NCBI RefSeq assembly: GCF_900128415.1
Contig: NZ_LT635772.1
Coordinates: 2,016,216-2,080,215 of the forward strand
Direction: 5' to 3'
Length of the DNA: 64,000 bases
Source of the DNA: Anaerococcus mediterraneensis
GTDB lineage: Bacteria; Bacillota; Clostridia; Tissierellales; Peptoniphilaceae
Each line of letters begins with the position of its first letter. Position 1 is the stretch's first letter. The notes under the pieces were generated by a model. That model was not told where the DNA came from, did not search any database, and was given only the letters and a program-made list of their open reading frames with translations. A program made the position numbers and the translations under genes. Shown here piece by piece: positions 1 through 64,000 of this stretch.

Positions 1-2053
1 CTGTGCCTATTCCAAATTTACCATAAACAAAGAAGCTTGCTAGTTGGTAGAAGATTAAGCTTACTATATAGGCAAAGCCCATTTGATAAGCAATAGTGAT
101 TGCTGTCCACTTATTGTCATCCATTTCTGTCTTGATAGCACCTACTGCTGCGAAACATGGCATGCAAAGCATGTTGAATAGCAAGAATGAATAACCTGCA
201 ACTGGTGTTCCTATTGCAGCGCCGAAAGCTTGAAGCAATTCTGGTGTATCTTCTGCAACCTCACTACCAAGGCCTAGAACAACGCCCATGGTAGAAACTA
301 CGTTCTCTTTTGCAACAAAACCTGATATTGTAGCAACTGTTGATTGCCAGCTTCCAAATCCTATTGGCCTAAAGATTACACCGATTACAGAACCTAATAC
401 AGCTATGATTGATCCTTCTGAGTTTTCTTCAATCAATTGTAATCTGAAGTTAAAGTTTGTTAAGAACCAAATTATGATAGATGATAGGAAGATTATTGTT
501 CCTGCTCTCTTAACATAGGCCTTAGACTTGTTATAAACGTCAGTTAAAACTGATTTTACTCTTGGTGCGTGGTATGGAGGAAGCTCCATGATAAATGGTG
601 CTGGTTCATCAGCTAGTTGTTTAAATTTCTTTAAGATAATACCAGAAAATACAATTGAAGCTATACCAATCGCATAGAATGAGAATGATACTAAGGCTCG
701 ATGTTCTGGGAAAAATGCACCTACGATTAGGGCAATTACTGGTAATTTTGCTGAACAAGGCATGAAAGTAGCTGTCATGATTGTAATCTTTCTATCTCTT
801 TCATTTTCGATTGTTCTTGATGCTTGGACACCTGGTACACCACATCCTGTTGCAACCATGGCTGGGATGAATGATTTACCTGATAGACCAAATCTTCTGA
901 AAAGTCTGTCCATGATGAAGGCAACCCTTGCCATATAACCTATATCTTCAAGTATTGATAATAGAGCAAATAGAACCATCATTTGTGGTAAGAATCCAAG
1001 TACTGCTCCCACACCTGCAAGTGCACCGTCAGTAACTAATGATTGGAGAACTGGGTTTATATTAGCTCCTTCCATCCAAGCACCAACTGCTGGTGTAAGT
1101 GTATCTTCAAAGAAGCCGTTAACTGCATCAGTACCCATAGTTCCTGGTGAATGTTCATAAACTGCACCGAAAAATACCAAAAACATTACAAGGGCAAAGA
1201 TTGGTAGACCTAAGATTCTACTAGTTACAATCTTATCAACCTTATCTGTTATAGATGGTTTTACAGGAGCCTTCACTAGAACCTTATCAGAAAGTTCAGC
1301 TAAATTCTCATACCTACCTGTAGTAATGATTGACTCGCAATCATCGTCTTCTTTTGCTTCAAAGTCATTTCTAATTTTTTCAATCTTAGCTAAAACATCA
1401 CTAGGAATTGTGATGTGGTTCATTGATTCATCATCATTTTCAAAAGCCTTAATGGAATAATACCTAGCAAAATCTTCTCCAACAATTGGTTTTAAGTCTT
1501 CTGAAATTGCTCCTAGAGCCTCTTCTAGTTCAGGACCAAACACCATAGTATTTGGTTTTTCTCCGCCCTTTACAAGCTCTAAGACTTTTTCGATTAATTT
1601 ATCAATACCTTTTTCCTTAGCTGCTATAGTTTCAACTATAGGGGCATTTATTTCCTTAGATAAAGCATCAACATCAATCTTATCTCCCTTGCTCCTTACT
1701 ATATCCATCATGTTTAGGGATATAAGCATTGGGATACCAAGCTCTGATAATTGGCTTGTAAGATATAAGTTTCTTACTAAGTTTGATCCGTCAACTAGGT
1801 TGATGATTAAATCTGGTTTTTCATTAAGGAGGTATTCCCTAGAAACAACTTCTTCCATAGTATATGGAGAAAGGGAATAAATTCCTGGTAAGTCTTCAAT
1901 AATAATGTCTTTGTGGCCTTTTAAAAGACCTTCTTTTTTATCTACGGTAACACCTGGCCAGTTACCTACCCTTTGATTTGAGCCTGTTAGGGCGTTGAAA
2001 AGGGTGGTTTTTCCTGAGTTAGGGTTACCTGCTAAAGCTACTCTAATTGTCAT
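1..2053 (-). CDS. feoB: Ferrous iron transport protein B, C-terminal end cut by the window edge
   Basis: Membrane GTPase that drives Fe2+ uptake. About 684 residues are visible from the ATG at 2053; the C-terminal end lies beyond position 1. The N-terminal G domain shows G1 (GNPNSGKTT, residues 9-17, Lys15), G3 (DLPG) and G4 (NMMD). The membrane part has the gate regions typical of FeoB, including a run with FLPQMMVLFALLSILEDIGY and a conserved GCGVPG motif, followed by a second gate domain. The start overlaps the end of feoA by four bases (ATGA), so the two are translationally coupled. Transcription comes from the Fur-like promoter near 2.57 kb. Identity is secure; only completeness is unknown. 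Confidence 0.95.
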   Translation of the reverse strand, partial: MTIRVALAGNPNSGKTTLFNALTGSNQRVGNWPGVTVDKKEGLLKGHKDIIIEDLPGIYSLSPYTMEEVVSREYLLNEKPDLIINLVDGSNLVRNLYLTSQLSELGIPMLISLNMMDIVRSKGDKIDVDALSKEINAPIVETIAAKEKGIDKLIEKVLELVKGGEKPNTMVFGPELEEALGAISEDLKPIVGEDFARYYSIKAFENDDESMNHITIPSDVLAKIEKIRNDFEAKEDDDCESIITTGRYENLAELSDKVLVKAPVKPSITDKVDKIVTSRILGLPIFALVMFLVFFGAVYEHSPGTMGTDAVNGFFEDTLTPAVGAWMEGANINPVLQSLVTDGALAGVGAVLGFLPQMMVLFALLSILEDIGYMARVAFIMDRLFRRFGLSGKSFIPAMVATGCGVPGVQASRTIENERDRKITIMTATFMPCSAKLPVIALIVGAFFPEHRALVSFSFYAIGIASIVFSGIILKKFKQLADEPAPFIMELPPYHAPRVKSVLTDVYNKSKAYVKRAGTIIFLSSIIIWFLTNFNFRLQLIEENSEGSIIAVLGSVIGVIFRPIGFGSWQSTVATISGFVAKENVVSTMGVVLGLGSEVAEDTPELLQAFGAAIGTPVAGYSFLLFNMLCMPCFAAVGAIKTEMDDNKWTAITIAYQMGFAYIVSLIFYQLASFFVYGKFGIGT

Positions 2054-2277
2054 ATTCTTTCCACACTTATATTCTTTGCGTCATCTTTTCTGATGCTTAG
2101 TTCGTATCCTCTTAAATTAATTTGAATAGGGTCTCCCAATGGAGCTACCTTTCTGATATAGATTTCAGTATTTTTTGTAATACCCATATCCATAATTCTC
2201 CTCTTGGTAGGTCCGTCTCCGCCCACCTTGGTTACCCTGACTGTGCTTTTTATAGGCACTTCATTCAAAAAACTCAT
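2050..2277 (-). CDS. feoA: FeoA domain protein
   Basis: A 75-residue SH3-like FeoA protein, the small cytoplasmic partner of FeoB. The pattern IKSTVRVTKVGGDG..RRIMDMGI....IYIRKVAPLGDPIQINLRGYELSIRK is the FeoA core, including the PLGDP.....GY.L.IR signature that ends most family members. It overlaps feoB by four bases downstream and shares a TAATG stop/start with the second FeoA-like gene upstream. A GAGAGG ribosome site precedes the start. It is the more canonical of the two FeoA copies. Confidence 0.93.
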   Translation of the reverse strand: MSFLNEVPIKSTVRVTKVGGDGPTKRRIMDMGITKNTEIYIRKVAPLGDPIQINLRGYELSIRKDDAKNISVERI

Positions 2278-2498
2278 TATGCAACCTCTCTTACAATAAT
2301 TTTTTGAGCCAAATCTTTATTGAGGGCAAACCTATTATCATCAATTGAAAATATATAGTTGACCCCATCAAAGCTTTGTACTCTGATTTGTCTTCCCTTC
2401 GCGAAACCTAAGTTGTTTAGGTGTTTGATGATTTTCTCATCACCCTTGAGCTTGATAACTTCTACCAAGGCCCCTTCGCTATAAAATGTGATAGGCAT
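2277..2498 (-). CDS. Second, divergent FeoA-like protein
   Basis: First gene of the feo operon, about 73 residues. The ATG at 2498 is chosen because AAAGGAG sits five bases upstream; a longer reading would need a TTG codon lying upstream of that ribosome site. It has FeoA-like features (L.NLGFAKGRQIRVQSFDG.NYIFSIDDNRFALNKDLAQKI) but lacks the PLGDP motif of its neighbour. It may form a heteromeric FeoA pair or work on the FeoB G domain. Tandem FeoA genes before FeoB occur in other Firmicutes; the split of roles between them cannot be read from the sequence. Confidence 0.85.
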   Translation of the reverse strand: MPITFYSEGALVEVIKLKGDEKIIKHLNNLGFAKGRQIRVQSFDGVNYIFSIDDNRFALNKDLAQKIIVREVA

Positions 2499-2560
2499 AT
2501 ATACTCCTTTACACAACTATGTATATAGTAATACAGATTATTAATATCTCTTACACATCT

Positions 2561-2589
2561 AATATATCATAGCAGATAATGAATATCAA
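2561..2589 (-). promoter_or_regulatory. Promoter of the feo operon with overlapping Fur-like box
   Basis: On the minus strand there is a -35 TTGATA (2584-2589) and a -10 TATATT (2561-2566) with a 17-base spacer. A 7-1-7 Fur-type palindrome, AGATAATGAATATCA at 2574-2588, matches 12 of the 14 defined positions of TGATAATNATTATCA and overlaps the -35 and spacer. A weaker related site follows near 2598. Iron-dependent repression by Fur is inferred from this position. Confidence 0.65.
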
Positions 2590-2724
2590 TACTATTTGAT
2601 AATAATAATTGATATTCTTTGTCAATCTTTTGTGTTTCTTTACATGAAAACGTTTTATTTTTAAATAATGCAGGTTTTTTTTAATTTGATATAATAATTA
2701 TAAGAAAACAGATAAGGAGATAAA

Positions 2725-3738
2725 ATGTATTTTTTTGTAAATGACTACAACTCTATAGCCTATCCACAGATCTTGGATAAGCTAAGGGAAAAACTAGATG
2801 AGAAAAACCCAGGCTACGGTTTTGATGACTACACAAAAAAAGCTACTGACCTCATAAAGAAAGCCTTGGGAGATGATGAATGCCATATATATTTCTTGCC
2901 AGGGGGTACTAGCGCCAATATCATAGGGGCGGCTTGCGGGATGCGCCAGCAAGATTCGATTTTTTCTGCAAGAACCGGCCACATCCAAGGCCACGAAGCA
3001 GGATCTATTGAGGCAACTGGCATAAAAATCGAGCTCATAGACACCCTTGATGGCAAGCTTACGAGAAAATCCCTAGAAAAAGCCTACAAAAATTTTGATA
3101 CAGAATATGTGACTGTCCCAAAAAAAGTTTATATTTCAAATACTACAGAGCTTGGAACAGTCTATAAAAAAGATCAGCTAAGAGAAATCTATGATTTTTG
3201 CAAGGAAAATGACCTCTATCTTTTTATAGATGGGGCCAGAATAGCAGCAGCTCTGGCATCCGATCAAGCTGACTACAGCCTAAAAGACCTGACAAGCTTG
3301 TGCGATATTTTCTATTTAGGAGGGACAAAAGCTGGCCTACCTTTTGGTGAGGCCCTAGTTGTCAAAAACCCTGACCTAAACAAAAATATTATAAACCTCA
3401 TAAAGCAAAAAGGCTTTCTTTTGGCCAAGGGCTTTGTTTCTGGCCTAATTTGGGAAAGTGTTTTTGAAAAAGAAGATTTTTACCTAGAAGGCTCCAAAAA
3501 AGCCTACAAAATGGCAAAAATTTTGGCCGAAGGCCTAGTGGAAAAAGGCTACAAACTAGCCTACCCCTTTGAGTCTAATCAAATTTTTGTAAGAGTCGAT
3601 GAAAAAGCCTACGAAAAATTCTCAAAAATTGCACAATTTGAAATAATGTCAGAAGAAGACGGCGAAAAGATAATAAGGCTGGTCACATCTTTTAGGACAG
3701 AAAAAGAAGAAGTTGAGGGATTTTTAGACCAAATATAA
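2725..3738 (+). CDS. Low-specificity L-threonine aldolase family protein
   Basis: A PLP enzyme of the beta-eliminating lyase/threonine aldolase family, expected to split L-threonine or allo-threonine into glycine and acetaldehyde. The 337-residue length fits. Key features are GGTSANI (residues 60-66, cofactor phosphate region), FIDGARI (Asp169 to pair with the PLP nitrogen, Arg172) and YLGGTKAG with the probable PLP lysine Lys202. AGGAG lies six bases before the ATG. The gene stands alone, divergent from feo, and is followed by repeat DNA. Exact substrate is not shown. Confidence 0.88.
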   Translation: MYFFVNDYNSIAYPQILDKLREKLDEKNPGYGFDDYTKKATDLIKKALGDDECHIYFLPGGTSANIIGAACGMRQQDSIFSARTGHIQGHEAGSIEATGIKIELIDTLDGKLTRKSLEKAYKNFDTEYVTVPKKVYISNTTELGTVYKKDQLREIYDFCKENDLYLFIDGARIAAALASDQADYSLKDLTSLCDIFYLGGTKAGLPFGEALVVKNPDLNKNIINLIKQKGFLLAKGFVSGLIWESVFEKEDFYLEGSKKAYKMAKILAEGLVEKGYKLAYPFESNQIFVRVDEKAYEKFSKIAQFEIMSEEDGEKIIRLVTSFRTEKEEVEGFLDQI

Positions 3739-3764
3739 AAAACACAACAAGATTTAGGAAAATA

Positions 3765-3951
3765 AAAAAAGCCCCTATGGGCTTACAGGCTGTTGACAAA
3801 GTTACAAAAACATTCGATTTAAAAAATAAAATGTGAACAGCCAACAAACAAATCTCCAATTCATTGGATTCCTCGTCGAAGCCTATAGCTTCTCTGTCGG
3901 AATGACGTTGGATTATATACTTTGTCTACGTTCTGAAAGCCCTATGGCTTA
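3765..3951. repeat. Small interspersed element 1, inverted ends of about 35 bp
   Basis: The left end reads AAGCCCCTATGGGCTT then ACAGGCTGTTGACAAAGTT. The right end is its imperfect reverse complement (ACTTTGTCTACGTTCTG then AAAGCCCTATGGCTT at 3920-3951). Each end also forms a small GCCC/GGGC hairpin. The interior holds one GATTCCTCGTCG...CGGAATGAC repeat. No coding potential is seen. A longer relative lies at 4299-4536. Confidence 0.6.
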
Positions 3952-3989
3952 ATAATGAAAAAAACTCTTTACCGAAATTGGTTTATAAT

Positions 3990-4200
3990 GAGATCTCTCG
4001 ACTACGCTCGGTATAAGGGAGGGGTTTCGATTAAAGCCCTAGCCCATAACTTCCCTTGTTTCAAATAAAAGCTTTGCCACACTTTCCCTTGTTTCGACTA
4101 AGGGGCACAAGCCCGCTTGGAGAAATCTCTTTTTACAAAGTATTTTTTATATAAAAGTAGATTTCTCGACCAGGCTTAAACTTTGCTCGAAAAAGGGTGT
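3990..4200. repeat. Cluster of short interspersed palindromic repeats
   Basis: Contains pieces of the CTCGACTACGCTCG..ATAAGG and TTTCGACTAAGGGGC..AAGCCCGC..GGAGAAATCT repeat families that recur in most large intergenic gaps of this window. No gene is visible in 3739-4534. Confidence 0.6.
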
Positions 4201-4298
4201 GGTGCTTCAGTCCATTTAGAAAAGTGGTAGTGCTCAACTATACTCTTATTATAGCCAGTAATGCCACCCCCCTATAATATTTCTTTTCTAACAATCCA

Positions 4299-4536
4299 AG
4301 CCCACTTAGGGCTTTCAGGCTGTTGACAAAGTTACAAAATCCAAAAGTAAGCGTTCCGTTCGGAAGAAATTGTAAGAAATTCAAATTGAAATAATCCGCC
4401 CGTAAATCGCACTGTTTGAGCGACAGCGAGTTTGCGATTTACAGGATTATGAAATTTAGAATTTCACAATTTCTGTAGTCGGATAAGCGTTTTTGAATTT
4501 TGTCTACGTTCTGCAAGCCCACCAAGGGCTTTTTTT
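4299..4536. repeat. Small interspersed element 2, same ends as element 1
   Basis: Begins AAGCCCACTTAGGGCTT then TCAGGCTGTTGACAAAGTT and ends TTTGTCTACGTTCTGC then AAGCCCACCAAGGGCTT, again inverted copies. The interior has an AAATCGCA..TTTGCGATTT stem around a GAGCGACAGCGAG loop, also seen inside the larger elements near 37-60 kb. Its last hairpin plus T-run (4515-4536) reads as a plus-strand terminator that overlaps the stop codon of the permease gene. Confidence 0.6.
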
Positions 4537-5797
4537 ATTCGTTTGTAAGTTTTAGCTTCTTTAAAAGTGTCATAAAGGCTGAAAGCACAACTGCCACAAC
4601 AGATGCGAGTACCATGCCTGAAAGCTCTATTGATCCAAACTTGATAGACAAACCAGAAAGACCAGCTATAAATATAACTGAAGTTAAAACTAAATTCATT
4701 GATTTTGAGTAGTCAACTTTCTGATCTACAAGTAGTCTGATCCCGCTAGTACCTATCATCCCATAAAGTAGAAATGTAACTCCACCTATGACATTGCCTG
4801 GAATAGTTGAGATAAAGGCAGCTAGAGGGCCAAAAAATGCCATAAGGATAGAAACTATAGCAGCTCCTCCTATAACCTGGACTGAGTAGACGCCTGTGAT
4901 TGCCATTACTCCAATATTTTCTCCATAGGTTGTAGTTGGTACACCACCTACAAGACCTGATAAGGCTGTGGAGAAATTATCGGCAAAAATCGACCTGTGG
5001 AGGCCTGGATCTTTTAAAAGGTCCCTTCCAACTATATTTGATGTTACAACCTGGTGGCTGATATGCTCACTTGTTATAACTAGAATGACTGGCAGCATGG
5101 CAAGAATTGCCTCAAGAGAAAACTTTGCCATGTGGAAATTTGGCATGGTAAATAATTTTGCCTGTAAAACTGGAGTAAAATCAACCATATCAAAAAATAC
5201 TGCTCCTATATAGCCTACAACTATGGCTATCAAGATTGGAATAGTTGAGAAAAACCCTTTGAAAGCAACAGATCCTATTATGGCCGTAAGAAGGGTTATA
5301 GCAAAAACTATAAAGTCCTTGGCCTGGGCCGTGTCTGTCATGAGGTTAGCTCCTATGGCCCCACCTGTGACAGTATTGCCTGCTAACTCAAAACCTATTA
5401 GGGCAACAACAGCTCCCATAGCTGCTGGTGGCAAGACTATATCTATCCATTTGATACCAAATTTATAAATAATATAGGATAAGACACAGCCGAGGATTCC
5501 AACTACAACAAAAGCACCCTGAGCGTATTCAAATCCTTGAGTTGCGATAATAGCAGTACCTGGTGCTAAAAACGCAAACGAAGAACCCAAATAAGCCGGT
5601 GCCTTGCCTTTGGTTATAAGTATAAATAATAGGGTGCCGATTCCATTCATCAAAAGAACAATACCTGGATTAATTTGAAATAAAATTGGAACCAAAACAG
5701 ATGCCCCAAACATTGCAAAAGTGTGTTGCAAAGAAAGTGGCAAGAGGAGTTTACCTGGGACCTTATCATCTATGTGATAAATTCTTTTTTCTTTCAT
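4535..5797 (-). CDS. Uracil/xanthine permease (NCS2 family), UraA-like
   Basis: A nucleobase:cation symporter of about 420 residues with many hydrophobic segments (12-14 expected). The N-terminus PGKLLLPLSLQHTFAMFGAS and the later ITSEHISHQ and GGVPTTTYGENIG motifs are hallmarks of UraA-type uracil permeases. The ATG at 5797 is chosen over a longer TTG start because AAAGGAA precedes it. It is a single gene with a long leader of about 165 bases that carries three copies of a 17-base motif. Uracil is the likely substrate, xanthine an alternative. No pyrimidine genes are adjacent. Confidence 0.88.
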   Translation of the reverse strand: MKEKRIYHIDDKVPGKLLLPLSLQHTFAMFGASVLVPILFQINPGIVLLMNGIGTLLFILITKGKAPAYLGSSFAFLAPGTAIIATQGFEYAQGAFVVVGILGCVLSYIIYKFGIKWIDIVLPPAAMGAVVALIGFELAGNTVTGGAIGANLMTDTAQAKDFIVFAITLLTAIIGSVAFKGFFSTIPILIAIVVGYIGAVFFDMVDFTPVLQAKLFTMPNFHMAKFSLEAILAMLPVILVITSEHISHQVVTSNIVGRDLLKDPGLHRSIFADNFSTALSGLVGGVPTTTYGENIGVMAITGVYSVQVIGGAAIVSILMAFFGPLAAFISTIPGNVIGGVTFLLYGMIGTSGIRLLVDQKVDYSKSMNLVLTSVIFIAGLSGLSIKFGSIELSGMVLASVVAVVLSAFMTLLKKLKLTNE

Positions 5798-5827
5798 AAA
5801 ATTTCCTTTCTTTTTTGTGCTAATTTT

Positions 5828-5923
5828 AGGCAAAAAAAATTTGTATTTGCCATTTTGGGCAAAAAAATTTTGTAAGCTAAAATTTTTATCTCAGCCTACT
5901 GTTTTTGGGCAAAATTTTTTTGT
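5828..5923 (-). promoter_or_regulatory. Permease leader with three 17-base repeats
   Basis: Plus-strand copies AGGCAAAAAAAATTTGT (5828-5844), GGGCAAAAAAATTTTGT (5857-5873) and GGGCAAAATTTTTTTGT (5907-5923) lie between promoter and start codon. A GTGG..CCAC hairpin follows the third. They could be sites for a regulator or parts of an RNA switch; no known riboswitch or PyrR loop is recognised. Confidence 0.4.
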
Positions 5924-5967
5924 GGTTTTACCCACAAAGCCTAAAACTAATTTTTTTTACCTATATT

Positions 5968-5995
5968 AGGATACTAGCAAAAAAACATATGTCAA
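5968..5995 (-). promoter_or_regulatory. Promoter of the permease gene
   Basis: Minus-strand -35 TTGACA (5990-5995, full match) and -10 TATCCT (5968-5973) with a 16-base spacer, giving a 5' leader of about 165 bases. Confidence 0.5.
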
Positions 5996-6001
5996 TACTA
6001 A

Positions 6002-6028
6002 AATAAAAACTCCTGCCTAAACAGGAGT
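6002..6028 (-). terminator. Terminator of the small membrane protein gene
   Basis: A 7-bp stem ACTCCTG/CAGGAGT with a 6-base loop is followed on the minus strand by a T-rich run, just after the stop codon at 6034. Confidence 0.75.
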
Positions 6029-6033
6029 CCTTA

Positions 6034-6324
6034 TTATTTTAATTTTTCGCTACCATTGATCAAATCTTCAAAATCGTCTTTGGCTTTGGCAGCCTTGTTT
6101 TTTACATTGTCTACGCCTTCTTTGACTTGGTCTTTGTTTTTCTTTAGCAAATGTGCGCTAGCACCCGCTACAAAAAGTCCCAAAGCTAGTCTAGAAAGTG
6201 GATTTGCTCTTTTTTTGTTTTTACCAAACATAGATCCTCCCTTATTTTTTGTATGTCTTCTAAAACTATCCCCTGCTAGGGCACTTGCACCCTTAGCAAG
6301 TAGCAATGTCTTTATCAAATTCAT
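6034..6324 (-). CDS. Small lysine-rich membrane-associated protein, unknown function
   Basis: 96 residues with two short hydrophobic stretches (near residues 4-17 and 45-60) separated by a basic segment, then a charged helical tail (VKEGVDNVKNKAAKAKDDFEDL) resembling YtxH/stress-type tails. An AGAGG site precedes the ATG. It is monocistronic with its own terminator. I do not recognise a named family. Confidence 0.7.
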   Translation of the reverse strand: MNLIKTLLLAKGASALAGDSFRRHTKNKGGSMFGKNKKRANPLSRLALGLFVAGASAHLLKKNKDQVKEGVDNVKNKAAKAKDDFEDLINGSEKLK

Positions 6325-6370
6325 CTAATCGCCTCTTTTCTCTTTGAGTATATTTTATATATACCCAAAA

Positions 6371-7585
6371 TCAATCACATCTAACAAGTGGCATAGACAT
6401 ACATCTTGGGCCGCCCCTACCTACGGTTAGGGTTGAGGAATCTAGTTTTATAACCTCTACATCATTTAGCTCTAGCATCCTATTTGTAACATTGTTTCTC
6501 TTATAAACTATGACTTTGCCTGGGGCTATAGCTAGGGTGTTGGACCCATCTGTCCATTGTTCACGAAGGGCTGCTATTGGATCTCCTCCCCCACAAGGAA
6601 GCAAGTTTATCTTATCTAATCCAAGGGCATCTTTTAAAAGATCATCCAAGGTCTTATCCATGGCTTCTGATACAATTTCCCCATCACGGGCCCTAAAACT
6701 TATGGCATGGAAGGAACTTATTATGCCTGGGTGGTAGGTAAAGGTATCAAAGTCTATCTGGGTAAAGACAGTATCTAGGTGCATATAGGCCCTTTCATTT
6801 GGGATATTTACAGCTAGGACCTCTTCTATTTTGTTATCCTCATCTAGGATTAGATTTTTTGCCAAGGCCTTGATAGCGTCTATCTCTGTCCTCTGGCTGA
6901 TCCCTACCATGATGAGATTTTCATTTATATTTAGGATGTCACCGCCCTCTATGTGGTGGTCCTTATCCCTACCATAATAATTTTTTGTCCCCTTGTAGGT
7001 TGGGTGGTAGTTAAAGATATAATCAGCGTATATGGTCTCCCTAGACCTTGTTACAGAATACATCTTGTTTATAGAAACCCCACCTGCTATAGATGAGAAA
7101 GGATCTCTTGTAAAATATAAGTTTGGCATAGGATTTATAGCATTGTAATTGCCGTGACTTACAACCCTATCTTTTAGGTGGTTGAAGGCATCAATCTCGC
7201 TAAGGGTAATACCTGACATGGTTTTTTCTACAAAAGTTTTATCATCCTTTATAGATTTTAAAAGGTCAAAAGACTCCTTGTAGATGCTTTCATTGACAAT
7301 GCCAGCTTCTTTTAGGTATTGGTCCAAAAACTTTGCCCTAAGACCCTCATTTGCTTTTAGACTTTCTGCCATGAGGTCCTCTAGGTAGACCACCTCAACC
7401 CCATTTTGCCTAAAAATTTCTGCAAAGACATCATGCTCTTCCCTGGCCTTGTCCAAGTCTGGTATATCATCAAACAAAAGCTCATCCAATAAATTTGGAG
7501 TCAAATTCAAAAGCTCTTCGCCAGGCCTATGAACCATAACAGTTTTTAAGGTCTTGATCTCATTGTTTACATTGATTTTTCTCAT
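6371..7585 (-). CDS. arcA: Arginine deiminase
   Basis: Hydrolyses arginine to citrulline and ammonia, first step of the arginine deiminase pathway that yields ATP and neutralises acid. At 404 residues it is full length. Seen motifs: FTRDPF, HIEGGDIL, a GGGDP segment, and the C-terminal catalytic loop GRGGPRCMSMP with the nucleophile Cys395. AGGAG lies six bases before the ATG. arcB, arcC and arcD are not adjacent here, so the rest of the pathway must be elsewhere or be missing. Confidence 0.96.
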   Translation of the reverse strand: MRKINVNNEIKTLKTVMVHRPGEELLNLTPNLLDELLFDDIPDLDKAREEHDVFAEIFRQNGVEVVYLEDLMAESLKANEGLRAKFLDQYLKEAGIVNESIYKESFDLLKSIKDDKTFVEKTMSGITLSEIDAFNHLKDRVVSHGNYNAINPMPNLYFTRDPFSSIAGGVSINKMYSVTRSRETIYADYIFNYHPTYKGTKNYYGRDKDHHIEGGDILNINENLIMVGISQRTEIDAIKALAKNLILDEDNKIEEVLAVNIPNERAYMHLDTVFTQIDFDTFTYHPGIISSFHAISFRARDGEIVSEAMDKTLDDLLKDALGLDKINLLPCGGGDPIAALREQWTDGSNTLAIAPGKVIVYKRNNVTNRMLELNDVEVIKLDSSTLTVGRGGPRCMSMPLVRCD

Positions 7586-7849
7586 AAAAAACTCCTAAAA
7601 TTTCTTTAAAAAAAGGGCCTAATGCATAAAAGCAAAAGTCCCTATTATCAATCGGCAATCCCGCCAATATCTTTAATTGTCTTAAAAATATTATAATCCT
7701 AAAAAATTAATATGCTAGAATTGTTATTATTTTAACAATTTTTACAAATTATAAAAAATATACAATTACTTATTAATAAAAAATCCTAATAGAAGGCATT
7801 GGTCTATAGCTATTATAGACCTTGTCAAAATCATTCAGTTAAATACCCA
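7586..7849. other. AT-rich gap upstream of arcA
   Basis: No gene seen. The stretch is very AT-rich with short inverted runs (TTGTTATTATTTTAACAA near 7720) that could include the arcA promoter and regulatory sites, but no clear ArgR box or CcpA site is recognised. Confidence 0.4.
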
Positions 7850-7873
7850 CAAAAAAAGAAGAGCCTAAGCTCT
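7850..7873 (-). terminator. Terminator of the ABC importer operon
   Basis: A 5-bp stem AGAGC/GCTCT (7860-7873) followed on the minus strand by TTCTTTTTTTG, directly after the ugpB-like stop codon. Confidence 0.75.
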
Positions 7874-7882
7874 CCTTTTGTT

Positions 7883-9193
7883 TTATTGTTCAAAATCTGA
7901 TTCAAATTGTGCTTTGAATGCTTCCATCTCTGCTTTTACATCAGAATCTGGGTTTGAAAGTATTTCTTCAAGCTTGCTTGCTACATCATTGTAGGCTTGT
8001 TGGCTGCCTGGTACAAGTGGTCTTGAGAATAGTTTTTCACTTGCTGTTTCTAGGATTTTTGGAATCTCTGAATCAGCATTTTTATAAGATTCATCTTCTA
8101 CAGCTGTTTTTCTGGCTGGCATGTAGCCTGTTTCTAGACCAAATTTGATTTGTGAATCCTTGCTTGATAGGAATTTAAGAAGTTTAAATGCTGCTGCCTT
8201 TTGTTCATCGCTAGCACCGTTAAACATATAGATGTTTGTACCTTGTTGTACTGCTTTTTCTGCTGGATAAGCTTGGGCTGCATATTTAAATTTGCCTTCT
8301 ACACCTTCTTTTACATAAACTTCACCAGCGTTAGATCCGATATATCCTGCTAATTGGTTGTTTGCAAAAGGACCTGATAGGTATTGGTCAGTACCAGCTA
8401 TTCTGAAGTAGCCTTCTTTTATACCATCTAGGTAATAATTAACTGCTTCGATTGATTCTGGGCATGTAACATCTAGGTCTGGACCAAAGTCTATGCCCTT
8501 ATTTTTTAGGTAGGTTACATAGAAGTTTGATAGGGAGTCCCAACCAAAGGCTGGTATATCTTTTTCTGCCTTGATTTTTTTAGCAACTTCTTTTAGTTCT
8601 TCGAAGTTTGTTGGATTTTTTATACCTAGTTCATCAAATAGGTCTTGGTTGTACCACAAAACTTCTGTAGATTTGTTAAATGGAAGTCCTATAATCTTGC
8701 CATCTTGTTCGATCTCATCTCTAACACCTGGGAAAATATCTTCATAGTCTTCTATACCGTCTTCACCCTTGACCATATCTGTAAGGTCAGCTACCATTCC
8801 TGCTTCTGAGAATTGTAGCATCCAGTCTGGATAAGCTTGGGTTAGGGTTGGTAGATCTTTTGGAGATTGCATTGTAGCAACTAGGATTTGGTTTAGGTCA
8901 CCATAACCACCTTGGTGTTGTAGAGTAACTTTAATATCTGGATTTTCTTTCTCAAAATCAGCTACAAGTCCTTCTAGGGCCTCACCTTGGCCACCACCCA
9001 TTGCATGCCAAAATACTATTTCTGTTTGGCCTTCTTTGGCTGGTTCTTTTTCCTCTTCTTTGCTCTCTTCTGCCTTTTCTTCTACCTTGGCTTCTTCTTT
9101 TGGTGCTTCTTCTTTTTTGGCATCATTGCCACAAGCTGAAAACATTCCCAAAGATAGGACTAAGGCTGCTAGTAGTGTTAATTTTTTCTTCAT
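7883..9193 (-). CDS. ugpB: Sugar/glycerol-3-phosphate ABC transporter substrate-binding lipoprotein
   Basis: A 436-residue extracellular solute-binding protein, family 1. The signal peptide ends in a lipobox (FSAC, Cys21), followed by a K/E-rich linker of about 35 residues and then the binding domain. FWHAMGG near the start of the mature domain and PFNKSTEVLWYN are typical of UgpB, the glycerol-3-phosphate/glycerophosphodiester binding protein, so that substrate is favoured over simple sugars. It is the last gene of the operon, 87 bases after the second permease gene, with its own AAGGGG ribosome site. That gap may help raise its level relative to the membrane parts. Confidence 0.85.
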   Translation of the reverse strand: MKKKLTLLAALVLSLGMFSACGNDAKKEEAPKEEAKVEEKAEESKEEEKEPAKEGQTEIVFWHAMGGGQGEALEGLVADFEKENPDIKVTLQHQGGYGDLNQILVATMQSPKDLPTLTQAYPDWMLQFSEAGMVADLTDMVKGEDGIEDYEDIFPGVRDEIEQDGKIIGLPFNKSTEVLWYNQDLFDELGIKNPTNFEELKEVAKKIKAEKDIPAFGWDSLSNFYVTYLKNKGIDFGPDLDVTCPESIEAVNYYLDGIKEGYFRIAGTDQYLSGPFANNQLAGYIGSNAGEVYVKEGVEGKFKYAAQAYPAEKAVQQGTNIYMFNGASDEQKAAAFKLLKFLSSKDSQIKFGLETGYMPARKTAVEDESYKNADSEIPKILETASEKLFSRPLVPGSQQAYNDVASKLEEILSNPDSDVKAEMEAFKAQFESDFEQ

Positions 9194-9280
9194 TTTTTCC
9201 CCTTTTTATTTTTTTAAGTTCCCATAAAAGCAAACTTTACTTACATTTAATATATACCCTAAAAAAATATTTTAATCAAT

Positions 9281-10099
9281 TTATCCTTTGATTCCGCCAA
9301 AGGCCACTCCCCTTAGGATTTGTTTTCTAAAGATCAGATAGAGGATGAGGATTGGTAGGATTGTTATAGATGATGCTGCCATCTGTAGGTGGATAAGCTG
9401 TCCTGCCTCTGTCGCAAAGGCAGAAAGACCATTTGATATCAGCCTCATGTTTTTTGTATTTGTAACAAGGATTGGCCACAAAAATGAGTTCCAACCGGTT
9501 ATAAAGTTTAAAAGCCCAATGGTAAATAGGTTTTGCTTGCACATTGGAACCATAACTCTCCTTATAAACTCAAAATCACTTGCCCCGTCAACCTTGGCTG
9601 CATTATAAAACTCCATTGGCACAGACCTTAGAAATTCTCTCAAATAGAAAATATAAAAAACTGATGCCATAAATGGGATTATAAGGGCTAGATAGGTATC
9701 AAGAAGTCCAAGCTTGGCTATGGTTGAATAATTTGTAAAAATTATTATCTCAAAAGGTACCATCAAAAGTGCCAGCATAAAATTTTCCAAAACTTTTTTG
9801 CCCCTAAAATTTAAAAAGCTAAGGGCAAAGGCCGCAAGGACTGTTGTAGCCAGAGTACCCAAGGTGTTGACCAGGGATACAAAAACAGTATTTACAAAGT
9901 ATCTAGCAAAGGGTGCTGCCTTCATAGCCTCCCTAAAGTTGGATAGCTGAGGGCTAGCTGGCAAAAGTTTTGGAGGTATAGCTGTGACCTCACCAAAACT
10001 CATCAGTGCCGATGATATCATGTACAAAAATGGAAACAAGGTTATTACCGCCATAAAGACGACAAATATATAGGATATTACTTTTATAATCTTTCTCAT
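9281..10099 (-). CDS. ugpE: ABC transporter permease, UgpE-like (CUT1)
   Basis: A 272-residue inner-membrane permease with about six transmembrane helices. The cytoplasmic EAA loop is visible as YNAAKVDGASDFEFIRRVMVP, the contact site for the ATPase. The C-terminal GGIKG is usual for MalG/UgpE-type subunits. It pairs with the permease encoded six bases upstream. Family membership is secure; the G3P assignment rests on the binding protein. Confidence 0.87.
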   Translation of the reverse strand: MRKIIKVISYIFVVFMAVITLFPFLYMISSALMSFGEVTAIPPKLLPASPQLSNFREAMKAAPFARYFVNTVFVSLVNTLGTLATTVLAAFALSFLNFRGKKVLENFMLALLMVPFEIIIFTNYSTIAKLGLLDTYLALIIPFMASVFYIFYLREFLRSVPMEFYNAAKVDGASDFEFIRRVMVPMCKQNLFTIGLLNFITGWNSFLWPILVTNTKNMRLISNGLSAFATEAGQLIHLQMAASSITILPILILYLIFRKQILRGVAFGGIKG

Positions 10100-10105
10100 T
10101 TTTAC

Positions 10106-10990
10106 CTACCTTGCCAAAAGTCTCAAAAGTTTCCTTTGGATAAAGGTAAGGACCAAAAGAAATAGAAACAAGATAACTGCCGCCGCCATAGCATGGCCAT
10201 AGCGGTATTCTACATAAAACTTTTTGTAGATATAAAAAACTGCTGTGATTAGCCTATTACCCACACCGGCCTTGCCGTTAAAGAGGGCAAATATTTGGTT
10301 GTAGACCTTAAAGGCTGATATAAAGCTTGTCAAAAACAAAAAGGTAATTATATTTGTAAGCTGTGGCAATGTTATTTTTTTAAACTGCTCCCAGCTTGTA
10401 GCTCCAAAAGTATCTGCAATCTTATAATAAGATTTGTCTATACCCCTTAGGCCTGACAAGATCACTATTATATTAAAGGCTAGGGCATTCCATACACCAA
10501 AGATGATGGCTGCCAGCATATTGTAGTTTGGATTGTTCAAAAAATCTATAGGCCCGAGTCCAAAAAATCCTAGGACGTAGTTGATAAAACCGTATTGGCC
10601 GTTGAACAAATACCTAAAAACTATACCTATAGCTATGACACTTGTTAGGTAAGGTATAAAAAACACACTTTCAAAAAATTTGGATCCCTTTATATTTTTA
10701 TTCAAAATCAAGGCTATGACCATAGATATGATTATAGACAAAGGCACAACCGTGATCGAATATATAAAGGTATTTTTCATAGCTAGTTTGAAAAGTTTGT
10801 CATTAAAAACTGCCGGGAAGTTTTTAAATCCTACAAAAGATGGATTTAGGATATTGTTGTTGTTGACAGACATGACAAAGGTCCTGATCAAAGGATAGAC
10901 ATTGAAAACTAGGATAAAAGCTAGGGCTGGCAAAAGAAATAGCCAGGCTTTATTGGTTGATTCTGCCTTGTAGGTCATTTTCTTTTTCAT
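10106..10990 (-). CDS. ugpA: ABC transporter permease, UgpA-like (CUT1)
   Basis: 294 residues, six predicted transmembrane helices, EAA loop ADTFGATSWEQFKKITLPQL. The N-terminus KAWLFLLPALAFILVFNVYP is typical of MalF/UgpA-type subunits. Its start overlaps the stop codon of the ATPase gene and it is followed closely by the UgpE-like partner, so the three are one operon. Confidence 0.87.
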   Translation of the reverse strand: MKKKMTYKAESTNKAWLFLLPALAFILVFNVYPLIRTFVMSVNNNNILNPSFVGFKNFPAVFNDKLFKLAMKNTFIYSITVVPLSIIISMVIALILNKNIKGSKFFESVFFIPYLTSVIAIGIVFRYLFNGQYGFINYVLGFFGLGPIDFLNNPNYNMLAAIIFGVWNALAFNIIVILSGLRGIDKSYYKIADTFGATSWEQFKKITLPQLTNIITFLFLTSFISAFKVYNQIFALFNGKAGVGNRLITAVFYIYKKFYVEYRYGHAMAAAVILFLFLLVLTFIQRKLLRLLAR

Positions 10991-12060
10991 CAGTAGACTC
11001 TCTTTCCATCTTGGGTAAAGATATATATTGATTTGTGGTCTATAGAAATCCTAACCATATCGCCAGGATTTATATCAAGTTTGGAATCAACAACCATCCT
11101 TGATGGCTGGCCTAGGATATAAAAATGCAGGATCATGTACCTACCTATCATCTCACGGGAATTGACTTTTATTTCCAAGTCCCCATCAGGATCGATCTTG
11201 AAATGTTCAGGTCTGATACCTACCTTGTAGGCTTTATCATTTAGGTCCTCTTTTTTCCTATCCTCTACTAGCAAGGCCTTGTCTATAAAAAGATTGTCCC
11301 TGCTTATAGAATCATTCGTATTATCTAGGTCGTAGACATTTATGATAGGGTTACCTATAAATTTGGCCACAAAAAGATTGGCTGGCTCTAGGTAGAGATT
11401 TTGTGGTATATCAAACTGCTGGATGACTCCCTTGTCCATCAGCGCTATGTTATCGCTTATAGATAGGGCCTCCTCCTGGTCATGGGTTACAAAAATAGTT
11501 GTAACACCAACAGATTTGACTATATTTCTAATCTCCTCCCTGATAGATAGCCTAAGCCTTGCATCTAGGTTGCTCAAAGGCTCATCTAAAAGTAGGGTTT
11601 TTGGATTTTTGACTAGGGCCCTGGCTATGGCCACTCTTTGCTGCTGGCCACCAGAGATTTGATTTGGCTTTTTATCTTTTATATCAGATATATAGGTAAA
11701 TTCCATATATTTTTCTGCAATCTTTATAGCCTGGTCTTTTTTTATCTTGTTTTCTCCTACAGTTAGGGGAAAGATAATATTTTCTAGGACTGTCATATGT
11801 GGATATAGGGCGTAGTTTTGGAAAACCATACCTATATCACGGTCTTTGGGGTGTTTGTTTATGATAGATTCACCATCAAATAAAATATCTCCCTCAGTTG
11901 GGTCAAGGATACCGGCTATGATATTTAGGATGGTGGATTTGCCACATCCACTAGGACCTAAAAGAGTCACAAGAGACCCATCTTCTATTTTTAGATCTAT
12001 GGACTTTAGGGCCTCAAAACCATTATCATACACTTTTCTCAAATTTTTAATCTCAATCAT
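10990..12060 (-). CDS. ugpC: ABC transporter ATPase, UgpC/MsmK-like
   Basis: A 356-residue ATPase of the CUT1 class. Walker A GPSGCGKST (residues 35-43), Q-loop, signature SGGQQQR, Walker B LLLDEP, the D-loop SNLDARL and a switch His in FVTHDQEEA are all intact. The C-terminal part is the TOBE/MOI regulatory domain (VGIRPEHF). Energises the two permeases encoded downstream. Start supported by AAGGGA. Some ATPases of this class serve several importers, so it may not be exclusive to this one. Confidence 0.9.
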   Translation of the reverse strand: MIEIKNLRKVYDNGFEALKSIDLKIEDGSLVTLLGPSGCGKSTILNIIAGILDPTEGDILFDGESIINKHPKDRDIGMVFQNYALYPHMTVLENIIFPLTVGENKIKKDQAIKIAEKYMEFTYISDIKDKKPNQISGGQQQRVAIARALVKNPKTLLLDEPLSNLDARLRLSIREEIRNIVKSVGVTTIFVTHDQEEALSISDNIALMDKGVIQQFDIPQNLYLEPANLFVAKFIGNPIINVYDLDNTNDSISRDNLFIDKALLVEDRKKEDLNDKAYKVGIRPEHFKIDPDGDLEIKVNSREMIGRYMILHFYILGQPSRMVVDSKLDINPGDMVRISIDHKSIYIFTQDGKRVY

Positions 12061-12070
12061 ATTTTTCCCT

Positions 12071-12394
12071 TCATATAAGTGGATACCTCAAAAGTAAATA
12101 CAACATTACAACCATCAGTATTATGCCGATGACATTGAAGGAGTCTATTTGTTTTTTCAAAGCCAAGATAACAAGTGATATTGATAATAAAAATAGCAAT
12201 AAATAAAATTGGATAAATAGATCGCTATCTGGGCTTATGATAGATACTACAAAAGACGCCGCTGCAAATATAGCTGTCACTATGCTTATATAGGCAGAAA
12301 GTTTCTTCCCATCTATAATATAATAGATCAAGCTTATGACAGATGTCACAGTAAAAATCGGCATGAACATATTTTCTAATAATATTTTTGTCAT
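12071..12394 (-). CDS. Small membrane protein of unknown function, first gene of the importer operon
   Basis: 107 residues, almost wholly hydrophobic, with three to four predicted transmembrane helices and a few charged loops (DGKK, KKQID). It ends ten bases before the ATPase gene, so it is probably cotranscribed with the importer. No family is recognised. A link with glycerol-3-phosphate uptake is suggested only by position. Confidence 0.65.
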   Translation of the reverse strand: MTKILLENMFMPIFTVTSVISLIYYIIDGKKLSAYISIVTAIFAAASFVVSIISPDSDLFIQFYLLLFLLSISLVILALKKQIDSFNVIGIILMVVMLYLLLRYPLI

Positions 12395-12427
12395 TTTAAC
12401 CTCTTAGATACATTATATCATAAATAA

Positions 12428-12471
12428 AAAAAAGACTAGAATAAATAAGAAAATAAATATTTATTCTAGTC
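12428..12471 (-). terminator. Terminator after the glycan cluster
   Basis: A perfect 13-bp stem (12434-12446 with 12459-12471, GACTAGAATAAAT arm) with a 12-base loop and a T-run on the minus strand. It lies just past the SH3 lipoprotein stop codon. Confidence 0.8.
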
Positions 12472-12478
12472 TATAAAA

Positions 12479-12859
12479 CTATTTTTTTATCAAAAGGTCT
12501 GATCTAATATAGCCGGTTTTGCCATTGACTGTGACCCTTGTCCATCCTTCGGTCTCGCCTAGGTTTAGGATCTCATCATCTGGACTTATCTCTGCGACTA
12601 CTGATGAGTCAACCGATGGGGCCAGCCTCATATTGACAGTATCTTCTACCCTAAACTCAACACCTTCTGGCAAGTCTTTGTTCTCCTTTTTCTCAGGGAT
12701 CTCTTCAGGATTTTCTTTTTCCTGGTCAGGATTTTCCTCATTTATATTTTCTTCTACTGATGTATTCTCACCCTCTGGGTGTCTTTTAGATACATACTCG
12801 CTCTTATCACATCCGCCTAGGACTAGGATAAGGGCCAAAACTGCTAGGATTTTTTTCAT
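12479..12859 (-). CDS. SH3-domain lipoprotein
   Basis: About 126 residues. The signal peptide ends in LGGC, so a lipid-anchored protein on the outer face of the membrane is predicted. A Glu/Pro/Lys-rich linker leads to a C-terminal bacterial SH3 domain (VNMRLAPSVDSSVVAEI...GWTRVTVNGKTGYIRSD), a fold that often binds peptidoglycan. The ATG at 12859 fits GGAGG better than the TTG one codon upstream. It overlaps the stop of the BY-kinase-like gene and is the last gene of the glycan cluster. Confidence 0.82.
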   Translation of the reverse strand: MKKILAVLALILVLGGCDKSEYVSKRHPEGENTSVEENINEENPDQEKENPEEIPEKKENKDLPEGVEFRVEDTVNMRLAPSVDSSVVAEISPDDEILNLGETEGWTRVTVNGKTGYIRSDLLIKK

Positions 12860-13512
12860 CAATTACCTCCAAATAGGTCATCTAGTTCGTCTTCTTTGTA
12901 GTCATAGTCAGAGATTATCACCCCTATGATGTCAGCTCCAGCTTTTTCTAGTTGGCTGGCTGATTCTTCTAATAGGTAGGACTCTGAGTTTGCCTTTGTC
13001 GTAAAGATTGCAGTCTTATCTGCTAGACCTGCAAAAACATTGGCCTCGGCTATGCCTATATTTTCTTTGACATTCAAAAATACATAGTCATATCTGTCTT
13101 TGACATCTTCAAAGAAATTTTTGATAACTGATGGCTCCAAAAACATTTCCTCGTATTCAGAAACCCTCCCTGTCATAAGGAGGTGGAGGTTGTCGTCATC
13201 TTTTACCACAACATCCTCAATATGGTAGTCTCCTAAAAGCAAATCTACAAAACCCCTGTTATTATATGATCCCTTGAGATCTTCTAGCTCATCGCTTCTT
13301 AGGTTGGTATCTATGACTAGGATCCTCTCATTTTCTTCTGAGAGGTGTTTGGCCATGGTGTAGATTGATGCGATTTTATTTGTCCCCTCAGCTGTGGCTG
13401 TAAAGGCTATAACTGCATCTCCTACTCCTAGCTTTTGACTGATCTTATCTTCTAGGTTGTAAAAAGCTTGTAGTAGGATCTCCCTATCTTCGTCTATTTT
13501 TTTTCTAAACAT
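12859..13512 (-). CDS. BY-kinase/CpsD-like protein with a degenerate P-loop
   Basis: 217 residues matching the layout of bacterial tyrosine autokinases of the CpsD/CapB group: a short helical N-terminus, a region where Walker A is expected, VIDTNLRS where Walker A' (usually D-x-D-x-R) lies, and a hydrophobic VFLNV strand as a Walker B remnant. The P-loop reads TATAEGTNKIAS instead of G-E-G-K-S/T, so the ATP-binding lysine is not in place. There is no Tyr-rich tail; the C-terminus has one Tyr in DYDYKED. Gene order (chain-length protein, kinase, glycosyltransferases) supports a role in polysaccharide export control, probably without kinase activity. Confidence 0.7.
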   Translation of the reverse strand: MFRKKIDEDREILLQAFYNLEDKISQKLGVGDAVIAFTATAEGTNKIASIYTMAKHLSEENERILVIDTNLRSDELEDLKGSYNNRGFVDLLLGDYHIEDVVVKDDDNLHLLMTGRVSEYEEMFLEPSVIKNFFEDVKDRYDYVFLNVKENIGIAEANVFAGLADKTAIFTTKANSESYLLEESASQLEKAGADIIGVIISDYDYKEDELDDLFGGN

Positions 13513-14386
13513 CTAGTGCTCCTATCTCATATTTTGGAAGCTTGCCCAAAACTTCTAGTTTAGCCTTGGATTTTTTCTCAACATCTTCTTTGATTTGAGA
13601 TTTTTCTTCTAAGTCCTCTTTGGCCTTTCTTATGTCCTCTGAGTCAATTTTCCTAGTCTCTCCTAGGTCCTCTTCTAGGTCAGATTCCCTAAGAGGTCTT
13701 TGGCCCTGAGTTTTGGCAAGGTCTTCTTTTTCTGGCTCGCTTGTTTTATTTTCTTGTTTTTCTATGGCCCTGGCGTTTTTTTCAACTTGTTTTTTGACCT
13801 TTTTTTCTTTTTTTTCATAGGCCTTGTTTTCTTTTTTTTCTAACTTGCTATTATACCTAGTGACACTTACAAGAGAGACTAGTAAGTAGAGAACAAAACC
13901 TGCCAAGCCCCCATAGGATGCATATCTTATACTGTTATCTATAGGTCTAGCTAGGGTATATGAATAGGATTCTACACTTGCTCCTGTATTATAAATATTA
14001 TTTATAACAGTCACAGCAAGGTCTGCATACTCATCAGCCAAATCTTCTGCCCTAAGTTTTTTAGTGTCAGTGACACTTATATCTATGGCCTTGCTTCCCT
14101 CCATAGCTGTAATTTTCATTTTAGAATCAAGCTTTGATATAGGCCAGTCTATCTCTAGGTTTTCTAGGGTTCTGGTTTTTATTGCCTTGCTATCTATAGT
14201 TTTTGCAAAAGTATGGCCCAGATTTTCTGTATCTGTATCTTCTACAGAGCTTGCTATGATCCTAGCATTTGCCCTATACTCTTTGTAGTTTGCAAAATTT
14301 AGTCCAAAGTAGATAACCATAGCTACAATTATCCCAAAGATAATTGACGATAGGGTTGCTTGAAACATTGATTTCTTTTTTTCCAT
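13505..14386 (-). CDS. Wzz/YveK-like chain-length or co-polymerase membrane protein
   Basis: About 293 residues from the ATG at 14386, chosen because GGAGG precedes it by five bases. One transmembrane helix near residues 10-30, an outer domain of about 120 residues (YKEYRANARIIASS... NIYNTG), a second helix near 165-185, then a long charged cytoplasmic tail rich in Lys and Glu. This two-helix layout matches the capsule/EPS chain-length proteins that act with BY-kinases. The following kinase-like gene overlaps it by eight bases. The long charged tail is unusual and may replace the normal kinase contact. Confidence 0.65.
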   Translation of the reverse strand: MEKKKSMFQATLSSIIFGIIVAMVIYFGLNFANYKEYRANARIIASSVEDTDTENLGHTFAKTIDSKAIKTRTLENLEIDWPISKLDSKMKITAMEGSKAIDISVTDTKKLRAEDLADEYADLAVTVINNIYNTGASVESYSYTLARPIDNSIRYASYGGLAGFVLYLLVSLVSVTRYNSKLEKKENKAYEKKEKKVKKQVEKNARAIEKQENKTSEPEKEDLAKTQGQRPLRESDLEEDLGETRKIDSEDIRKAKEDLEEKSQIKEDVEKKSKAKLEVLGKLPKYEIGALDV

Positions 14387-14387
14387 A

Positions 14388-15170
14388 TTATCCTCCAAAA
14401 TCATTAGCACCATCTAGCATGAGCTTTCGTGCCTGGTCTTTTTTTATCATATCAAAAAGTCCCTTTTGTTTTTTATTTACAAAATATTCTATATAGAGCC
14501 TGTAGGCTTTTGGGAAAAGTGCCCTTGAAAGCTTGCCCTTGTCATAGAAATATTTTTCATCAAAACCTCTAAACCACGTCGATCCGTCATTATAAACCCT
14601 GGCCAATAGGTCAGTATTGGTCCTGACCTTTAGACCTTTTTTGATAGCACTCATTATAAAAAGCGAGTCCTCGCCGGATCCATTTTCTGTCCCTGCCCCA
14701 AAATATGTTGACAGGTGGATATTTTTTCTCTCTATGGCCTCTCTTTTAAAAACAAAGTGGACAGACCCGTATCTGAGACAGTTATAAAAGTTGAGGTTTT
14801 TTTCTTCGCTTACTTTGACAATTTCCTTGCCGTCCTGATAAATTATAGTCTTAAATACGAAAAAATCTACATCAGGATGTCTTATAAAACCATCTTTTAT
14901 CTTTTGGGCGTAGCCTTTCTCAAAAACCTCATCATCATCTGCAAATACTATTATATCTGCAGTCGAATTTAAAAGTCCTATATTTCTAGAGGTCCCAGAT
15001 CCCTTTGTATCTGTAGTGATCATCCTTATTTTATAATCACCGTCAGTTTTTTCTTCGTAGGCATTGTAGCCTGCCTGGTTTATAATCAGGCAATCACTTT
15101 CTATATTAAACTTTTTGTAAAAATCTATAGACTCTACATTCATTGCAGAGATTATCACTTCTATTCTCAT
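14388..15170 (-). CDS. Glycosyltransferase family 2 protein
   Basis: About 260 residues from the ATG at 15170, preceded by AAGGA. The N-terminal half has the GT-A fold pattern (IEVIISAMN..., GTSRNIGLLNSTADIIVFADDDE) with ADDDE as the metal-binding D-x-D. A later GSGEDSLFIMSAIKKG block contains a typical catalytic Glu-Asp. No transmembrane segment is seen, so it is a cytoplasmic transferase. Start and the upstream stop overlap as TAATG, so it is coupled to the membrane glycosyltransferase. Confidence 0.85.
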   Translation of the reverse strand: MRIEVIISAMNVESIDFYKKFNIESDCLIINQAGYNAYEEKTDGDYKIRMITTDTKGSGTSRNIGLLNSTADIIVFADDDEVFEKGYAQKIKDGFIRHPDVDFFVFKTIIYQDGKEIVKVSEEKNLNFYNCLRYGSVHFVFKREAIERKNIHLSTYFGAGTENGSGEDSLFIMSAIKKGLKVRTNTDLLARVYNDGSTWFRGFDEKYFYDKGKLSRALFPKAYRLYIEYFVNKKQKGLFDMIKKDQARKLMLDGANDFGG

Positions 15171-16318
15171 TATATCCTTGTTGTCTCCGCCTTCTCCCAA
15201 GTCGCCTTGGATTTGCCCCTGATCTCACCAATAGCTCCCAGTATTTGGGCTAGCATCATAGAGCAATAATATCTTGGGAAATAAAATATCTTGCTTTTTG
15301 CTTCAGAGAGCTGGCCAATGACTGCCAGGGTGTAAAAGGCAACTTGGCCCAAGAAAAAGGCCTTGTAAAAAGCTCCGCTATTTAGGAGGGCTAGGTTTGT
15401 AATAAATAAAACTATATGGAAAAAAGCCTGCAAATATCTGAGAGTCTTGTGGTTAAAATTAAAAAATGAAAACCAGCCGTACTCAAAAATATTTAGCCTT
15501 CTGAGATTTGTGAAAATATTTGTCAAGATCCTTCTTTGCATCCTGACCTTTCTTTTAAACTCATCAGCTGTAGTCTGACCAGCCTTCTCCATGGCTATGG
15601 CCTTGGGATTATAAAGAGCCCTTTTGTGATTAAGACCTGCATATAAAGGCAGCTCATAGTCGTGACTATTTACTAGGTCTATATGCCTATAATCAGACTT
15701 TCTGACTGCATAGATGGCCCCATTGCCATTTACTATAGTTTTTATATTTGATTCGATCTTTCTCATTTTTAGCTCGAAATTCCAATAGGTGTTTTCTGCC
15801 ACGACTGACGAAACATCATCATCTTCGTGATAAATGAGCGATCCACACACATATTCTATATCATCAGCTGTAAAATATGAAACAAGCTCTCTGATAGCAT
15901 CTGACCTAAACATAGAGTTGGCATCAGAAAAAACTATGATCTCACCCCTTGCGACCTCTACCGCCTCATTTTGGGCATTGGTCTTGCCCAGGTGGTTTTT
16001 GACGCTATTGACCCTGATTGGGATTTGAGGGTGGTCCTTTATAAAGTCCTCGCAGATCTCTACAGTCCTATCTGTCGAGCTGTCATTGGCAATTATGACC
16101 TCATATGATGGATAATCAGTCTTTATGATATTTTCCAATTTCTTTTTTATAACATTTTCTTCGTTATAGGCTGAAATAATAATAGAAACATCAGGATTTA
16201 GCCCATAATCCTGGTCATTTTCTCTTTTTATAAGCTTATCTAAAATTATAAGGGTAAGAGGATAGCCGATCATTGCATAAAACAAAGCAAAGAGGGCTAG
16301 GTAAAATAAAATTTTCAT
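15170..16318 (-). CDS. Membrane-bound glycosyltransferase family 2 (polysaccharide synthase-like)
   Basis: 382 residues. One N-terminal transmembrane helix, a GT2 domain (SIIISAYNEENVIKKKLENI, IIANDSSTDRT, IIVFSDANSMF with the D-x-N/D metal site), an acceptor-site-like segment with SHDYELP, and a MQRRILTN motif similar to the Q-R-x-R-W motif of processive synthases. Two or three helices end the protein. The layout resembles hyaluronan/PNAG-type synthases. First gene of the cluster, behind a good promoter. The polymer made is unknown. Confidence 0.85.
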   Translation of the reverse strand: MKILFYLALFALFYAMIGYPLTLIILDKLIKRENDQDYGLNPDVSIIISAYNEENVIKKKLENIIKTDYPSYEVIIANDSSTDRTVEICEDFIKDHPQIPIRVNSVKNHLGKTNAQNEAVEVARGEIIVFSDANSMFRSDAIRELVSYFTADDIEYVCGSLIYHEDDDVSSVVAENTYWNFELKMRKIESNIKTIVNGNGAIYAVRKSDYRHIDLVNSHDYELPLYAGLNHKRALYNPKAIAMEKAGQTTADEFKRKVRMQRRILTNIFTNLRRLNIFEYGWFSFFNFNHKTLRYLQAFFHIVLFITNLALLNSGAFYKAFFLGQVAFYTLAVIGQLSEAKSKIFYFPRYYCSMMLAQILGAIGEIRGKSKATWEKAETTRI

Positions 16319-16337
16319 ACATATCTCCTATCTTATA

Positions 16338-16367
16338 ATTATATTATAAAAAGCCCCTAGATTTCAA
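16338..16367 (-). promoter_or_regulatory. Promoter of the glycan cluster
   Basis: Minus-strand TTGAAA (16362-16367), 18-base spacer, TATAAT (16338-16343), just upstream of the first glycosyltransferase. Confidence 0.5.
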
Positions 16368-16384
16368 GAAAATTCGATGAATAA

Positions 16385-16412
16385 TTGTCTTTTAATAAAT
16401 TAAAAATATAAT
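16385..16412 (+). promoter_or_regulatory. Promoter of the glutamate symporter gene
   Basis: TTGTCT (16385-16390), 16-base spacer, TATAAT (16407-16412), 32 bases before the chosen start. Confidence 0.55.
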
Positions 16413-16443
16413 GTCTAAAACCACAAATAGAAAAGGAAGTCAT

Positions 16444-17619
16444 ATGCAAATAGAACTAGATATCATCCAAAGCCTGGGAATAGCTATCCTTGCCCTCATC
16501 CTAGGCGGCCTTATAAAAAATAAAATCAGTTTTTTTAGGCGATTTTTTATCCCCAGCCCCGTCATAGGGGGACTTATAATTTCCCTAATAATTTTTCTTT
16601 TGGGCAATTTTTTCGCCTACACCGTAGTTTTTGACAAGATTTTGCAAGATTTTTTCATGAATGTATTTTTCACATCCATTGGATTATCTGCATCATTTAA
16701 AATGCTAAAAAACTCTGGCTCTCTTGGTATAAAACTTGCCCTAGCCATAATTATCCTCTTGCCCCTACAAAATATCATCGGAGTAAGCCTTGCCAAAATC
16801 CTAGGTATAAATCCCCTCCACGGCATAGCCATGGGATCTACATCTATGACAGGCGGCATAGGATCAGCCCTAAGCTTTGGCAAAATTATGGAGGACATGG
16901 GCGCTGTCGCAAACTCATCTATAGGAGTAGCCGCAGCCACCTTTGGCCTATTGGCAGGATCTCTTGTAGGAGGACCAACTGCCAAAAGACTCATTGACAA
17001 ATACTCGCTTGTAAGTTCTGGATCTGTTGAGATCAAAAAATCAAACGTTACAAAAATTATAAATCAAAAAACCCTGATGGAGGCAGTCATAGTCATAGGT
17101 CTTGCAGGATTTTTTGGGACTTTTATAAACAAAATATTACTAATGACCGGCCTAAAATTCCCATATTATGTAGGCTGTCAATTTGGGGGCTTGGTTGTGA
17201 GAAATATCTACGACTATTTCAAAAAGCCAATCAACATGACAAATATAGACACCCTGGGATCTATCTCCCTAAACCTATTTTTATCACTCGCCCTCATCAA
17301 CCTCAAGGTCATGGCAATCATGGCCCTAGCAGGCCCAATGGTGATCATAATGTTAGCCCAGGCAATTTTTATTTCTATATACACAAGCCTAGTTACCTTT
17401 AGGCTTTTGGGCAAAAACTATGATGCAGCCGTCATGGTCGCTGGCCACTGCGGAGTAGGCCTAGGCCAAACCCCAAACGCCATGGCAAATATGGAGGCCA
17501 TCATAGAAGAAAGAGGAAAGGCAGACACAGCCATGTTTATCTTCCCAATAGTATTGGCCATAGCAGTTAACCTAGCAAATCCTATTGTAATCACGTTTTT
17601 TATAAATTTAGTTGGATAA
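16444..17619 (+). CDS. gltS: Sodium/glutamate symporter
   Basis: About 391 residues with many transmembrane helices and two pseudo-symmetric halves. The first half carries GSTSMTGGIGSALSFG and the second GHCGVGLGQTPNAMANM, the paired glycine-rich re-entrant loops typical of GltS. The ATG at 16444 follows AAAGGAAG and fits the family N-terminus (IQSLGIAILALILGG); an upstream ATG at 16411 falls in the -10 region. Imports glutamate with sodium. Single gene with its own terminator. Confidence 0.92.
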   Translation: MQIELDIIQSLGIAILALILGGLIKNKISFFRRFFIPSPVIGGLIISLIIFLLGNFFAYTVVFDKILQDFFMNVFFTSIGLSASFKMLKNSGSLGIKLALAIIILLPLQNIIGVSLAKILGINPLHGIAMGSTSMTGGIGSALSFGKIMEDMGAVANSSIGVAAATFGLLAGSLVGGPTAKRLIDKYSLVSSGSVEIKKSNVTKIINQKTLMEAVIVIGLAGFFGTFINKILLMTGLKFPYYVGCQFGGLVVRNIYDYFKKPINMTNIDTLGSISLNLFLSLALINLKVMAIMALAGPMVIIMLAQAIFISIYTSLVTFRLLGKNYDAAVMVAGHCGVGLGQTPNAMANMEAIIEERGKADTAMFIFPIVLAIAVNLANPIVITFFINLVG

Positions 17620-17625
17620 AACAAG

Positions 17626-17654
17626 AAAAAAGTCAGACTTAACTGGCTTTTTTT
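17626..17654 (+). terminator. Terminator of gltS
   Basis: An 11-bp stem (AAAAAAGTCAG with CTGGCTTTTTT, one G-U pair), loop ACTTAA, ending in a T-run. It is nearly symmetric and may work in both directions. Confidence 0.8.
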
Positions 17655-17686
17655 CTTTGCTAATTTTTATTCAACAAAAGCATTTT

Positions 17687-18375
17687 TCAACTAAGGGCAA
17701 CTGCGCGCATGGAGAATTCTCTCGACTGATATTGATTTTGTAAAAGAGATCTCTCGACTTCGCTTATGCTCCGCTCGAGATAAGGGGTGGGTCTTGAGAT
17801 AAGGAAGTCTTTTCTCTATGTCATCCCGAAGCCTTGGCGAGGGATCCCATGAAGATAGATAGCTTTAATTTAGGGGATCCCTCACTGCGTTCGGAATGAC
17901 GAGTGTGGTTCCAATAGTATTAGGGGTTAGATTCCCCTTGTTTCGACTAAGGGCGTAAGCCCGCATGGAGAAACCTCTTGACTTAGTTTGGGTTTATAGA
18001 CGAGATCTCTCGACTCCGCTTACGCCCCACTCGAGATAAGGGGTGGGGCTTGAGATTAGGGAGTCTTTTCTCTATGTCATCCCGAAGCCTTGGCGAGAGA
18101 TCCCATGAAGATAGATAGCTTTAATTTATGGGATTCCTCACTGCGTTCGGAATGACGGGTGTGGTTTCAATAGTATTAGGGGTTAGATTCCCCTTGTTTC
18201 GACTAAGGGCGTTAGCCCGCATGGAGAAATCTCTTGGCCTAGTTGATTTTGATTTGGATAGAGATCTCTCGACTTCGCTTACGCTACGCTCGAGATAAGG
18301 GGAGGGTTTCGACTAAGGGTGTTAGCCCGCACCTTCCCTTTTTTCGACCGAACGTAGTGAGTGGAGAAATCTCCA
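17687..18375. repeat. Tandem repeat of about 257 bp, two full copies plus flanking partial copies
   Basis: The phrase GAGATCTCTCGACT recurs at 17746, 18002 and 18261. Full units 17746-18001 and 18002-18260 each contain a CTCGAGATAAGGGG part, a GTCATCCCGAAGCCTTGGCG part, a GGGAT..CCTCACTGCGTTCGGAATGACG part and a TTTCGACTAAGGGCG..AGCCCGCATGGAG part. The copies differ by scattered substitutions. No gene is seen in 17655-18380. Confidence 0.8.
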
Positions 18376-18405
18376 CAAAAAAAATCCAAGCTTTCGCCTG
18401 GATTT
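18374..18405 (-). terminator. Terminator of the giant surface protein gene
   Basis: A 10-bp stem (18382-18391 with 18396-18405) and a GAAA loop on the minus strand, followed by a run of T. It sits 13 bases past the stop codon. Confidence 0.8.
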
Positions 18406-18417
18406 TTCTTTTTCTAC

Positions 18418-21400
18418 CTATTTATCTTCTTTTTTCTTTTTTGTGGCTACTAGTCCGCTGATGGCTGCTCCTAGGGTGACTAGGACTCCGCTTATTGATT
18501 CTACTCCTGTTTTAACATTTGCAGATTGTCTATTTTTAGCACTTGCCACATCAGAGTTTTTGCTCTTGGCTGGCCCTTCATTTTCTTTATCAGATTTCGC
18601 TGGGACAGCTACTGAGCCTTTTTCTACCTGGTAGACTAGGTTTTTAGCTGGTATGCTTTCTGCTGACTGATCGGCATATTCTATTTTTGCATTGCCCTTA
18701 TCATCTACTGTGATATTTGTAGCATCTGGGTTGGCTTTTTTGATGTTTTCAGCTACCTTTGCCTTTTCCTCATCAGTCAAATGGTCAGCATCCTTTACAG
18801 GTGTTTTGACTTCTGGGACTTTGGCCTTGGTGCTTTCTTTGTCATCTCCTGCCTTATCATCAGATTTTTCATTTTCAGAATCTTTTTTGCCATCTTTATT
18901 ATCTGAATCTGTCTCTGATCCCTTATCATCTGAGTCTTGATCGCCTGGTTTTGTATCTGTACCATGATTATCTCCATTATTGCCATGGTCTGGATCAGTG
19001 TTGTGATCTGTGCCTGGGTTTTCTGGATTTGTATCATCAGATTTTTCGTCAGATTTTTTCTTTTCGACTAGGTCTTTGCCATCTATTTGGATCTGTGTGT
19101 TATCTGGATAGGTGATTGTGGCATTGCCCTTTTCATCTACCTCGACTGTGAAGTCCTTACCCTTATTTTTATCCTCTATAGCCTTTTTGACTTCTGCTTG
19201 CTCTGCTGGACTTAACTTGGTTGGATCTTCTACCTGAGTTTTTCCTGGGGTCTCTGGTTTGTCCTTTTCTTCTGCTAGGTCATCTATAGAGAGGCTCTCT
19301 TTAGATCCATCTGGGTAGGTGATTGTGACTGTACCATTTTCCTCAACTACTACATGTGTGCCAAGGTCAAACTTATTAGCAGTTTCTATGGCTTTTCTAA
19401 TAGCATCTATCTCATCTTGGTTGAGGTTGGTTTTGTCAAATACCTTGGTTTTTGCAGGCAATTTTGCATTTTCTGCAAGGGTTGCGCTAGATGGGATCTC
19501 ATGCTTTTTACCATCTACAGTAAAGCTTGCATTACCCTTATCATCTACATCTATCTTTGTATCATCTGATAGGCCTGGATTAGCTTTTCTGATAGCTTTT
19601 CTGATCTTGTCCTTATCCTCATCTGTTAGCTTATTAGGATCATTTACCCTGGTAGGTTCTGGGTTTTTGATAGCAGATGTGATAGTTTGGACAGCTGGTA
19701 TTGTAACTTTTTTGCCATCTTGGTCTATAGTGACAGAACCATCTTCATTTACTGTGATTTTGTCTTTATCAATACCTGGGTTAGCATCCTCGACAGCTTT
19801 TTTAATCTTCTCTTTTTCATCTTCACTAATCTTGTTTGGATCAGCAACCTCTGTTTTTTCTGGAGCCAAGATATCTTGTCTGACTACCTTTTCGCTTGGG
19901 TAGGTCAATTTTTTGCCGTGGATATCAACTGTGACAGATCCGTCATCATGGACTATGACTGTGTTTAGGTCTAGGTCTGGATTTGTCTTTTTGAGTGCCT
20001 TTTTGACCTGTTCTTTTTCCTCATCAGTAAGCTTGTTTTTATCCTTGACTGTGGTTAGGTCTGGGGCTTTGACTTCTGCGCCTACAGTATTTGAACCAGG
20101 TATTACAGATTGTCTGCCCTTAGAATCTGTTATCACTACGCAACCATCAGGCCTTACTTCTATTTGGTCATCCTTTAGACCTGGGTTGGCTTTTTTAACA
20201 GCTTCCCTTACATTTTCCTTTTCAGAATCTGTGAGGTTGTTTGGATATTGGACAAAGGTCCTGTCAGGAGTGTTGAATTTCTGGCTTACAGTTTTATCTG
20301 CTGGAATTGTTACTGTCTTGCCATCTTTTGTTATTGTTACTGTTCCATCATTTGCTACTGTGATTTTAGCATCTTTACCTAGGTCTGGATTTGCCATCCT
20401 TACAAGGTCTTCTACAGTTGATTTTTCGTGTTCTGTTAGGTTTTGATCATCCCATACTATAGTAGTCCTTGGATTTTTGATAGCAGATGTGATTGTCTTT
20501 TCAGCTGGGATTTCTATTTCCTTGCCAGATTTTTTGACAGTAACTGAACCGTCATCATTTACTGTGATGTCTTCATCTTTTAGGTCCTCGTTAGCCTTCT
20601 TGATGGCTTCTTTGATATTCTTTTTATCAGTATCTGACAAATTATTAGGATCTAAGACTTCTGTAATATCTGGTGCCTTTACATCACCTACTACTGTCTT
20701 GTCAGCTGGGATAGTTTGTGGGATTTCTCCTTCTTTTCTGATTGTGACAGATCCGTCCTTGTTGACTGTAATTTGGTCATCTGTTAGGTCTTTGTTGGCA
20801 AGTTTTACAGCTTCTTTTATCTTTTCCCTGTCTTCATCAGATAGATTATTTTTATCCTTGACAATGGTTGGATCAGGGTTTTTGATAGTTGGTGCTGTAG
20901 TTTTGTCAGCTGAGATGGTGGTTGTCTCCCCGTCCTTGTAGACATCAGCAGATCCGTCGTCCTTTATAGTGATATCAGAATCTTTTAGGTCAGGATTTGC
21001 TTTTTTGACAGCTTCTTTTATAGCATCCTTTTCGGCCTTAGTTAAGCTATTTGGATCTTTGACCGGAGTTTTAACTGGGGCTTTGACATCGGTTCTTATA
21101 ACCTTGTCTGCAGGGATTGTTTTTGCCCCATCTCCCTTGCCAATTGTGACTGTACCGTCATCTCCTATGGATATATCCTTGTCTTTAACTGTTGGATTTG
21201 CCTTGTTTATAGCTTTTCTTATGGCAAGCTTTTCTTCATCAGTTAAGTTTGTAGGGTCATTTACAAGGGTTTTTTCTGGGTTTTTGATTTTTGAAGTCAC
21301 AATTTTTTCTGCTGGAACTATTGTCACATTGTTATTTTTGTGAATTTCTACGCTACCATCGCCATTTACAACAAAAGTTTCTGGATCAAGACTAGGGTTT

Positions 21401-24400
21401 TCTTTTATAAATTTATCCTTGATAGCCTTCTTTTCCTCATCAGTTAGGTTGTTAGCATCCTCAACTTCTGTTAGGTCTGGGAGCTTGACTGAGCTTAGGG
21501 TCTTATCTGCAGGGATGACTTTTGTTGAGTCATCAGCTTTGGTGATTGTAACATTTCCTTTTTCATCAACTGCAACCTTATCAGGGTCTAGGCCAGGATT
21601 TGCCTTTAGGATCTCTTTCTTGATGGCTGCTTTTTCATCATCTGCCAAGGCATTTGGATCTTGAACCAAGGTTTTGGCTGGGTCTTTAAACTCTGCTTCT
21701 ACAGTCTTATCAGGGGTGATCTGAGCTGTAGACCCATCTGGATAGGTGATTGTAACCTTGCCTGTACTATCAACAGAAACATCGGAGCCATTTGGCAAGT
21801 TGTTGGCATCTTCTACAGCCTTTTTGACCTTATCTTGCTCATCTGTAGTTAGACTTTCTGGATTATCTACAGGAGTCTTGGCTGGGTCAGTGAGATTTAC
21901 TCTTTCATTGTCAGGTTTTTTCTTTACTGTCTTCTTGCCATCAATTTTAAGCTCTGATCCGTCCTTGAATGTGACAGTAACATTGCCCTTTTCATCAACT
22001 GTGATATTTGCATCTGCTGGCAATTTATCATTTGCTTTTTTAACCGCATCTATGACATCATTTTTTTCAGTCTGTGTCAATTCGTAAGGATTGTTGACCT
22101 TGGTTTTTTCTGGATCTGTTAGTGGATTTTTCTCTGCATCAGTTTTTGCCCTTACAGTCTTATCTTTGACTATATTTGCAGTTTTGCCTCCATCTGTGAT
22201 TGTAACAGATCCATCAGTAGCGACTTCTATTGTAGCATCATCAGATAAGTCTGGGTTGGCATCTTTGATAGCTTGTATAACCTTGTCTTTATCAGCTTGT
22301 GAAAGCTCATTTGGATTGTCAACCGGAGTTATAGCTGGATCATTTACAAGAAGCTTCTCATCTTGGCTGATGGTATCAGCTGGTGATAGGTTTGCTATTT
22401 TGTTGCCAACTTTGATTGTGACATTGCCCTTATCATCAACTGTGATTTGCTCATCAGTTAAACTTGGGTTTTTAGCCTTGATAGCATCTTTGACTGCTTG
22501 TTGCTCCTCTGGTGTGAGTGCATCAGTATTTCCTACCTTGGTTTTTTCTGGCTTTTCTACCTTTAGGGCTGTATCTTCTGCAACTGTATTTGATTTATCT
22601 ATGGTATCAGTAGATCCGTCTGGATATTTTATAGTAACTGTACCGTCATCACCAATCTCGATTTTAGTGCCATTTGGGAAAGTATTCTTAGCCTCAACAG
22701 CCTTTTTGACTGCATCTTTCTCCTCATCACTTAGGTCGCTTGGATTATTGACTTTGGTGACATCAGGATTGATTGGATCGATTTTTTCTGTGTAGGTTTT
22801 TTCTTCTACAGTATACTTGCCTGGGATAGTATCTATGGTGCCATCTGGATAAGTGATTTTAACTTCACCGTCATTATCGACACTTATTTCTGTGCCAGCT
22901 GGGAATTTATCCTTGTTAGCTTCTTCTACTGCCTTTTTGACAGCCTTCTTTTCTTCATCAGATAAGTCCCCTGCCTTATTTATCTTGACCTTGTCAGTTG
23001 GATTTACTGGGTCATATTTTTCTGTATCAGTTTTCTTTTCTACAGTCTTATCCTTGCCAATTGTTGCAGTTGTTTTGTCAGGGTAGGTGATTGTGACATT
23101 GCCCTCATTGTCTACATCAATTTTTGTGCCTTCAGGTAGACTAGAGTTTTTCTCTTTGACTTTTCCTATGATTTCGTCTTTTTCTGTTTGAGATAATTTT
23201 GTAGGGTCATCTACCTTTGTAGCAGCTGGATCTTGTAGGTCGTATTTTTCCTTATCAGCTACTCTTTTGCTTGCAGGACCTGATGTATTATTGCTTGAAT
23301 CACTTGCTGTAGCATTTACATCTGTGCCACCCTTGATTTCTGATGTTGGGATAGTGATGACTCCAGAGTTTGGATCTATCTTTGATCCTGCTGGTGCATC
23401 TGCTGGTAGGGTCCAGTTTTCATTTTCATCCTTAGTTGCAGTGATACTTCCTTTGCTACCGTCTGGTTTTGTATAGGTTACATCTACAGTTTTTGTATCT
23501 TCATCGCTTGGTGGGGCGATTTTTATATTTCCATCTTCTGGTGCAGTGATACTTGGAGATGCTGGTGGGGTTTCATCCTTAGCTTGTTCATCTGGAGTTT
23601 TGTCTTCCCACTGGGCTATGAGTTTGGTTGTTCCATCAAGTTTTCCTATCTCTTCTGGAGTCAAAATTTTTCCGTTCTCATCTGCCCAACCCTTGAACTT
23701 TTTGCCATCTTGTTTTGGTTCTGTTGGAACTGTAGTGCCGCCTTCATCTCCTATGACATTGATTTCTTCTCTCTTGCCATCATCAAATGCTCCGCCGTTG
23801 GCATCAAATTTGACTACTTGTTCTTCTGCCCAGATAGCATAGACGATTTGGTGTCTTAAGATTGGAGTATCGGCTGTGAAAATTTGGTCTCCCTTTAGGG
23901 TCTTGAATACAGAAGATTTGACAGTTGTCTTATCACCTAGTGCCTTTTTTCCATCTTCTGTTACCCAACCTAAAAATTTAAGTTTAGAATTAGAAGATGT
24001 TGGGTCAGCTACAAACTGATCGCCTGTGCCTTCCTCGACATTATCTCCCCTAAAGCCATTTGCTACATAGCCTTCTTCTCCGTAGAATTTCTTGTTATCT
24101 GGGGCAATTTTTACTATAGAATCCTTTCCCTCTACCTTTCCATCAGTAGCATTGAATAAAATCCTAGTCCTAACTCTAGCTATAACATCATCTGATGGGA
24201 GTGATGATCCGTCAGAGGCGTTGAAGACTAGCTTCATATCCTTGTAGAGTTTTGGAGCTTCGCCAGTAGGTGTTTGATCCTTAGAGTCGAGAGCTTTTGC
24301 ATCCTTTAGGTCCATTTGATATTTGTAGACATTGTAAGCTTTGCCATTTTCGTCAAACTTAAACTCTACCCTCTTATCTACGCCCTTTAGGTTGCCCTTA

Positions 24401-27210
24401 TCATCATATTCGTTTGAATCTGCCTCTGTCTTAGAAACTTTGTTGGTAGAACCATCTTTAAACTCGACTCTGACCTTTCCACCCTCATATTTGGTGTAAC
24501 CATCTATCTTTGTAGTGTCTTTTTTGAAATCTTCTTCGCTAACAAGTTTTCTAGGGTCCTTGTAGGTGTCATCTGTTGAGTCGGCTACAGTATCATTGGT
24601 AAAGATCTCTTGGTATGGCTTATACAAAGACTTATTGATAGATAGGATTGATGAGGTGTCTGAGTGGTCAGTCCAGGAAATATCTGTATATTTATTCTCA
24701 GATTTATCAAGTAAATTTGTATTTAAATAAGATGTCTTATCTTCTTGATTACCTTTTTCATCGAAAACTTCTACACTTATCTTTGTACCAGGCTCAATTT
24801 TGCTTGTATCAAGGATATAATTGCCACCAGCAGCTACTGATGATTTTTTAAGACCATTTTTTACAACTCCTATTGACCCACTAGCCTGCCATTCCTTTAT
24901 AAGACCGCCGACTTTTCTAAACTCAAGAGTTGTTGGCTCTGTTGCTCCTTTTGGAGTATAGGTCAATTTATAATAGCCATTGTCTTTTCTAAAGATATGA
25001 AGGTCTATATCCCTATCAGTTCTCATTGATATATCGGCTCCACCCTCATTTGTCGCACTTCCATTTTTCTTATATGAAAATCCAACTGGTTTGGTGTGGT
25101 CCTTGCTATAAGGCATATAAAGTTTTAGTTTTTGTCCAGCCTTGATGCTGACTCCTTCGCGTAGGATCACCTCATATAGGCCTGGTACTGGTATGGCGCC
25201 ATTTTTGACCTGATTTATGCTATCTACTGCGCCCTTGCCTGATACATATCCATTATAATAACCCTGGTATTTCTTATTTAGGCTAACAACTTCATCACCT
25301 ATTTGTACCATGATTTGCTCGCCAAGTGGCCTATCGCCAGTGTCTATTATATACCTACCACCTTCTTTGACTACAAAATCCTCGTCAAAGGTCTTTTCAT
25401 AAAGAGTCCAGCCATCCTTGTTTGGATTGGTCCAACCAGACATCATTGAATAGTCTAGTTTTTTTGTTTTATTCTTATCAAAGGTATTTGCAAACTCGCT
25501 CTTATCTACAACATAGTCTATAGCTGTGATATAAATACCTTGAAGCATGGTATATTGGTCATGTTGTGGGATCTCAACTACCTTGACCCCATCTTTCTTA
25601 TAACCTGGTGTACCTATAACTATATAGGCAAGCTTCCCATCAGCAGAATAATTGATATCAGATTTTTTTATAGCAAAGTTTTTTGCATAAGGTGAGTCAA
25701 CCCTACCAGCTGTCATTAGGTTTACATAACCAACATTGCCCTGACCATCTTCTTTTAGGTAGTTAACTAGGTTGGCATCAAAAACTTGGGTAAATCCAAT
25801 CTCTTCTCCACCTACTTTTGGAGTTGAGGCAAGACCTGATCTTTGGCCCATATATTGGGTTCTGATTAGGCCAAGATTTGAGCTATCTGAGTAGGATTTA
25901 GGGTTAGCTATAAACTCAGACATGAAAAACTCTTGGTTGGTAGCATTGTTAGAGTCAGATTGTAGACCACCCTTCATAAATAGGTTGTTGATCTTCTCAT
26001 TTAGAGATATAGATGTAGTCTTTGTATAGGTTGAGTAGTCTATAGATGTTTTACCTGGTGCATAGGCATAAATTCTTTCACCATTGACATCAGTTAATCT
26101 CATTTGAATACCGATATTTTTATCACCTAAGTCTTTTATAGTCTTGCCATCTTTTAATACTATATTGATTGGTAAGTTTTTCCTATTGGTTGTCCTATCT
26201 CCAGCAGCCTTACCAATATCAAACATATATCCACCACCAGCGGCGAATTCTTCAAATTTATATTGGGTCTTGCCATCTCTGCCGAGAACATAGGATTTTT
26301 CAAAATCTATTTTATCAGTTAAGTCACCAAAATTAATTAGAGACCTGTACCAAACAGCAGATGTAGCAGCAGATTTCTCTTTATATACAAGTCTAATAAC
26401 TGTATCGCCATTGCCATCTACAAAGGCCCCATCATAGTCTATATCACTCATCTCTACTGGGTCACTTGTAGTAACTCTGACTATTCTTTGGTTCTCACCA
26501 ACTGCCCAACGACTCTTGTCAACTGGTTTTGCTTCCCAATTTTCTTTTATTTCTTCTTTTTTGGTTTCCTTTTCTACATTTGCATCTGGGTTTGGTGCGC
26601 CTTGGGAGTCTTTTTCCTCTTTTGGGCTTACTTCTAGATTTTCTCCATCCTTAGCTGATCTATCTTGGTTTTCAGCAGATGCATTTTCATCCTTTTTAGG
26701 ATCTTTCTCATCTCCCAAAACCTTTTCAAAATCAGCTAACAGAGCATCAAGGTCTTCTTTATTTTCTACCTTGTCAATTTTTTCTATATAATCATCTAAA
26801 AGAGCCTTGGACTCATCGCTTGCAAGGTTTTTATCCTTTTCTTTTATCTCAGATTCGATCTTGGCCTTGGCTTCTTCTTTTAGGCTTGATAGGTCTTTTT
26901 CTAGATCTTTGGCATTTTCACCTTGTTTTTCTACATCTCCTGCCTGCTCTGTACCAGGTTTTTGGTCAGCTGCCGATACAGCGTCAGTTCGACCTAGGCT
27001 AGGATCTGTGCTAGTTGTTTCTGTCTTGCTAGCAGCACTTTCTGGCTCTGATGCCCAAACATCTAGACTTCCTACAATCAAGCTAAAACCAAGCATACAA
27101 GAAACTAGGCCTATGCTTAGTTTTCTTGTCCCATATTTTGGTTTTCTAATAGATCCCTTGAGTTTTTTATCTCGAATTAGATCCTGCATTTTTTTCTTGT
27201 AACTTTCCAT
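18418..27210 (-). CDS. Giant wall-anchored surface protein with 21 tandem repeats
   Basis: 2930 residues. N-terminal YSIRK-type signal (YGTRKLSIGLVSCMLGFS, residues about 26-43), then an acidic helical region (about 60-230), a large unique region (about 230-960, possible ligand-binding head), two InlB/Listeria-Bacteroides-like repeats (about 1000-1090 and 1130-1195; KFDANGGAFDDGK, FKGWADENGK) and one Ig-like domain (about 1215-1310). From about 1322 to 2720 there are 20 repeats of 66-78 residues of the pattern D-P-x-x-L-T/S-x-x-E-K-x-x-I-K-x-A-V-x-x-A-N-P, then D-G-S-V-T-I and I-P-A-D-K-T-V. After an acidic Asp/Asn/Gly linker comes repeat 21 (about 2795-2863). The C-terminus has NVKTG (2898-2902), a hydrophobic helix and TKKKKEDK. 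The repeats look related to Rib/alpha-like stalk modules but are not assigned with certainty. Likely an adhesin or matrix protein held off the wall by a stalk. Confidence 0.85.
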   Translation of the reverse strand: MESYKKKMQDLIRDKKLKGSIRKPKYGTRKLSIGLVSCMLGFSLIVGSLDVWASEPESAASKTETTSTDPSLGRTDAVSAADQKPGTEQAGDVEKQGENAKDLEKDLSSLKEEAKAKIESEIKEKDKNLASDESKALLDDYIEKIDKVENKEDLDALLADFEKVLGDEKDPKKDENASAENQDRSAKDGENLEVSPKEEKDSQGAPNPDANVEKETKKEEIKENWEAKPVDKSRWAVGENQRIVRVTTSDPVEMSDIDYDGAFVDGNGDTVIRLVYKEKSAATSAVWYRSLINFGDLTDKIDFEKSYVLGRDGKTQYKFEEFAAGGGYMFDIGKAAGDRTTNRKNLPINIVLKDGKTIKDLGDKNIGIQMRLTDVNGERIYAYAPGKTSIDYSTYTKTTSISLNEKINNLFMKGGLQSDSNNATNQEFFMSEFIANPKSYSDSSNLGLIRTQYMGQRSGLASTPKVGGEEIGFTQVFDANLVNYLKEDGQGNVGYVNLMTAGRVDSPYAKNFAIKKSDINYSADGKLAYIVIGTPGYKKDGVKVVEIPQHDQYTMLQGIYITAIDYVVDKSEFANTFDKNKTKKLDYSMMSGWTNPNKDGWTLYEKTFDEDFVVKEGGRYIIDTGDRPLGEQIMVQIGDEVVSLNKKYQGYYNGYVSGKGAVDSINQVKNGAIPVPGLYEVILREGVSIKAGQKLKLYMPYSKDHTKPVGFSYKKNGSATNEGGADISMRTDRDIDLHIFRKDNGYYKLTYTPKGATEPTTLEFRKVGGLIKEWQASGSIGVVKNGLKKSSVAAGGNYILDTSKIEPGTKISVEVFDEKGNQEDKTSYLNTNLLDKSENKYTDISWTDHSDTSSILSINKSLYKPYQEIFTNDTVADSTDDTYKDPRKLVSEEDFKKDTTKIDGYTKYEGGKVRVEFKDGSTNKVSKTEADSNEYDDKGNLKGVDKRVEFKFDENGKAYNVYKYQMDLKDAKALDSKDQTPTGEAPKLYKDMKLVFNASDGSSLPSDDVIARVRTRILFNATDGKVEGKDSIVKIAPDNKKFYGEEGYVANGFRGDNVEEGTGDQFVADPTSSNSKLKFLGWVTEDGKKALGDKTTVKSSVFKTLKGDQIFTADTPILRHQIVYAIWAEEQVVKFDANGGAFDDGKREEINVIGDEGGTTVPTEPKQDGKKFKGWADENGKILTPEEIGKLDGTTKLIAQWEDKTPDEQAKDETPPASPSITAPEDGNIKIAPPSDEDTKTVDVTYTKPDGSKGSITATKDENENWTLPADAPAGSKIDPNSGVITIPTSEIKGGTDVNATASDSSNNTSGPASKRVADKEKYDLQDPAATKVDDPTKLSQTEKDEIIGKVKEKNSSLPEGTKIDVDNEGNVTITYPDKTTATIGKDKTVEKKTDTEKYDPVNPTDKVKINKAGDLSDEEKKAVKKAVEEANKDKFPAGTEISVDNDGEVKITYPDGTIDTIPGKYTVEEKTYTEKIDPINPDVTKVNNPSDLSDEEKDAVKKAVEAKNTFPNGTKIEIGDDGTVTIKYPDGSTDTIDKSNTVAEDTALKVEKPEKTKVGNTDALTPEEQQAVKDAIKAKNPSLTDEQITVDDKGNVTIKVGNKIANLSPADTISQDEKLLVNDPAITPVDNPNELSQADKDKVIQAIKDANPDLSDDATIEVATDGSVTITDGGKTANIVKDKTVRAKTDAEKNPLTDPEKTKVNNPYELTQTEKNDVIDAVKKANDKLPADANITVDEKGNVTVTFKDGSELKIDGKKTVKKKPDNERVNLTDPAKTPVDNPESLTTDEQDKVKKAVEDANNLPNGSDVSVDSTGKVTITYPDGSTAQITPDKTVEAEFKDPAKTLVQDPNALADDEKAAIKKEILKANPGLDPDKVAVDEKGNVTITKADDSTKVIPADKTLSSVKLPDLTEVEDANNLTDEEKKAIKDKFIKENPSLDPETFVVNGDGSVEIHKNNNVTIVPAEKIVTSKIKNPEKTLVNDPTNLTDEEKLAIRKAINKANPTVKDKDISIGDDGTVTIGKGDGAKTIPADKVIRTDVKAPVKTPVKDPNSLTKAEKDAIKEAVKKANPDLKDSDITIKDDGSADVYKDGETTTISADKTTAPTIKNPDPTIVKDKNNLSDEDREKIKEAVKLANKDLTDDQITVNKDGSVTIRKEGEIPQTIPADKTVVGDVKAPDITEVLDPNNLSDTDKKNIKEAIKKANEDLKDEDITVNDDGSVTVKKSGKEIEIPAEKTITSAIKNPRTTIVWDDQNLTEHEKSTVEDLVRMANPDLGKDAKITVANDGTVTITKDGKTVTIPADKTVSQKFNTPDRTFVQYPNNLTDSEKENVREAVKKANPGLKDDQIEVRPDGCVVITDSKGRQSVIPGSNTVGAEVKAPDLTTVKDKNKLTDEEKEQVKKALKKTNPDLDLNTVIVHDDGSVTVDIHGKKLTYPSEKVVRQDILAPEKTEVADPNKISEDEKEKIKKAVEDANPGIDKDKITVNEDGSVTIDQDGKKVTIPAVQTITSAIKNPEPTRVNDPNKLTDEDKDKIRKAIRKANPGLSDDTKIDVDDKGNASFTVDGKKHEIPSSATLAENAKLPAKTKVFDKTNLNQDEIDAIRKAIETANKFDLGTHVVVEENGTVTITYPDGSKESLSIDDLAEEKDKPETPGKTQVEDPTKLSPAEQAEVKKAIEDKNKGKDFTVEVDEKGNATITYPDNTQIQIDGKDLVEKKKSDEKSDDTNPENPGTDHNTDPDHGNNGDNHGTDTKPGDQDSDDKGSETDSDNKDGKKDSENEKSDDKAGDDKESTKAKVPEVKTPVKDADHLTDEEKAKVAENIKKANPDATNITVDDKGNAKIEYADQSAESIPAKNLVYQVEKGSVAVPAKSDKENEGPAKSKNSDVASAKNRQSANVKTGVESISGVLVTLGAAISGLVATKKKKEDK

Positions 27211-27258
27211 CTTTCACTCCTATTTTATAGAATTTTAATCAACATAAAAGTTATATAT

Positions 27259-27286
27259 ATTATATTTCTATACATGATAATATCAA
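27259..27286 (-). promoter_or_regulatory. Promoter of the giant surface protein gene
   Basis: Minus-strand TTGATA (27281-27286), 16-base spacer, TATAAT (27259-27264), with AGGAG close to the start codon at 27210. Confidence 0.6.
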
Positions 27287-27410
27287 TCTTTTACTTTTTC
27301 AGAAAATCCTTGAAATACAAATCCTTTCTTCATTTTTTAAAATATTTTATATAAGAAAAATATTTTTTATTAAAGCTAGTAAAATAAAAAAACTAGCCTT
27401 TTATAAAAAC

Positions 27411-27690
27411 ATCTCGTAACTAGCTCGAGATAAGGGTCTAGCTCAGGATAAGGAGATTTAGCTGACTATGAGGGTGTCTTTTCTCTACGTCATCCCGAAG
27501 CCTTGGCGAGGGATCTCATGAATTTGGGATTTCCTTGGATATGAGATTCCTCGTCGCTTCGCTCCATCGGAATAACGGGTTTGGTTTGCAATGACAATTA
27601 TCATTCAAAAATGTTAGGAAATTTCAACTAATAACGAGTAAATTTTCCTTCCTTTTTCGACTAAAGCAAAAGCCCGCATGGAGAATCTTT
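27411..27690. repeat. Interspersed repeat cluster
   Basis: Contains the CTCGAGATAAGG, GTCATCCCGAAGCCTTGGCGAGGGATC, GATTCCTCGTCG..ATCGGAATAACG and CGACTAAAGCAAAAGCCCGCATGGAGAA repeat pieces in the same order as the 257-bp tandem unit at 17.7 kb. No gene is seen in 27287-27735. Confidence 0.65.
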
Positions 27691-27725
27691 TTTTACAAAA
27701 TTAATTTCATTTCAAATAAAAAATA

Positions 27726-27761
27726 TCAAAAAAAGAAAACCCAAGCCATCGCCTGGATTTT
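27726..27761 (-). terminator. Terminator of the 402-residue surface protein gene
   Basis: An 11-bp stem with G-U pairs (27736-27746 with 27751-27761), 4-base loop, followed by a T-run on the minus strand. The stem sequence closely resembles the terminator of the giant gene at 18.4 kb. Confidence 0.75.
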
Positions 27762-27777
27762 CTCAAAAATCACTTAC

Positions 27778-28986
27778 TTATTTTCTTTTTTTAGTACCTA
27801 CTAGTCCTGCTAGGGATACAGCTGCTAGTCCTCCTAGGTAGCCTAGGCTTGCTACACCTGTTTTTGGGTTTGAGTTTTTAGCAGGTGCTGCTTTCTTATC
27901 TTTTTTGCCTTTTTCTGGATTAGCTTCTTCTTTTTCTGGTTTTTTATCTTCTTCTTTGTTTTCTTTTTCTTTGTTTTCTTCTTTTTTCTTCTCTTCGTTC
28001 TTATCTAGAACGTCATTGATTTCTTTGTCAGTTTTTTCTATATCAGCGATAAGCTCTTCATCTGACCTGCCATCCTTTGGCTCTTCTTCTTTTTTCTCTT
28101 CTTTTTCATCTATAGTTGGGATAAAAATGTCATAGTTATTGTAATCAGATGGTTTGTCATCTGGTTTATCTTCTGGTTTTGGTTGCGGTTTCTCTATTTC
28201 TTCTACATTAAATCCATCATATTGACTAATACCATATACTGTTATGTCCTTATCTTTAGGAATTTCAAATCTTCCTCTTATACTTTCTGGAACAGATTCT
28301 AGATGCATAGTGTATTCACCAACAGGAATATGTCGGTGAGCTCCCTTTCCATCTGTTGTATAGGTATAAACCTCGCCTGTTTTTTTATTTGTTAGCGTAA
28401 TCACTACACCAATTTGTTCTACAGAATCATGAAGTCCTGTACGATTAGTAAGAGGTCTAAAAGTAAAACCTACACCAAAGTTTGATTCAGTTATTTCTGG
28501 TTTTGGCTGAGGGTTTGGATCGATTTCATCTAAAGTTAGTACATTCCATCCATTAGTATGACCCCATAATGATTTTGTTTTACTTGTATCCACTTTTTCC
28601 TTATATTCATCTGGAACAGATTTTACACTTACTGTATAATCACCATCAGGTAATTTGAAATCAGCCAAGCCGTCTTTAGTTTCAAGCTCAATTGTTTTAT
28701 TAGTTTTATTGTTTGTAAAAACTAAGGTAGCTCCTGGTATATTGATAACTTTACCATCTTTTGACCTGTAATTAAGCTTATATTGGTAGTCATAAACTTT
28801 AGCTTCATTATCTGTAGGTTGGGCTGGAGCTTTTAGTGGCTCTGCATTTTTCTTTGGTGCTTCTGATGGTTTAGTAGTTTCTGTTGCTGAACTTTCAGTT
28901 TCTGCCTCCTCTGCATAGGCATATGATCCGCCTAAACTGATACAAGCTATCAAAGCTACTAATAATATTTTCTTACTATTTTTCAT
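27778..28986 (-). CDS. Wall-anchored surface protein with two Cna-B-like domains
   Basis: 402 residues with a Sec signal peptide (cleavage near residue 25, AYA-EE). Two beta-rich domains follow (about 58-135 and 160-260): the first has GATLVFTNNKTNKTIELETKDG..DFKLPDGDYTVSV, the second VVITLTNKKTGEVYTYTTDGKG...VGEYTMHLESVP, the Cna-B/prealbumin-like pattern seen in adhesins and pilins. A Lys/Glu-rich stalk contains GRSDEELIADIEKTDKEIND, also found in the protein at 55.3 kb. The sorting signal is NPKTG (373-377), hydrophobic helix, TKKRK. GAGGAGG precedes the start. Function likely adhesive; ligand unknown. Confidence 0.83.
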   Translation of the reverse strand: MKNSKKILLVALIACISLGGSYAYAEEAETESSATETTKPSEAPKKNAEPLKAPAQPTDNEAKVYDYQYKLNYRSKDGKVINIPGATLVFTNNKTNKTIELETKDGLADFKLPDGDYTVSVKSVPDEYKEKVDTSKTKSLWGHTNGWNVLTLDEIDPNPQPKPEITESNFGVGFTFRPLTNRTGLHDSVEQIGVVITLTNKKTGEVYTYTTDGKGAHRHIPVGEYTMHLESVPESIRGRFEIPKDKDITVYGISQYDGFNVEEIEKPQPKPEDKPDDKPSDYNNYDIFIPTIDEKEEKKEEEPKDGRSDEELIADIEKTDKEINDVLDKNEEKKKEENKEKENKEEDKKPEKEEANPEKGKKDKKAAPAKNSNPKTGVASLGYLGGLAAVSLAGLVGTKKRK

Positions 28987-29028
28987 AATGCCTCCTCTTC
29001 GTTTTTTGATGACATTTATCCTTTATTA

Positions 29029-29056
29029 ATTATACCTTTCGACCTGCTTTTGTCTA
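29029..29056 (-). promoter_or_regulatory. Promoter of the 402-residue surface protein gene
   Basis: Minus-strand TAGACA (29051-29056, five of six), 16-base spacer, TATAAT (29029-29034). Confidence 0.6.
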
Positions 29057-29213
29057 TCTTATAAGACACTTTATAGTGTTAAGTTATGGGCAAATTTAGG
29101 ATTCATAAAATCGCAAAATATGTCTTTTCTCTCAATTTCTAATAACTAGGGTATAATGCCCTAGAAAAGAAGGTATTAGCATATTATAAGTTACATAGAA
29201 ATGAAAGGATATT

Positions 29214-30023
29214 ATGACAAAATTAATTGCAGTAGATTTAGACGGGACCTTGCTTGATAAAAAAGCAAATATCAGCAAGGCCCACAAGGATATTTTGACA
29301 AGGGCTATGAAGGCTGGCCACAAGGTGGCAATCATTACCGGTAGGCACTTTTATGGGTCAAGTGATGTTGCAAAAGAGCTTGGTTTTGACAAGTACGGTG
29401 GGATTTTATCCTCATCTAACGGAGCCAATGTCTATGATTTTGGCAAAAAAGAAACTATCATCAACCACGATATAGATCAAAAACTAGCCAGGGAAATGAT
29501 CGATTTTGGGACAAGTCTGGGTTTTGATTTTATGATCTATGAGGATGGCAAGATCATGGCGGAAAAAAAAGACGCCTACAGCATGGATTTTATCCTTGCC
29601 AAAAATAAGGTCGAGCTTTTTGTCGATGAAAACTTGCGTGAGAACATAGATTTTGGTCTAAACAAGATAGTTTTCGCCGCTGATCCAGAGGTCATGGATA
29701 AAAACTTTGAGACCTTTAGGGACAAATTTTCCGACTCCATAAACTCCATCCACTCCATGCCCCAGTTCATAGACGCCATGCCAAAGGGTATCCACAAGGG
29801 CAAGAGCCTCTTAGAGATAGCCGATTATTTTGGGATAAAAAGAGAAGACACTATAGCCTTTGGCGATGAGATGAACGATGATACCATGATAGAGGCCGCT
29901 GGCACGGGGGTAGCCATGGCAAATGCAAACCCAGAAATAAAAAAAATAGCAGATGAGATCTGCCCATCCAACCAAGAGGATGGTATAGCAATATTTTTAG
30001 AAAATAGATTGTTTGGTAAATAA
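29214..30023 (+). CDS. Cof-type HAD-IIB hydrolase
   Basis: 269 residues, sugar-phosphate phosphatase family. Motif I is AVDLDGTLLD with nucleophile Asp8 and Asp10, motif II is IITGRH, the motif III lysine lies in KGIHKGKSLLEI, and motif IV is AFGDEMNDDTMIEAAG. The C2B cap domain sits between motifs II and III. AAAGGA precedes the ATG. It is a single gene; substrates of such enzymes are usually sugar phosphates or flavin/PLP phosphates and cannot be told from sequence. Confidence 0.92.
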   Translation: MTKLIAVDLDGTLLDKKANISKAHKDILTRAMKAGHKVAIITGRHFYGSSDVAKELGFDKYGGILSSSNGANVYDFGKKETIINHDIDQKLAREMIDFGTSLGFDFMIYEDGKIMAEKKDAYSMDFILAKNKVELFVDENLRENIDFGLNKIVFAADPEVMDKNFETFRDKFSDSINSIHSMPQFIDAMPKGIHKGKSLLEIADYFGIKREDTIAFGDEMNDDTMIEAAGTGVAMANANPEIKKIADEICPSNQEDGIAIFLENRLFGK

Positions 30024-30057
30024 AACTGGGACTTTCTTTTTTTAAATGATTCTGATC

Positions 30058-30605
30058 CAAGGAGAGATCTCTCGACTACGCTCGAGATAAGGGATGTAGC
30101 TGGCTATGAGGTAGTCTTTTCCCTACGTCATCCCGAAGCCTTGGCGAGAGATCTCATGAAGCTGGATTGTCTTTAATTTGTGAGATCCCTCACATGCGTT
30201 CGGGATGACGTGTGGTGGCGTTCGAGATGGCTGGTGTAGTTCGGGATGGCATTTCAGATACTACTAGAAGACTAGCACAACTCCCCCTTTTTTCGACCGA
30301 ACAGACCTTCCCCTTTTTTCTATTGGAATTGTCACAGTGAACAAGCCCGTACGAATATCGCTTCTTCAAAGCTCTCCGTGCTGTCGCACTATTATTCGGC
30401 ACAAACATGCCATTCAAGGCATATTTATGTGGCTCGGAGAGGACCCGTGCGGAGCACTCGCAGCGAAGCGAGAATAGAGAACTGATGAAATTCCTTAATC
30501 AAGGCTTTTCGAGACGAAGGCTCGCCTGAGTCCGAAAACTACTGTCGACCGAACGAAGCGGCAAGCCCGTCGGCACGTGGAGACTGGAGAAATCTCTTGA
30601 CCTAG
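30058..30605. repeat. Interspersed repeat cluster with an interrupted TTGTCACAGTGA element
   Basis: Includes GAGATCTCTCGACTACGCTCGAGATAAGG and GTCATCCCGAAGCCTTGGCG pieces, then an element starting GGAATTGTCACAGTGA (30323) and ending ACTGATGAAATTCCTTAATC... GTCCGAAAACTACTGTCGA (30480-30550). Compared with the copies at 52.7 and 54.8 kb, this one has about 140 extra bases in the middle. No gene is supported in 30024-30637. Confidence 0.65.
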
Positions 30606-30637
30606 ATTTTTAATTATTTTTATAAATTTCTAAATAT

Positions 30638-30673
30638 AAAAAGACTCTGGATATTATTATTCCAAAGTCTTTT
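30638..30673. terminator. Hairpin at the end of the toxin gene, probably bidirectional
   Basis: A 13-bp stem (AAAAGACTCTGGA with TCCAAAGTCTTTT, G-U pair) and a 9-base loop. A-runs and T-runs flank it on both sides; the toxin stop codon lies inside the right arm. Confidence 0.65.
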
Positions 30674-30944
30674 ATTTATAAACCTCTCTCCTATGACCTA
30701 GCTCGAGAGCTAAAATCAAAAGCTTGTCATCTTCTATCAAACAAATCAGCCTATAAGGTCCGATCCTGTATCGCCAGTACCCTCTCTTGTCACCTACCAA
30801 GGCCTTTCCCAGCTTGCGTGGGTCGTCACAATATAGCAAATTCTTTTCTATATATGAAATTATTAGTTTTTGGACGGATTTATCCATCTTTTTTAGTTGT
30901 TTTAAAACTCTTTTGTGGTATTCGAACCTATAAACCGAGCTCAT
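30672..30944 (-). CDS. RelE/ParE-family toxin
   Basis: 90 residues. The core RVLKQLKKMDKSVQKLII and the C-terminal KRGYWRYRIGPYRLIC...LALELGHRREVYK are typical of RelE-type mRNA interferases, including the Arg-rich strand and the final HRREVYK. It overlaps the antitoxin gene by 17 bases, with the toxin second, the normal RelBE order. Activity is cut mRNA on the ribosome if the family rule holds. Confidence 0.88.
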   Translation of the reverse strand: MSSVYRFEYHKRVLKQLKKMDKSVQKLIISYIEKNLLYCDDPRKLGKALVGDKRGYWRYRIGPYRLICLIEDDKLLILALELGHRREVYK

Positions 30945-31155
30945 CTAATACCTCTTTATGACTGTAGGTCTCAGGGTTGTTCATATATTCCTCATAGGCC
31001 GCATCAGCCACCTTTAGATCATACTCATCTTCAAGCTTGTCCAAAATAGCGTCTTTGACAACTTTAGAAAAACTCTCTTGGGCAAAGTCAGCATATTCGC
31101 TAATAATCCTAGCTTCTTCTTTGCTAAACCTTATAGTTTTGACAACACTATCCAT
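30928..31155 (-). CDS. RelB-like antitoxin (ribbon-helix-helix)
   Basis: 75 residues from the ATG at 31155, preceded by GGAGG six bases upstream; a longer reading lacks a ribosome site. The N-terminus VVKTIRFSKEEARIISEYADFAQESFSKVVKDAIL is a ribbon-helix-helix DNA-binding domain. The acidic C-terminal tail (YEEYMNNPETYSHKEVLDEL) is the usual toxin-binding part. It should repress its own operon together with the toxin. Confidence 0.85.
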   Translation of the reverse strand: MDSVVKTIRFSKEEARIISEYADFAQESFSKVVKDAILDKLEDEYDLKVADAAYEEYMNNPETYSHKEVLDELGL

Positions 31156-31244
31156 AAAAGCCCTCCTTTTTTGTAATACCATTGTATGCTCAATAGAAAA
31201 AAAATCAAGATTAGGTTATTTAATTCTGACCTTATTTCAAGATA

Positions 31245-31375
31245 TCTCGACTTTGCTTACGCTCTGCTCGAGATAAAAGGGGGGGCTGAGGTCTCGCAAC
31301 TCCGCTCGAGACAAGGGAAGGGGCTGAGATATCTCGACTTTGGTCTAGTCTGGTCTGGATTTGAGGGCTTCACTT
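31245..31375. repeat. Interspersed CTCGAGATAA repeats
   Basis: Two to three copies of the ATCTCGACTTTGCTTACGCT / CTCGAGATAA family lie in tandem between the TA operon and the next terminator. No gene is seen in 31156-31643. Confidence 0.6.
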
Positions 31376-31430
31376 AGGAATCATTGTGGAGTTTTCGCTC
31401 ACGCTTAGAAAATTAGAAAATATTAGGATA

Positions 31431-31456
31431 AAAAAAAGCCCCTCGAGGCTTTTTTT
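31431..31456. terminator. Bidirectional terminator-like hairpin
   Basis: A 10-bp stem (AAAAAAAGCC with GGCTTTTTTT), 6-base loop. T-runs result in both directions. It probably ends the transcript of the 1460-residue surface protein about 190 bases after its stop. Confidence 0.65.
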
Positions 31457-31643
31457 TATTGAAATGATTTAGAAGCTTTTCTAATCATCACGGAATTTTG
31501 AAAAATACTAACTATATTTTAATACCATAACAAGTCCAGGACTAGCATGCCAATAATTACTATAGCTTACTTTTATATAGACCTATGAAGACTTGCCTTT
31601 TTTAGAATCTGATATGACAAAGGCTAGTTATCATCTATAGTAT

Positions 31644-34600
31644 TTAATCTTCTTTTTTCTTTTTCTTTGTACCAAGAAGACCTGCTATGGATATGCCCAT
31701 GGCTGTGATTACAGGAGTGACTGATCCTATACCAGTTTTTGGATTTGATGATTTCTTTTTGGATAGGTCATCAGAATCGCCAGAGTCCTGGTGTTTTCTT
31801 GATAGCTCATCAGATCTTTCATCTTTATTTTCTTTTTTGGTATTTTCTTCATCCCTAGGATCTTCTTTTTCTGATTTTGGATCTTCATTAACAGGTTTTT
31901 CTGGATCTTCCTTCTCAGTTTTTTCTGGTTTTGGATCTTCATGGCCTGGTTTTTCTGGGTCTTCCTTGCCAGGCTTTGCTGGTTTTGGATCTTCATTAAC
32001 AGGTTTTTCTGGATCTTCCTTGCCAGGCTCTGCTGGATTTTCTGGATCTTTTGGATTTACTGGTGGGATTGGGCAGACATTTTTAGTTCCAACTTTTACA
32101 ATCTTCTTAACTGGGTCTGTGATTACTTTTTCTTCCCTAGAAACTTCTTTGCTATTTTCAATAGTGATAGTAGTTTCTTTCTTACCTAGTTTTCCTTCTT
32201 GAACTGTTTCAGTCTTTCCAGCTTCCATTTCAGGATCTTCTATGATTTCAATTTCAAAAGGAAGGTCAGATTCAACTTTAACTTTTCCTTCAGTTTTAGA
32301 ACCATATTCATATTCTGCATTTGTTGGTTCAGTTCTTTCTACCTTGGTTTCAAGCTTACCTGTTTCTTTGTTGAAGGTAGTTGTGACAGTAATTTTACCT
32401 GGAGTACCATCTTTTATTTTTTTGATTGTTCCAGCTTCAAGATTTGGATTATGTTTGTATTCTGTATCGTGTGGAATTTCTTCTTCCTTAACAACAGGCT
32501 TGATACCAACTTTTACAACTCTCTTAACTGGGTCTTTTGTTTCTTCCTTGGTTACAAGTTTGTTTTGGTCTTTGTCATAAGAAGTTGTGATGGTAACTTT
32601 TCCTTTTTCACCAGATGTTACTTCTTCTTCATTGCCCACTTCAACATTTTCATCATAGATGTATTCTGTTTCAAATGGTTTTTCAACTTCCTTAATAATT
32701 GGCTTGATACCAATCTTAATTACCTTATCTACAGGATCTTTAGTAGTCTTGAATTCACCTTCTTTAGTTTCGGTAACTTTGCCATCTTTGATTACAAGAG
32801 TATTGGTTCTTTCTTGCTCTCCTGGTGTTCCACCGGTTTCTTCACGTTGACCAGCTTCAAGATTTTCGTCATACTCATATCTAGTTTCGAATGGTAATTC
32901 TTTCTTTTCTTTGATTTCGTGAGTACCGTCATTTGTTCCTTCACCAACTAAGACAACTGCATTTTTAGCTTTTTTAGTTACTGTTGGTTCAGAAGTTTTT
33001 GTTACCTTAGAGTTTTCTATAGTAAGGGTTCTTTCTTGTTCACCCTTTTCACCCCTTAGCTCATTTCCTTCATCATCAGTAGCGTATTTCCATTCACCCT
33101 TCTTTAGGCTTGGGTCTTTTCTAACTTCTACTTCAAATGGGAGTTCTTCTGTGTAGGTGTGAGTACCTTTTGTACCAGATGCTATGAATTGGACTTCTGT
33201 CTCTCTTGTTCCAACTTCTGTGTCTCCTTCATAATAGTGGGCAGTTACTGGTACGTTTAATAGGGCCCCGTCGATTGATTTGCCATCTGTAGCGTTTGGT
33301 ACAGTGGCAGTGACCTTACCTGTTTTTTCATCTATAGATACATTCCAAGTATTGCCCTTATCATCTGCGTAGGTATTAGATTTTAGACTGTACCTAGTTG
33401 GTCTTCTGTTGAATTCGTCAGTTTTATTTAAAATTACATCAGAAGATATCTCATCTCCCGCCTTGCCAGCCTTAGCATTGTAGCGGGCTGTCATGTTTGC
33501 TCTTTCTTTGATGACAAATTCTGCTGTAGTTTCTTCTGTTATATCCTTGTCTGGCTCATCTGGGTCTTGGTAGTGGGCGACTACTGGGACTTCGAGTTTT
33601 TCTCCACCATCAAATTTTGATGGGTTCTTTGGTTTTGCTGTTATCTGTCCAGTTGTTTCATTAATTGATACATCCCATTCATTTCCATGGTCGTCCTTAA
33701 ACTCTGTTCCTTCTGGTATAGAATAGGATTTTGGACTTAGTTTCTTATCATTTTCTGGAACTGAAACTTGGGAGTTTTGTTCATCTGATGGGAATTCAAC
33801 TTGGGCATGGTATTCTGGCTTATTATTATCTGAATCTTGGACTACGAAGTGGAACCAGTGGACGTCTTTTGATCCGTTTGTGTAGGTGTACTCAACTGGT
33901 AGGGCTATAAAGTCCCCAGCCTTAGCTGATGATGGAGCAGTTATGGTGAATTTTGATATGTCGTGAGGGTCTACATCTAGCTTCCACTTATCTTTTTCCG
34001 CCTTGCCTTCATTTTCCTTGTTGAGAAAGTCCATGTTTATCCTACCAGAAGCTTCTCCCCTGCCATCAGCTGCGTTCATTTCTTCAGCAGTCTTTTGATT
34101 TGGTTTTGGACTTTCTGGATTATACATTTCAACATTGAAAGCTTCGCCTGGTTTTACATTTGAATAAGTCCTCTCAGATGTATCGCCTTTTTTATCTTTG
34201 AAGGATTGGTCATAGTAGCGTGTATCGTCTAGGTTTAGCTTGAATCCACCAATTAGGTTGTAGTGGTCGTAGCGGTCGATGCCTTGCTTATCGATAACTA
34301 CATCTTGGCCCTTGTGCTTAATAGTAGCAGATCCTGCACCTGTTTCTACATAAGTTCCTGTTTCACCATATTCATCTGGTGTTTCAGCTATTTTTCTAAA
34401 TTCTTCAGTTTTTCTTGGGCGGGCAAAGAATTTGACATCTAAGTTTTGAAGAGCCTTGTAGTCATCTGTATTGAAGATTGAGTCTTCATTGATGATAGTC
34501 TTGCCGTTTTCGTCTTTTTTTAGGGCTCCTTCTGGCATCTTTACAAAGATATTGCCATTATCTCCTATATAGGCACTTGCTCCTGGGACAATTTTGCCTG

Positions 34601-36026
34601 TAATAGGGTTATAAACTTGGCCTACTAGCCTTTCCTTGGCACTGTCATCAATATTATCTACCTTAATCCCAGTATCGATGTCTTGGCCTTGGACAAAGTA
34701 CTTAGATGTTGGATCATAATTATTTTTATTAAGTTTTAACTCTTCAAGTTTGTCATTTTCATTTGGCCATGGGTTGACCTTGTAGGTTATACCGAAGCTA
34801 CCTTTAAAAAACTGATTTTTAGGATTATCTTGAGTGTAGTCATCCTTAAAACCAAAAGAAGTAGAGTCATTATCCTTATTATTAAGGTGCTTTAAGGTTT
34901 CTTCACTTGCGTCATAGTTAAGGTTCCTTTGCTTTCCAGCACCATCAATTATAGCATTTTCGTCTGGCTTGTAGGTTACATCAGGAGATTCAGGTGTTAA
35001 CTTTTCACCCTGACCCATCATTGGCTTGTTTCCTTTATCAAGAGGTATAAGTCCAGAGTCTGTAACATAAATCTTAGTATAGGTTCTCTGACCAGTCTTC
35101 TTGTCTATGGTGATTTGATAACCATATTCAGTCTTACTTGGTGATGTTGCGGATGGATTTTTAAGTTCAAATTTAAAGCCGTCTTTTTCAACCTTTTCAT
35201 TAGTTTTACCGAGCGCCTGATTTGTATCTCCCGGCTCTAGGTCAGTTGTCTTATAACGTTCAGATTCGCTATAGTCTTTGATTAGCTTCTCATCGCCAGC
35301 AGGTGTGTATGGGTTGATAGTTTCGACTTTTTCTACTTCTACTTCCTTATCACCCTTTTTTTCTTTGACTTTTCTTTTTACTGTGATGATGCCAGTATTT
35401 TTATCTACAGAAATTTGACCATCTGGATAGGATTTTTGGGCAGTTTGAGTAAGTTTTTCTACCTCCTCATCTGTGAGGGGTTTTTCTGCTACAGGATCTA
35501 CATCTGTGACAGGGCCTTTATTTTGGCTAGGACTTGCTTTTTGAGCTTGGTTTTGTTTTTCTCCCGATACTTCTATAGTATTAGCATCTGTATTTGGCCC
35601 TTGATCATCTACAAGTCCTGTGTTTATACTTTCGGTTTGGTTTTGGGAAGACCTATCCCCTGTGTTTTCTTTTTCTGGCTGGTTTACACCTGGATTTTTT
35701 GGATCTGCTGTATTTGTGGATGGTTTTGCATCGGCCTTGTCTTGGTCAGATTTTTCCTTGCCAGCTGCATTTTCTCCTAGCTTTGCCTCTGTATTTTCTC
35801 CGCTAGATTTTTCTTGATTATTAGCAGCAGGACCTGTAGATTTTTGATCATCTAAATTTCCTACTTGGTCTATATTTCCTGTATGGTTATCGCTATTTGC
35901 ATACTCTTGTTCACTCACGATAGGGCTTGTACTATCTTTGCTTTCATCAGCATGAGATAGTCCAGCTCCTCCAAGTACGAATGATACAGATAGGGCAAGT
36001 GCGACTAGATTCTGTTTCTTATTCAT
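31644..36026 (-). CDS. Wall-anchored G5-domain surface protein (Aap/SasG-like architecture)
   Basis: 1460 residues. Sec signal peptide (about 1-26), then a long low-complexity N-terminal stretch rich in Asn, Gln, Asp and Lys (about 27-170). A large unique region (about 175-740) follows, then two or three beta-rich repeats of the form YSIPEGTEFKDDHGNEWDVS / YSLKSNTYADDKGNTWNVS (about 745-945). From about 950 to 1315 there are five or six G5 modules (LPFEVEV..., PFETEYIYDENVEVGNEE, IPHDTEYKHNPNLEAGT, each closing with D-P-V-K-x-V-V-K-V-G). The end has a Pro/Lys/Glu/Asp stalk (PGKEDPEKP repeats), NPKTG (1428-1432), a hydrophobic helix and KKKKKED. G5 stalks occur in biofilm accumulation proteins; a zinc-linked self-association role is inferred. 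Confidence 0.85.
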   Translation of the reverse strand: MNKKQNLVALALSVSFVLGGAGLSHADESKDSTSPIVSEQEYANSDNHTGNIDQVGNLDDQKSTGPAANNQEKSSGENTEAKLGENAAGKEKSDQDKADAKPSTNTADPKNPGVNQPEKENTGDRSSQNQTESINTGLVDDQGPNTDANTIEVSGEKQNQAQKASPSQNKGPVTDVDPVAEKPLTDEEVEKLTQTAQKSYPDGQISVDKNTGIITVKRKVKEKKGDKEVEVEKVETINPYTPAGDEKLIKDYSESERYKTTDLEPGDTNQALGKTNEKVEKDGFKFELKNPSATSPSKTEYGYQITIDKKTGQRTYTKIYVTDSGLIPLDKGNKPMMGQGEKLTPESPDVTYKPDENAIIDGAGKQRNLNYDASEETLKHLNNKDNDSTSFGFKDDYTQDNPKNQFFKGSFGITYKVNPWPNENDKLEELKLNKNNYDPTSKYFVQGQDIDTGIKVDNIDDSAKERLVGQVYNPITGKIVPGASAYIGDNGNIFVKMPEGALKKDENGKTIINEDSIFNTDDYKALQNLDVKFFARPRKTEEFRKIAETPDEYGETGTYVETGAGSATIKHKGQDVVIDKQGIDRYDHYNLIGGFKLNLDDTRYYDQSFKDKKGDTSERTYSNVKPGEAFNVEMYNPESPKPNQKTAEEMNAADGRGEASGRINMDFLNKENEGKAEKDKWKLDVDPHDISKFTITAPSSAKAGDFIALPVEYTYTNGSKDVHWFHFVVQDSDNNKPEYHAQVEFPSDEQNSQVSVPENDKKLSPKSYSIPEGTEFKDDHGNEWDVSINETTGQITAKPKNPSKFDGGEKLEVPVVAHYQDPDEPDKDITEETTAEFVIKERANMTARYNAKAGKAGDEISSDVILNKTDEFNRRPTRYSLKSNTYADDKGNTWNVSIDEKTGKVTATVPNATDGKSIDGALLNVPVTAHYYEGDTEVGTRETEVQFIASGTKGTHTYTEELPFEVEVRKDPSLKKGEWKYATDDEGNELRGEKGEQERTLTIENSKVTKTSEPTVTKKAKNAVVLVGEGTNDGTHEIKEKKELPFETRYEYDENLEAGQREETGGTPGEQERTNTLVIKDGKVTETKEGEFKTTKDPVDKVIKIGIKPIIKEVEKPFETEYIYDENVEVGNEEEVTSGEKGKVTITTSYDKDQNKLVTKEETKDPVKRVVKVGIKPVVKEEEIPHDTEYKHNPNLEAGTIKKIKDGTPGKITVTTTFNKETGKLETKVERTEPTNAEYEYGSKTEGKVKVESDLPFEIEIIEDPEMEAGKTETVQEGKLGKKETTITIENSKEVSREEKVITDPVKKIVKVGTKNVCPIPPVNPKDPENPAEPGKEDPEKPVNEDPKPAKPGKEDPEKPGHEDPKPEKTEKEDPEKPVNEDPKSEKEDPRDEENTKKENKDERSDELSRKHQDSGDSDDLSKKKSSNPKTGIGSVTPVITAMGISIAGLLGTKKKKKED

Positions 36027-36125
36027 TTTTCCCCCTTTAAAAACTTCTATCTTACAATATATTTATCAGTATATATTCGATAATGATTTTAGCTAAATTT
36101 TTTCAGTTTTAATTCTATCTAACAG

Positions 36126-36153
36126 ATTATACTGGAATTGCATAATAATTCAA
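36126..36153 (-). promoter_or_regulatory. Promoter of the G5 surface protein gene
   Basis: Minus-strand TTGAAT (36148-36153), 16-base spacer, TATAAT (36126-36131). It gives a leader of about 95 bases ending in AAAGGGGG. Confidence 0.55.
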
Positions 36154-36210
36154 AATAAAATTTCAAAAGCTCGATTTTTAGCCATTCCTCTTGGTGAATA
36201 TATGCAAAAA

Positions 36211-36352
36211 AAGTGGTAAAACAAAATGTTAAACAATCATCATAGATTATTATGGGCTTAGATAGATAAATTCACTTCTAATAAATATCTATGTAAGATC
36301 ACATGAAATATGCCCAAATAATTGGAATGTTTGTCATTTTGTTTTACCACTT
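36211..36352. repeat. 142-bp element with 18-bp perfect inverted ends
   Basis: AAGTGGTAAAACAAAATG at 36211-36228 is repeated as its exact reverse complement at 36335-36352. Further inside, ATTATTATGGGC and GCCCAAATAAT pair imperfectly, so the whole could fold into one long hairpin. The right end covers the first two bases of the rlmH stop codon. It looks like a MITE or other small mobile remnant. Confidence 0.7.
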
Positions 36353-36833
36353 ATTTATGGTAGGGTTCTTTATTTATTATCCTATAGGCCCTATATATTT
36401 GCTCTATGAGGATGACTCTCATGAGCTGGTGGGGATAGGTCATTTTGCCAAAAGAAATTTGTAGGTTGGATCTTTTTTGGATATTTGCCCCTAGGCCATT
36501 TGATCCACCAATGACAAAGACTAGGTCCCTGCCAAAGCCATCTAGCATTTCCCCTTGGATCATTTTTGCAAAACCTATGGAGTCTAGGCTTTTGCCGTCT
36601 ATTTCTAGGCTAACTACAAAGGCATCATCTTTGATTTTTGACAGAAGCCTATCTCCTTCTGTCTCTTTTATAGTTTTTATTTCTATTTCTGATAGAGTCT
36701 CTGGGGCCTTTTCGTCGGCTACTTCTATGATCTCTAGCTTGTTGTAGGCCTTCATCCTTTTTGTGTATTCGCCTATGGCAGCCCTATAAAAATCCTCTTT
36801 GATCTTGCCTACGGCAAGTATTTTTATAATCAT
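36351..36833 (-). CDS. rlmH: 23S rRNA (pseudouridine1915-N3)-methyltransferase
   Basis: 160 residues, the usual RlmH length. SPOUT-class features: FVIGGSNGLG (SAM knot), ISFGKMTYPHQLMRVILIEQIYRA and the conserved end EPYHK. Methylates pseudouridine 1915 in helix 69 of 23S rRNA. It overlaps the upstream ATP-cone gene by one base, so the two are an operon. The stop codon lies inside the terminal repeat of the 142-bp element. Confidence 0.95.
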   Translation of the reverse strand: MIIKILAVGKIKEDFYRAAIGEYTKRMKAYNKLEIIEVADEKAPETLSEIEIKTIKETEGDRLLSKIKDDAFVVSLEIDGKSLDSIGFAKMIQGEMLDGFGRDLVFVIGGSNGLGANIQKRSNLQISFGKMTYPHQLMRVILIEQIYRAYRIINKEPYHK

Positions 36834-37240
36834 CAGTTTTGGTCTTTGACATAGGATGAGTAGGAGTCAAAAATCTTTGAAAAGCCTGATGATTTGAGGA
36901 CTTCCTTGACTACATCCTTGATTTCTGAGGTCTTGTGAATGTTATTATTGCCCGTATCATCAAAAAGTTTTTTGCTAACCTCTTTTAGGATCATGGCAAG
37001 GTCTGATGAGTTTAGTGGCATCTCTGACCTGTCGGCGGCATTGTTTATGGACCTGCCAATTTTTTCTTCGTTGTATTTTTCTAGTCTGCCAGATTTTTTG
37101 ACTACATACCTGTCCTTGCCAGCAAGCATAGCCATAATCTGATCAACTGGCAAATTCTCTACCATTTTTTGTAGGTCTACGTCAGCTATCTCGTGTTTTT
37201 TTAAAAAATCCTCTACAAGGTCTAAAATTTTCTCTGTCAT
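36833..37240 (-). CDS. Stand-alone ATP-cone domain protein
   Basis: 135 residues. After a helical N-terminus of about 45 residues, the segment RYVVKKSGRLEKYNEEKIGRSINNAAD...LNSSDLAMILKEVSKKL.. KTSEIKDVVKEVLKSSGFSKIFDSYSSYV fits the ATP-cone, the nucleotide-sensing domain of NrdR and ribonucleotide reductases. There is no zinc ribbon and no reductase domain here. Cotranscribed with rlmH. It may be a free nucleotide sensor or allosteric partner; no function is established. Confidence 0.7.
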   Translation of the reverse strand: MTEKILDLVEDFLKKHEIADVDLQKMVENLPVDQIMAMLAGKDRYVVKKSGRLEKYNEEKIGRSINNAADRSEMPLNSSDLAMILKEVSKKLFDDTGNNNIHKTSEIKDVVKEVLKSSGFSKIFDSYSSYVKDQN

Positions 37241-37274
37241 GATTTCTCCTTAAATTATTGTATGTTGTATATAA

Positions 37275-37304
37275 TATATACCCGTTTTGGCGCTAGATTA
37301 TCAA
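37275..37304 (-). promoter_or_regulatory. Promoter of the ATP-cone/rlmH operon
   Basis: Minus-strand TTGATA (37299-37304), 18-base spacer, TATATA (37275-37280). Confidence 0.45.
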
Positions 37305-37339
37305 GATTAAGGGCAGAAATAAACAAAGTCCACCTATCC

Positions 37340-37535
37340 CTAGTCTCGTGCGTACCCCTCCCTTATCTCGAGCATACCTCTCCCTTATCTCAAGCGTAGT
37401 CGAGAGATCTCATGAACATAGGGCTTTCCCTATAACTTATCCACCAAGGTCATCCCAAGCATTTTCTACGTCATCCCTAACGTTACCCTACGTCATCCCG
37501 AACGCATGTGATGGATCCCATGAACATAGGAAATA
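37340..37535. repeat. Interspersed repeat cluster
   Basis: Tandem pieces of CCCTTATCTCGAGC, GTCGAGAGATCTCATGAACATAGGG..TTCCCTATAAC and GTCATCCCGAACGCATGTGATGGATCCCATG. The last piece runs straight into the left end of the next large element. Confidence 0.65.
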
Positions 37536-37539
37536 TTCC

Positions 37540-38260
37540 TATAATCTTATTTCTTTATTTACTATTTTTTTGATCATTACAATTTTTTTGGATATTAACA
37601 TAATTCCTTCGTTCCAAGGGGAGACCCAAGGGGGCGGCAGATGCCCCCTCATCGGTCTCCCCTTATACCCCTCTACGTTTCACCCCCGTCTGCTCCTTAG
37701 GCGGAGTGCAGGATCAGTAGATTGCCTTTCGGCAATCCACTTATGGTAGGGGGATTCCTCTGTTTTTGTAGGATTTTTCTTTAAGTGATTTATAATCCCA
37801 AGCCCCTAAAAATCGCAAACTCGCTACGCTCAAACAGTGCGATTTTCTTAACGGGTCATGGAATTATAAATCTTGCTGATAATTTACATCTTGGTATAAA
37901 GAAAATCTTATTTTTTTATAAATTTTTAGAACTGATGTTCTGCTAGTCAAACGGTTTGCCAAAGGCAAACCTCCTTATCCCCCGAGAGGGGCCGCCTGGA
38001 GGGGGTAGCGTAAGGGGGCTAGGGGGAGCCGGTGGGGGAACATGCGGAACGTTCCCCTGGGCTCCCCCTGGAACGGAGTATTATATTAATAATCAAAAAT
38101 AGTTATAAAAAGAAAAAAATTAAAGATTCAAATAATAGGGTCATAGGAATAAACCCTATTTCTAGATCGCCCCTTAGGTCTCCCCTTTAACAGCGGGATA
38201 TGTAAATATGCAAAACAAATAAAAGATCAAGATATAATAAATACAAAAAAAAAAATTATA
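37540..38260. mobile_element. Modular hairpin-rich element, copy A
   Basis: Left end near ACATAATTCCTTCGTTCCAAGG (37600), matching inverted right end GGAACGGAGTATTATATTA (near 38068), then a second right-end module closing with AACAGCGGGATATGTAAATAT (38190). It contains hairpins AATCGCAAACTCGCTACGCT..GTGCGATTTT and GATTGCC..GGCAATC. No protein is encoded. Same family as copies B-F. Confidence 0.65.
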
Positions 38261-38301
38261 AGAGATATTTTATATTATCTTAAAAACTATTTTTATAAAG
38301 C

Positions 38302-38330
38302 AAAAAACACTCACAAGGAGTGTTTTTTTT
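38302..38330. terminator. Terminator downstream of groEL, bidirectional
   Basis: An 11-bp stem (AAAAAACACTC with GAGTGTTTTTT), 5-base loop, T-run on both strands. The 38331-38445 stretch before groEL is GC-rich repeat-like DNA with two TTCGCTGCGA units and no gene. Confidence 0.7.
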
Positions 38331-38445
38331 GCTTTCTCGCTTCGCTGCGAGGTGGTCTGCACGGGTCCTCCCAAAGGCTGGCTTTTCTTTCTCTCTTCGC
38401 TGCGAACCGCTCCGCGGGGCTCCTCTATGCGCCGGAGGGGCGAGT

Positions 38446-40074
<1,629 letters not shown>

Positions 40075-40359
40075 CTAGTCTTCTACTACTGCCAAAATAT
40101 CGTTGTATTTGACAACTATAAACTTTTCATCATCGAGTTTTACATCTGTGCCTGCGTATTGGGAATAAATCACCTTGTCGCCAACTTTGAGTGATCCCTT
40201 TTTCTTTTCATCATTTTCTATATCGCTAGAAATGGCTATGATCTCTGCGTATTGTGGTTTTTCTTGTGCGCTTTCTGGGAGAACTATCCCAGATGCTGTT
40301 GTTTTTTCTGCTTCAGCTTTTTTTATAACTACCCTATCACCGATTGGTTTTAAATTCAT
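40075..40359 (-). CDS. groES: Co-chaperonin GroES
   Basis: 94 residues, the usual size of the 10-kDa lid protein. Recognisable blocks are [21 protein letters not shown] (start and mobile loop), [19 protein letters not shown] and the end [10 protein letters not shown]. First gene of the groESL operon, with AGGAG before the start and a CIRCE operator upstream. Confidence 0.97.
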
Positions 40360-40379
40360 ATCATTCTCCTTTTTTATAT

Positions 40380-40406
40380 TTAGCAGTCGAGTGTATCGAG
40401 TGCTAA
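40380..40406 (-). promoter_or_regulatory. CIRCE operator (HrcA site)
   Basis: TTAGCAGTC-N9-GAGTGCTAA, one mismatch from TTAGCACTC-N9-GAGTGCTAA. It lies between the -10 box and groES, where HrcA represses chaperone operons in Firmicutes. Confidence 0.93.
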
Positions 40407-40415
40407 TGCCTACTT

Positions 40416-40445
40416 ATAATATACTAAGATGATTTTAATTTGCAA
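40416..40445 (-). promoter_or_regulatory. groESL promoter
   Basis: Minus-strand TTGCAA (40440-40445), 18-base spacer, TATTAT (40416-40421), directly upstream of the CIRCE site. Confidence 0.55.
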
Positions 40446-40478
40446 GATTTTTTTCAAAAATATGACAAAAACATTGTA

Positions 40479-40506
40479 TTTACCATTTTTTATCATGGAG
40501 TATAAT
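40479..40506 (+). promoter_or_regulatory. Promoter of the aminotransferase gene
   Basis: TTTACC (40479-40484), 16-base spacer, TATAAT (40501-40506), about 35 bases before the start codon. Confidence 0.45.
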
Positions 40507-40541
40507 AAAATAAAGTTGTTTTAAAATCAAAGGAGATAATT

Positions 40542-41762
40542 ATGATGCTAAATGACAAGGCAATCCTGCCTGAGGGCAAGGATTTAGCTTTTGAAATAAA
40601 TAACAAGGCCAATGCAGCCATAAAAAAATACGGACGAGATTCCGTCATCAATGCTGCCTTGGGGACCCTTGCCGATGATAAGGGCAAGCTCATAGCCCTT
40701 GATTCTTTTTATAATAGACTAGAAAAAATGGATAGGTCCCTCATAGCCTCCTACGCTCCTATAGAAGGAGAGAAGGACTTTAGGGAGGCAGTCCTAGCTA
40801 GCCTTTTTGAAGACCACAGGCCAAAAGCCTATATGCGAGTCATCTCTACGCCGGGTGGTACAGGGGCTATCAGGTCAGGGATTTTTTCCTATGTGGGAGA
40901 TGATGATTATGTCATCTGTCATGATTATTACTGGGCACCTTATGGGAAAATCTGCAAGGAATTTGGCAAAAATTTTAAAACCTACAATTTTTTTACAGAT
41001 GATTTTAGCTTTGATATAAAAGCATACAAAGACTGCCTGGACTTTGCCCTAGAAGGTAGGGACAGGGTCCTATCCCTGATAAACTCCCCAGGCAACAACC
41101 CAACCGGCTATTCCCTATCTGATGATGAGTGGGACCAGGTTTTAGACCTTGCCAAAGAAAAGGCAAGAGCTGGCAAAAAAATAATCCTCCTTGTGGATGT
41201 AGCCTATATAGAGTACGCAGGAGACGGAGACCAAAAGAAATTTTTCGAGAAATTTTCTGACCTGCCAGAAAATATTTTTGTAATAATTGCCTACTCTATG
41301 AGCAAGTCCCACACAGCCTATGGTCTCAGGTCAGGAGCTGCTATAGGGATTTCTTCAAAAAAGGAAATAGTAGATGAGTTTGAAAAATCCATTGCCCATT
41401 CTGCTAGGTGCAACTGGTCAAATGGAGTCCACGCCCCACAGAATATCCTTGCCGACCTAGAAAAGGATGAAAACAAGGATGAGTACGAAAAGGAACTCAT
41501 TTCCCTAAAAAATATGCTTAGGGACAGGGCTGATGTTTTTATAGACCAAGCCCAAAAACACAAAATTGATATGATCCCATATTTTGGTGGATTTTTTACC
41601 TTTATCCCTACTGATAGGGCCTTTGAGATTGCAGACAAACTAGAAAAAGAAAACATCTTTACAATCCCATCTAAAAAAGGTATCAGAGTGGCTATTTGTG
41701 CTACAAATAAAGATGATATAATAAAATTGGTAGAAAGAATTGCCTACTACCTAGGCAAATAA
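40542..41762 (+). CDS. Class I/II PLP-dependent aminotransferase
   Basis: 406 residues, fold type I. Conserved points: NSPGNNPTG (Asn in N-N-P-T-G binds the cofactor), VDVAY with Asp219, and AYSMSKSHTAYGLRSG with the probable PLP lysine Lys255 and an Arg after it. It resembles aspartate or aromatic amino acid aminotransferases of Firmicutes; substrate is not certain. GGAGA precedes the ATG. msrB follows after 12 bases and a small membrane protein after that, so a three-gene operon ending in a terminator is likely. Confidence 0.88.
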   Translation: MMLNDKAILPEGKDLAFEINNKANAAIKKYGRDSVINAALGTLADDKGKLIALDSFYNRLEKMDRSLIASYAPIEGEKDFREAVLASLFEDHRPKAYMRVISTPGGTGAIRSGIFSYVGDDDYVICHDYYWAPYGKICKEFGKNFKTYNFFTDDFSFDIKAYKDCLDFALEGRDRVLSLINSPGNNPTGYSLSDDEWDQVLDLAKEKARAGKKIILLVDVAYIEYAGDGDQKKFFEKFSDLPENIFVIIAYSMSKSHTAYGLRSGAAIGISSKKEIVDEFEKSIAHSARCNWSNGVHAPQNILADLEKDENKDEYEKELISLKNMLRDRADVFIDQAQKHKIDMIPYFGGFFTFIPTDRAFEIADKLEKENIFTIPSKKGIRVAICATNKDDIIKLVERIAYYLGK

Positions 41763-41774
41763 AAGAGGAAAAAT

Positions 41775-42215
41775 ATGACATACAAGAAAGAAGACCTAAA
41801 AAACAGACTGACAGATATCCAATACGAAGTCACCCAAAATTCTGGGACAGAAAGACCATTTTCATCAGAATATGACAATTTTTATGAAGAGGGGATCTAT
41901 GTTGACATAGTTTCTGGAGAGCCACTTTTCTCATCACTTGACAAATACGATGCCGGCTGCGGTTGGCCATCTTTTACAAAACCAATCGATGGGACAGGCT
42001 TGGTCGAAAAAGATGATTTCAAACTAGCCAGAAAAAGAATCGAGGTCAGAAGCAAGGAAGCTGACAGCCACCTAGGCCATGTTTTCCCAGATGGCCCAAA
42101 AGAGGCAACTGGCCTTAGGTATTGTATAAATGGAGCCAGCCTCAGATTTATACCAAAAGATGACCTAAAAAAAGAAGGCTACGAAGCCTACACCAAACTT
42201 TTTGAGGACAGATAA
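41775..42215 (+). CDS. msrB: Peptide-methionine (R)-S-oxide reductase
   Basis: 146 residues. Reduces methionine-R-sulfoxide in proteins. The motifs GCGWPSF (residues 61-67), [17 protein letters not shown] and [13 protein letters not shown] with the catalytic Cys117 are intact. The two zinc-binding C-x-x-C pairs of some MsrB proteins are missing, so it is the zinc-free type. No fused MsrA domain. Confidence 0.95.
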
Positions 42216-42224
42216 GGAGTTATT

Positions 42225-42506
42225 ATGATAAGAACAAATCCTAAAAAAATCGCAATTATTTCAAGCCTTGTAGGCATCGGAGCCCTACTACTTTGTATCA
42301 TCCTAGACCTATCTTATCCAAACCCAGCCTTTTCCATCTTGGGTGTCATTGGTCTGATCGGAGTTTTCTTGGCAGCCTTCACCTACATTATCGTCTACAT
42401 CAGAGATGTAGCAGATGCCTACAAGAAAAAAGACAAGGTTACCCTTACATTCCTTGTCATTGTTGGCCTTATATTTGCAATTACTTATTATCTCAGACTT
42501 AGGTAA
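42225..42506 (+). CDS. Small three-helix membrane protein, unknown
   Basis: 93 residues with three hydrophobic helices (about 9-28, 33-58 and 72-90) and a short basic loop (DAYKKKDK). AAGGAG ribosome site; nine bases after msrB. Family not recognised; presumably cotranscribed with the aminotransferase and msrB. Confidence 0.7.
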   Translation: MIRTNPKKIAIISSLVGIGALLLCIILDLSYPNPAFSILGVIGLIGVFLAAFTYIIVYIRDVADAYKKKDKVTLTFLVIVGLIFAITYYLRLR

Positions 42507-42509
42507 AAA

Positions 42510-42551
42510 AAAGACCCGCCCAACTAGGATTCCTAGCTAGGTCGGGTCTTT
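42510..42551 (+). terminator. Terminator of the aminotransferase-msrB operon
   Basis: AAAGACCCG pairs with CGGGTCTTT, with an inner CTAGGA/TCCTAG stem. It also ends the convergent lipoprotein gene, whose stop codon overlaps the right arm. Confidence 0.8.
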
Positions 42552-43182
42552 ATTGGTTTTGCGCAAAAATTTCTTTGTCAGTTTGGTTATAGATTATAAA
42601 ACCTACAGTTTTCTCCCTATTTTCTTCTCCATTTTTGGCTATTTCTATGAGTCGTTCGTCTCTTTGGTCCAAATCTTTTATCAGAGTCCCTGGCCTATAG
42701 AGTAGGTATTTGCCATCAGGGTTGATCCCTAGGGCAAAGTCTACATTATAATATATGTCATCATGGGGGCCGACCTGGCTTGTGATTTTAAAATCTTTAA
42801 GCTTCATCTCGTAGGTATATTCGTCAATCATTTTTGTGATCTCAAAAGTTCCCTCAAATTTGGATGAATGGATCTCTTCTGCATGATAAAATATGGCTGC
42901 TGTGTCAGACAATTTGCCATCAAAGCCATCATCTTCTTTTTTGCCAAAATAGTCACCAGTAAAATATCCCCCATTTTCAAAAATTATCTTTGTATTTGCA
43001 CCATCTGTACTGTAGTTTCTGACAAGGTTCTGGCCCCTTAGCTTTTCTAGGAGAAAGTCTCTAATAGTCTCAAAATCTGGGCTCTCAGCCTGGCTTTGGA
43101 CTGACTCTTCCTTGCTAATCTCTTCTTCATTTGAGCAGGCTACCAAAAAAATTGCCAAAAAAATCAAAAAGATTTTTCTCAT
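42550..43182 (-). CDS. Lipoprotein, paralogue of the one at 58.3 kb
   Basis: 210 residues with a lipoprotein signal peptide ending LVAC. The mature part has a repeated-strand layout (FEGTFEITKMIDEYTYEMKLKDFKI, then KTVGFIIYNQTDKEIFA). The protein at 58278-59033 shows the same landmarks (CSGKFVIEEKIAEGIYKVSLKDYKI and TTGFVLYNKTQEKTFA), so the two are paralogues with low identity. Function unknown. Last gene of a four-gene operon; it overlaps the DUF4256 gene by four bases. Confidence 0.78.
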   Translation of the reverse strand: MRKIFLIFLAIFLVACSNEEEISKEESVQSQAESPDFETIRDFLLEKLRGQNLVRNYSTDGANTKIIFENGGYFTGDYFGKKEDDGFDGKLSDTAAIFYHAEEIHSSKFEGTFEITKMIDEYTYEMKLKDFKITSQVGPHDDIYYNVDFALGINPDGKYLLYRPGTLIKDLDQRDERLIEIAKNGEENREKTVGFIIYNQTDKEIFAQNQ

Positions 43183-43718
43183 ATTTTTATAAAGCCCCTA
43201 AAGGCCCTATTTTTATAATAAGAGTCTGCCCCATTGTGGAAGATAAAAATCCTCCCATATTTCATAGATCCAAAAAGGGCCCCGCCTTGGTTTCTGATAG
43301 ATTCTGGGGTCAAAATCCATGAGGATGATTTTGTATCGATCTCCTCTAGACCTGCAAGGGCTGTGTATTGGTCTTCATCCAAAATCCTAATCCCCATTTT
43401 TTCTGCCTGGGCCATAGCAGATGATGATGGAGGATTGGTTTTTCTAGCTGACCTTGCCTGTTCATCGTAGCAAATAGATCCCCTAGCTGATGGACTCTCT
43501 TTGCTCATATCTACATAAACAAGGCCCCTAAAAATATCTAGGTCAATCAGGTCTGGTTCCCCGCCGCTTTCTTCCATAGCCAAAACCGCCTTATAAAGGT
43601 CGAGGTTGCTTGTAAGCGAGCTTTCTACAAAATCCCATTTGATCGTCTTGTGCCTGTGCATATTGGCACCAAACCTATCTTCTAATATCTGCAAAAACTT
43701 TTTATCGATTTTTTCCAT
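43179..43718 (-). CDS. DUF4256 family protein
   Basis: 179 residues. The arrangement LEDRFGANMHRHKTIKW...MEESGGEPDLI...SPSARGSICYDEQA...SSSWILTPESIRNQGGALFG...IFIFHNGADSYYKNRAFRGF follows what I know of DUF4256 along its whole length. No function is known for the family. It overlaps both neighbours, so it is translationally coupled within the operon. Confidence 0.8.
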   Translation of the reverse strand: MEKIDKKFLQILEDRFGANMHRHKTIKWDFVESSLTSNLDLYKAVLAMEESGGEPDLIDLDIFRGLVYVDMSKESPSARGSICYDEQARSARKTNPPSSSAMAQAEKMGIRILDEDQYTALAGLEEIDTKSSSWILTPESIRNQGGALFGSMKYGRIFIFHNGADSYYKNRAFRGFIKI

Positions 43719-44019
43719 CCTTATCTCCCCTACTTTTTATCCCCTCTACCAAGTGACTAATAGCTGCCTTTGGGTTTACAAAAATCATCCTAGGCCCTGC
43801 ATACTTCATGACCTCTTTTATCTGAATTTTGTAGTCTTTTTTGTAGCAGCCAATCTGACAGTGGCCACAAAAGGGCTTGTCATCACCATGTGGGCAATGA
43901 TCAAGCCTTGTTTTAACATATTTTTTCAATTCTTCCTTTTCTATATGACCAGTATTTTTCTTGTAATAAATATCGATCATCTGGCTAACAAGGCCAAAGC
44001 CCCTGTCATTTTCTGCCAT
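43702..44019 (-). CDS. Nitrous oxide-stimulated promoter family protein (PF11756-like)
   Basis: 105 residues. CPHGDDKPFCGHCQIGCYKKD gives four clustered Cys and one His that look like a metal site. It is followed by IQIKEVMKYAGPRMIFVNPKAAISHL, the family's typical VM-x-YAGPRM block. The family is uncharacterised despite its name. It overlaps DUF4256 by 17 bases. Confidence 0.75.
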   Translation of the reverse strand: MAENDRGFGLVSQMIDIYYKKNTGHIEKEELKKYVKTRLDHCPHGDDKPFCGHCQIGCYKKDYKIQIKEVMKYAGPRMIFVNPKAAISHLVEGIKSRGDKDGKNR

Positions 44020-44277
44020 TTATAAATCCTTGATCTTGTCTATATCGTCAATGCCTGCTTCTTTTAGTAGGTCCAAAATAGCCTTGTTATTTTCTGCCAT
44101 ATCTTTGACTAAATCTTTTCCTACATCCTCTACAAAGTCTTTAGGACTTTCTTTTTTCTTTGGCTCGTCCACATAAAAAACCTTGCCAGTTTTTGGATCA
44201 AAGCCAACTGTCCCAGAAGTGTTTTCGCTTATATCTATATCGTCTCTGTCTTTATTGTCATTTTTTGATTCTAACAT
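44020..44277 (-). CDS. Small acidic protein, unknown
   Basis: 85 residues, mainly hydrophilic (Asp, Lys, Glu), with a short beta-like segment (GTVGFDPKTGKVFYVDEP) and a C-terminal helix (KDLVKDMAENNKAILDLLKEAG). GAGG precedes the ATG. First gene of the operon and directly abuts the next one. No family recognised. Confidence 0.65.
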   Translation of the reverse strand: MLESKNDNKDRDDIDISENTSGTVGFDPKTGKVFYVDEPKKKESPKDFVEDVGKDLVKDMAENNKAILDLLKEAGIDDIDKIKDL

Positions 44278-44333
44278 ATTTACCTCACTGTCCCCTATTT
44301 TAAAATCTTATCTTGGGGATTCTTTATACCTAT

Positions 44334-44362
44334 ATTATAATCTAAGCATAGGCTATTAGCAA
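44334..44362 (-). promoter_or_regulatory. Promoter of the DUF4256 operon
   Basis: Minus-strand TTGCTA (44357-44362), 17-base spacer, TATAAT (44334-44339). Confidence 0.5.
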
Positions 44363-44375
44363 TCAAAAACATTAG

Positions 44376-45047
44376 CTAGACTTTTACCCAGGATTTTTTC
44401 CCATCTCCAATACTGACAAAACGTCTTTTTTTAGACTGGCTTCCTATATAAGAAACCCAGGAATATCCCTCATTTTGGTAGATCCTGTCATAATAGATCA
44501 CCCCACCCGGTGGATAAATAGCGACAATCCCTCCTGACAAAGAGGGGCTTGTTCTGACATTGACATAGGCCTGGACAATAGCCTTGCCCAATTTTTCTAC
44601 AAAGGCAAAACTCTTTTCCTGGCCCACCGGTCTAAAATACCTCTCCTTATTTGATCTTTTCCTATCCAAAAAACGCCAAGACTCATTTATAGTCACAGAC
44701 CCATAGGAAAAATTACAATGAATAATCCTTTTTTGATCCAAAAATATCCCCGTATGGCCATAGCCACCTGCCGAATATCCCTCGTATCCCCTTATAAAAA
44801 TATCTCCCCTCCTGACCTTGTCAAAAGAATAAATCTCCCTCAAAGCCTGGCCATTTAACCTAAAAAGTCCCTCAGTATTTGAAATACTCGTCCCCTTTGG
44901 CAAAAATCCCCCAGCTATCAGAGAATAATAAACAAAGGATGAACAATCATAAAAACTTGGGCCCAGCCTAGCTGGATAGGCCATAGAATAAGAAACCCTA
45001 TTTACCTTAGATATGGCAAAATCTATCATTTTTTCTACACTAGCCAT
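44376..45047 (-). CDS. Peptidoglycan hydrolase: Amidase_5-type NlpC/P60-like domain plus SH3 domain
   Basis: 223 residues. The N-terminal domain has FYDCSSFVYYSLIAGGF (catalytic Cys35), RRGDIFIRGYEG..AGGYGHTGIFLD (His98) and IIHCNFSYG (His110), the layout of phage-type Amidase_5 endolysins. The C-terminal part is an SH3b domain (AYVNVRTSPSLSGG...GYSWVSYIG) for wall binding. There is no signal peptide, so release needs a holin or cell lysis, as with phage lysins. It follows the YvrJ-like gene after 35 bases, including a strong hairpin just before its AAGGAGG ribosome site. The operon promoter is the GGGACA-type one shared with DUF1659-DUF2922. No phage structural genes are near. Confidence 0.85.
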   Translation of the reverse strand: MASVEKMIDFAISKVNRVSYSMAYPARLGPSFYDCSSFVYYSLIAGGFLPKGTSISNTEGLFRLNGQALREIYSFDKVRRGDIFIRGYEGYSAGGYGHTGIFLDQKRIIHCNFSYGSVTINESWRFLDRKRSNKERYFRPVGQEKSFAFVEKLGKAIVQAYVNVRTSPSLSGGIVAIYPPGGVIYYDRIYQNEGYSWVSYIGSQSKKRRFVSIGDGKKSWVKV

Positions 45048-45058
45048 AAAACCTCCTT

Positions 45059-45077
45059 GGGCTGGGAAATCCCAGCC
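45059..45077 (-). promoter_or_regulatory. Hairpin just upstream of the lysin ribosome site
   Basis: GGCTGGG-ATTT-CCCAGCC on the minus strand directly precedes AAGGAGG. It may stabilise or attenuate lysin translation. On the plus strand it is followed by ACTTTTTATTTTTT and could terminate reverse transcripts. Confidence 0.5.
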
Positions 45078-45082
45078 ACTTT

Positions 45083-45232
45083 TTATTTTTTCATCTCATC
45101 TAGGATTTGATCGAGCTTGCCATTGATCTGTACTATGAGTATCAGATTCATAACTATAGGAAAGCCCACCTGTGAAATCAGTTCTACAATATCCATATTT
45201 TCTCGGGCAATATTTTTGAGCCTATCTCTCAT
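45083..45232 (-). CDS. yvrJ: YvrJ-family small membrane protein (holin-like peptide)
   Basis: 49 residues from the ATG at 45232; an ATG at 45196 giving 37 residues (starting MDIVELIS) is also possible. The pattern ELISQVGFPIVMNLILIVQINGKLDQI matches the YvrJ family: a Gly-Phe-Pro turn, one transmembrane helix and a G-K-L-D/E amphipathic end. It is first in the operon with the lysin. YvrJ proteins resemble BhlA/UviB holin-like peptides in size and layout, so pore formation for lysin release is inferred. The ribosome site for this start is weak. Confidence 0.75.
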   Translation of the reverse strand: MRDRLKNIARENMDIVELISQVGFPIVMNLILIVQINGKLDQILDEMKK

Positions 45233-45290
45233 AAAGATCAAGGTTCAAAAACCAACCTGGCAAATTGCTTGGCCAGGCAAGAAAGCTGCC

Positions 45291-45298
45291 CCTCCTTT
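45291..45298 (-). promoter_or_regulatory. Strong ribosome site without an obvious long gene in the YvrJ leader
   Basis: AAAGGAGG lies about 60 bases upstream of yvrJ. The first start after it is a TTG opening an 11-codon reading frame that stops before yvrJ, and a CCTGGC/GCCAGG hairpin overlaps. It may be a leader peptide or the relic of a lost gene, since the same position serves the DUF1659 gene in the sister operon. Confidence 0.4.
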
Positions 45299-45309
45299 CT
45301 TTTTTTATT

Positions 45310-45350
45310 AGCCGGCTACTTATAAATAGAAAAATGATAATAATTGTCCC
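45310..45350 (-). promoter_or_regulatory. GGGACA-N15-CTATTTATA promoter of the yvrJ-lysin operon
   Basis: Minus-strand GGGACA (45345-45350), exactly 15 bases, CTATTTATA (45321-45329), then AGTAGCCGGCTAA. The same arrangement with identical spacing precedes the DUF1659 gene at 52.6 kb. It does not fit the usual TTGACA/TATAAT pattern, which points to the alternative sigma factor encoded next door. Confidence 0.7.
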
Positions 45351-45547
45351 AGCCAAAAGCCCTATATATTTGTTGCTAAAAGCCTTTTAATTTTTTATAC
45401 CAAAGACCCCCTCCAAAATTATCCGATCTTTTATACCTCAAAATGATTTTAAAATAAAATCCCAAAGCCAAAAAGCTTTTTAGCTGATTAAACTTTTTCT
45501 AAATCTTGTATTAATATAGACTTAGCCGGTAAGAATAGGAGGAAAAT

Positions 45548-46060
45548 ATGAAAATCAATTTAGAAAATTCAGACAGAATTATAAATGACTACATGCCCCT
45601 AATACTGGCTGTAGTAAGGAGGTTTCCTGCCTTTGAAAAAGAGGAATCCATAGACGAAGCCAAAATGGTCCTCATAGATACGATCATGGACTACAAGGAG
45701 GAAAAGGGGGCCTTTGGCGCTTACCTCAAACTCAGACTCAATTACTACTTTTTCGACAAGGCCAAAAAACCAACCGCCACATCCCTAGACAAAGAAAATG
45801 GGGAAGGCGACAGTCTAATATCAACCCTAGAAGCAGATATAGACATAGAAAAAGAGTTTTTCACCAAAGAAAAATACCAAGACCTCTACCAAAAAATAAG
45901 AAAACTAAAAAAGAGAGACCAAAAAATAATAATAATGAAATACTTCCAAAATAAAACTAACACAGAGATAGGAGATGTCCTAAAAATATCAGAAAAAACC
46001 GTCAGAAATAGGCACAGCCAAATAATAAAAGAACTAAAAACCATGTTTTTGGATTCTTGA
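45548..46060 (+). CDS. Small sigma-70 family RNA polymerase sigma factor
   Basis: 170 residues with region 2 (IINDYMPLILAVVRRFPAFEKEESIDEAKMVLIDTI.DYKEEKGAFGAYLKLRL) and region 4 (KIRKLKKRDQKIIIMKYFQNKTNTEIGDVLKISEKTVRNRHSQIIKELK, helix-turn-helix); region 3 is short. AGGAGG lies seven bases before the ATG. It is divergent from yvrJ and the lysin and the only such factor in the window, so it is the natural candidate to read the shared GGGACA promoter. Its own upstream DNA has no GGGACA box but does have TTTTTCTAAAT and an AGCCGGTAA block near the start, similar to the block after the shared promoters. An anti-sigma factor is not evident. Confidence 0.85.
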   Translation: MKINLENSDRIINDYMPLILAVVRRFPAFEKEESIDEAKMVLIDTIMDYKEEKGAFGAYLKLRLNYYFFDKAKKPTATSLDKENGEGDSLISTLEADIDIEKEFFTKEKYQDLYQKIRKLKKRDQKIIIMKYFQNKTNTEIGDVLKISEKTVRNRHSQIIKELKTMFLDS

Positions 46061-46159
46061 TTTTTTTATCCAAGATAAAGTAATAGATAATTGTTATTCC
46101 CTCTAAAAACCGATTTTCCCCTAGCAAAAAATCCCCACTCTTATCCTAAAATCCAACAT

Positions 46160-46290
46160 CATACCGACCACCCCGCCGTCATCCCGAACTCCACTCCCCC
46201 TTATCTCGAGCGGAGCGTAGCGGAGTCGAGAGATCTCTTGAACATAGGGAGTATCCCTATAACCCAATCCCTGCTGTCATCCCGAACGCA
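46160..46290. repeat. Interspersed repeat cluster
   Basis: GTCATCCCGAACTCC, CCCCTTATCTCGAGCGGAGCG..GTCGAGAGATCTCTTGAACATAGGG and GTCATCCCGAACGCATGTGAGGGATC pieces leading into element copy B. Confidence 0.65.
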
Positions 46291-47095
46291 TGTGAGGGAT
46301 CTTATGAACATAGGGAGTATCCCTATAACCTTATTTTTTTGTATTTATTATATTTCGATATTTTACTTACTTTGCGATATTTACATATCCCGCTGTTCTA
46401 AGGGGGAGGGCCAAGGACCCTTCCGCATGGGTCCTCATCGCCCTCCCCCTTATACCCCCTCTCCGTTACACCCCACAAGCGGCTCCTGCGGAGGGCAAAG
46501 TGAAAAGTTTGCTACGCAAACTCCACAATTTTGACTTGACTTAGGAACTAAGAGATCCAAATCTATAATTTGAAATCCAACCATCTAAAAATCGCAAACT
46601 CACCTGTCGGTTCAAACAGTGCGATTTTTCGACGATGGTCGTATTTCAAATTGTCACGATTTATTCAAGATAATCCAGCATCTGTTTATATATAAACAAA
46701 ATATCGGTATTTAAGTAATACTTGAATCCTAAATGTAAATGGTCAGCAGATTTATAATCACAAGTCCCGTTAAGAAAACTGATTTGTTTGAGCGTAGCGA
46801 GTTATCAGTTTTTAGGGGCTTGGGATTATAAATCACTTAAATAAAAATTGAGATTAAACAAAGAAATCCACCTACCATAAGAGGATTGCCGATAGGCAAT
46901 CTACATTTTTTGCACTCCGGCTAAGGAGCAGAGGGGGTGAGGGAAAAGGGGGTGTAAGGGGGAAAGCTGGAGGGGGCATCTGCCGCCCCCTTAGCTGTCC
47001 CCCTTGAACGGAGGGGTATGACAATACCCTAAAAAAATTTAATGATCAAGAAATAATAAATACAAAAAATAACTTTATAAAAAATCCCCTAATAT
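46288..47095. mobile_element. Modular hairpin-rich element, copy B
   Basis: Left end includes CATAGGGAGTATCCCTATAAC, TTATATTTCGATATTTTAC and ACATATCCCGCTGTTCTAAG (46385). Inverted right end CTTGAACGGAGGGGTATGAC (46998). Internal stems: GGACCC/GGGTCC, a large AATTTGAAATCC..arm with AATCGCA, a second AAAACTGAT/ATCAGTTTT arm framed by ATTTATAAT, and GATTGCC/GGCAATC. No gene in 46061-47232 otherwise. Confidence 0.7.
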
Positions 47096-47232
47096 TGATC
47101 AAATAATTCATATAAAACATTAAAATAATTCATCTTGGATGAAGCCCTCCCCTTACTTTGGATCTCAAATAAGGGTATAATATAAGTAGAAATGTTTTAA
47201 TTCAAGGCTTAGCCTAAAGAAAAGGAGAGTTA

Positions 47233-49215
47233 ATGTTTAATAATGATGATTTAAGGGCAGTCAATGCCATTCGTACACTTTCTGTAGCACAAATCGAAAG
47301 AGCAAATTCTGGCCATCCTGGCCTACCTATGGGTGTCAGCCCTATGGCTTATGTTCTTTTCAACAAGTTTTTGAAGGTCAATCCAGCAAATCCTAGCTAT
47401 TTTGATAGGGACAGGTTTGTACTTTCTGCAGGTCATGGTTCTGCTATGCTTTATTCACTCTTGCACCTAGCAGGTTTTGACCTATCTATAGATGATTTGA
47501 AAAATTTTAGGCAAATCGGATCCCTAACTCCTGGTCACCCAGAGCTAGGACACACCGCAGGTGTCGAGGTCACAACAGGTCCACTTGGCCAAGGTATAGC
47601 TCAAGCTGTTGGTATGGCTGTCGCAGAAAAACACCTTGCTGGCCTATACAACAAAGACGATATGAAAATTATCGACCACTACACCTACGCTATTTGTGGT
47701 GACGGAGACCTTATGGAGGGTATTTCCTACGAGTCAATGTCCCTAGCAGGCCACCTCAACCTTGACAAACTAATCGTCCTTTACGATTCTAATGATATCT
47801 GCCTAGACGGCAAGCTTTCTACATCTTTTTCTGAAAATGTCAAAGACAGGGTCCTAGCACAAAAATGGGCCTATGAAAGAGTAGAAGATGGCAATGACCT
47901 TGAGGCAATCTATAAGGCTATAGAAAAAGCCAAAACCAATGGCAAGCCAACCCTTATAGAAATCAAAACAATCATAGGATTCGGTTCTAAAAACCAAGGC
48001 ACAAACAAAGTACACGGTGCTCCAATAGGTGCAGATGACTTTAAAGATGCCAAAAAATCCTACGGTTGGGATGCAGAAGATTTTACAATCTCTGATGACA
48101 TCTACAAGACTTTTAGAGAAGGCATCTACGAAAATGGCCAAAAAGCCAACGAAAAATGGGACGAACTCCTAAAAGCCTATGCAGAAAAATATCCACAAGA
48201 CTATGAAGAACTAATCTCTGGTATAGAAAGAAAATTGCCAGAAAACTTCATCGACCAAGTCAAAAAATACACTAAAGATGACAAGGCCCTAGCAACTAGA
48301 GCATCTGGCGGCGAGATCATCCAAGACCTAGCCAAAGTCACCCGCAATTTCTGGGGCGGCTCAGCAGACCTATTCTCATCAAACAAAACTGATATAGTAG
48401 GCGAAAAAGCCTTTGGTCCAAACTCACCAGAAGGCAGAAACCTATGGTACGGAGTTAGGGAATTTGCTATGGCAGCCATAGCCAACGGTATAGTTGCCCA
48501 CGGAGGATCATTCCACCATGTGTCAACCTTCTTTGTCTTTGCTGACTACCTAAAAGCAGCCCTAAGACTATCTGCCCTATCAGGCATCCCAGTAACCTAC
48601 GCTATGACCCACGATTCTATAGCAGTTGGCGAAGACGGCCCAACCCACGAGCCAATTGAGCAACTAGCTATGCTTAGGTCAGTACCAAACACCATAGTCC
48701 TAAGACCAGCTGATGCCAACGAAACAAGACTAGCTTGGAAGATAGCCCTAGAGTCAAAAGACAAACCAGTAGTCATTGCCCTAACCAGACAAAACTTACC
48801 AAACCTAGAAGCAACCGAAAGCCTAGAAAACCTAGACAAAGGCGCCTACCTAGTAAAGAAAAACGAAAATCCAGACCTCACACTTATAGCAACAGGCTCA
48901 GAAGTAAGCCTAGCCCTAGAAGTAGCAGGAGAACTAGAAAAAGAAGGCAAAAAAGCAAACGTAGTATCCATGCCATCCATGGAGCTATTTAGAGCCCAAG
49001 ATGCCACCTACAAAGATCAAATCATAGACAAAGACAGCAAAAAAGTCTCAATAGAAATGGCATCAAGCTTCGGCTGGGCAGAATGGACAGGCAACGACGG
49101 CCTAAACATCTCCATAGACAGGTTCGGCATGTCAGGCCCTGGCGAAAAAGTAGCAGTAGAACTAGGATTTTCAAAAGAAGCAATAGTAAAAGAAATCAAC
49201 AAAAAGTTTTATTAA
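47233..49215 (+). CDS. tkt: Transketolase
   Basis: 660 residues, full length. It moves two-carbon units between sugar phosphates using thiamine diphosphate, linking pentose phosphates and glycolysis. Seen: SGHPGLPMG at the N-terminus, [12 protein letters not shown] (ThDP/Mg motif), [11 protein letters not shown], the second-domain [19 protein letters not shown] and the C-terminal FGWAEW region. GGAG precedes the ATG. It stands alone between two repeat elements. Confidence 0.96.
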
Positions 49216-49255
49216 AATCCTGGATAATAGAATAAAATAGTAGTTTCAAATGACC

Positions 49256-49530
49256 AAAAGAGAGATCTCTCGACTCCGCTCGAGATAAGGGTTTAAATGT
49301 CATTCCGAACAAATGTGAGGAATCTCATAAAGGAGTAAATCCCCAAAAGAGATCCATCAACTCCGCTGACGCTACTCCCCCTTATTTCGACTAAGGGCGA
49401 AGCCCGCATGGAGAAATCTCCTGGTGGGATCTCTCGACTCCGCTCGAGATAAGGGTAGTGAGGTCGAGATAAGGGATTGAAATGTCATCCCGAACGAATG
49501 TGAGGGATCCCATAAACAAAGCAAACTTCT
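49256..49530. repeat. Interspersed repeat cluster
   Basis: Two CTCGACTCCGCTCGAGATAAGGG pieces, two GTCAT(C/T)CCGAACGAATGTGAGG pieces and one TTATTTCGACTAAGGGCGAAGCCCGC piece. Confidence 0.65.
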
Positions 49531-49559
49531 AAAATCTATTGCAAAAATAAAATATTAAT

Positions 49560-49604
49560 CCCCAAGATAATCATTAATTCTAATGATGTCTTGGGGTTTT
49601 TTTT
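49560..49604 (+). terminator. Strong terminator hairpin
   Basis: CCCCAAGA..ATCATTA pairs with TAATGAT.TCTTGGGG (49560-49596), then TTTTTTTT. It lies about 345 bases after tkt and may end its transcript beyond the repeats. Confidence 0.75.
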
Positions 49605-49639
49605 ATAATTTTTTATCATAGAGAAATCTCCTAATTAGG

Positions 49640-50445
49640 GATCTTATGAACATAGGGAATATCCCTATAAACCTAATTTTTTGTATTTATTATATTTCGA
49701 TATTTTACAGTTTTTTTCGATATTAACATATCCCGCTGTTCAAGGGGGAGGGCCAAGGACCCTTCCACATGGGTCCTCATCGCTCTCCCCCTTACACCCC
49801 CTCTCCGTTACACCCCACAAGCGGCTCCTGCGGAGGGCAAAGTGAAAAGTTTGCTACGCAAACTCCACAATTTTGACCTGACTTAGGAACTAAGAGATCC
49901 AAATCTATAATTTGAAATCCAACCATCTAAAAATCGCAAACTCGCTACGCTCAGACAGTGCGATTTTCTTGACGATGGCTGTATTTCAAATTATCACGAT
50001 TTATAAAAGAGACTTCAGCATCTGTTTTTATATAAACAAAATCTCGGTAATCACATATTATTTGAATCCTAAATGTAAATGATCGTATAGATTTATAATC
50101 ACAAGACCCGTTAAGAAAACTGATTTGTTTGAGCGTAGCGAGTTATCAGTTTTTAGGGGCTTGGGATTATAAATCACATAAAGTAAAAACCAACTAAAAC
50201 AAAGAAATCCCCTTACTATAAGAGGATTGCCGTAGGCAATCTTCTAGTTTTGCACTCCGCCTAAGGAGCAGACGGGGGTGAAACGTAGAGGGGTATAAGG
50301 GGAGACCGATGAGGGGGCATCTGCCGCCCCCTTGGGTCTCCCCTTAGAACGAAGGGATATGTCAATATCGCAAAAGAATGTAAAATATCTAAATTTAATA
50401 AATAAAGAAAATAGGGTTGATAGGGAAACTCCCTATCCCCCATCT
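49640..50445. mobile_element. Modular hairpin-rich element, copy C
   Basis: Nearly the same as copy B over its length. Left flank CATAGGGAATATCCCTATAA then ACATATCCCGCTGTTCAAGG (49731); right flank TTAGAACGAAGGGATATGTC then ATAGGGAAACTCCCTAT. This is the clearest example of inverted ends over 100 bases long. Confidence 0.72.
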
Positions 50446-50515
50446 TTAATAGCTTTTTCCCCCAACATTGCATATAATAATATAAGAAAGAAAAATTACC
50501 CGGAGGCTTTTATAT

Positions 50516-51097
50516 ATGAAATTTTTAGTGCTTTTAGCAAATGGCAATGAGACTATCGAGGTTTTTACCTTTGTTGATTATATGAGACGAATTGGTGTTG
50601 ATGTCCACATGGTTTCTACCACTGGATCAGTTGACCTAGTGACTTCTCACTCTATAAAATACCAGGCGGACTTCCTTCTTGAGGATATAGACCCAAATAC
50701 CTATGACGGGCTCTACATACCAGGCGGTACAAAGGGAGCCGAGACTCTCCGTGATGATGAGAGGGCTATAGACATTGTCAAAGACTTTGACCAAAAAGAA
50801 AAAATCATCGCTGCTATCTGCGCAGGACCAATTGTCCTAGACAGGGCTGGGGTTTTGGTCAATAAAAAGGCCACATCACATCCAAGTATAAAGGATGACC
50901 TAAAAAACCTAGGCGAATACGTTGACGATCAGATAGTAGTCACAGATGGCCACATCACTACATCCAGGGGTGCTGCCCTTACAAATTATCTGGCCCTAAG
51001 GATTGCTCAAATTATAAAGGGTAATGAAGTAAGCGACGAACTAAAAATAGGCATCCAACAATCTAGCCTAGAAAAATTTTATGGAATAGAGTTTTAA
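50516..51097 (+). CDS. DJ-1/PfpI family protein
   Basis: 193 residues. The nucleophile elbow AAICAGP places Cys102 as the reactive cysteine; the upstream Glu (NGNETIEVF) is the partner acid of DJ-1 proteins. YIPGGTKGA is the oxyanion loop. Family members act as deglycases, chaperones or peptidases, so function is open. CCGGAGG precedes the start. The SDR gene follows after one base, so they are cotranscribed. Confidence 0.9.
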   Translation: MKFLVLLANGNETIEVFTFVDYMRRIGVDVHMVSTTGSVDLVTSHSIKYQADFLLEDIDPNTYDGLYIPGGTKGAETLRDDERAIDIVKDFDQKEKIIAAICAGPIVLDRAGVLVNKKATSHPSIKDDLKNLGEYVDDQIVVTDGHITTSRGAALTNYLALRIAQIIKGNEVSDELKIGIQQSSLEKFYGIEF

Positions 51098-51098
51098 G

Positions 51099-52076
51099 AT
51101 GAAAAATGTCAAAAAAATATTTATCCTAGGCGGAGCTACCCTCTTTGGCAGCCAAACCATCAAATACGCCCTAGATGAGGGCTATGAAATAGTAGCCTGC
51201 GACCTCATAAAAAGAGACGACCTAGAAGAAAACGAAAATTTATCCTACATCCTAGAGGATTTTTTCTCCCTAGGAGATGCGGCCGCCACAGACCTCATTG
51301 GCGATTGCGATAGTTTTATCTACGCAGGCGGTGTTGACGACCTGACCGTCCCAAGGAAACCTGCCGGCAAATTTTTCTACGAGAGAAATGTATTGCCTAC
51401 AGGTAGGGTCGCAAGGATATCCAAAAAAGCCGGAGTCAAAAATTTCCTCCTTCTAGGCGACTATAGGTCAGAAATCGCAGAGAAAAACTACGACCTAAGA
51501 AAACACAACTACCACAAAGAGCCCTATATAGATACCAGGCTCATGCAAGAATCCATCGCTATCTACGAGGGCGACGGCCTTATGAATGTATCTATCCTAA
51601 GGCCAGGAGTCATAGTCGGCAGGGACAATAGGTCAGCCCTCCTTGCCCATATAGCCCTAGCAGAAAAGCTAAAGAACATACCAGTCACACAAGGCATCAT
51701 CCCACTAATATCTGCCAAATCCCTAGCCAAGGCCGCAATCTTTGCCCTAGAGCTAGGCAGCCACAAAAAAACCTACGCCCTAAGAGATACAAACATATCC
51801 TACCATGACCTCTACACAAAAATCATAGAGACCCTGGATCTTTCTGATAAAAAACTCATAGACAAGTCTTTTGACGACCTAGAGCCTGCCTACCTAGAGG
51901 ATGAAAAAATCTCCAAAAAAAGAGGCCTAGAACACGGGATCAGCCAAACAAATATACTCAGGTCTGCATCCTACGACCTATCCATAGACTCAGACTTCGA
52001 CATAGCTAGTCCGGATATAGATGAGGACTTAGCAGACATGATCACCTACCTAGACAAAATCCTAAAAGGAAAATAA
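51099..52076 (+). CDS. NAD-dependent epimerase/dehydratase-like SDR protein
   Basis: 325 residues. The N-terminal Rossmann motif is FILGGATLFGSQ, followed by ACDL at the end of strand two (adenosine-binding Asp). The usual Tyr-x-x-x-Lys is not clear; the region around HKEPYIDTRLMQES may replace it, so it may be a non-enzymatic or atypical SDR. ILRPGVIVGRDN is typical of the extended family. Paired with the DJ-1-like gene; function unknown. Confidence 0.8.
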   Translation: MKNVKKIFILGGATLFGSQTIKYALDEGYEIVACDLIKRDDLEENENLSYILEDFFSLGDAAATDLIGDCDSFIYAGGVDDLTVPRKPAGKFFYERNVLPTGRVARISKKAGVKNFLLLGDYRSEIAEKNYDLRKHNYHKEPYIDTRLMQESIAIYEGDGLMNVSILRPGVIVGRDNRSALLAHIALAEKLKNIPVTQGIIPLISAKSLAKAAIFALELGSHKKTYALRDTNISYHDLYTKIIETLDLSDKKLIDKSFDDLEPAYLEDEKISKKRGLEHGISQTNILRSASYDLSIDSDFDIASPDIDEDLADMITYLDKILKGK

Positions 52077-52081
52077 ACAAA

Positions 52082-52118
52082 AAAAACACAAGCAAAGCCC
52101 AAGCTCGCTTGTGTTTTT
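52082..52118. terminator. Bidirectional terminator between the SDR and DUF2922 genes
   Basis: A 12-bp stem (AAAAACACAAGC with GCTTGTGTTTTT), 13-base loop, T-rich on both sides. It serves two convergent operons. Confidence 0.8.
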
Positions 52119-52121
52119 CTC

Positions 52122-52355
52122 TTAATTATTTATAGTATAAGGCGATTTTTCTATCACCTCTAGTTCGGCATTTGATTTTGTAGTCAAAGCCCCCTTCTTG
52201 GTCAAAAGTACATTCGATTTTATAATACTATCCATAGCAGTATTGATCTCATCATCTGTGTAGGACGCCTTTGGCATATCCACAGATATAGTCCTTTGGG
52301 CACTGTCAGCATCCTTAAAATATAATTTTAACTTAGTATTTACAATTTTACTCAT
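52122..52355 (-). CDS. DUF2922 family protein
   Basis: 77 residues: NTKLKLYFKDADSAQRTISVDMPKASYTDDEINTAMDSIIKSNVLLTKKGALTTKSNAELEVIEKSPYTI follows the DUF2922 pattern (T-L-x-L-x-F...G.....i..P...l....v...M..ii..nif....G.....k.a.iv). No function known. GGGAGG precedes the ATG. It follows DUF1659 in one operon; these two families commonly sit together in Firmicutes. The operon uses the GGGACA-type promoter shared with the yvrJ-lysin operon. Confidence 0.78.
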   Translation of the reverse strand: MSKIVNTKLKLYFKDADSAQRTISVDMPKASYTDDEINTAMDSIIKSNVLLTKKGALTTKSNAELEVIEKSPYTINN

Positions 52356-52377
52356 CTAAAATCCTCCCTTTCTACTC

Positions 52378-52593
52378 TTAGGCTACATTTGTTGTAATAA
52401 GTTCTTCATTAGTCTTATAAATCTTATAAGAAATCATATTGCCACTTGTTTGATAAAGCTTGAGATAAGCTGCCGCAAAAGCCTCGAAATTCACCTTAGT
52501 CGCTGCCTCATTGACATTGGCAAAAGTCTTTGTATAAGACTTCTTTTCTCCACCCTCAGCTTTTTCCAGCTCATAAACTAATTTAATTTTCAT
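52378..52593 (-). CDS. DUF1659 family protein
   Basis: About 71 residues starting MKIKLVYELEKAEGGEKKSY. The ATG at 52593 is chosen over the one six bases upstream because AAGGAGA would be too close to the earlier codon. The pattern KSYTKTFANVNEAATKVNFEAFAAAYLKLYQTS fits DUF1659. Short, no signal or membrane segment. First gene of the operon with DUF2922, behind the GGGACA promoter. Function unknown. Confidence 0.78.
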   Translation of the reverse strand: MKIKLVYELEKAEGGEKKSYTKTFANVNEAATKVNFEAFAAAYLKLYQTSGNMISYKIYKTNEELITTNVA

Positions 52594-52620
52594 AAACATT
52601 CTCCTTTTTTCTTTTTCTTA

Positions 52621-52661
52621 GGCCGCCTATATATAAATAGAAAAAATCCCCAAAATGTCCC
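52621..52661 (-). promoter_or_regulatory. GGGACA-N15-CTATTTATA promoter of the DUF1659-DUF2922 operon
   Basis: Minus-strand GGGACA (52656-52661), exactly 15 bases, CTATTTATA (52632-52640), then TATAGGCGGCCTAA and an A-rich stretch into AAAGGAG. It matches the yvrJ promoter at 45.3 kb in boxes, spacing and the following GSCGGC block; the 15-base spacers themselves differ. Confidence 0.7.
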
Positions 52662-52721
52662 GAAAAAAAAATTCCAGACCAGGCACAAACCCAGTCTGGC
52701 AAGCCTACCATTTCCCCTTAT

Positions 52722-52935
52722 TTCTAATGGAATTGTCACAGTGATCGTAGAGAACTGATGAAATTCCTTAATCAAGGTTTTTCGAGACGAAGGCTCGCCT
52801 GAGTCCGAAAACTACTGTCGACTAAGGGCGTAGCCCGCATGGAGAAATCTCTTGTTGGGGTCTCTCGACTACGCTCGAGACAAGGGGGTGAGTGCTCGAG
52901 ACAAGGGGGGGGGAGTGAGGTCTCTCGACTCCGCC
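52722..52935. repeat. TTGTCACAGTGA element and CTCGAGACAAGGG repeats
   Basis: TTCTAATGGAATTGTCACAGTG (52722-52743), then CTGATGAAATTCCTTAATC and GTCCGAAAACTACTGTCGA, followed by CGACTAAGGGCGTAGCCCGC and two CTCGAGACAAGGGG pieces. No gene is supported here. Confidence 0.65.
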
Positions 52936-52943
52936 TTGCAAGC

Positions 52944-53501
52944 CTACCAGCCCATATTATCCTCTATAGAAAAATCATCGATAGGCTCTTCAACCTTGGG
53001 CTCTATAGGCGTCTCCCTATCCTCCCTAAGCATGGCAGTCAAAAACTTGATCGAGTGAAACTCATCTCGCCTAAGCTTGACAATCTGCTCATACATCAAA
53101 GCCTTGGCCAAAATCCTATTAGAAATCAAACTATCCTCCCTATTTAGGGTAGAAATAGTCTCCCCACTACTAAGGATAATCTGACTCCCCTCGATCCTAT
53201 CTACAAATCCGACATTCACAAAACCCCTAGTCTCCCTATCATAAGTAGACTTTCTAGCATTGAAAGCAAAAAACACCTGGCTAGCATCTATCACATAAGG
53301 TAGGTTCCTCAAAACCTGATAATCCCTCTTTATATTGTTATCAACCTTCTTTTTAGTCTTGCCCTTGCTATCATATAAAATCTTTAAAAAATGAGTAGGC
53401 GCCTTCCTATCCAAATAAACCCTATCCTGCCTATAAACCCTAGAACAAATACCAATACCCTTCACAGGTTCAGGCAAAATAGCAATAATAACTCCTGTCA
53501 T
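52944..53501 (-). CDS. ComK-like transcription regulator
   Basis: 185 residues from the ATG at 53501, chosen because AAAGGAG precedes it; the longer open frame upstream is made of repeat DNA. Landmarks shared with Bacillus ComK (192 residues): GVIIAILPE at the N-terminus, LPYVIDASQVFFAFNARKS (ComK has a V-D-P-S-x-Q-I-F-L-F stretch), RGFVNVGFV and SQIILSSGETISTL (F-S-N-G-K-T-x-x-L in ComK). If right, it is a DNA-binding activator of competence genes. It lies just upstream of the DUF1659-DUF2922 operon on the same strand, but with its own region and an ordinary promoter (TTGAAT near 53560). Similarity is judged by eye. Confidence 0.62.
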   Translation of the reverse strand: MTGVIIAILPEPVKGIGICSRVYRQDRVYLDRKAPTHFLKILYDSKGKTKKKVDNNIKRDYQVLRNLPYVIDASQVFFAFNARKSTYDRETRGFVNVGFVDRIEGSQIILSSGETISTLNREDSLISNRILAKALMYEQIVKLRRDEFHSIKFLTAMLREDRETPIEPKVEEPIDDFSIEDNMGW

Positions 53502-53579
53502 ATAAAAAACTCCTTTCGGCCTTAGTGGAAAAGGTATAAGATAATTGTAATATAAATATTTAGAAAATTCAATGGACAC

Positions 53580-53820
53580 TCGTTCTTCAACCCTTATCTC
53601 GAGCGGAGCGTAGCGAAGTCGAGAGATCTCATAAACATAGGGACTTTCCCTATAACCCACTCCCCTTGTCTCGAGCGGAGCGGAGCGTAGTCGAGAGACC
53701 TCATCAAAAGATTTCTCCATGCGGGCTTCGCCCTTAGTCGAAATAAGGGGGATGATTGTCATCCCGAACCCCAGCTGTCATCCCGAACGAATGTGAGGGA
53801 TCCCATGAACTTAGAGATTG
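53580..53820. repeat. Interspersed repeat cluster
   Basis: Pieces of CCCTTATCTCGAGCGGAGCG, GGAGCGTAGTCGAGAGACCTC, CATGCGGGCTTCGCCCTTAG and two GTCATCCCGAAC units, ending at the left side of element copy D. Confidence 0.65.
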
Positions 53821-54735
53821 TCCCTATAACCCTATTTCTTGTATTTACTATATCTCGATATTTTACATTCTTTTGTGATATTTACATATCCCGCTGTTCA
53901 AGGGGGAGGGCCAAGGACCCTTCCGCATGGGTCCTCATCGCCCTCCCCCTTACACCCCCTCTCCGTTACACCCCACAAGCGGCTCCTGCGGAGGGCATAC
54001 TGAAAAGTTTGCTACGCAAACTATTCTATTTTGACCTGACTTAGGCTCAAAGAGATCCAAATCTATAATTTGAAATCCAACCATCTAAAAATCGCAAACT
54101 CGCTACGCTCAGACAATGCGATTTTCTTGACGATGGCTGTATTTCAAATTATCACGATTTATACAAGAGAATCCAGAATCTATTTTTATATATACAAATA
54201 TGTCATTCACATTCTATTTGAATCCTAAATGTAAATGGTCAGCAGATTTATAATCACAAGACCCGTTAAGAAAACTGATTTGTTTGAGCCGATAGGCGAG
54301 TTATCAGTTTTTAGGGGCTTGGGATTATAAATCACCCAAAGTAAATACCAACTAAAACAAAGAAATCCTCCTACGATAAGAGGATTGCCGATAGGCAATC
54401 TACTGATCCCGCCCTCCGCTTAAGGAGCCGCCTGGAGGGGGTAGCGTAAGGGGGTTTTAGGGGGAGCCGGTGGGGGAACATGCGGAACGTTCCCCTGGGC
54501 TCCCCCTGGAACGAAGGGTTATGTTAGTATCTAAAAATATTTATAAAAAGAGTAATCAACTAAAAGTTTAAAATAATGGAGTCATAGGGAACACCCTATT
54601 TTTAGATTGCCCCCTTGGGTCTCCCCTTAGTACGGCGGGATATGTTAATAGCCAAAGAAATATAAAATATCGAAAAATAGTGAATTAAAAATCAAAATAT
54701 ATATGGATTATAGGTAAAGTCCCTTTGTTCATAAG
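53800..54735. mobile_element. Modular hairpin-rich element, copy D (chimeric type)
   Basis: The left half matches copies B and C (ACATATCCCGCTGTTCAAGG at 53885 and the AATTTGAAATCC arm). The right half matches copy A (GCCGCCTGGAGGGGGTAGCG, GGAACATGCGGAACGTTCC, CTGGAACGAAGGGTTATG near 54508), followed by the extra end module CTTAGTACGGCGGGATATG (54628). Confidence 0.7.
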
Positions 54736-55190
54736 ATCCCTCGTCGGCCTTGCGGCCTCTGTCGGGATGACAAATTCTTCCCTTATTTCTAATGGAGTTG
54801 TCACAGTGAACGTAGTGAGCTGATGAAATTCCTTAATCAAGGCTTTTCGAGGCGAAGGCTCGCCTGAGTCCGAAAACTACTGTCGACTAAGGGCGTTAGC
54901 CCGCATGGAGAAATCTATTGCTAGAGGTCTCTCGACTCCGCTCGAGACAAGGGGGATTTGAGATCCCTCGGCTCCGCTGACGCTCTGCTCGAGATAAGGG
55001 GGAGGATTTTCGATCGGGATGACATCCTCCTCTGTCATTCCGAACGAATGTGAGGAATCTCCTGGACGAGGGGATTTCCGTGTTCGTGGGATTCCTCGTT
55101 TCACTCAGGATTACAGCAGGGAATAGGTCATAGAGACCATCCCTATTTATGAGATCCCTCGTTCCACTCGGGATGACGAGTGAAAGAACA
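54735..55190. repeat. Interspersed repeat cluster with a TTGTCACAGTGA element
   Basis: TTCTAATGGAGTTGTCACAGTG (54785), CTGATGAAATTCCTTAATC, GTCCGAAAACTACTGTCGA, CGACTAAGGGCGTTAGCCCGC, CTCGAGACAAGGG, CTCGAGATAAGGGG and several GGGATTCCTCG / GGGATGAC pieces. No gene is supported in 54736-55198. Confidence 0.65.
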
Positions 55191-55191
55191 A

Positions 55192-55224
55192 AAAAAGAAC
55201 CTTCCGATTATATCATCGGAAGGT
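55192..55224 (-). terminator. Terminator of the helical surface protein gene
   Basis: A perfect 10-bp stem (ACCTTCCGAT with ATCGGAAGGT, 55199-55224), followed on the minus strand by TCTTTTTTT. Confidence 0.85.
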
Positions 55225-55306
55225 CTTTTCAGTGAGTACCCGGGTATTTTTTTATAAGCTAGAGGCTAAGAGTGCACTCTTATCTGCCCCTGCTTTTGAC
55301 TATTTA

Positions 55307-56635
55307 CTAGTCTCTTTTGCTTGCTGCGTATGCAACTGAAGCTGCTGCAAGGATACCTGCAACGCCTGCTATACCAGCAACACCTGTTTTAACGTTTTTG
55401 CCTGCTTCTTTAGCTGGTTTTTTCTCTTCAGGTTTTTTCTCTTCGTCTTTTTTATCTTCAGGTTTTTTCTCTTCTGGTTTTTTCTCGTTTTCTTCTTTAG
55501 CTTTCTTTTCGTTAGCGTCTAGTTTATCGTTGATTTCTTTGTCTGTGCTTAGCATATCTTCGATAAGTTGGTCATCAGATCTGTTGTCTTCTTCAGCGTA
55601 TGCTGTAGAAACTAGAGAAACTTTTTTAGAAGCTTTGATTCTTTCTTCAGCTAGTTTGATGTTCTTTTCTTGTTTTTCGATTAGAGCGTCAAGGTCTTTT
55701 CTAACATTTTTAACTGTTTCTGGCCAGTTTTTGATGATTAGTTTAGCTGCTTCTAGAGTTTTTTCAGCTTGAGCTTTAACTTCTTCTAGAGATTTGATAT
55801 CTTTTTTGCCAGCTGGTTTAACTTTAGCTTCGCCGTCTTTTACAAGTTTGATACCGTTGTTACCGATTTGAACAACATAACCGTATGTTTCAGCCCATCT
55901 TTTTAGACCTTCTACAGCTGTTTCATAAGTTGTTACTTTTGAGTGATTTGCTGCATAAACAGAATCATAGTTAGATTGAGCTGCTGTTCTTTCAGATAGA
56001 GCTGCTACTAGTTCGTTGTATAGTTGTTGAACTTTGCTTCCTTGATCCATGCTATTTACATATGCTGCTACAGCATTGCTAAAGCTTGAAAGTCTATTTG
56101 AAAGTTCATATGCGCTAACTTTTAATGCATCATTTTTATAAACATCATTTAGTGCTTTTTCAGCTGCTTTACGAGCTGCTGAGTCATTACCATCTGGTTT
56201 TGCAGTATTTTTATAAGCAGCAATCGCTAATTCGATGTGAGCTTTGTCTGTATCATCAACTTTTGCTTCCCATCCGTATGCTGCATTTACTTTACCATAT
56301 TCTTGGTTTAGTGTAATTCTGCTTAATTCTTCTGGTGATTTTAACTTTCCATCTTTATCATAAACAGCTACGCTAAATTGTGATTTGTATGCTTTTTCAG
56401 CTGCTGCTACTTTTTCTTTTGCATTGTTAAGTCTTTTAGCTGCTTCATCAATTCTAGCTTGAGCTGCTATAGCTGCATCTCTTTTAGCGTTTACTTCTTT
56501 AAGTTGTGCTTCATATTTTTCAAGAACAAGTTCAGCACCTGAGTAGTTTGATTTTTCAGCTGCTACTGCTGGTGCTACTGCACCAAGGCCTAGTGCTAGT
56601 GCTAGTGCGCCAGCTGCCATTTTATTCATTTTCAT
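55307..56635 (-). CDS. Wall-anchored helical surface protein
   Basis: 442 residues. Sec signal peptide with cleavage near AVA-AE (about residue 26). The mature part is almost all helical with heptad-like Ala/Lys/Glu runs (IDEAAKRLNNAKEKVAAAEKAY; LEEVKAQAEKTLEAAKLIIK), so long coiled coils are expected. A stalk at about 350-410 is Lys/Glu/Pro-rich and includes NRSDDQLIEDMLSTDKEIND, shared with the 402-residue protein at 27.8 kb. The sorting signal is NVKTG (414-418), hydrophobic helix, SKRD. A strong TTGACA/TATATT promoter suggests high expression. Binding partner unknown. Confidence 0.83.
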   Translation of the reverse strand: MKMNKMAAGALALALGLGAVAPAVAAEKSNYSGAELVLEKYEAQLKEVNAKRDAAIAAQARIDEAAKRLNNAKEKVAAAEKAYKSQFSVAVYDKDGKLKSPEELSRITLNQEYGKVNAAYGWEAKVDDTDKAHIELAIAAYKNTAKPDGNDSAARKAAEKALNDVYKNDALKVSAYELSNRLSSFSNAVAAYVNSMDQGSKVQQLYNELVAALSERTAAQSNYDSVYAANHSKVTTYETAVEGLKRWAETYGYVVQIGNNGIKLVKDGEAKVKPAGKKDIKSLEEVKAQAEKTLEAAKLIIKNWPETVKNVRKDLDALIEKQEKNIKLAEERIKASKKVSLVSTAYAEEDNRSDDQLIEDMLSTDKEINDKLDANEKKAKEENEKKPEEKKPEDKKDEEKKPEEKKPAKEAGKNVKTGVAGIAGVAGILAAASVAYAASKRD

Positions 56636-56693
56636 AATTATATTTCTCCTTTATGATTTGTGTACGTTTTTTTAGTACTCACTTTACGATTAT

Positions 56694-56722
56694 AATATAC
56701 AACAATTTCTACACATTGTCAA
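56694..56722 (-). promoter_or_regulatory. Strong promoter of the helical surface protein gene
   Basis: Minus-strand TTGACA (56717-56722), 17-base spacer, TATATT (56694-56699). About 55 bases upstream the -35 neighbourhood is repeated (GTGTAGACAATTTGTAGAG against GTGTTGACAATGTGTAGA), suggesting a duplicated promoter or operator. Confidence 0.7.
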
Positions 56723-56934
56723 CACATTTGATCAAATTTATCAATAAATCTAAAATTTATCTAAATTTCTCTACAAATTGTCTACACAGTTGCTACAATT
56801 ATAATCTATTATAATATACTCATCTGCTAGGGATAATCAAGCTCCCAAGCAAATGATAATTATATTGTAGCCCACTTTTGCCAAATGTCAATAGAATTTG
56901 TGGAGATTATGAAGATTTTTTTCTTATCCAAGAT

Positions 56935-57990
56935 AAGTTATGTTTTATAGGGACTTTCCCTATAACCCTATATTTTTGTATTAATATTGTATAATTTTAT
57001 ATTTTATTTCTGATATTTACATATCCCGCTGTTCAAGGGGGAGGGCCAAGGACCCTTCCGCATGGGTCCTCATCGCCCTCCCCCTTACACCCCCTCTCCG
57101 TTACACCCCACAAGCGGCTCCTGCGGAGAGCATACTGAAAAGTTTGCTTCGCAAACTACACAATTTTGACCTGACTTAGGTTCAAAGAGATCCAAATCTA
57201 TAATTTGAAATCCAACCATCTAAAAATCGCAAACTCACCTGTCGGTTCAAACAGTGCGATTTTTTTAACGATGGCAGTATTTCAATTTATGACGATTTAT
57301 TTGGGAGAATCTAGCATCTATTTTATATATACACATTATTAGTAATTAAGGTATATTCAAATCCTAAATGTAATTGGTCAGCAGATTTTTAATTCCAAAC
57401 ACCGTTAAGAAAACTGATTTGTTTGAGCGATAGCGAGTTATCAGTTTTTAGGGGGGTGGAATTAAAAATCACTTAAAGTAAAGATCAATCAAAACGAAGG
57501 AATCTCCCTACCATAGGTGGATTTCCGTCAGGAAATCTACTGCTTTTGCACTCCGCCTAAGGAGCAGACGGGGGTGAAACGTAGAGGGGTGTAAGGGGAG
57601 ACCGATGAGGGGGCATCTGCCGCCCCCTTGGGTCTCCCCTTGAACAGCGGGATATGTTTATATCCAGAAAAGAGTAAAAATCGAGAAACAGTTAATTAAA
57701 GATTAAAAAATAAATGGATATTAGGCATAGTTCCCTGTAATTAACGTTCCCCTGGGCTCCCCCTGGAACGAAGATTATGTTAGTATCTAAAAATATTTGT
57801 AATAAAAGTAATCAACTAAAAGTTTAAAATAATGGGGTCATAGGGAACATCCTATTTTTAGGTTGCCCCCTTGGGTCTCCCCTTAGAACAGCGGGATATG
57901 TTAATATCGCAAAATAAGTAAAATATCGATATGTAATTAATACAAAAAAAAATAGGGTTATAGGGATATTCCCTATGTTCATAAGATCCC
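56935..57990. mobile_element. Modular hairpin-rich element, copy E with extra end modules
   Basis: Left ATAGGGACTTTCCCTATAAC and ACATATCCCGCTGTTCAAGG (57018); right CTTGAACAGCGGGATATG (57635). Two more end modules follow, CTGGAACGAAGATTATG (57765) and TTAGAACAGCGGGATATG (57883), the last running into ATAGGGATATTCCCTATGTTC. Confidence 0.7.
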
Positions 57991-58185
57991 TCACATTCGT
58001 TCGGGATGACAGTTTTTCCCTTATTTCGACTAAGGGCGAAGCCCGCATGGAGAAATCTCTTGGTGAGGTCTCTCGACTACGCTCGAGACAAGGGGTGGAG
58101 GCGGGATTTCTCGACTCCGCTACGCTCCGCTCGAGATAAGGGGAGTGGCGTTCGGGATGGCGGAGGGTGATTCTGGGTGATAGCA
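57985..58185. repeat. Interspersed repeat cluster
   Basis: CACATTCGTTCGGGATGAC, TTATTTCGACTAAGGGCGAAGCCCGC, CTCGACTACGCTCGAGACAAGGGG and CTCCGCTCGAGATAAGGGG pieces. Confidence 0.65.
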
Positions 58186-58242
58186 AGGATAGGCTTGTAG
58201 GGATATTCCCTATGATTGGATTTTGCTTTTGAGAAAATAATA

Positions 58243-58277
58243 GAAAGTAAAAAAGAAAGTATAATTTTATACTTTCT
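58243..58277 (-). terminator. Terminator of the second paralogous lipoprotein gene
   Basis: A perfect 10-bp stem (AGAAAGTATA with TATACTTTCT, 58254-58277), 4-base loop, followed on the minus strand by TTTTTTAC; it abuts the stop codon. Confidence 0.75.
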
Positions 58278-59033
58278 TTACCACAAATCATAATCTGCGA
58301 AGGTTTTTTCTTGAGTTTTGTTGTAGAGGACAAATCCTGTTGTGTGACCTTTTTCGGTGTCTTTGAATTGTTCTAGGTAGATGTCATTATCTACTACAGT
58401 TGGGGTGAAGTACTGTGCCAGGTCCTCTCTGGCTAGGATTTCGTCTGGGACTTTGGTGTCAGGTAGGAGGAGCTCGTAGGTGTCAGTCTGGTCCATGGCG
58501 TCTATTTTTTCCACCCAATATTTGATTACTTCTTCTTCGTCGAAACCTGGTTGGTGGTGGATTTTGTAGTCTTTTAGGCTAACTTTGTAGATTCCTTCGG
58601 CGATTTTTTCTTCTATGACAAATTTGCCCGAGCATTCGTTGTAGTGGAGTTCGTTGATGTAGTATTTTTCTACTGCTAGGTCATTGCGGCCGTAGTCTAT
58701 ACCGTCAAAGTTGGTTGTTGATGAATAGCGGCCCTCAAATTGCCCGTCTGGGCCAAAAGTAAGCTCGGTGAATTCTGATGATGGGAAGAAGCTTGTGGAT
58801 AGGATTTGTCCATTTAGCTGGTCATAGATTTGTTTTTTCTCATCATCGCTGATGGCTGGTTGGGCTGGGGTGGTATTTTCTGTGTCGGTTTGGCTATTAT
58901 CCACTGGGGGCTTTTGGTCTGTGTTTTCTACAGGATTGTTAGTGGCTATTTGGGCTTTTTGGCTGATTTTTGTATCCTCAGCCTTGCAAGCGACCAGGCC
59001 TAGAGCGATGATGCAAATAAGTATTTTTTTCAT
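58278..59033 (-). CDS. Lipoprotein, paralogue of the one at 42.6 kb
   Basis: About 251 residues from the ATG at 59033, preceded by GGAGG. The signal peptide ends GLVAC. A Gln/Thr/Pro-rich linker (about 20-65) precedes a domain with FTELTFGPDGQFEGRY, CSGKFVIEEKIAEGIYKVSLKDYKI and HTTGFVLYNKTQEKTFADYDLW. The same landmarks occur in the 210-residue lipoprotein, whose linker is much shorter. Function unknown. Single gene between repeats. Confidence 0.78.
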   Translation of the reverse strand: MKKILICIIALGLVACKAEDTKISQKAQIATNNPVENTDQKPPVDNSQTDTENTTPAQPAISDDEKKQIYDQLNGQILSTSFFPSSEFTELTFGPDGQFEGRYSSTTNFDGIDYGRNDLAVEKYYINELHYNECSGKFVIEEKIAEGIYKVSLKDYKIHHQPGFDEEEVIKYWVEKIDAMDQTDTYELLLPDTKVPDEILAREDLAQYFTPTVVDNDIYLEQFKDTEKGHTTGFVLYNKTQEKTFADYDLW

Positions 59034-59149
59034 AATTCCTCCAAAAAAGATATATATTTCAAAATACCATACCATATATTTTTTTTATGACAAAAGTGGA
59101 GTGGCACAAAGTCCAGTAAGACCAGAACGACCAGCCTTTCTCCGAATAT

Positions 59150-59820
59150 CCCGCAATCATCAAAAACATAGTCCCAGCTCATCCCGAAGGCCACTCCCTC
59201 ATACCGAACACCTTCCTGTCATTACGAGTGCAACGAAGGATCCCATGAACAAAGAGAATATCCCTATAACCCTATCCCCCAGGGTCTTCTCAAGTCAAGA
59301 TCTGTCATCCCGAGCCCCTACTGTCATTCCGAGTGAAACGAGGAATCCCATGATCGAAGATAACACCTCCGTACAGGAGATTCCTCAATACGTTCGGAAT
59401 GACACAAGGTGACGCCCCCTTGTCTCGAGCGGAGCATAGCAGAGTCGAGAGACCTCACCCTTTCCCCTTGTCTCGAGCGAAGTCGAGAGACCTCACCTCA
59501 TTCCCTTGTCTCGAGCGAAGTCGAGAGACCTCACCTCATTCCCTTGTCTCGAGCGAAGTCGAGAGACCTTACAAAGAGATTTCTCCATGCGGGCTACGCC
59601 CTTAGTCGAAATAAGGGGAATTGAACACCTAATGTCATTGTGAACACCCCCACATCATCCCAAACGCCACTCCCCCTTATCTCGAGCGTAGCGTAGCGTA
59701 GTCGAGAGATCTCATGATCATAGAGACTTTCCCTATAACCCAATCCCTGCTGTCATCCCGAACGCCCCAGTTGTCATCCCGACAGAGGCCGCAAGGCTTA
59801 CGAGGGATCCCATGAACGAA
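59150..59820. repeat. Dense interspersed repeat cluster
   Basis: Many GTCAT(C/T)CCGA pieces, CCCTTGTCTCGAGCG pieces, a CATGCGGGCTACGCCCTTAG piece and two CATGA..GA..TTTCCCTATAAC pieces. No gene in 59076-60640 is supported. Confidence 0.7.
59465..59575. repeat. 38-bp tandem repeat, three copies
   Basis: Units starting CCCTTGTCTCGAGCGAAGTC at 59465, 59503 and 59541 are exact over most of their length. A diverged unit precedes them near 59418. Confidence 0.85.
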
Positions 59821-60600
59821 GAGACTTTCCCTATAACACTAATTTTTTGTATTAATTATATTTCGATATTTTACTATTTTGCGATATTTACATATGCCGC
59901 TGTTCAAGGGGGACAGCTAAGGGGGCGGCAGATGCCCCCTCCAGCTTTCCCCCTTACACCCCCTTTTCCCTCACCCCCTCTGCTCCTTAAGCGGAGTGCA
60001 AAATTAGTAGATTGCCTATCGGCAATCCTCTTATGGTAGGTGGGATTTCTTTGTTTAATCTCAATTTTTATTTAAGTGATTTATAATCCCAAGCCCCTAA
60101 AAATCGCAAACTCACCTGGCGGTTCAAACAGTGCGATTTTCTTAACGGTGCTTGGGATTATAAATCTGTCAGACCATATACATTTAGAATCATAGATATA
60201 TTTTATATTCTAGATAATGTATGAGTAGAGAAAATGCTAGTCAATAGGTTTGCCAAAGGCAAACATCCTTATTCCCCGAGAGGGGCCGCCTGGAGGGGTT
60301 AGCGTAAGGGGGTTTTAGGGGGAGCCGGTGGGGGAACATGCGGAACGTTCCCCTGGGCTCCCCCTGGAACGAAGAGATTTTATAAATAATCAAAAAAATT
60401 ATAGTTAATGAATTTTTCAATGATATAAGGATTGATAGGGAGTTTCCCTATTGTCAGGATCGCCCCCTTGGGTCTCCCCTTAGAACAGCGGGATATGTAT
60501 ATATCTCAAAATAAGTATAATATCGAAATATAATAAATAAAGAAAATAAGGTTATAGGGTAAACTCCAATGTTCATGAGATTCCTCACATTCGTTCACAA
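59815..60600. mobile_element. Modular hairpin-rich element, copy F
   Basis: Left ACTTTCCCTATAAC, TTATATTTCGATATTTTAC and ACATATGCCGCTGTTCAAGG (59890). The interior has the copy-A type right half (GGAACATGCGGAACGTTCC, CTGGAACGAAGAG near 60368). The outer right end is TTAGAACAGCGGGATATG (60481) then AATATCGAAATATAATAAAT. Confidence 0.7.
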
Positions 60601-60644
60601 TGACAGTATAAAAAAATGTAATTATTGTAAGTCAAAAAATTTGG

Positions 60645-61195
60645 ATAAAAAAAAAAGCACTTCACGTTGGAAGTACTTGGTGGGGCTTTATAGACTTGTC
60701 CTTGCGAATTCAAAGGATGAGCAATGGAAAGTCTTATGCAGAAGCTTAGTCTTGTCCTAGCAAGTGATAGCGAGCTATGGAAAGACTTGCTGATGCCAGG
60801 GACTCGAACCCTGGACCTGGTAAAAGCCCTAAATGGGCTTTTGCCCCGAAGACTAGCGCATATGCGCGGAGAAGCTTGCGTAGCAAGCGAGTCTTCGTTC
60901 GGTTGAGCCACATAAATACCCCTTGATTTGGGGTATTTATGCCGAAAAATAGCGCGAAAGCGCGGAGAGCTTTGCAAAAGCGATTTTCGTAAGGCTCATA
61001 ACCGGTTCTATGTAAAAAAAAAGCACTTCACGTTGGAAGTACTTGGTGGGGCTTCAGGGACTCGAACCCTGGACCTGGTAAAAGCCCTAAATGGGCTTTT
61101 ACCCCGAAGACTAGCGCGTATGCGCGGAGAAGCTTGCGTAGCAAGCGAGTCTTCGTTCGGTTGAGCCGTAGGCTCATAACCGGTTCTGGGTACAA
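60645..61195 (-). repeat. Serial partial duplications of the tRNA(CAT) 3' end with its terminator
   Basis: CCA end plus terminator copies occur at 60648-60688 and 61015-61076. The T-arm (CAGGGACTCGAACCCTGGACCT) is present at 60797-60818 and 61055-61076, each joined not to an anticodon arm but to a GGTAAAAGCCC/GGGCTTTTACC hairpin. A three-way fold follows (CGAAGACT..AGTCTTCG around GCGCAT and GCTTGC hairpins). Inverted anticodon-arm pieces GGCTCATAACCGGTTCT lie near 61000 and 61170. These are not working tRNAs. Confidence 0.65.
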
Positions 61196-61221
61196 AAAAA
61201 CACCTCAAATGCTGAGATGTT
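61194..61221 (-). terminator. Terminator of the tRNA/rRNA operon
   Basis: An 8-bp stem (AACATCTC with GAGGTGTT) and T-run immediately after the CCA end of the last intact tRNA. Confidence 0.75.
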
Positions 61222-61298
61222 TGGTGGGGCTTCAGGGACTCGAACCCTGGACCTACCGGTTATGAGCCGGGCGCTCTAACCGACTGAGCTAAAGCCCC
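61222..61298 (-). tRNA. tRNA-Met or tRNA-Ile2 (anticodon CAT)
   Basis: Cloverleaf with encoded CCA; anticodon loop CTCATAA. Not the initiator (that gene is at 63182). Elongator Met and lysidine-modified Ile both read CAT, and the body does not settle which. Its 3' end is repeated downstream. Confidence 0.92.
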
Positions 61299-61335
61299 AA
61301 ATGATACCGAAAGGTATTTTGTAAAGTGATTTTAT

Positions 61336-61412
<77 letters not shown>

Positions 61413-61482
61413 ATATATTTTTAAAAATTATTTATATATTAGCCGGACAGGCTGTCCTCAACGAGCCGGACGGGCTTACTTT

Positions 61483-61558
61483 TGGCAGGGGAGACAGGAT
61501 TTGAACCCGCGACATCCGGTTTTGGAGACCGACGTTCTGCCAGCTGAACTACTCCCCT
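61483..61558 (-). tRNA. tRNA-Trp (CCA)
   Basis: Acceptor AGGGGAG, anticodon loop CTCCAAA, encoded CCA. Confidence 0.95.
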
Positions 61559-61593
61559 ATATCCAACACCGTTTTTATTTTTTTACAAATAAT

Positions 61594-61670
<77 letters not shown>

Positions 61671-61674
61671 TATT

Positions 61675-61768
61675 TGGCGGAGAAGGAGGGATTTGAACCC
61701 TCGCATCCCTTTTGAAAGGATCTACTCCCTTAGCAGGGGAGCCTCTTCAGCCACTTGAGTACTTCTCC
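61675..61768 (-). tRNA. tRNA-Ser (GCT)
   Basis: Long variable arm as in class II tRNAs; anticodon loop CTGCTAA; encoded CCA. Confidence 0.95.
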
Positions 61769-61819
61769 TTATCTAGTGATAAGTTTTTATAAAATCTATT
61801 GATTTTATCTAACCTTTGA

Positions 61820-61909
61820 TGGCGGAGAGGAAGGGATTCGAACCCTTGTGAGCCAAAGACTCTAACGGTTTTCAAGACCGCCCCGTTATGACCGCTTCGG
61901 TACCTCTCC
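61820..61909 (-). tRNA. tRNA-Ser (TGA)
   Basis: Class II with long variable arm; anticodon loop CTTGAAA; acceptor GGAGAGG; encoded CCA. Confidence 0.95.
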
Positions 61910-62042
61910 TTATATTTAATTTAATTATAAGTATTCAAATGGCTCAACTTATCCTTAGGGATTATAAAATTAAATCGTTGATTATAATCAACGATTGTCC
62001 TAAGTTCGACCGCTCACATGTGCAAGCGATCGGTTAGGTAAT

Positions 62043-62119
62043 TGGTGACCCATCGGAGATTCGAACTCCGGACACCCTGATTAAAAGTCAGGTGCTCTAC
62101 CGGCTGAGCTAATGGATCA
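62043..62119 (-). tRNA. tRNA-Lys (TTT)
   Basis: Anticodon loop CTTTTAA, TTCGAAT T-loop, encoded CCA. The 130-base gap before it (61910-62042) holds an ATCGTTGATTATAATCAACGAT palindrome-like stretch and no gene. Confidence 0.95.
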
Positions 62120-62122
62120 TAT

Positions 62123-62198
62123 TGGCTGGGATAGCAGGACTCGAACCTACGCATACCAGAGTCAAAGTCTGGTGCCTTACCGACTTGGCTATATCCCA
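62123..62198 (-). tRNA. tRNA-Gln (TTG)
   Basis: Acceptor TGGGATA, anticodon loop CTTTGAC, encoded CCA. Confidence 0.95.
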
Positions 62199-62278
62199 AC
62201 AGTCACGTACTTATATAGTATAACACATCTTTGACGTTTTTGCAAGTTTTTTTTATAATTTCTTACAAGTTGTAAGAT

Positions 62279-62356
<78 letters not shown>

Positions 62357-62412
62357 TAATCATCCTGCTTGGCATTAGTAGTTGCCGCTAATCGATTCAT
62401 TATCTTTTTTAG

Positions 62413-62486
62413 TGGAGCGGGTGAAGGGAATCGAACCCTCGCAACCAGCTTGGAAGGCTGGGGCTCTACCACTGAGCTACACCCGC
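62413..62486 (-). tRNA. tRNA-Gly (TCC)
   Basis: Acceptor GCGGGTG, anticodon loop CTTCCAA, encoded CCA. Confidence 0.95.
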
Positions 62487-62490
62487 ATAT

Positions 62491-62577
62491 TGGTGGGGAT
62501 GAGCGGATTCGAACCACTGAAAGCAAAGCTAACGGATTTACAGTCCGTCCCATTTGGCCAACTCTGGAACATCCCCA
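62491..62577 (-). tRNA. tRNA-Tyr (GTA)
   Basis: Class II with extra arm, anticodon loop CTGTAAA, encoded CCA. Confidence 0.95.
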
Positions 62578-62616
62578 TATATGTACTTTAGGCAATATTT
62601 TTGCCTAAAGATTTTT

Positions 62617-62693
62617 TGGAGCTGATGATAGGACTTGAACCTACAACCTATTGATTACAAATCAATTGCTCTGCCAATTGAGCTACATCAGCA
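62617..62693 (-). tRNA. tRNA-Thr (TGT)
   Basis: Acceptor GCTGATG, anticodon loop TTTGTAA, encoded CCA. Confidence 0.95.
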
Positions 62694-62718
62694 CATTGGA
62701 TCACTATTGCAATCCAAA

Positions 62719-62795
62719 TGGCGACCTGGATGGGATTCGAACCCACGACCTCCGCCGTGACAGGGCGGCATTCTAACCAGCTGAACTACCAGGCC
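62719..62795 (-). tRNA. tRNA-Asp (GTC)
   Basis: Acceptor GGCCTGG, anticodon loop CTGTCAC, encoded CCA. Confidence 0.95.
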
Positions 62796-62888
62796 ATAAA
62801 CACGCCACTCCGGCGCATAGAGGAGTCTCCATGAAATGGTGATTTGCATAGCAAATCTAGGATCAAAACATCCTCATTATTTTACTAT

Positions 62889-62964
62889 TGGTGGAAGTAA
62901 CAGGGCTCGAACCTGTGACCCCCTGCTTGTAAGGCAGATGCTCTCCCAACTGAGCTATACTTCC
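62889..62964 (-). tRNA. tRNA-Val (TAC)
   Basis: Acceptor GGAAGTA, anticodon loop CTTACAA, encoded CCA. Confidence 0.95.
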
Positions 62965-63085
62965 ATATAGTGTATAAAATATATATACACCTGATAAGCG
63001 TCGGCTTGCTGACAAATCATAGATTTGAAACGCCGCGACGTCTGACCTTCATTCCATTTGCTTCGCAAATGGTGATAGGTCATGA

Positions 63086-63160
63086 TGGTGACCCTACCGG
63101 GATTCGAACCCGGGATACCACCGTGAAAGGGTGGTGTCTTAACCGCTTGACCATAGGGCC
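63086..63160 (-). tRNA. tRNA-Glu (TTC)
   Basis: Acceptor GGCCCTA, anticodon loop CTTTCAC, encoded CCA. Confidence 0.95.
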
Positions 63161-63181
63161 TTGTTTTATTTCATTATGTAG

Positions 63182-63258
<77 letters not shown>

Positions 63259-63302
63259 TCAATTGGACTTTTCTCTACTCTAGCATAATTTTTTAGAAAA
63301 TT

Positions 63303-63392
63303 TGGTGCCGAGAATCGGAATCGAACCGATACGGTGTTTGACCACCGCAGGATTTTAAGTCCTGTGCGTCTGCCAGTTCCGCCACCCCGGCA
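63303..63392 (-). tRNA. tRNA-Leu (TAA)
   Basis: Class II with long variable arm, anticodon loop CTTAAAA, acceptor GCCGGGG, encoded CCA. Confidence 0.95.
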
Positions 63393-63445
63393 CATGTTTT
63401 TTAGCCTAAATGGCCGAATAGACTTTAAAATACTTTATATTTTAT

Positions 63446-63521
63446 TGGCGCTCAGGGTGGGACTCGAACCCACAACCTACCGGTTAACAGCCGGGTGCTC
63501 CACCATTGAGCTACCTAAGCA
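63446..63521 (-). tRNA. tRNA-Asn (GTT)
   Basis: Anticodon loop CTGTTAA, TTCGAGT T-loop, encoded CCA. First tRNA after the 5S gene. Confidence 0.95.
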
Positions 63522-63604
63522 TTACAATGATAATCATAACATGATTTTATTAATTTGTCAATATATTTTTCTCCAAGCCTATTGGCTTGAAGAAATATAT
63601 TTTT

Positions 63605-63717
63605 TAGCAGCTTCCTAGTCTCCCGGGAGGTTGCCCTCCGAGTACCATCGGCGTTGTTAGGCTTAACTTCTGTGTTCGGTATGGGAACAGGTGTATCCCT
63701 AGCGCTATCGCCACTAT
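63605..63717 (-). rRNA. rrf: 5S ribosomal RNA
   Basis: The minus strand shows the conserved CCCATACCGAACACAGAAGT and TTAAGCC segments and pairing ends. It follows the 23S gene in the usual 23S-5S-tRNA order. End points are accurate to a few bases. Confidence 0.93.
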
Positions 63718-63884
63718 ATTCATGACCTAACCCAAAAACTTGTTTTGCTGGTAGTCAGATGTCAGACTAGCCCGTGCGGCTTTGTGAGCACCCAAATCTT
63801 TGATTTGGCTAACGGAGCCGACCATACGGCTTAAAACATTTCTGCTAGGTTCTATAAACCTCTAAATAGCAACCAATATTTCCA

Positions 63885-64000
63885 GTCAAGATATAAAGTT
63901 TAGTATCCATTAGCTTAATACATTACTGCACTTACACCTTGGACCTATCAAACGTATTTTCTTTACGTACTCTTAGAAATCTTATCTTGAGGGGTGTTTC
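63885..64000 (-). rRNA. rrl: 23S ribosomal RNA, 3' end only
   Basis: The minus strand contains CCCCTCAAGATAAGATTTC, then TTGATAGGTCCAAGGTGTAAG and TAATGGATACTAA, the usual 3' end of 23S. The rest lies beyond 64000. The spacer to 5S (63718-63884) shows no tRNA. Confidence 0.85.

Follow-up and report, generated by a model that had tools for sequence, protein, structure and literature searches.

A small ECF-like sigma factor of Anaerococcus mediterraneensis probably acts, taking our reading as a whole, as the specific switch for an old module of the chromosome, which comprises the operons yvrJ-endolysin and DUF1659-DUF2922. Our computations reveal a common promoter, a coupled drift of this promoter between the operons, gene linkage, co-occurrence, and LexA-like boxes in relatives. 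The families DUF1659, DUF2922, and YvrJ are widespread and lack a known function; here, all three orphan families are linked with a single sigma factor, with a probable ComK homologue, and with SOS in relatives, which makes them parts of one programme that can be tested and provides them with a promoter that can be read. The open-licence literature in PMC yielded no work that treats this sigma factor together with DUF1659, DUF2922, or ComK. The findings point to a little-studied switch in human-associated Anaerococcus, through which DNA damage or the uptake of DNA may be coupled to the opening of the envelope.

The window – i.e. the whole analyzed stretch of 64,000 nucleotides – contains two copies of the motif GGGACA-N15-CTATTTATA, both on the minus strand and both assessed by a whole-genome motif scan and by their counterparts in relatives. 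The copy at 45321..45350 precedes the yvrJ-lysin operon (-35-like GGGACA at 45345-45350, -10-like CTATTTATA at 45321-45329), and the copy at 52632..52661 precedes DUF1659-DUF2922 (52656-52661 and 52632-52640, respectively). As described in the original prediction, the spacing of 15 bp is equal and the spacers are dissimilar. These are also the only two perfect matches in the 2.08-Mb genome, where about 0.01 are expected according to a composition estimate (35% GC assumed); because the motif was picked after being seen, its recurrence in other genomes is the stronger test. One further site has one mismatch and six have two, and all seven fall within open frames, 326 to 705 codons in length, on either strand. 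With up to two mismatches, the real pattern yields 9 sites in the whole genome and the reversed-pattern control 19; hence, only the two perfect sites are conspicuous. Within the window, 7 sites are found with up to three mismatches, compared with a shuffle mean of 2.66. The genome-wide scan proposed earlier thus shows no spread of the motif before housekeeping genes. For the 31 genomes of the genus, a degenerate form of the motif gives 33 hits, 17 of them at yvrJ, DUF1659, or HTH_36 operons; one of these, about 1 kb before yvrJ of genome G008 and on the same strand, is a probable member. The other 16 equal the number from the reversed-pattern control (16). Given this equality and no excess of near-matches in the host genome itself, a large regulon was rejected: the regulon is tiny and consists of the operons yvrJ-endolysin and DUF1659-DUF2922, to which three genomes add a phage-type replication-initiator gene; the shared promoter precedes three of the seven homologues of that gene.

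Relatives that possess the operons and the sigma gene still hold the motif, as had been anticipated. Excluding the window genome (G000), 36 out of 51 upstream regions of counterpart operons contain the literal motif of the window with up to three mismatches, compared with 21 of 2040 shuffles and 1 of 51 antisense strands. Among the DUF1659 operons, 28 out of 29 are within four mismatches of the literal sequence; for yvrJ, 10 out of 22 are within three mismatches in the nearest 250 bp, and the others carry the motif farther upstream. The distance between the -35 boxes of the yvrJ and DUF1659 promoters within a genome amounts to 0.45, as against 1.63 after permutation (20 genomes; 0/10000). When near-relatives are merged, leaving 13 genomes, the values are 0.46 and 1.55 (0/10000), while the spacer distance is 6.77, compared with 6.99 in the permutations (3030/10000). 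These datasets include added yvrJ promoters of G001, G009, G011, G012, G021, and G023, which are weaker or lie beyond 250 bp, as well as those of G015, G024, and G026 (five mismatches), admitted by eye on the basis of position and -10 box; among the latter three, only G015 was retained in the collapsed set. A match of the -35 boxes within genomes, but not of the spacers, is what a dedicated factor predicts, and it bears out the earlier claim of conserved boxes with diverged spacers. Recent promoter copying was rejected because, with relatives collapsed, spacers within genomes are no more alike than spacers between them. The pairs of sigma factor and -35 box form a natural series that can be used for studying the drift of promoter specificity. 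Outside Anaerococcus, the -35 box differs, as judged by eye. There, the -10 box lies within one mismatch in 18 out of 29 upstream regions of DUF1659 at the family level and 12 out of 30 at the class level (shuffles: 7.8% and 9.3%), but antisense strands reach 13 and 7, since the box is nearly palindromic; its recurrence outside the genus is therefore suggestive only.

The sigma gene (45548..46060, plus strand) is divergent from yvrJ and codes for 170 amino acids with regions 2 and 4 only. Its designation as a small sigma-70-type factor agrees with the matches to Pfam Sigma70_r4_2 (2.5e-10) and NCBIfam sigma70-ECF (1.2e-18, residues 9-165), while Pfam region 2 alone stays under its cut-off; the family profile and SigW match over positions 10-168 (E 9.1e-9). 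Like DUF2922 and the ComK-like gene, it is present in 30 out of 31 Anaerococcus genomes, and all three are missing in the same genome, G017 (86% complete). Sigma and target operons are frequently non-adjacent in the genus. The neighbors in the window are the divergent yvrJ and, 1.2 kb downstream, a transketolase; no anti-sigma gene lies next to sigma. Furthermore, the 250 bp before 30 sigma genes of the genus contain no site within two mismatches of the degenerate motif at 15-bp spacing; two of these genes are preceded by a two-mismatch site at spacing 14 or 16.

Motif uniqueness, recurrence in relatives, and coupled -35 drift all support the originally proposed dedicated regulon, and this sigma factor very probably reads GGGACA-N15-CTATTTATA. 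Out of 177 sigma columns, residue 153 – in region 4, at the place of the recognition helix – best separates position 5 of the -35 box of DUF1659 promoters: R/T occurs with C (14 genomes), and A/F/S with A (16 genomes). For G030, the 14-spacer promoter variant was used in this comparison. Because the match reflects only one to two changes on the tree, it is not independent evidence, which weakens residue 153 as a proof of pairing. G022 even breaks the match, with alanine 153, GGGACA before yvrJ, and GGGAAA before DUF1659. According to a different model, the housekeeping RNA polymerase would read the shared sequence with the help of an activator at GGGACA, and the sigma factor would be a bystander. 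The -10 box CTATATATA is indeed fairly close to a housekeeping -10 rich in A/T, but the fixed spacing of 15 bp, the coupled and box-specific drift, the co-occurrence and linkage of the operons with the sigma gene across the family and – subject to the tree caveat – the position of the best-associated column in region 4 make this model very improbable.

The first putative target operon includes a YvrJ family gene (45083..45196, minus strand; 37 amino acids) and an endolysin-type peptidoglycan hydrolase (44376..45047, minus strand). The YvrJ assignment is based on Pfam (2.9e-7, longer frame 45083-45241), the small protein is holin-like (PHROG 4898 holin, 4.4e-6), and its Gly-Phe-Pro is invariant across 31 aligned rows. 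The hydrolase has Amidase_5 and SH3_5 domains (Pfam 4.6e-36 and 4.3e-8) and matches PHROG 998 endolysin (6.7e-28). Seven genomes possess sigma and DUF1659-DUF2922 without a close lysin ortholog; lysis by that enzyme is consequently not the core function. The second operon codes for DUF1659 (52378..52593, minus strand; Pfam 6e-6 in frame 52378-52599; model pLDDT 83.4) and DUF2922 (52122..52355, minus strand; Pfam 1.2e-16; pLDDT 89.0). The two are alike in their predicted topology, b-b-a-b, and a search against solved structures gave nothing at E 0.001 or better. DUF2922 is found in 93 out of 391 genomes sampled from the class; for 19 out of 30 such class-level loci, no sigma gene lies within about 1.5 kb. 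At locus L141 of A. marasmi, a stretch of 3.3 kb holds DUF2922, DUF1659, lysin, yvrJ, sigma, and the ComK-like gene. Across Peptoniphilaceae, and in other Clostridia too, these genes constitute a module.

Both leaders carry a GSCGGC block shortly after the -10 box, which had been regarded as part of the promoter. The block itself is there, namely as the palindrome TAGCCGGCTA before yvrJ-lysin (45309..45318, minus strand; 0.0 kcal/mol, no stable fold) and as the near-palindrome TAGGCGGCCTA before DUF1659-DUF2922 (52619..52629, minus strand), which forms a weak hairpin (-1.6 kcal/mol; relatives to -5.8). Its membership in the promoter did not hold, as relatives have other palindromes, RNA hairpins, or nothing similar at this place; we consider it a variable leader palindrome that forms a hairpin in part of the genus. 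Relative to shuffles that preserved single-base composition only, the 22 distinct DUF1659 leaders have a mean folding z of -2.09 (seven at -3 kcal/mol or lower), and the 11 yvrJ leaders one of -0.16 (one at -3 kcal/mol or lower).

A probable, divergent ComK homologue (52944..53501, minus strand), linked via our family profile A3, lies next to the promoter at 52632-52661 and had been overlooked in the original prediction, and so had the link to SOS and the larger module. GGGACA-N15-CTATTTATA was not found before this gene. With E values up to 1 and a best value of 3.4e-7, three out of 19 members of profile A3 match Pfam ComK; the protein of the window gives no hit. Out of six distant relatives, two exceed the ComK cut-off of 22.3 bits (L290 with 28.7, L288 with 24.9), three are below it, and one has no match.

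Among known systems, the ECF (group IV) factors such as SigW share with this protein the restriction to regions 2 and 4, and the GG-start of the -35 box here presumably resembles that of ECF promoters. Unlike in that group, no anti-sigma gene is adjacent, and the -10 box is CTAT[ATC]TATA; the target genes are not known to resemble those of any ECF group. SigO-RsoA (YvrI-YvrHa) of B. subtilis is an alternative sigma factor whose regulon is very small and contains yvrJ, according to PMC8103513, and rsoA and sigO are up 8.7-fold and 3.9-fold in competent cells, as stated in PMC7317962. However, SigO-RsoA consists of two proteins and drives oxdC, whereas regions 2 and 4 are on one protein in Anaerococcus, where the likely targets are endolysin, DUF1659, and DUF2922. 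A control search of the B. subtilis genome gave no match for DUF2922. The Group V factors (UviA, TcdR, BotR), compared by description only, are likewise encoded by small genes beside their targets. In PMC4885068, they are described as autoregulated and located on horizontally acquired elements; the Anaerococcus sigma differs by its near-universal occurrence in the genus and by having no such motif with a 15-bp spacer upstream of its coding sequence.

Two further explanations concern the origin and the purpose of the module. If it were a prophage or bacteriocin lysis cassette that became domesticated and has a late sigma of its own, akin to the UviA/TcdR arrangement, then the holin and endolysin profile matches and the phage-type initiator under the same promoter would be expected; TcdR itself, according to PMC4885068, adjoins a putative holin as well as a fragment of an endolysin. 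Yet relatives are encoded in 0 of 81 candidate stretches of viral contigs, and nine phage records contain only weak sigma matches (24-36% identity), one of which covers at least 80% of the query. DUF2922 occurs in no phage or plasmid record at E 0.01, despite its match to a PHROG of unknown function (9.7e-8), and Pfam scans of 14 proteins from the locus and its surroundings yielded no phage structural family. Together with the presence of sigma throughout nearly the whole genus and the missing motif (15-bp spacing) upstream of its own gene, this leaves the cassette quite improbable.

A competence sigma of the ComX/SigH type, which would drive DNA uptake genes and use the lysin as a fratricide enzyme, is improbable as well. 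The ComK homologue is part of the module, ComK-like genes occur in 9 out of 30 class-level loci, with a RecD2 helicase as the next gene in both Clostridia loci tested, and the genus has comEC in 30 and a T2SSE/ComGA-type ATPase in 31 out of 31 genomes. But the perfect degenerate motif is found around none of 30 comEC and 30 T2SSE loci; the flanks covered measure only about 1.5 kb, and a long comG operon may begin beyond them. A single weak site (two mismatches, 14-bp spacer) lies within 400 bp upstream, before one T2SSE gene, and none of the hits inspected from the strict genus scan belongs to a com operon. Within the flanks covered, com operons did not emerge as targets. Compared with ComK-dependent competence, then, the homologue and, at the two Clostridia loci, its RecD2 neighbor are shared, whereas ComK here is very divergent, is LexA-boxed at seven loci outside Anaerococcus, and none of the com loci considered shows the motif convincingly.

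We return to the sigma factor as a dedicated switch. In other genera, a perfect GAAC-N4-GTTC is located upstream of sigma in 16 out of 40 loci (random windows: 32 of 2000), and those seven ComK-like genes have one at -40 to -50; outside Anaerococcus, putative LexA-like (SOS) boxes often precede sigma or comK. For Anaerococcus, none of 30 genomes has such a box before sigma, and none of the ComK-like genes displayed has a perfect one; the window gene has a box with one mismatch. As a mechanism, RNA polymerase carrying the sigma factor would start transcription at GGGACA-N15-CTATTTATA of both operons, and the module would be linked to the ComK-like regulator; in relatives, DNA damage would turn it on via the LexA-like boxes on sigma or on the ComK-like gene. 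As a holin-like membrane protein, YvrJ may give the endolysin access to the wall, DUF1659 and DUF2922 may act within the same programme, and cells, probably a subset, would open or remodel their envelope. Whether the output is controlled permeabilisation is nearly an even call, leaning slightly towards no, and it seems rather unlikely that SOS or ComK drives the programme within Anaerococcus itself. We can also imagine, tentatively and with considerable doubt, a conserved and undescribed cascade of Clostridia: damage would free the LexA sites on the ComK-like gene or on sigma, sigma would activate YvrJ, DUF1659, and DUF2922 (and the endolysin in Anaerococcus), and the envelope of a few cells would open, with DNA being released or taken up. 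The LexA step would be replaced by another input in Anaerococcus, represented by ATTAAACTTTTT before sigma and a GTACACTTAAAGTC-like element, which is found before part of the ComK-like genes.

The ATTAAACTTTTT element (45487..45498, plus strand) was recognized by its recurrence upstream of sigma: it is exact before 19 out of 30 Anaerococcus sigma genes and has one mismatch before six more. A scan of three genomes gave 17 hits, six of them with the exact 12-mer – three before sigma and three inside reading frames, one just before the next gene. Some one-mismatch hits are intergenic. A box common to other genes was rejected, as the exact copies outside sigma leaders are within reading frames. 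Among the 16 promoter-motif hits of the genus scan that lie away from known targets, some appeared interesting: in G008 458 bp before a deoxynucleoside kinase gene, inside an apparent terminator hairpin (with a similar site in G023), in G008 and G023 before a SAM hydroxide adenosyltransferase gene, and in G008 before a peptidase S51 gene.

The original prediction placed a shared promoter, GGGACA-N15-CTATTTATA, in front of two operons on the minus strand, yvrJ (45083-45196) with an endolysin-type hydrolase gene (lysin; 44376-45047), and the DUF1659 gene (52378-52593) with the DUF2922 gene (52122-52355), and suggested that a neighbouring small sigma gene has them as its dedicated regulon. Both sites (45321-45350 and 52632-52661) are exact on that strand, and their equal spacing with unlike spacer bases is borne out by the sequences. 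The small adjoining gene (45548-46060, plus strand) does encode a sigma factor (170 aa; NCBIfam sigma70-ECF, 1.2e-18, residues 9-165); since the alignment of its family profile with SigW spans positions 10-168, both sigma regions are present. No other perfect site exists in the whole genome (2,080,215 bases, one contig), and the seven imperfect ones all fall within open frames no shorter than 326 codons, which makes the motif specific. With up to two mismatches, 9 sites were counted versus 19 for the reversed pattern; for lack of an excess, a large regulon is not indicated in this genome.

The 14 named loci retrieved with the sigma alignment all come from Anaerococcus, taken here as the genus of the window. 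The sigma gene, DUF2922 and the ComK-like gene (52944-53501, minus strand) are each present in 30 of 31 Anaerococcus genomes, and a lysin match is found in 23 of them at 2.9e-57 or better and in 27 at 1e-10. G017, an 86% complete genome, is without sigma, DUF2922 and ComK-like gene; because all three lie in one small region in the seemingly close G014, a missing contig possibly explains the triple absence. When the window's literal 15 bases at 15-bp spacing were sought in the 250 bp upstream of 51 counterpart operons, the motif was detected with up to three mismatches before 36, whereas shuffling gave 21 of 2040 and the antisense strand 1 of 51. DUF1659 counterparts have it within four mismatches in 28 of 29 cases, yvrJ counterparts within three in 10 of 22, with a site farther upstream in several others. 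In the 49 promoters compared, GGGA is almost invariant, as is most of CTAT-TATA; positions 5-7 are variable, and the spacer has low information except for its T-rich ends.

A permutation test on the 20 genomes with both promoters (10000 permutations) gave 0.45 of 7 places differing between -35 boxes within a genome, versus 1.63 permuted (sd 0.19; 0/10000); the values were 1.15 versus 1.45 for the -10 (143/10000) and 6.90 versus 7.43 for the spacer (506/10000). After collapse of close relatives to 13 genomes they were 0.46 versus 1.55 (0/10000), 1.00 versus 1.34 (327/10000) and 6.77 versus 6.99 (3030/10000), respectively. The simplest cause of this coupled drift would be one reader common to both -35 boxes. 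The sigma factor is probably this reader of the two promoters, which fits the pattern of residue 153, one of 177 columns of the sigma alignment, located in region 4 at the place of the recognition helix. It separates -35 position 5 in 30 DUF1659 promoters without exception, R or T corresponding to C, and A, F or S to A. One or two changes on the tree suffice for both traits, and G022 is a counterexample, with alanine 153 yet GGGACA before yvrJ; hence, the match is consistent with sigma as reader rather than proof of it.

YvrJ (Pfam, 2.9e-7) also matches a PHROG holin profile (4.4e-6), and the lysin combines Amidase_5 and SH3_5 (PHROG endolysin, 6.7e-28). The DUF1659 and DUF2922 proteins (Pfam, 6e-6 and 1.2e-16) share a predicted b-b-a-b fold (pLDDT 83 and 89, respectively); neither model matched a solved structure at E 0.001 or better. 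The product of 52944-53501 has no Pfam match of its own; 3 of 19 relatives match ComK at E ≤1 (best 3.4e-7), and among six relatives from distant Clostridia two exceed the cut-off of the ComK profile, three match below it and one has no match.

Most likely, the sigma factor would guide polymerase to both operons, YvrJ and the endolysin would target the envelope, and DUF1659 and DUF2922 would work alongside them; candidate purposes of envelope opening are DNA release, uptake, vesicles and killing of neighbours. DUF1659-DUF2922 and a variant promoter are retained in seven genomes that have no close orthologue of the lysin, so the constant part is the small proteins, not the enzyme. Some of this is already known from earlier reports: yvrJ is a target of the alternative sigma factor SigO-RsoA (PMC8103513), sigO and rsoA are raised in competent cells (PMC7317962), and a holin and an endolysin fragment lie near TcdR (PMC4885068). 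Searches of open-licence PMC papers showed no published account of this sigma factor, its promoter or the DUF1659-DUF2922-YvrJ-ComK module.

Scanning the 31 genus genomes with a degenerate motif yielded 33 matches versus 16 for the reversed control; of the 33, 17 (one of them only probably) can be assigned to yvrJ, DUF1659 or an HTH_36 gene whose product is of phage replication-initiator type. The latter carries the motif before three of seven homologues (G001, G005, G009), and no homologue was found in the window genome at 1e-5. Among 60 com gene loci none has a perfect degenerate site; one weak site (two mismatches, 14-bp spacer) lies 136 bp before one T2SSE gene. In G008 (L059) and G023 (L054), the gene for a SAM hydroxide adenosyltransferase has a perfect GGGAAA-N15-CTATATATA 111 bp upstream and is a possible additional member of the regulon.

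Across the family, 118 of 130 Peptoniphilaceae genomes match the sigma profile at 1e-8, a figure that exaggerates its spread because many weaker matches cover region 4 only; the ComK-like gene occurs in 54 of 130. DUF2922 was found in 93 of 391 Clostridia genomes (90 above cut-off). In the 30 best-scoring DUF2922 loci of these 93 genomes, DUF1659 is present every time, YvrJ in 14, a sigma gene in 11 (recognized in two of them from a short region-4 fragment), the ComK-like gene in 9, and sigma or ComK in 17. A RecD2 helicase gene directly follows the ComK-like gene in both loci tested. DUF2922 was also found in the Thermotoga maritima control genome and is absent from the other 13 controls.

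A perfect LexA-like box (GAAC-N4-GTTC) precedes sigma in 16 of 40 loci of other genera versus 32 of 2000 random windows, and in 0 of 30 Anaerococcus loci. The boxes of other genera are mostly similar in sequence to GAACATATGTTC, the SOS box in Gram-positive bacteria. Seven loci have a box 40-50 bp before the ComK-like gene, flanked by promoter-like elements; as the genes are divergent, six of these are boxes already counted before sigma. The remaining ten sigma-side boxes comprise nine in genomes without a ComK-like match and one (G128) with a match. Judging from these positions, the target of SOS seems to be ComK where present and sigma where ComK is absent. The Anaerococcus sigma promoter instead has ATTAAACTTTTT, exactly in 19 of 30 loci and with a single mismatch in a further 6; it also has GTCGAC in 25 of 30, with other palindromes elsewhere.

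Between sigma's own -10-like element and its ribosome site, loci L010-L039 have two short palindromes, the first being GTCGAC in those 25 and otherwise CTCGAG, CCGG and others, the second GCGCGC, GAGCTC, GCGATCGC, GCTAGC and others; by eye, the letters vary and the symmetry is retained. A GTACACTTAAAGTC-like element lies about 40-90 bp before Anaerococcus ComK-like genes (L331, L333, L338, L347, L349, L352, L353; also L030-L037), at the place of the LexA box in relatives; a loose pattern matches 7 of 18 genus loci tested, the others being recognized by eye. The yvrJ-lysin leader (45197-45320) is long (~125 nt) and includes AAAGGAGG, which resembles a strong ribosome site but lies well away from the start of yvrJ, and in several other species this region contains a small reading frame.

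Genes for a transketolase, a DJ-1/PfpI protein and an epimerase-family protein separate the two operons. Linkage of sigma with the operons is strong, all six module genes being packed into 3.3 kb in A. marasmi (L141); in the window, a cluster of this kind seems to have been split open by the transketolase gene and others, together with repeats. Three copies of a dispersed intergenic repeat of ~0.56 kb (46328-46891, 49670-50232, 53828-54390) fill gaps between genes of the split module; the repeat has blocks of 300, 120 and 144 nt, in which the copies share 83-93%, 60-84% and 66-91% identity with the reference, respectively.
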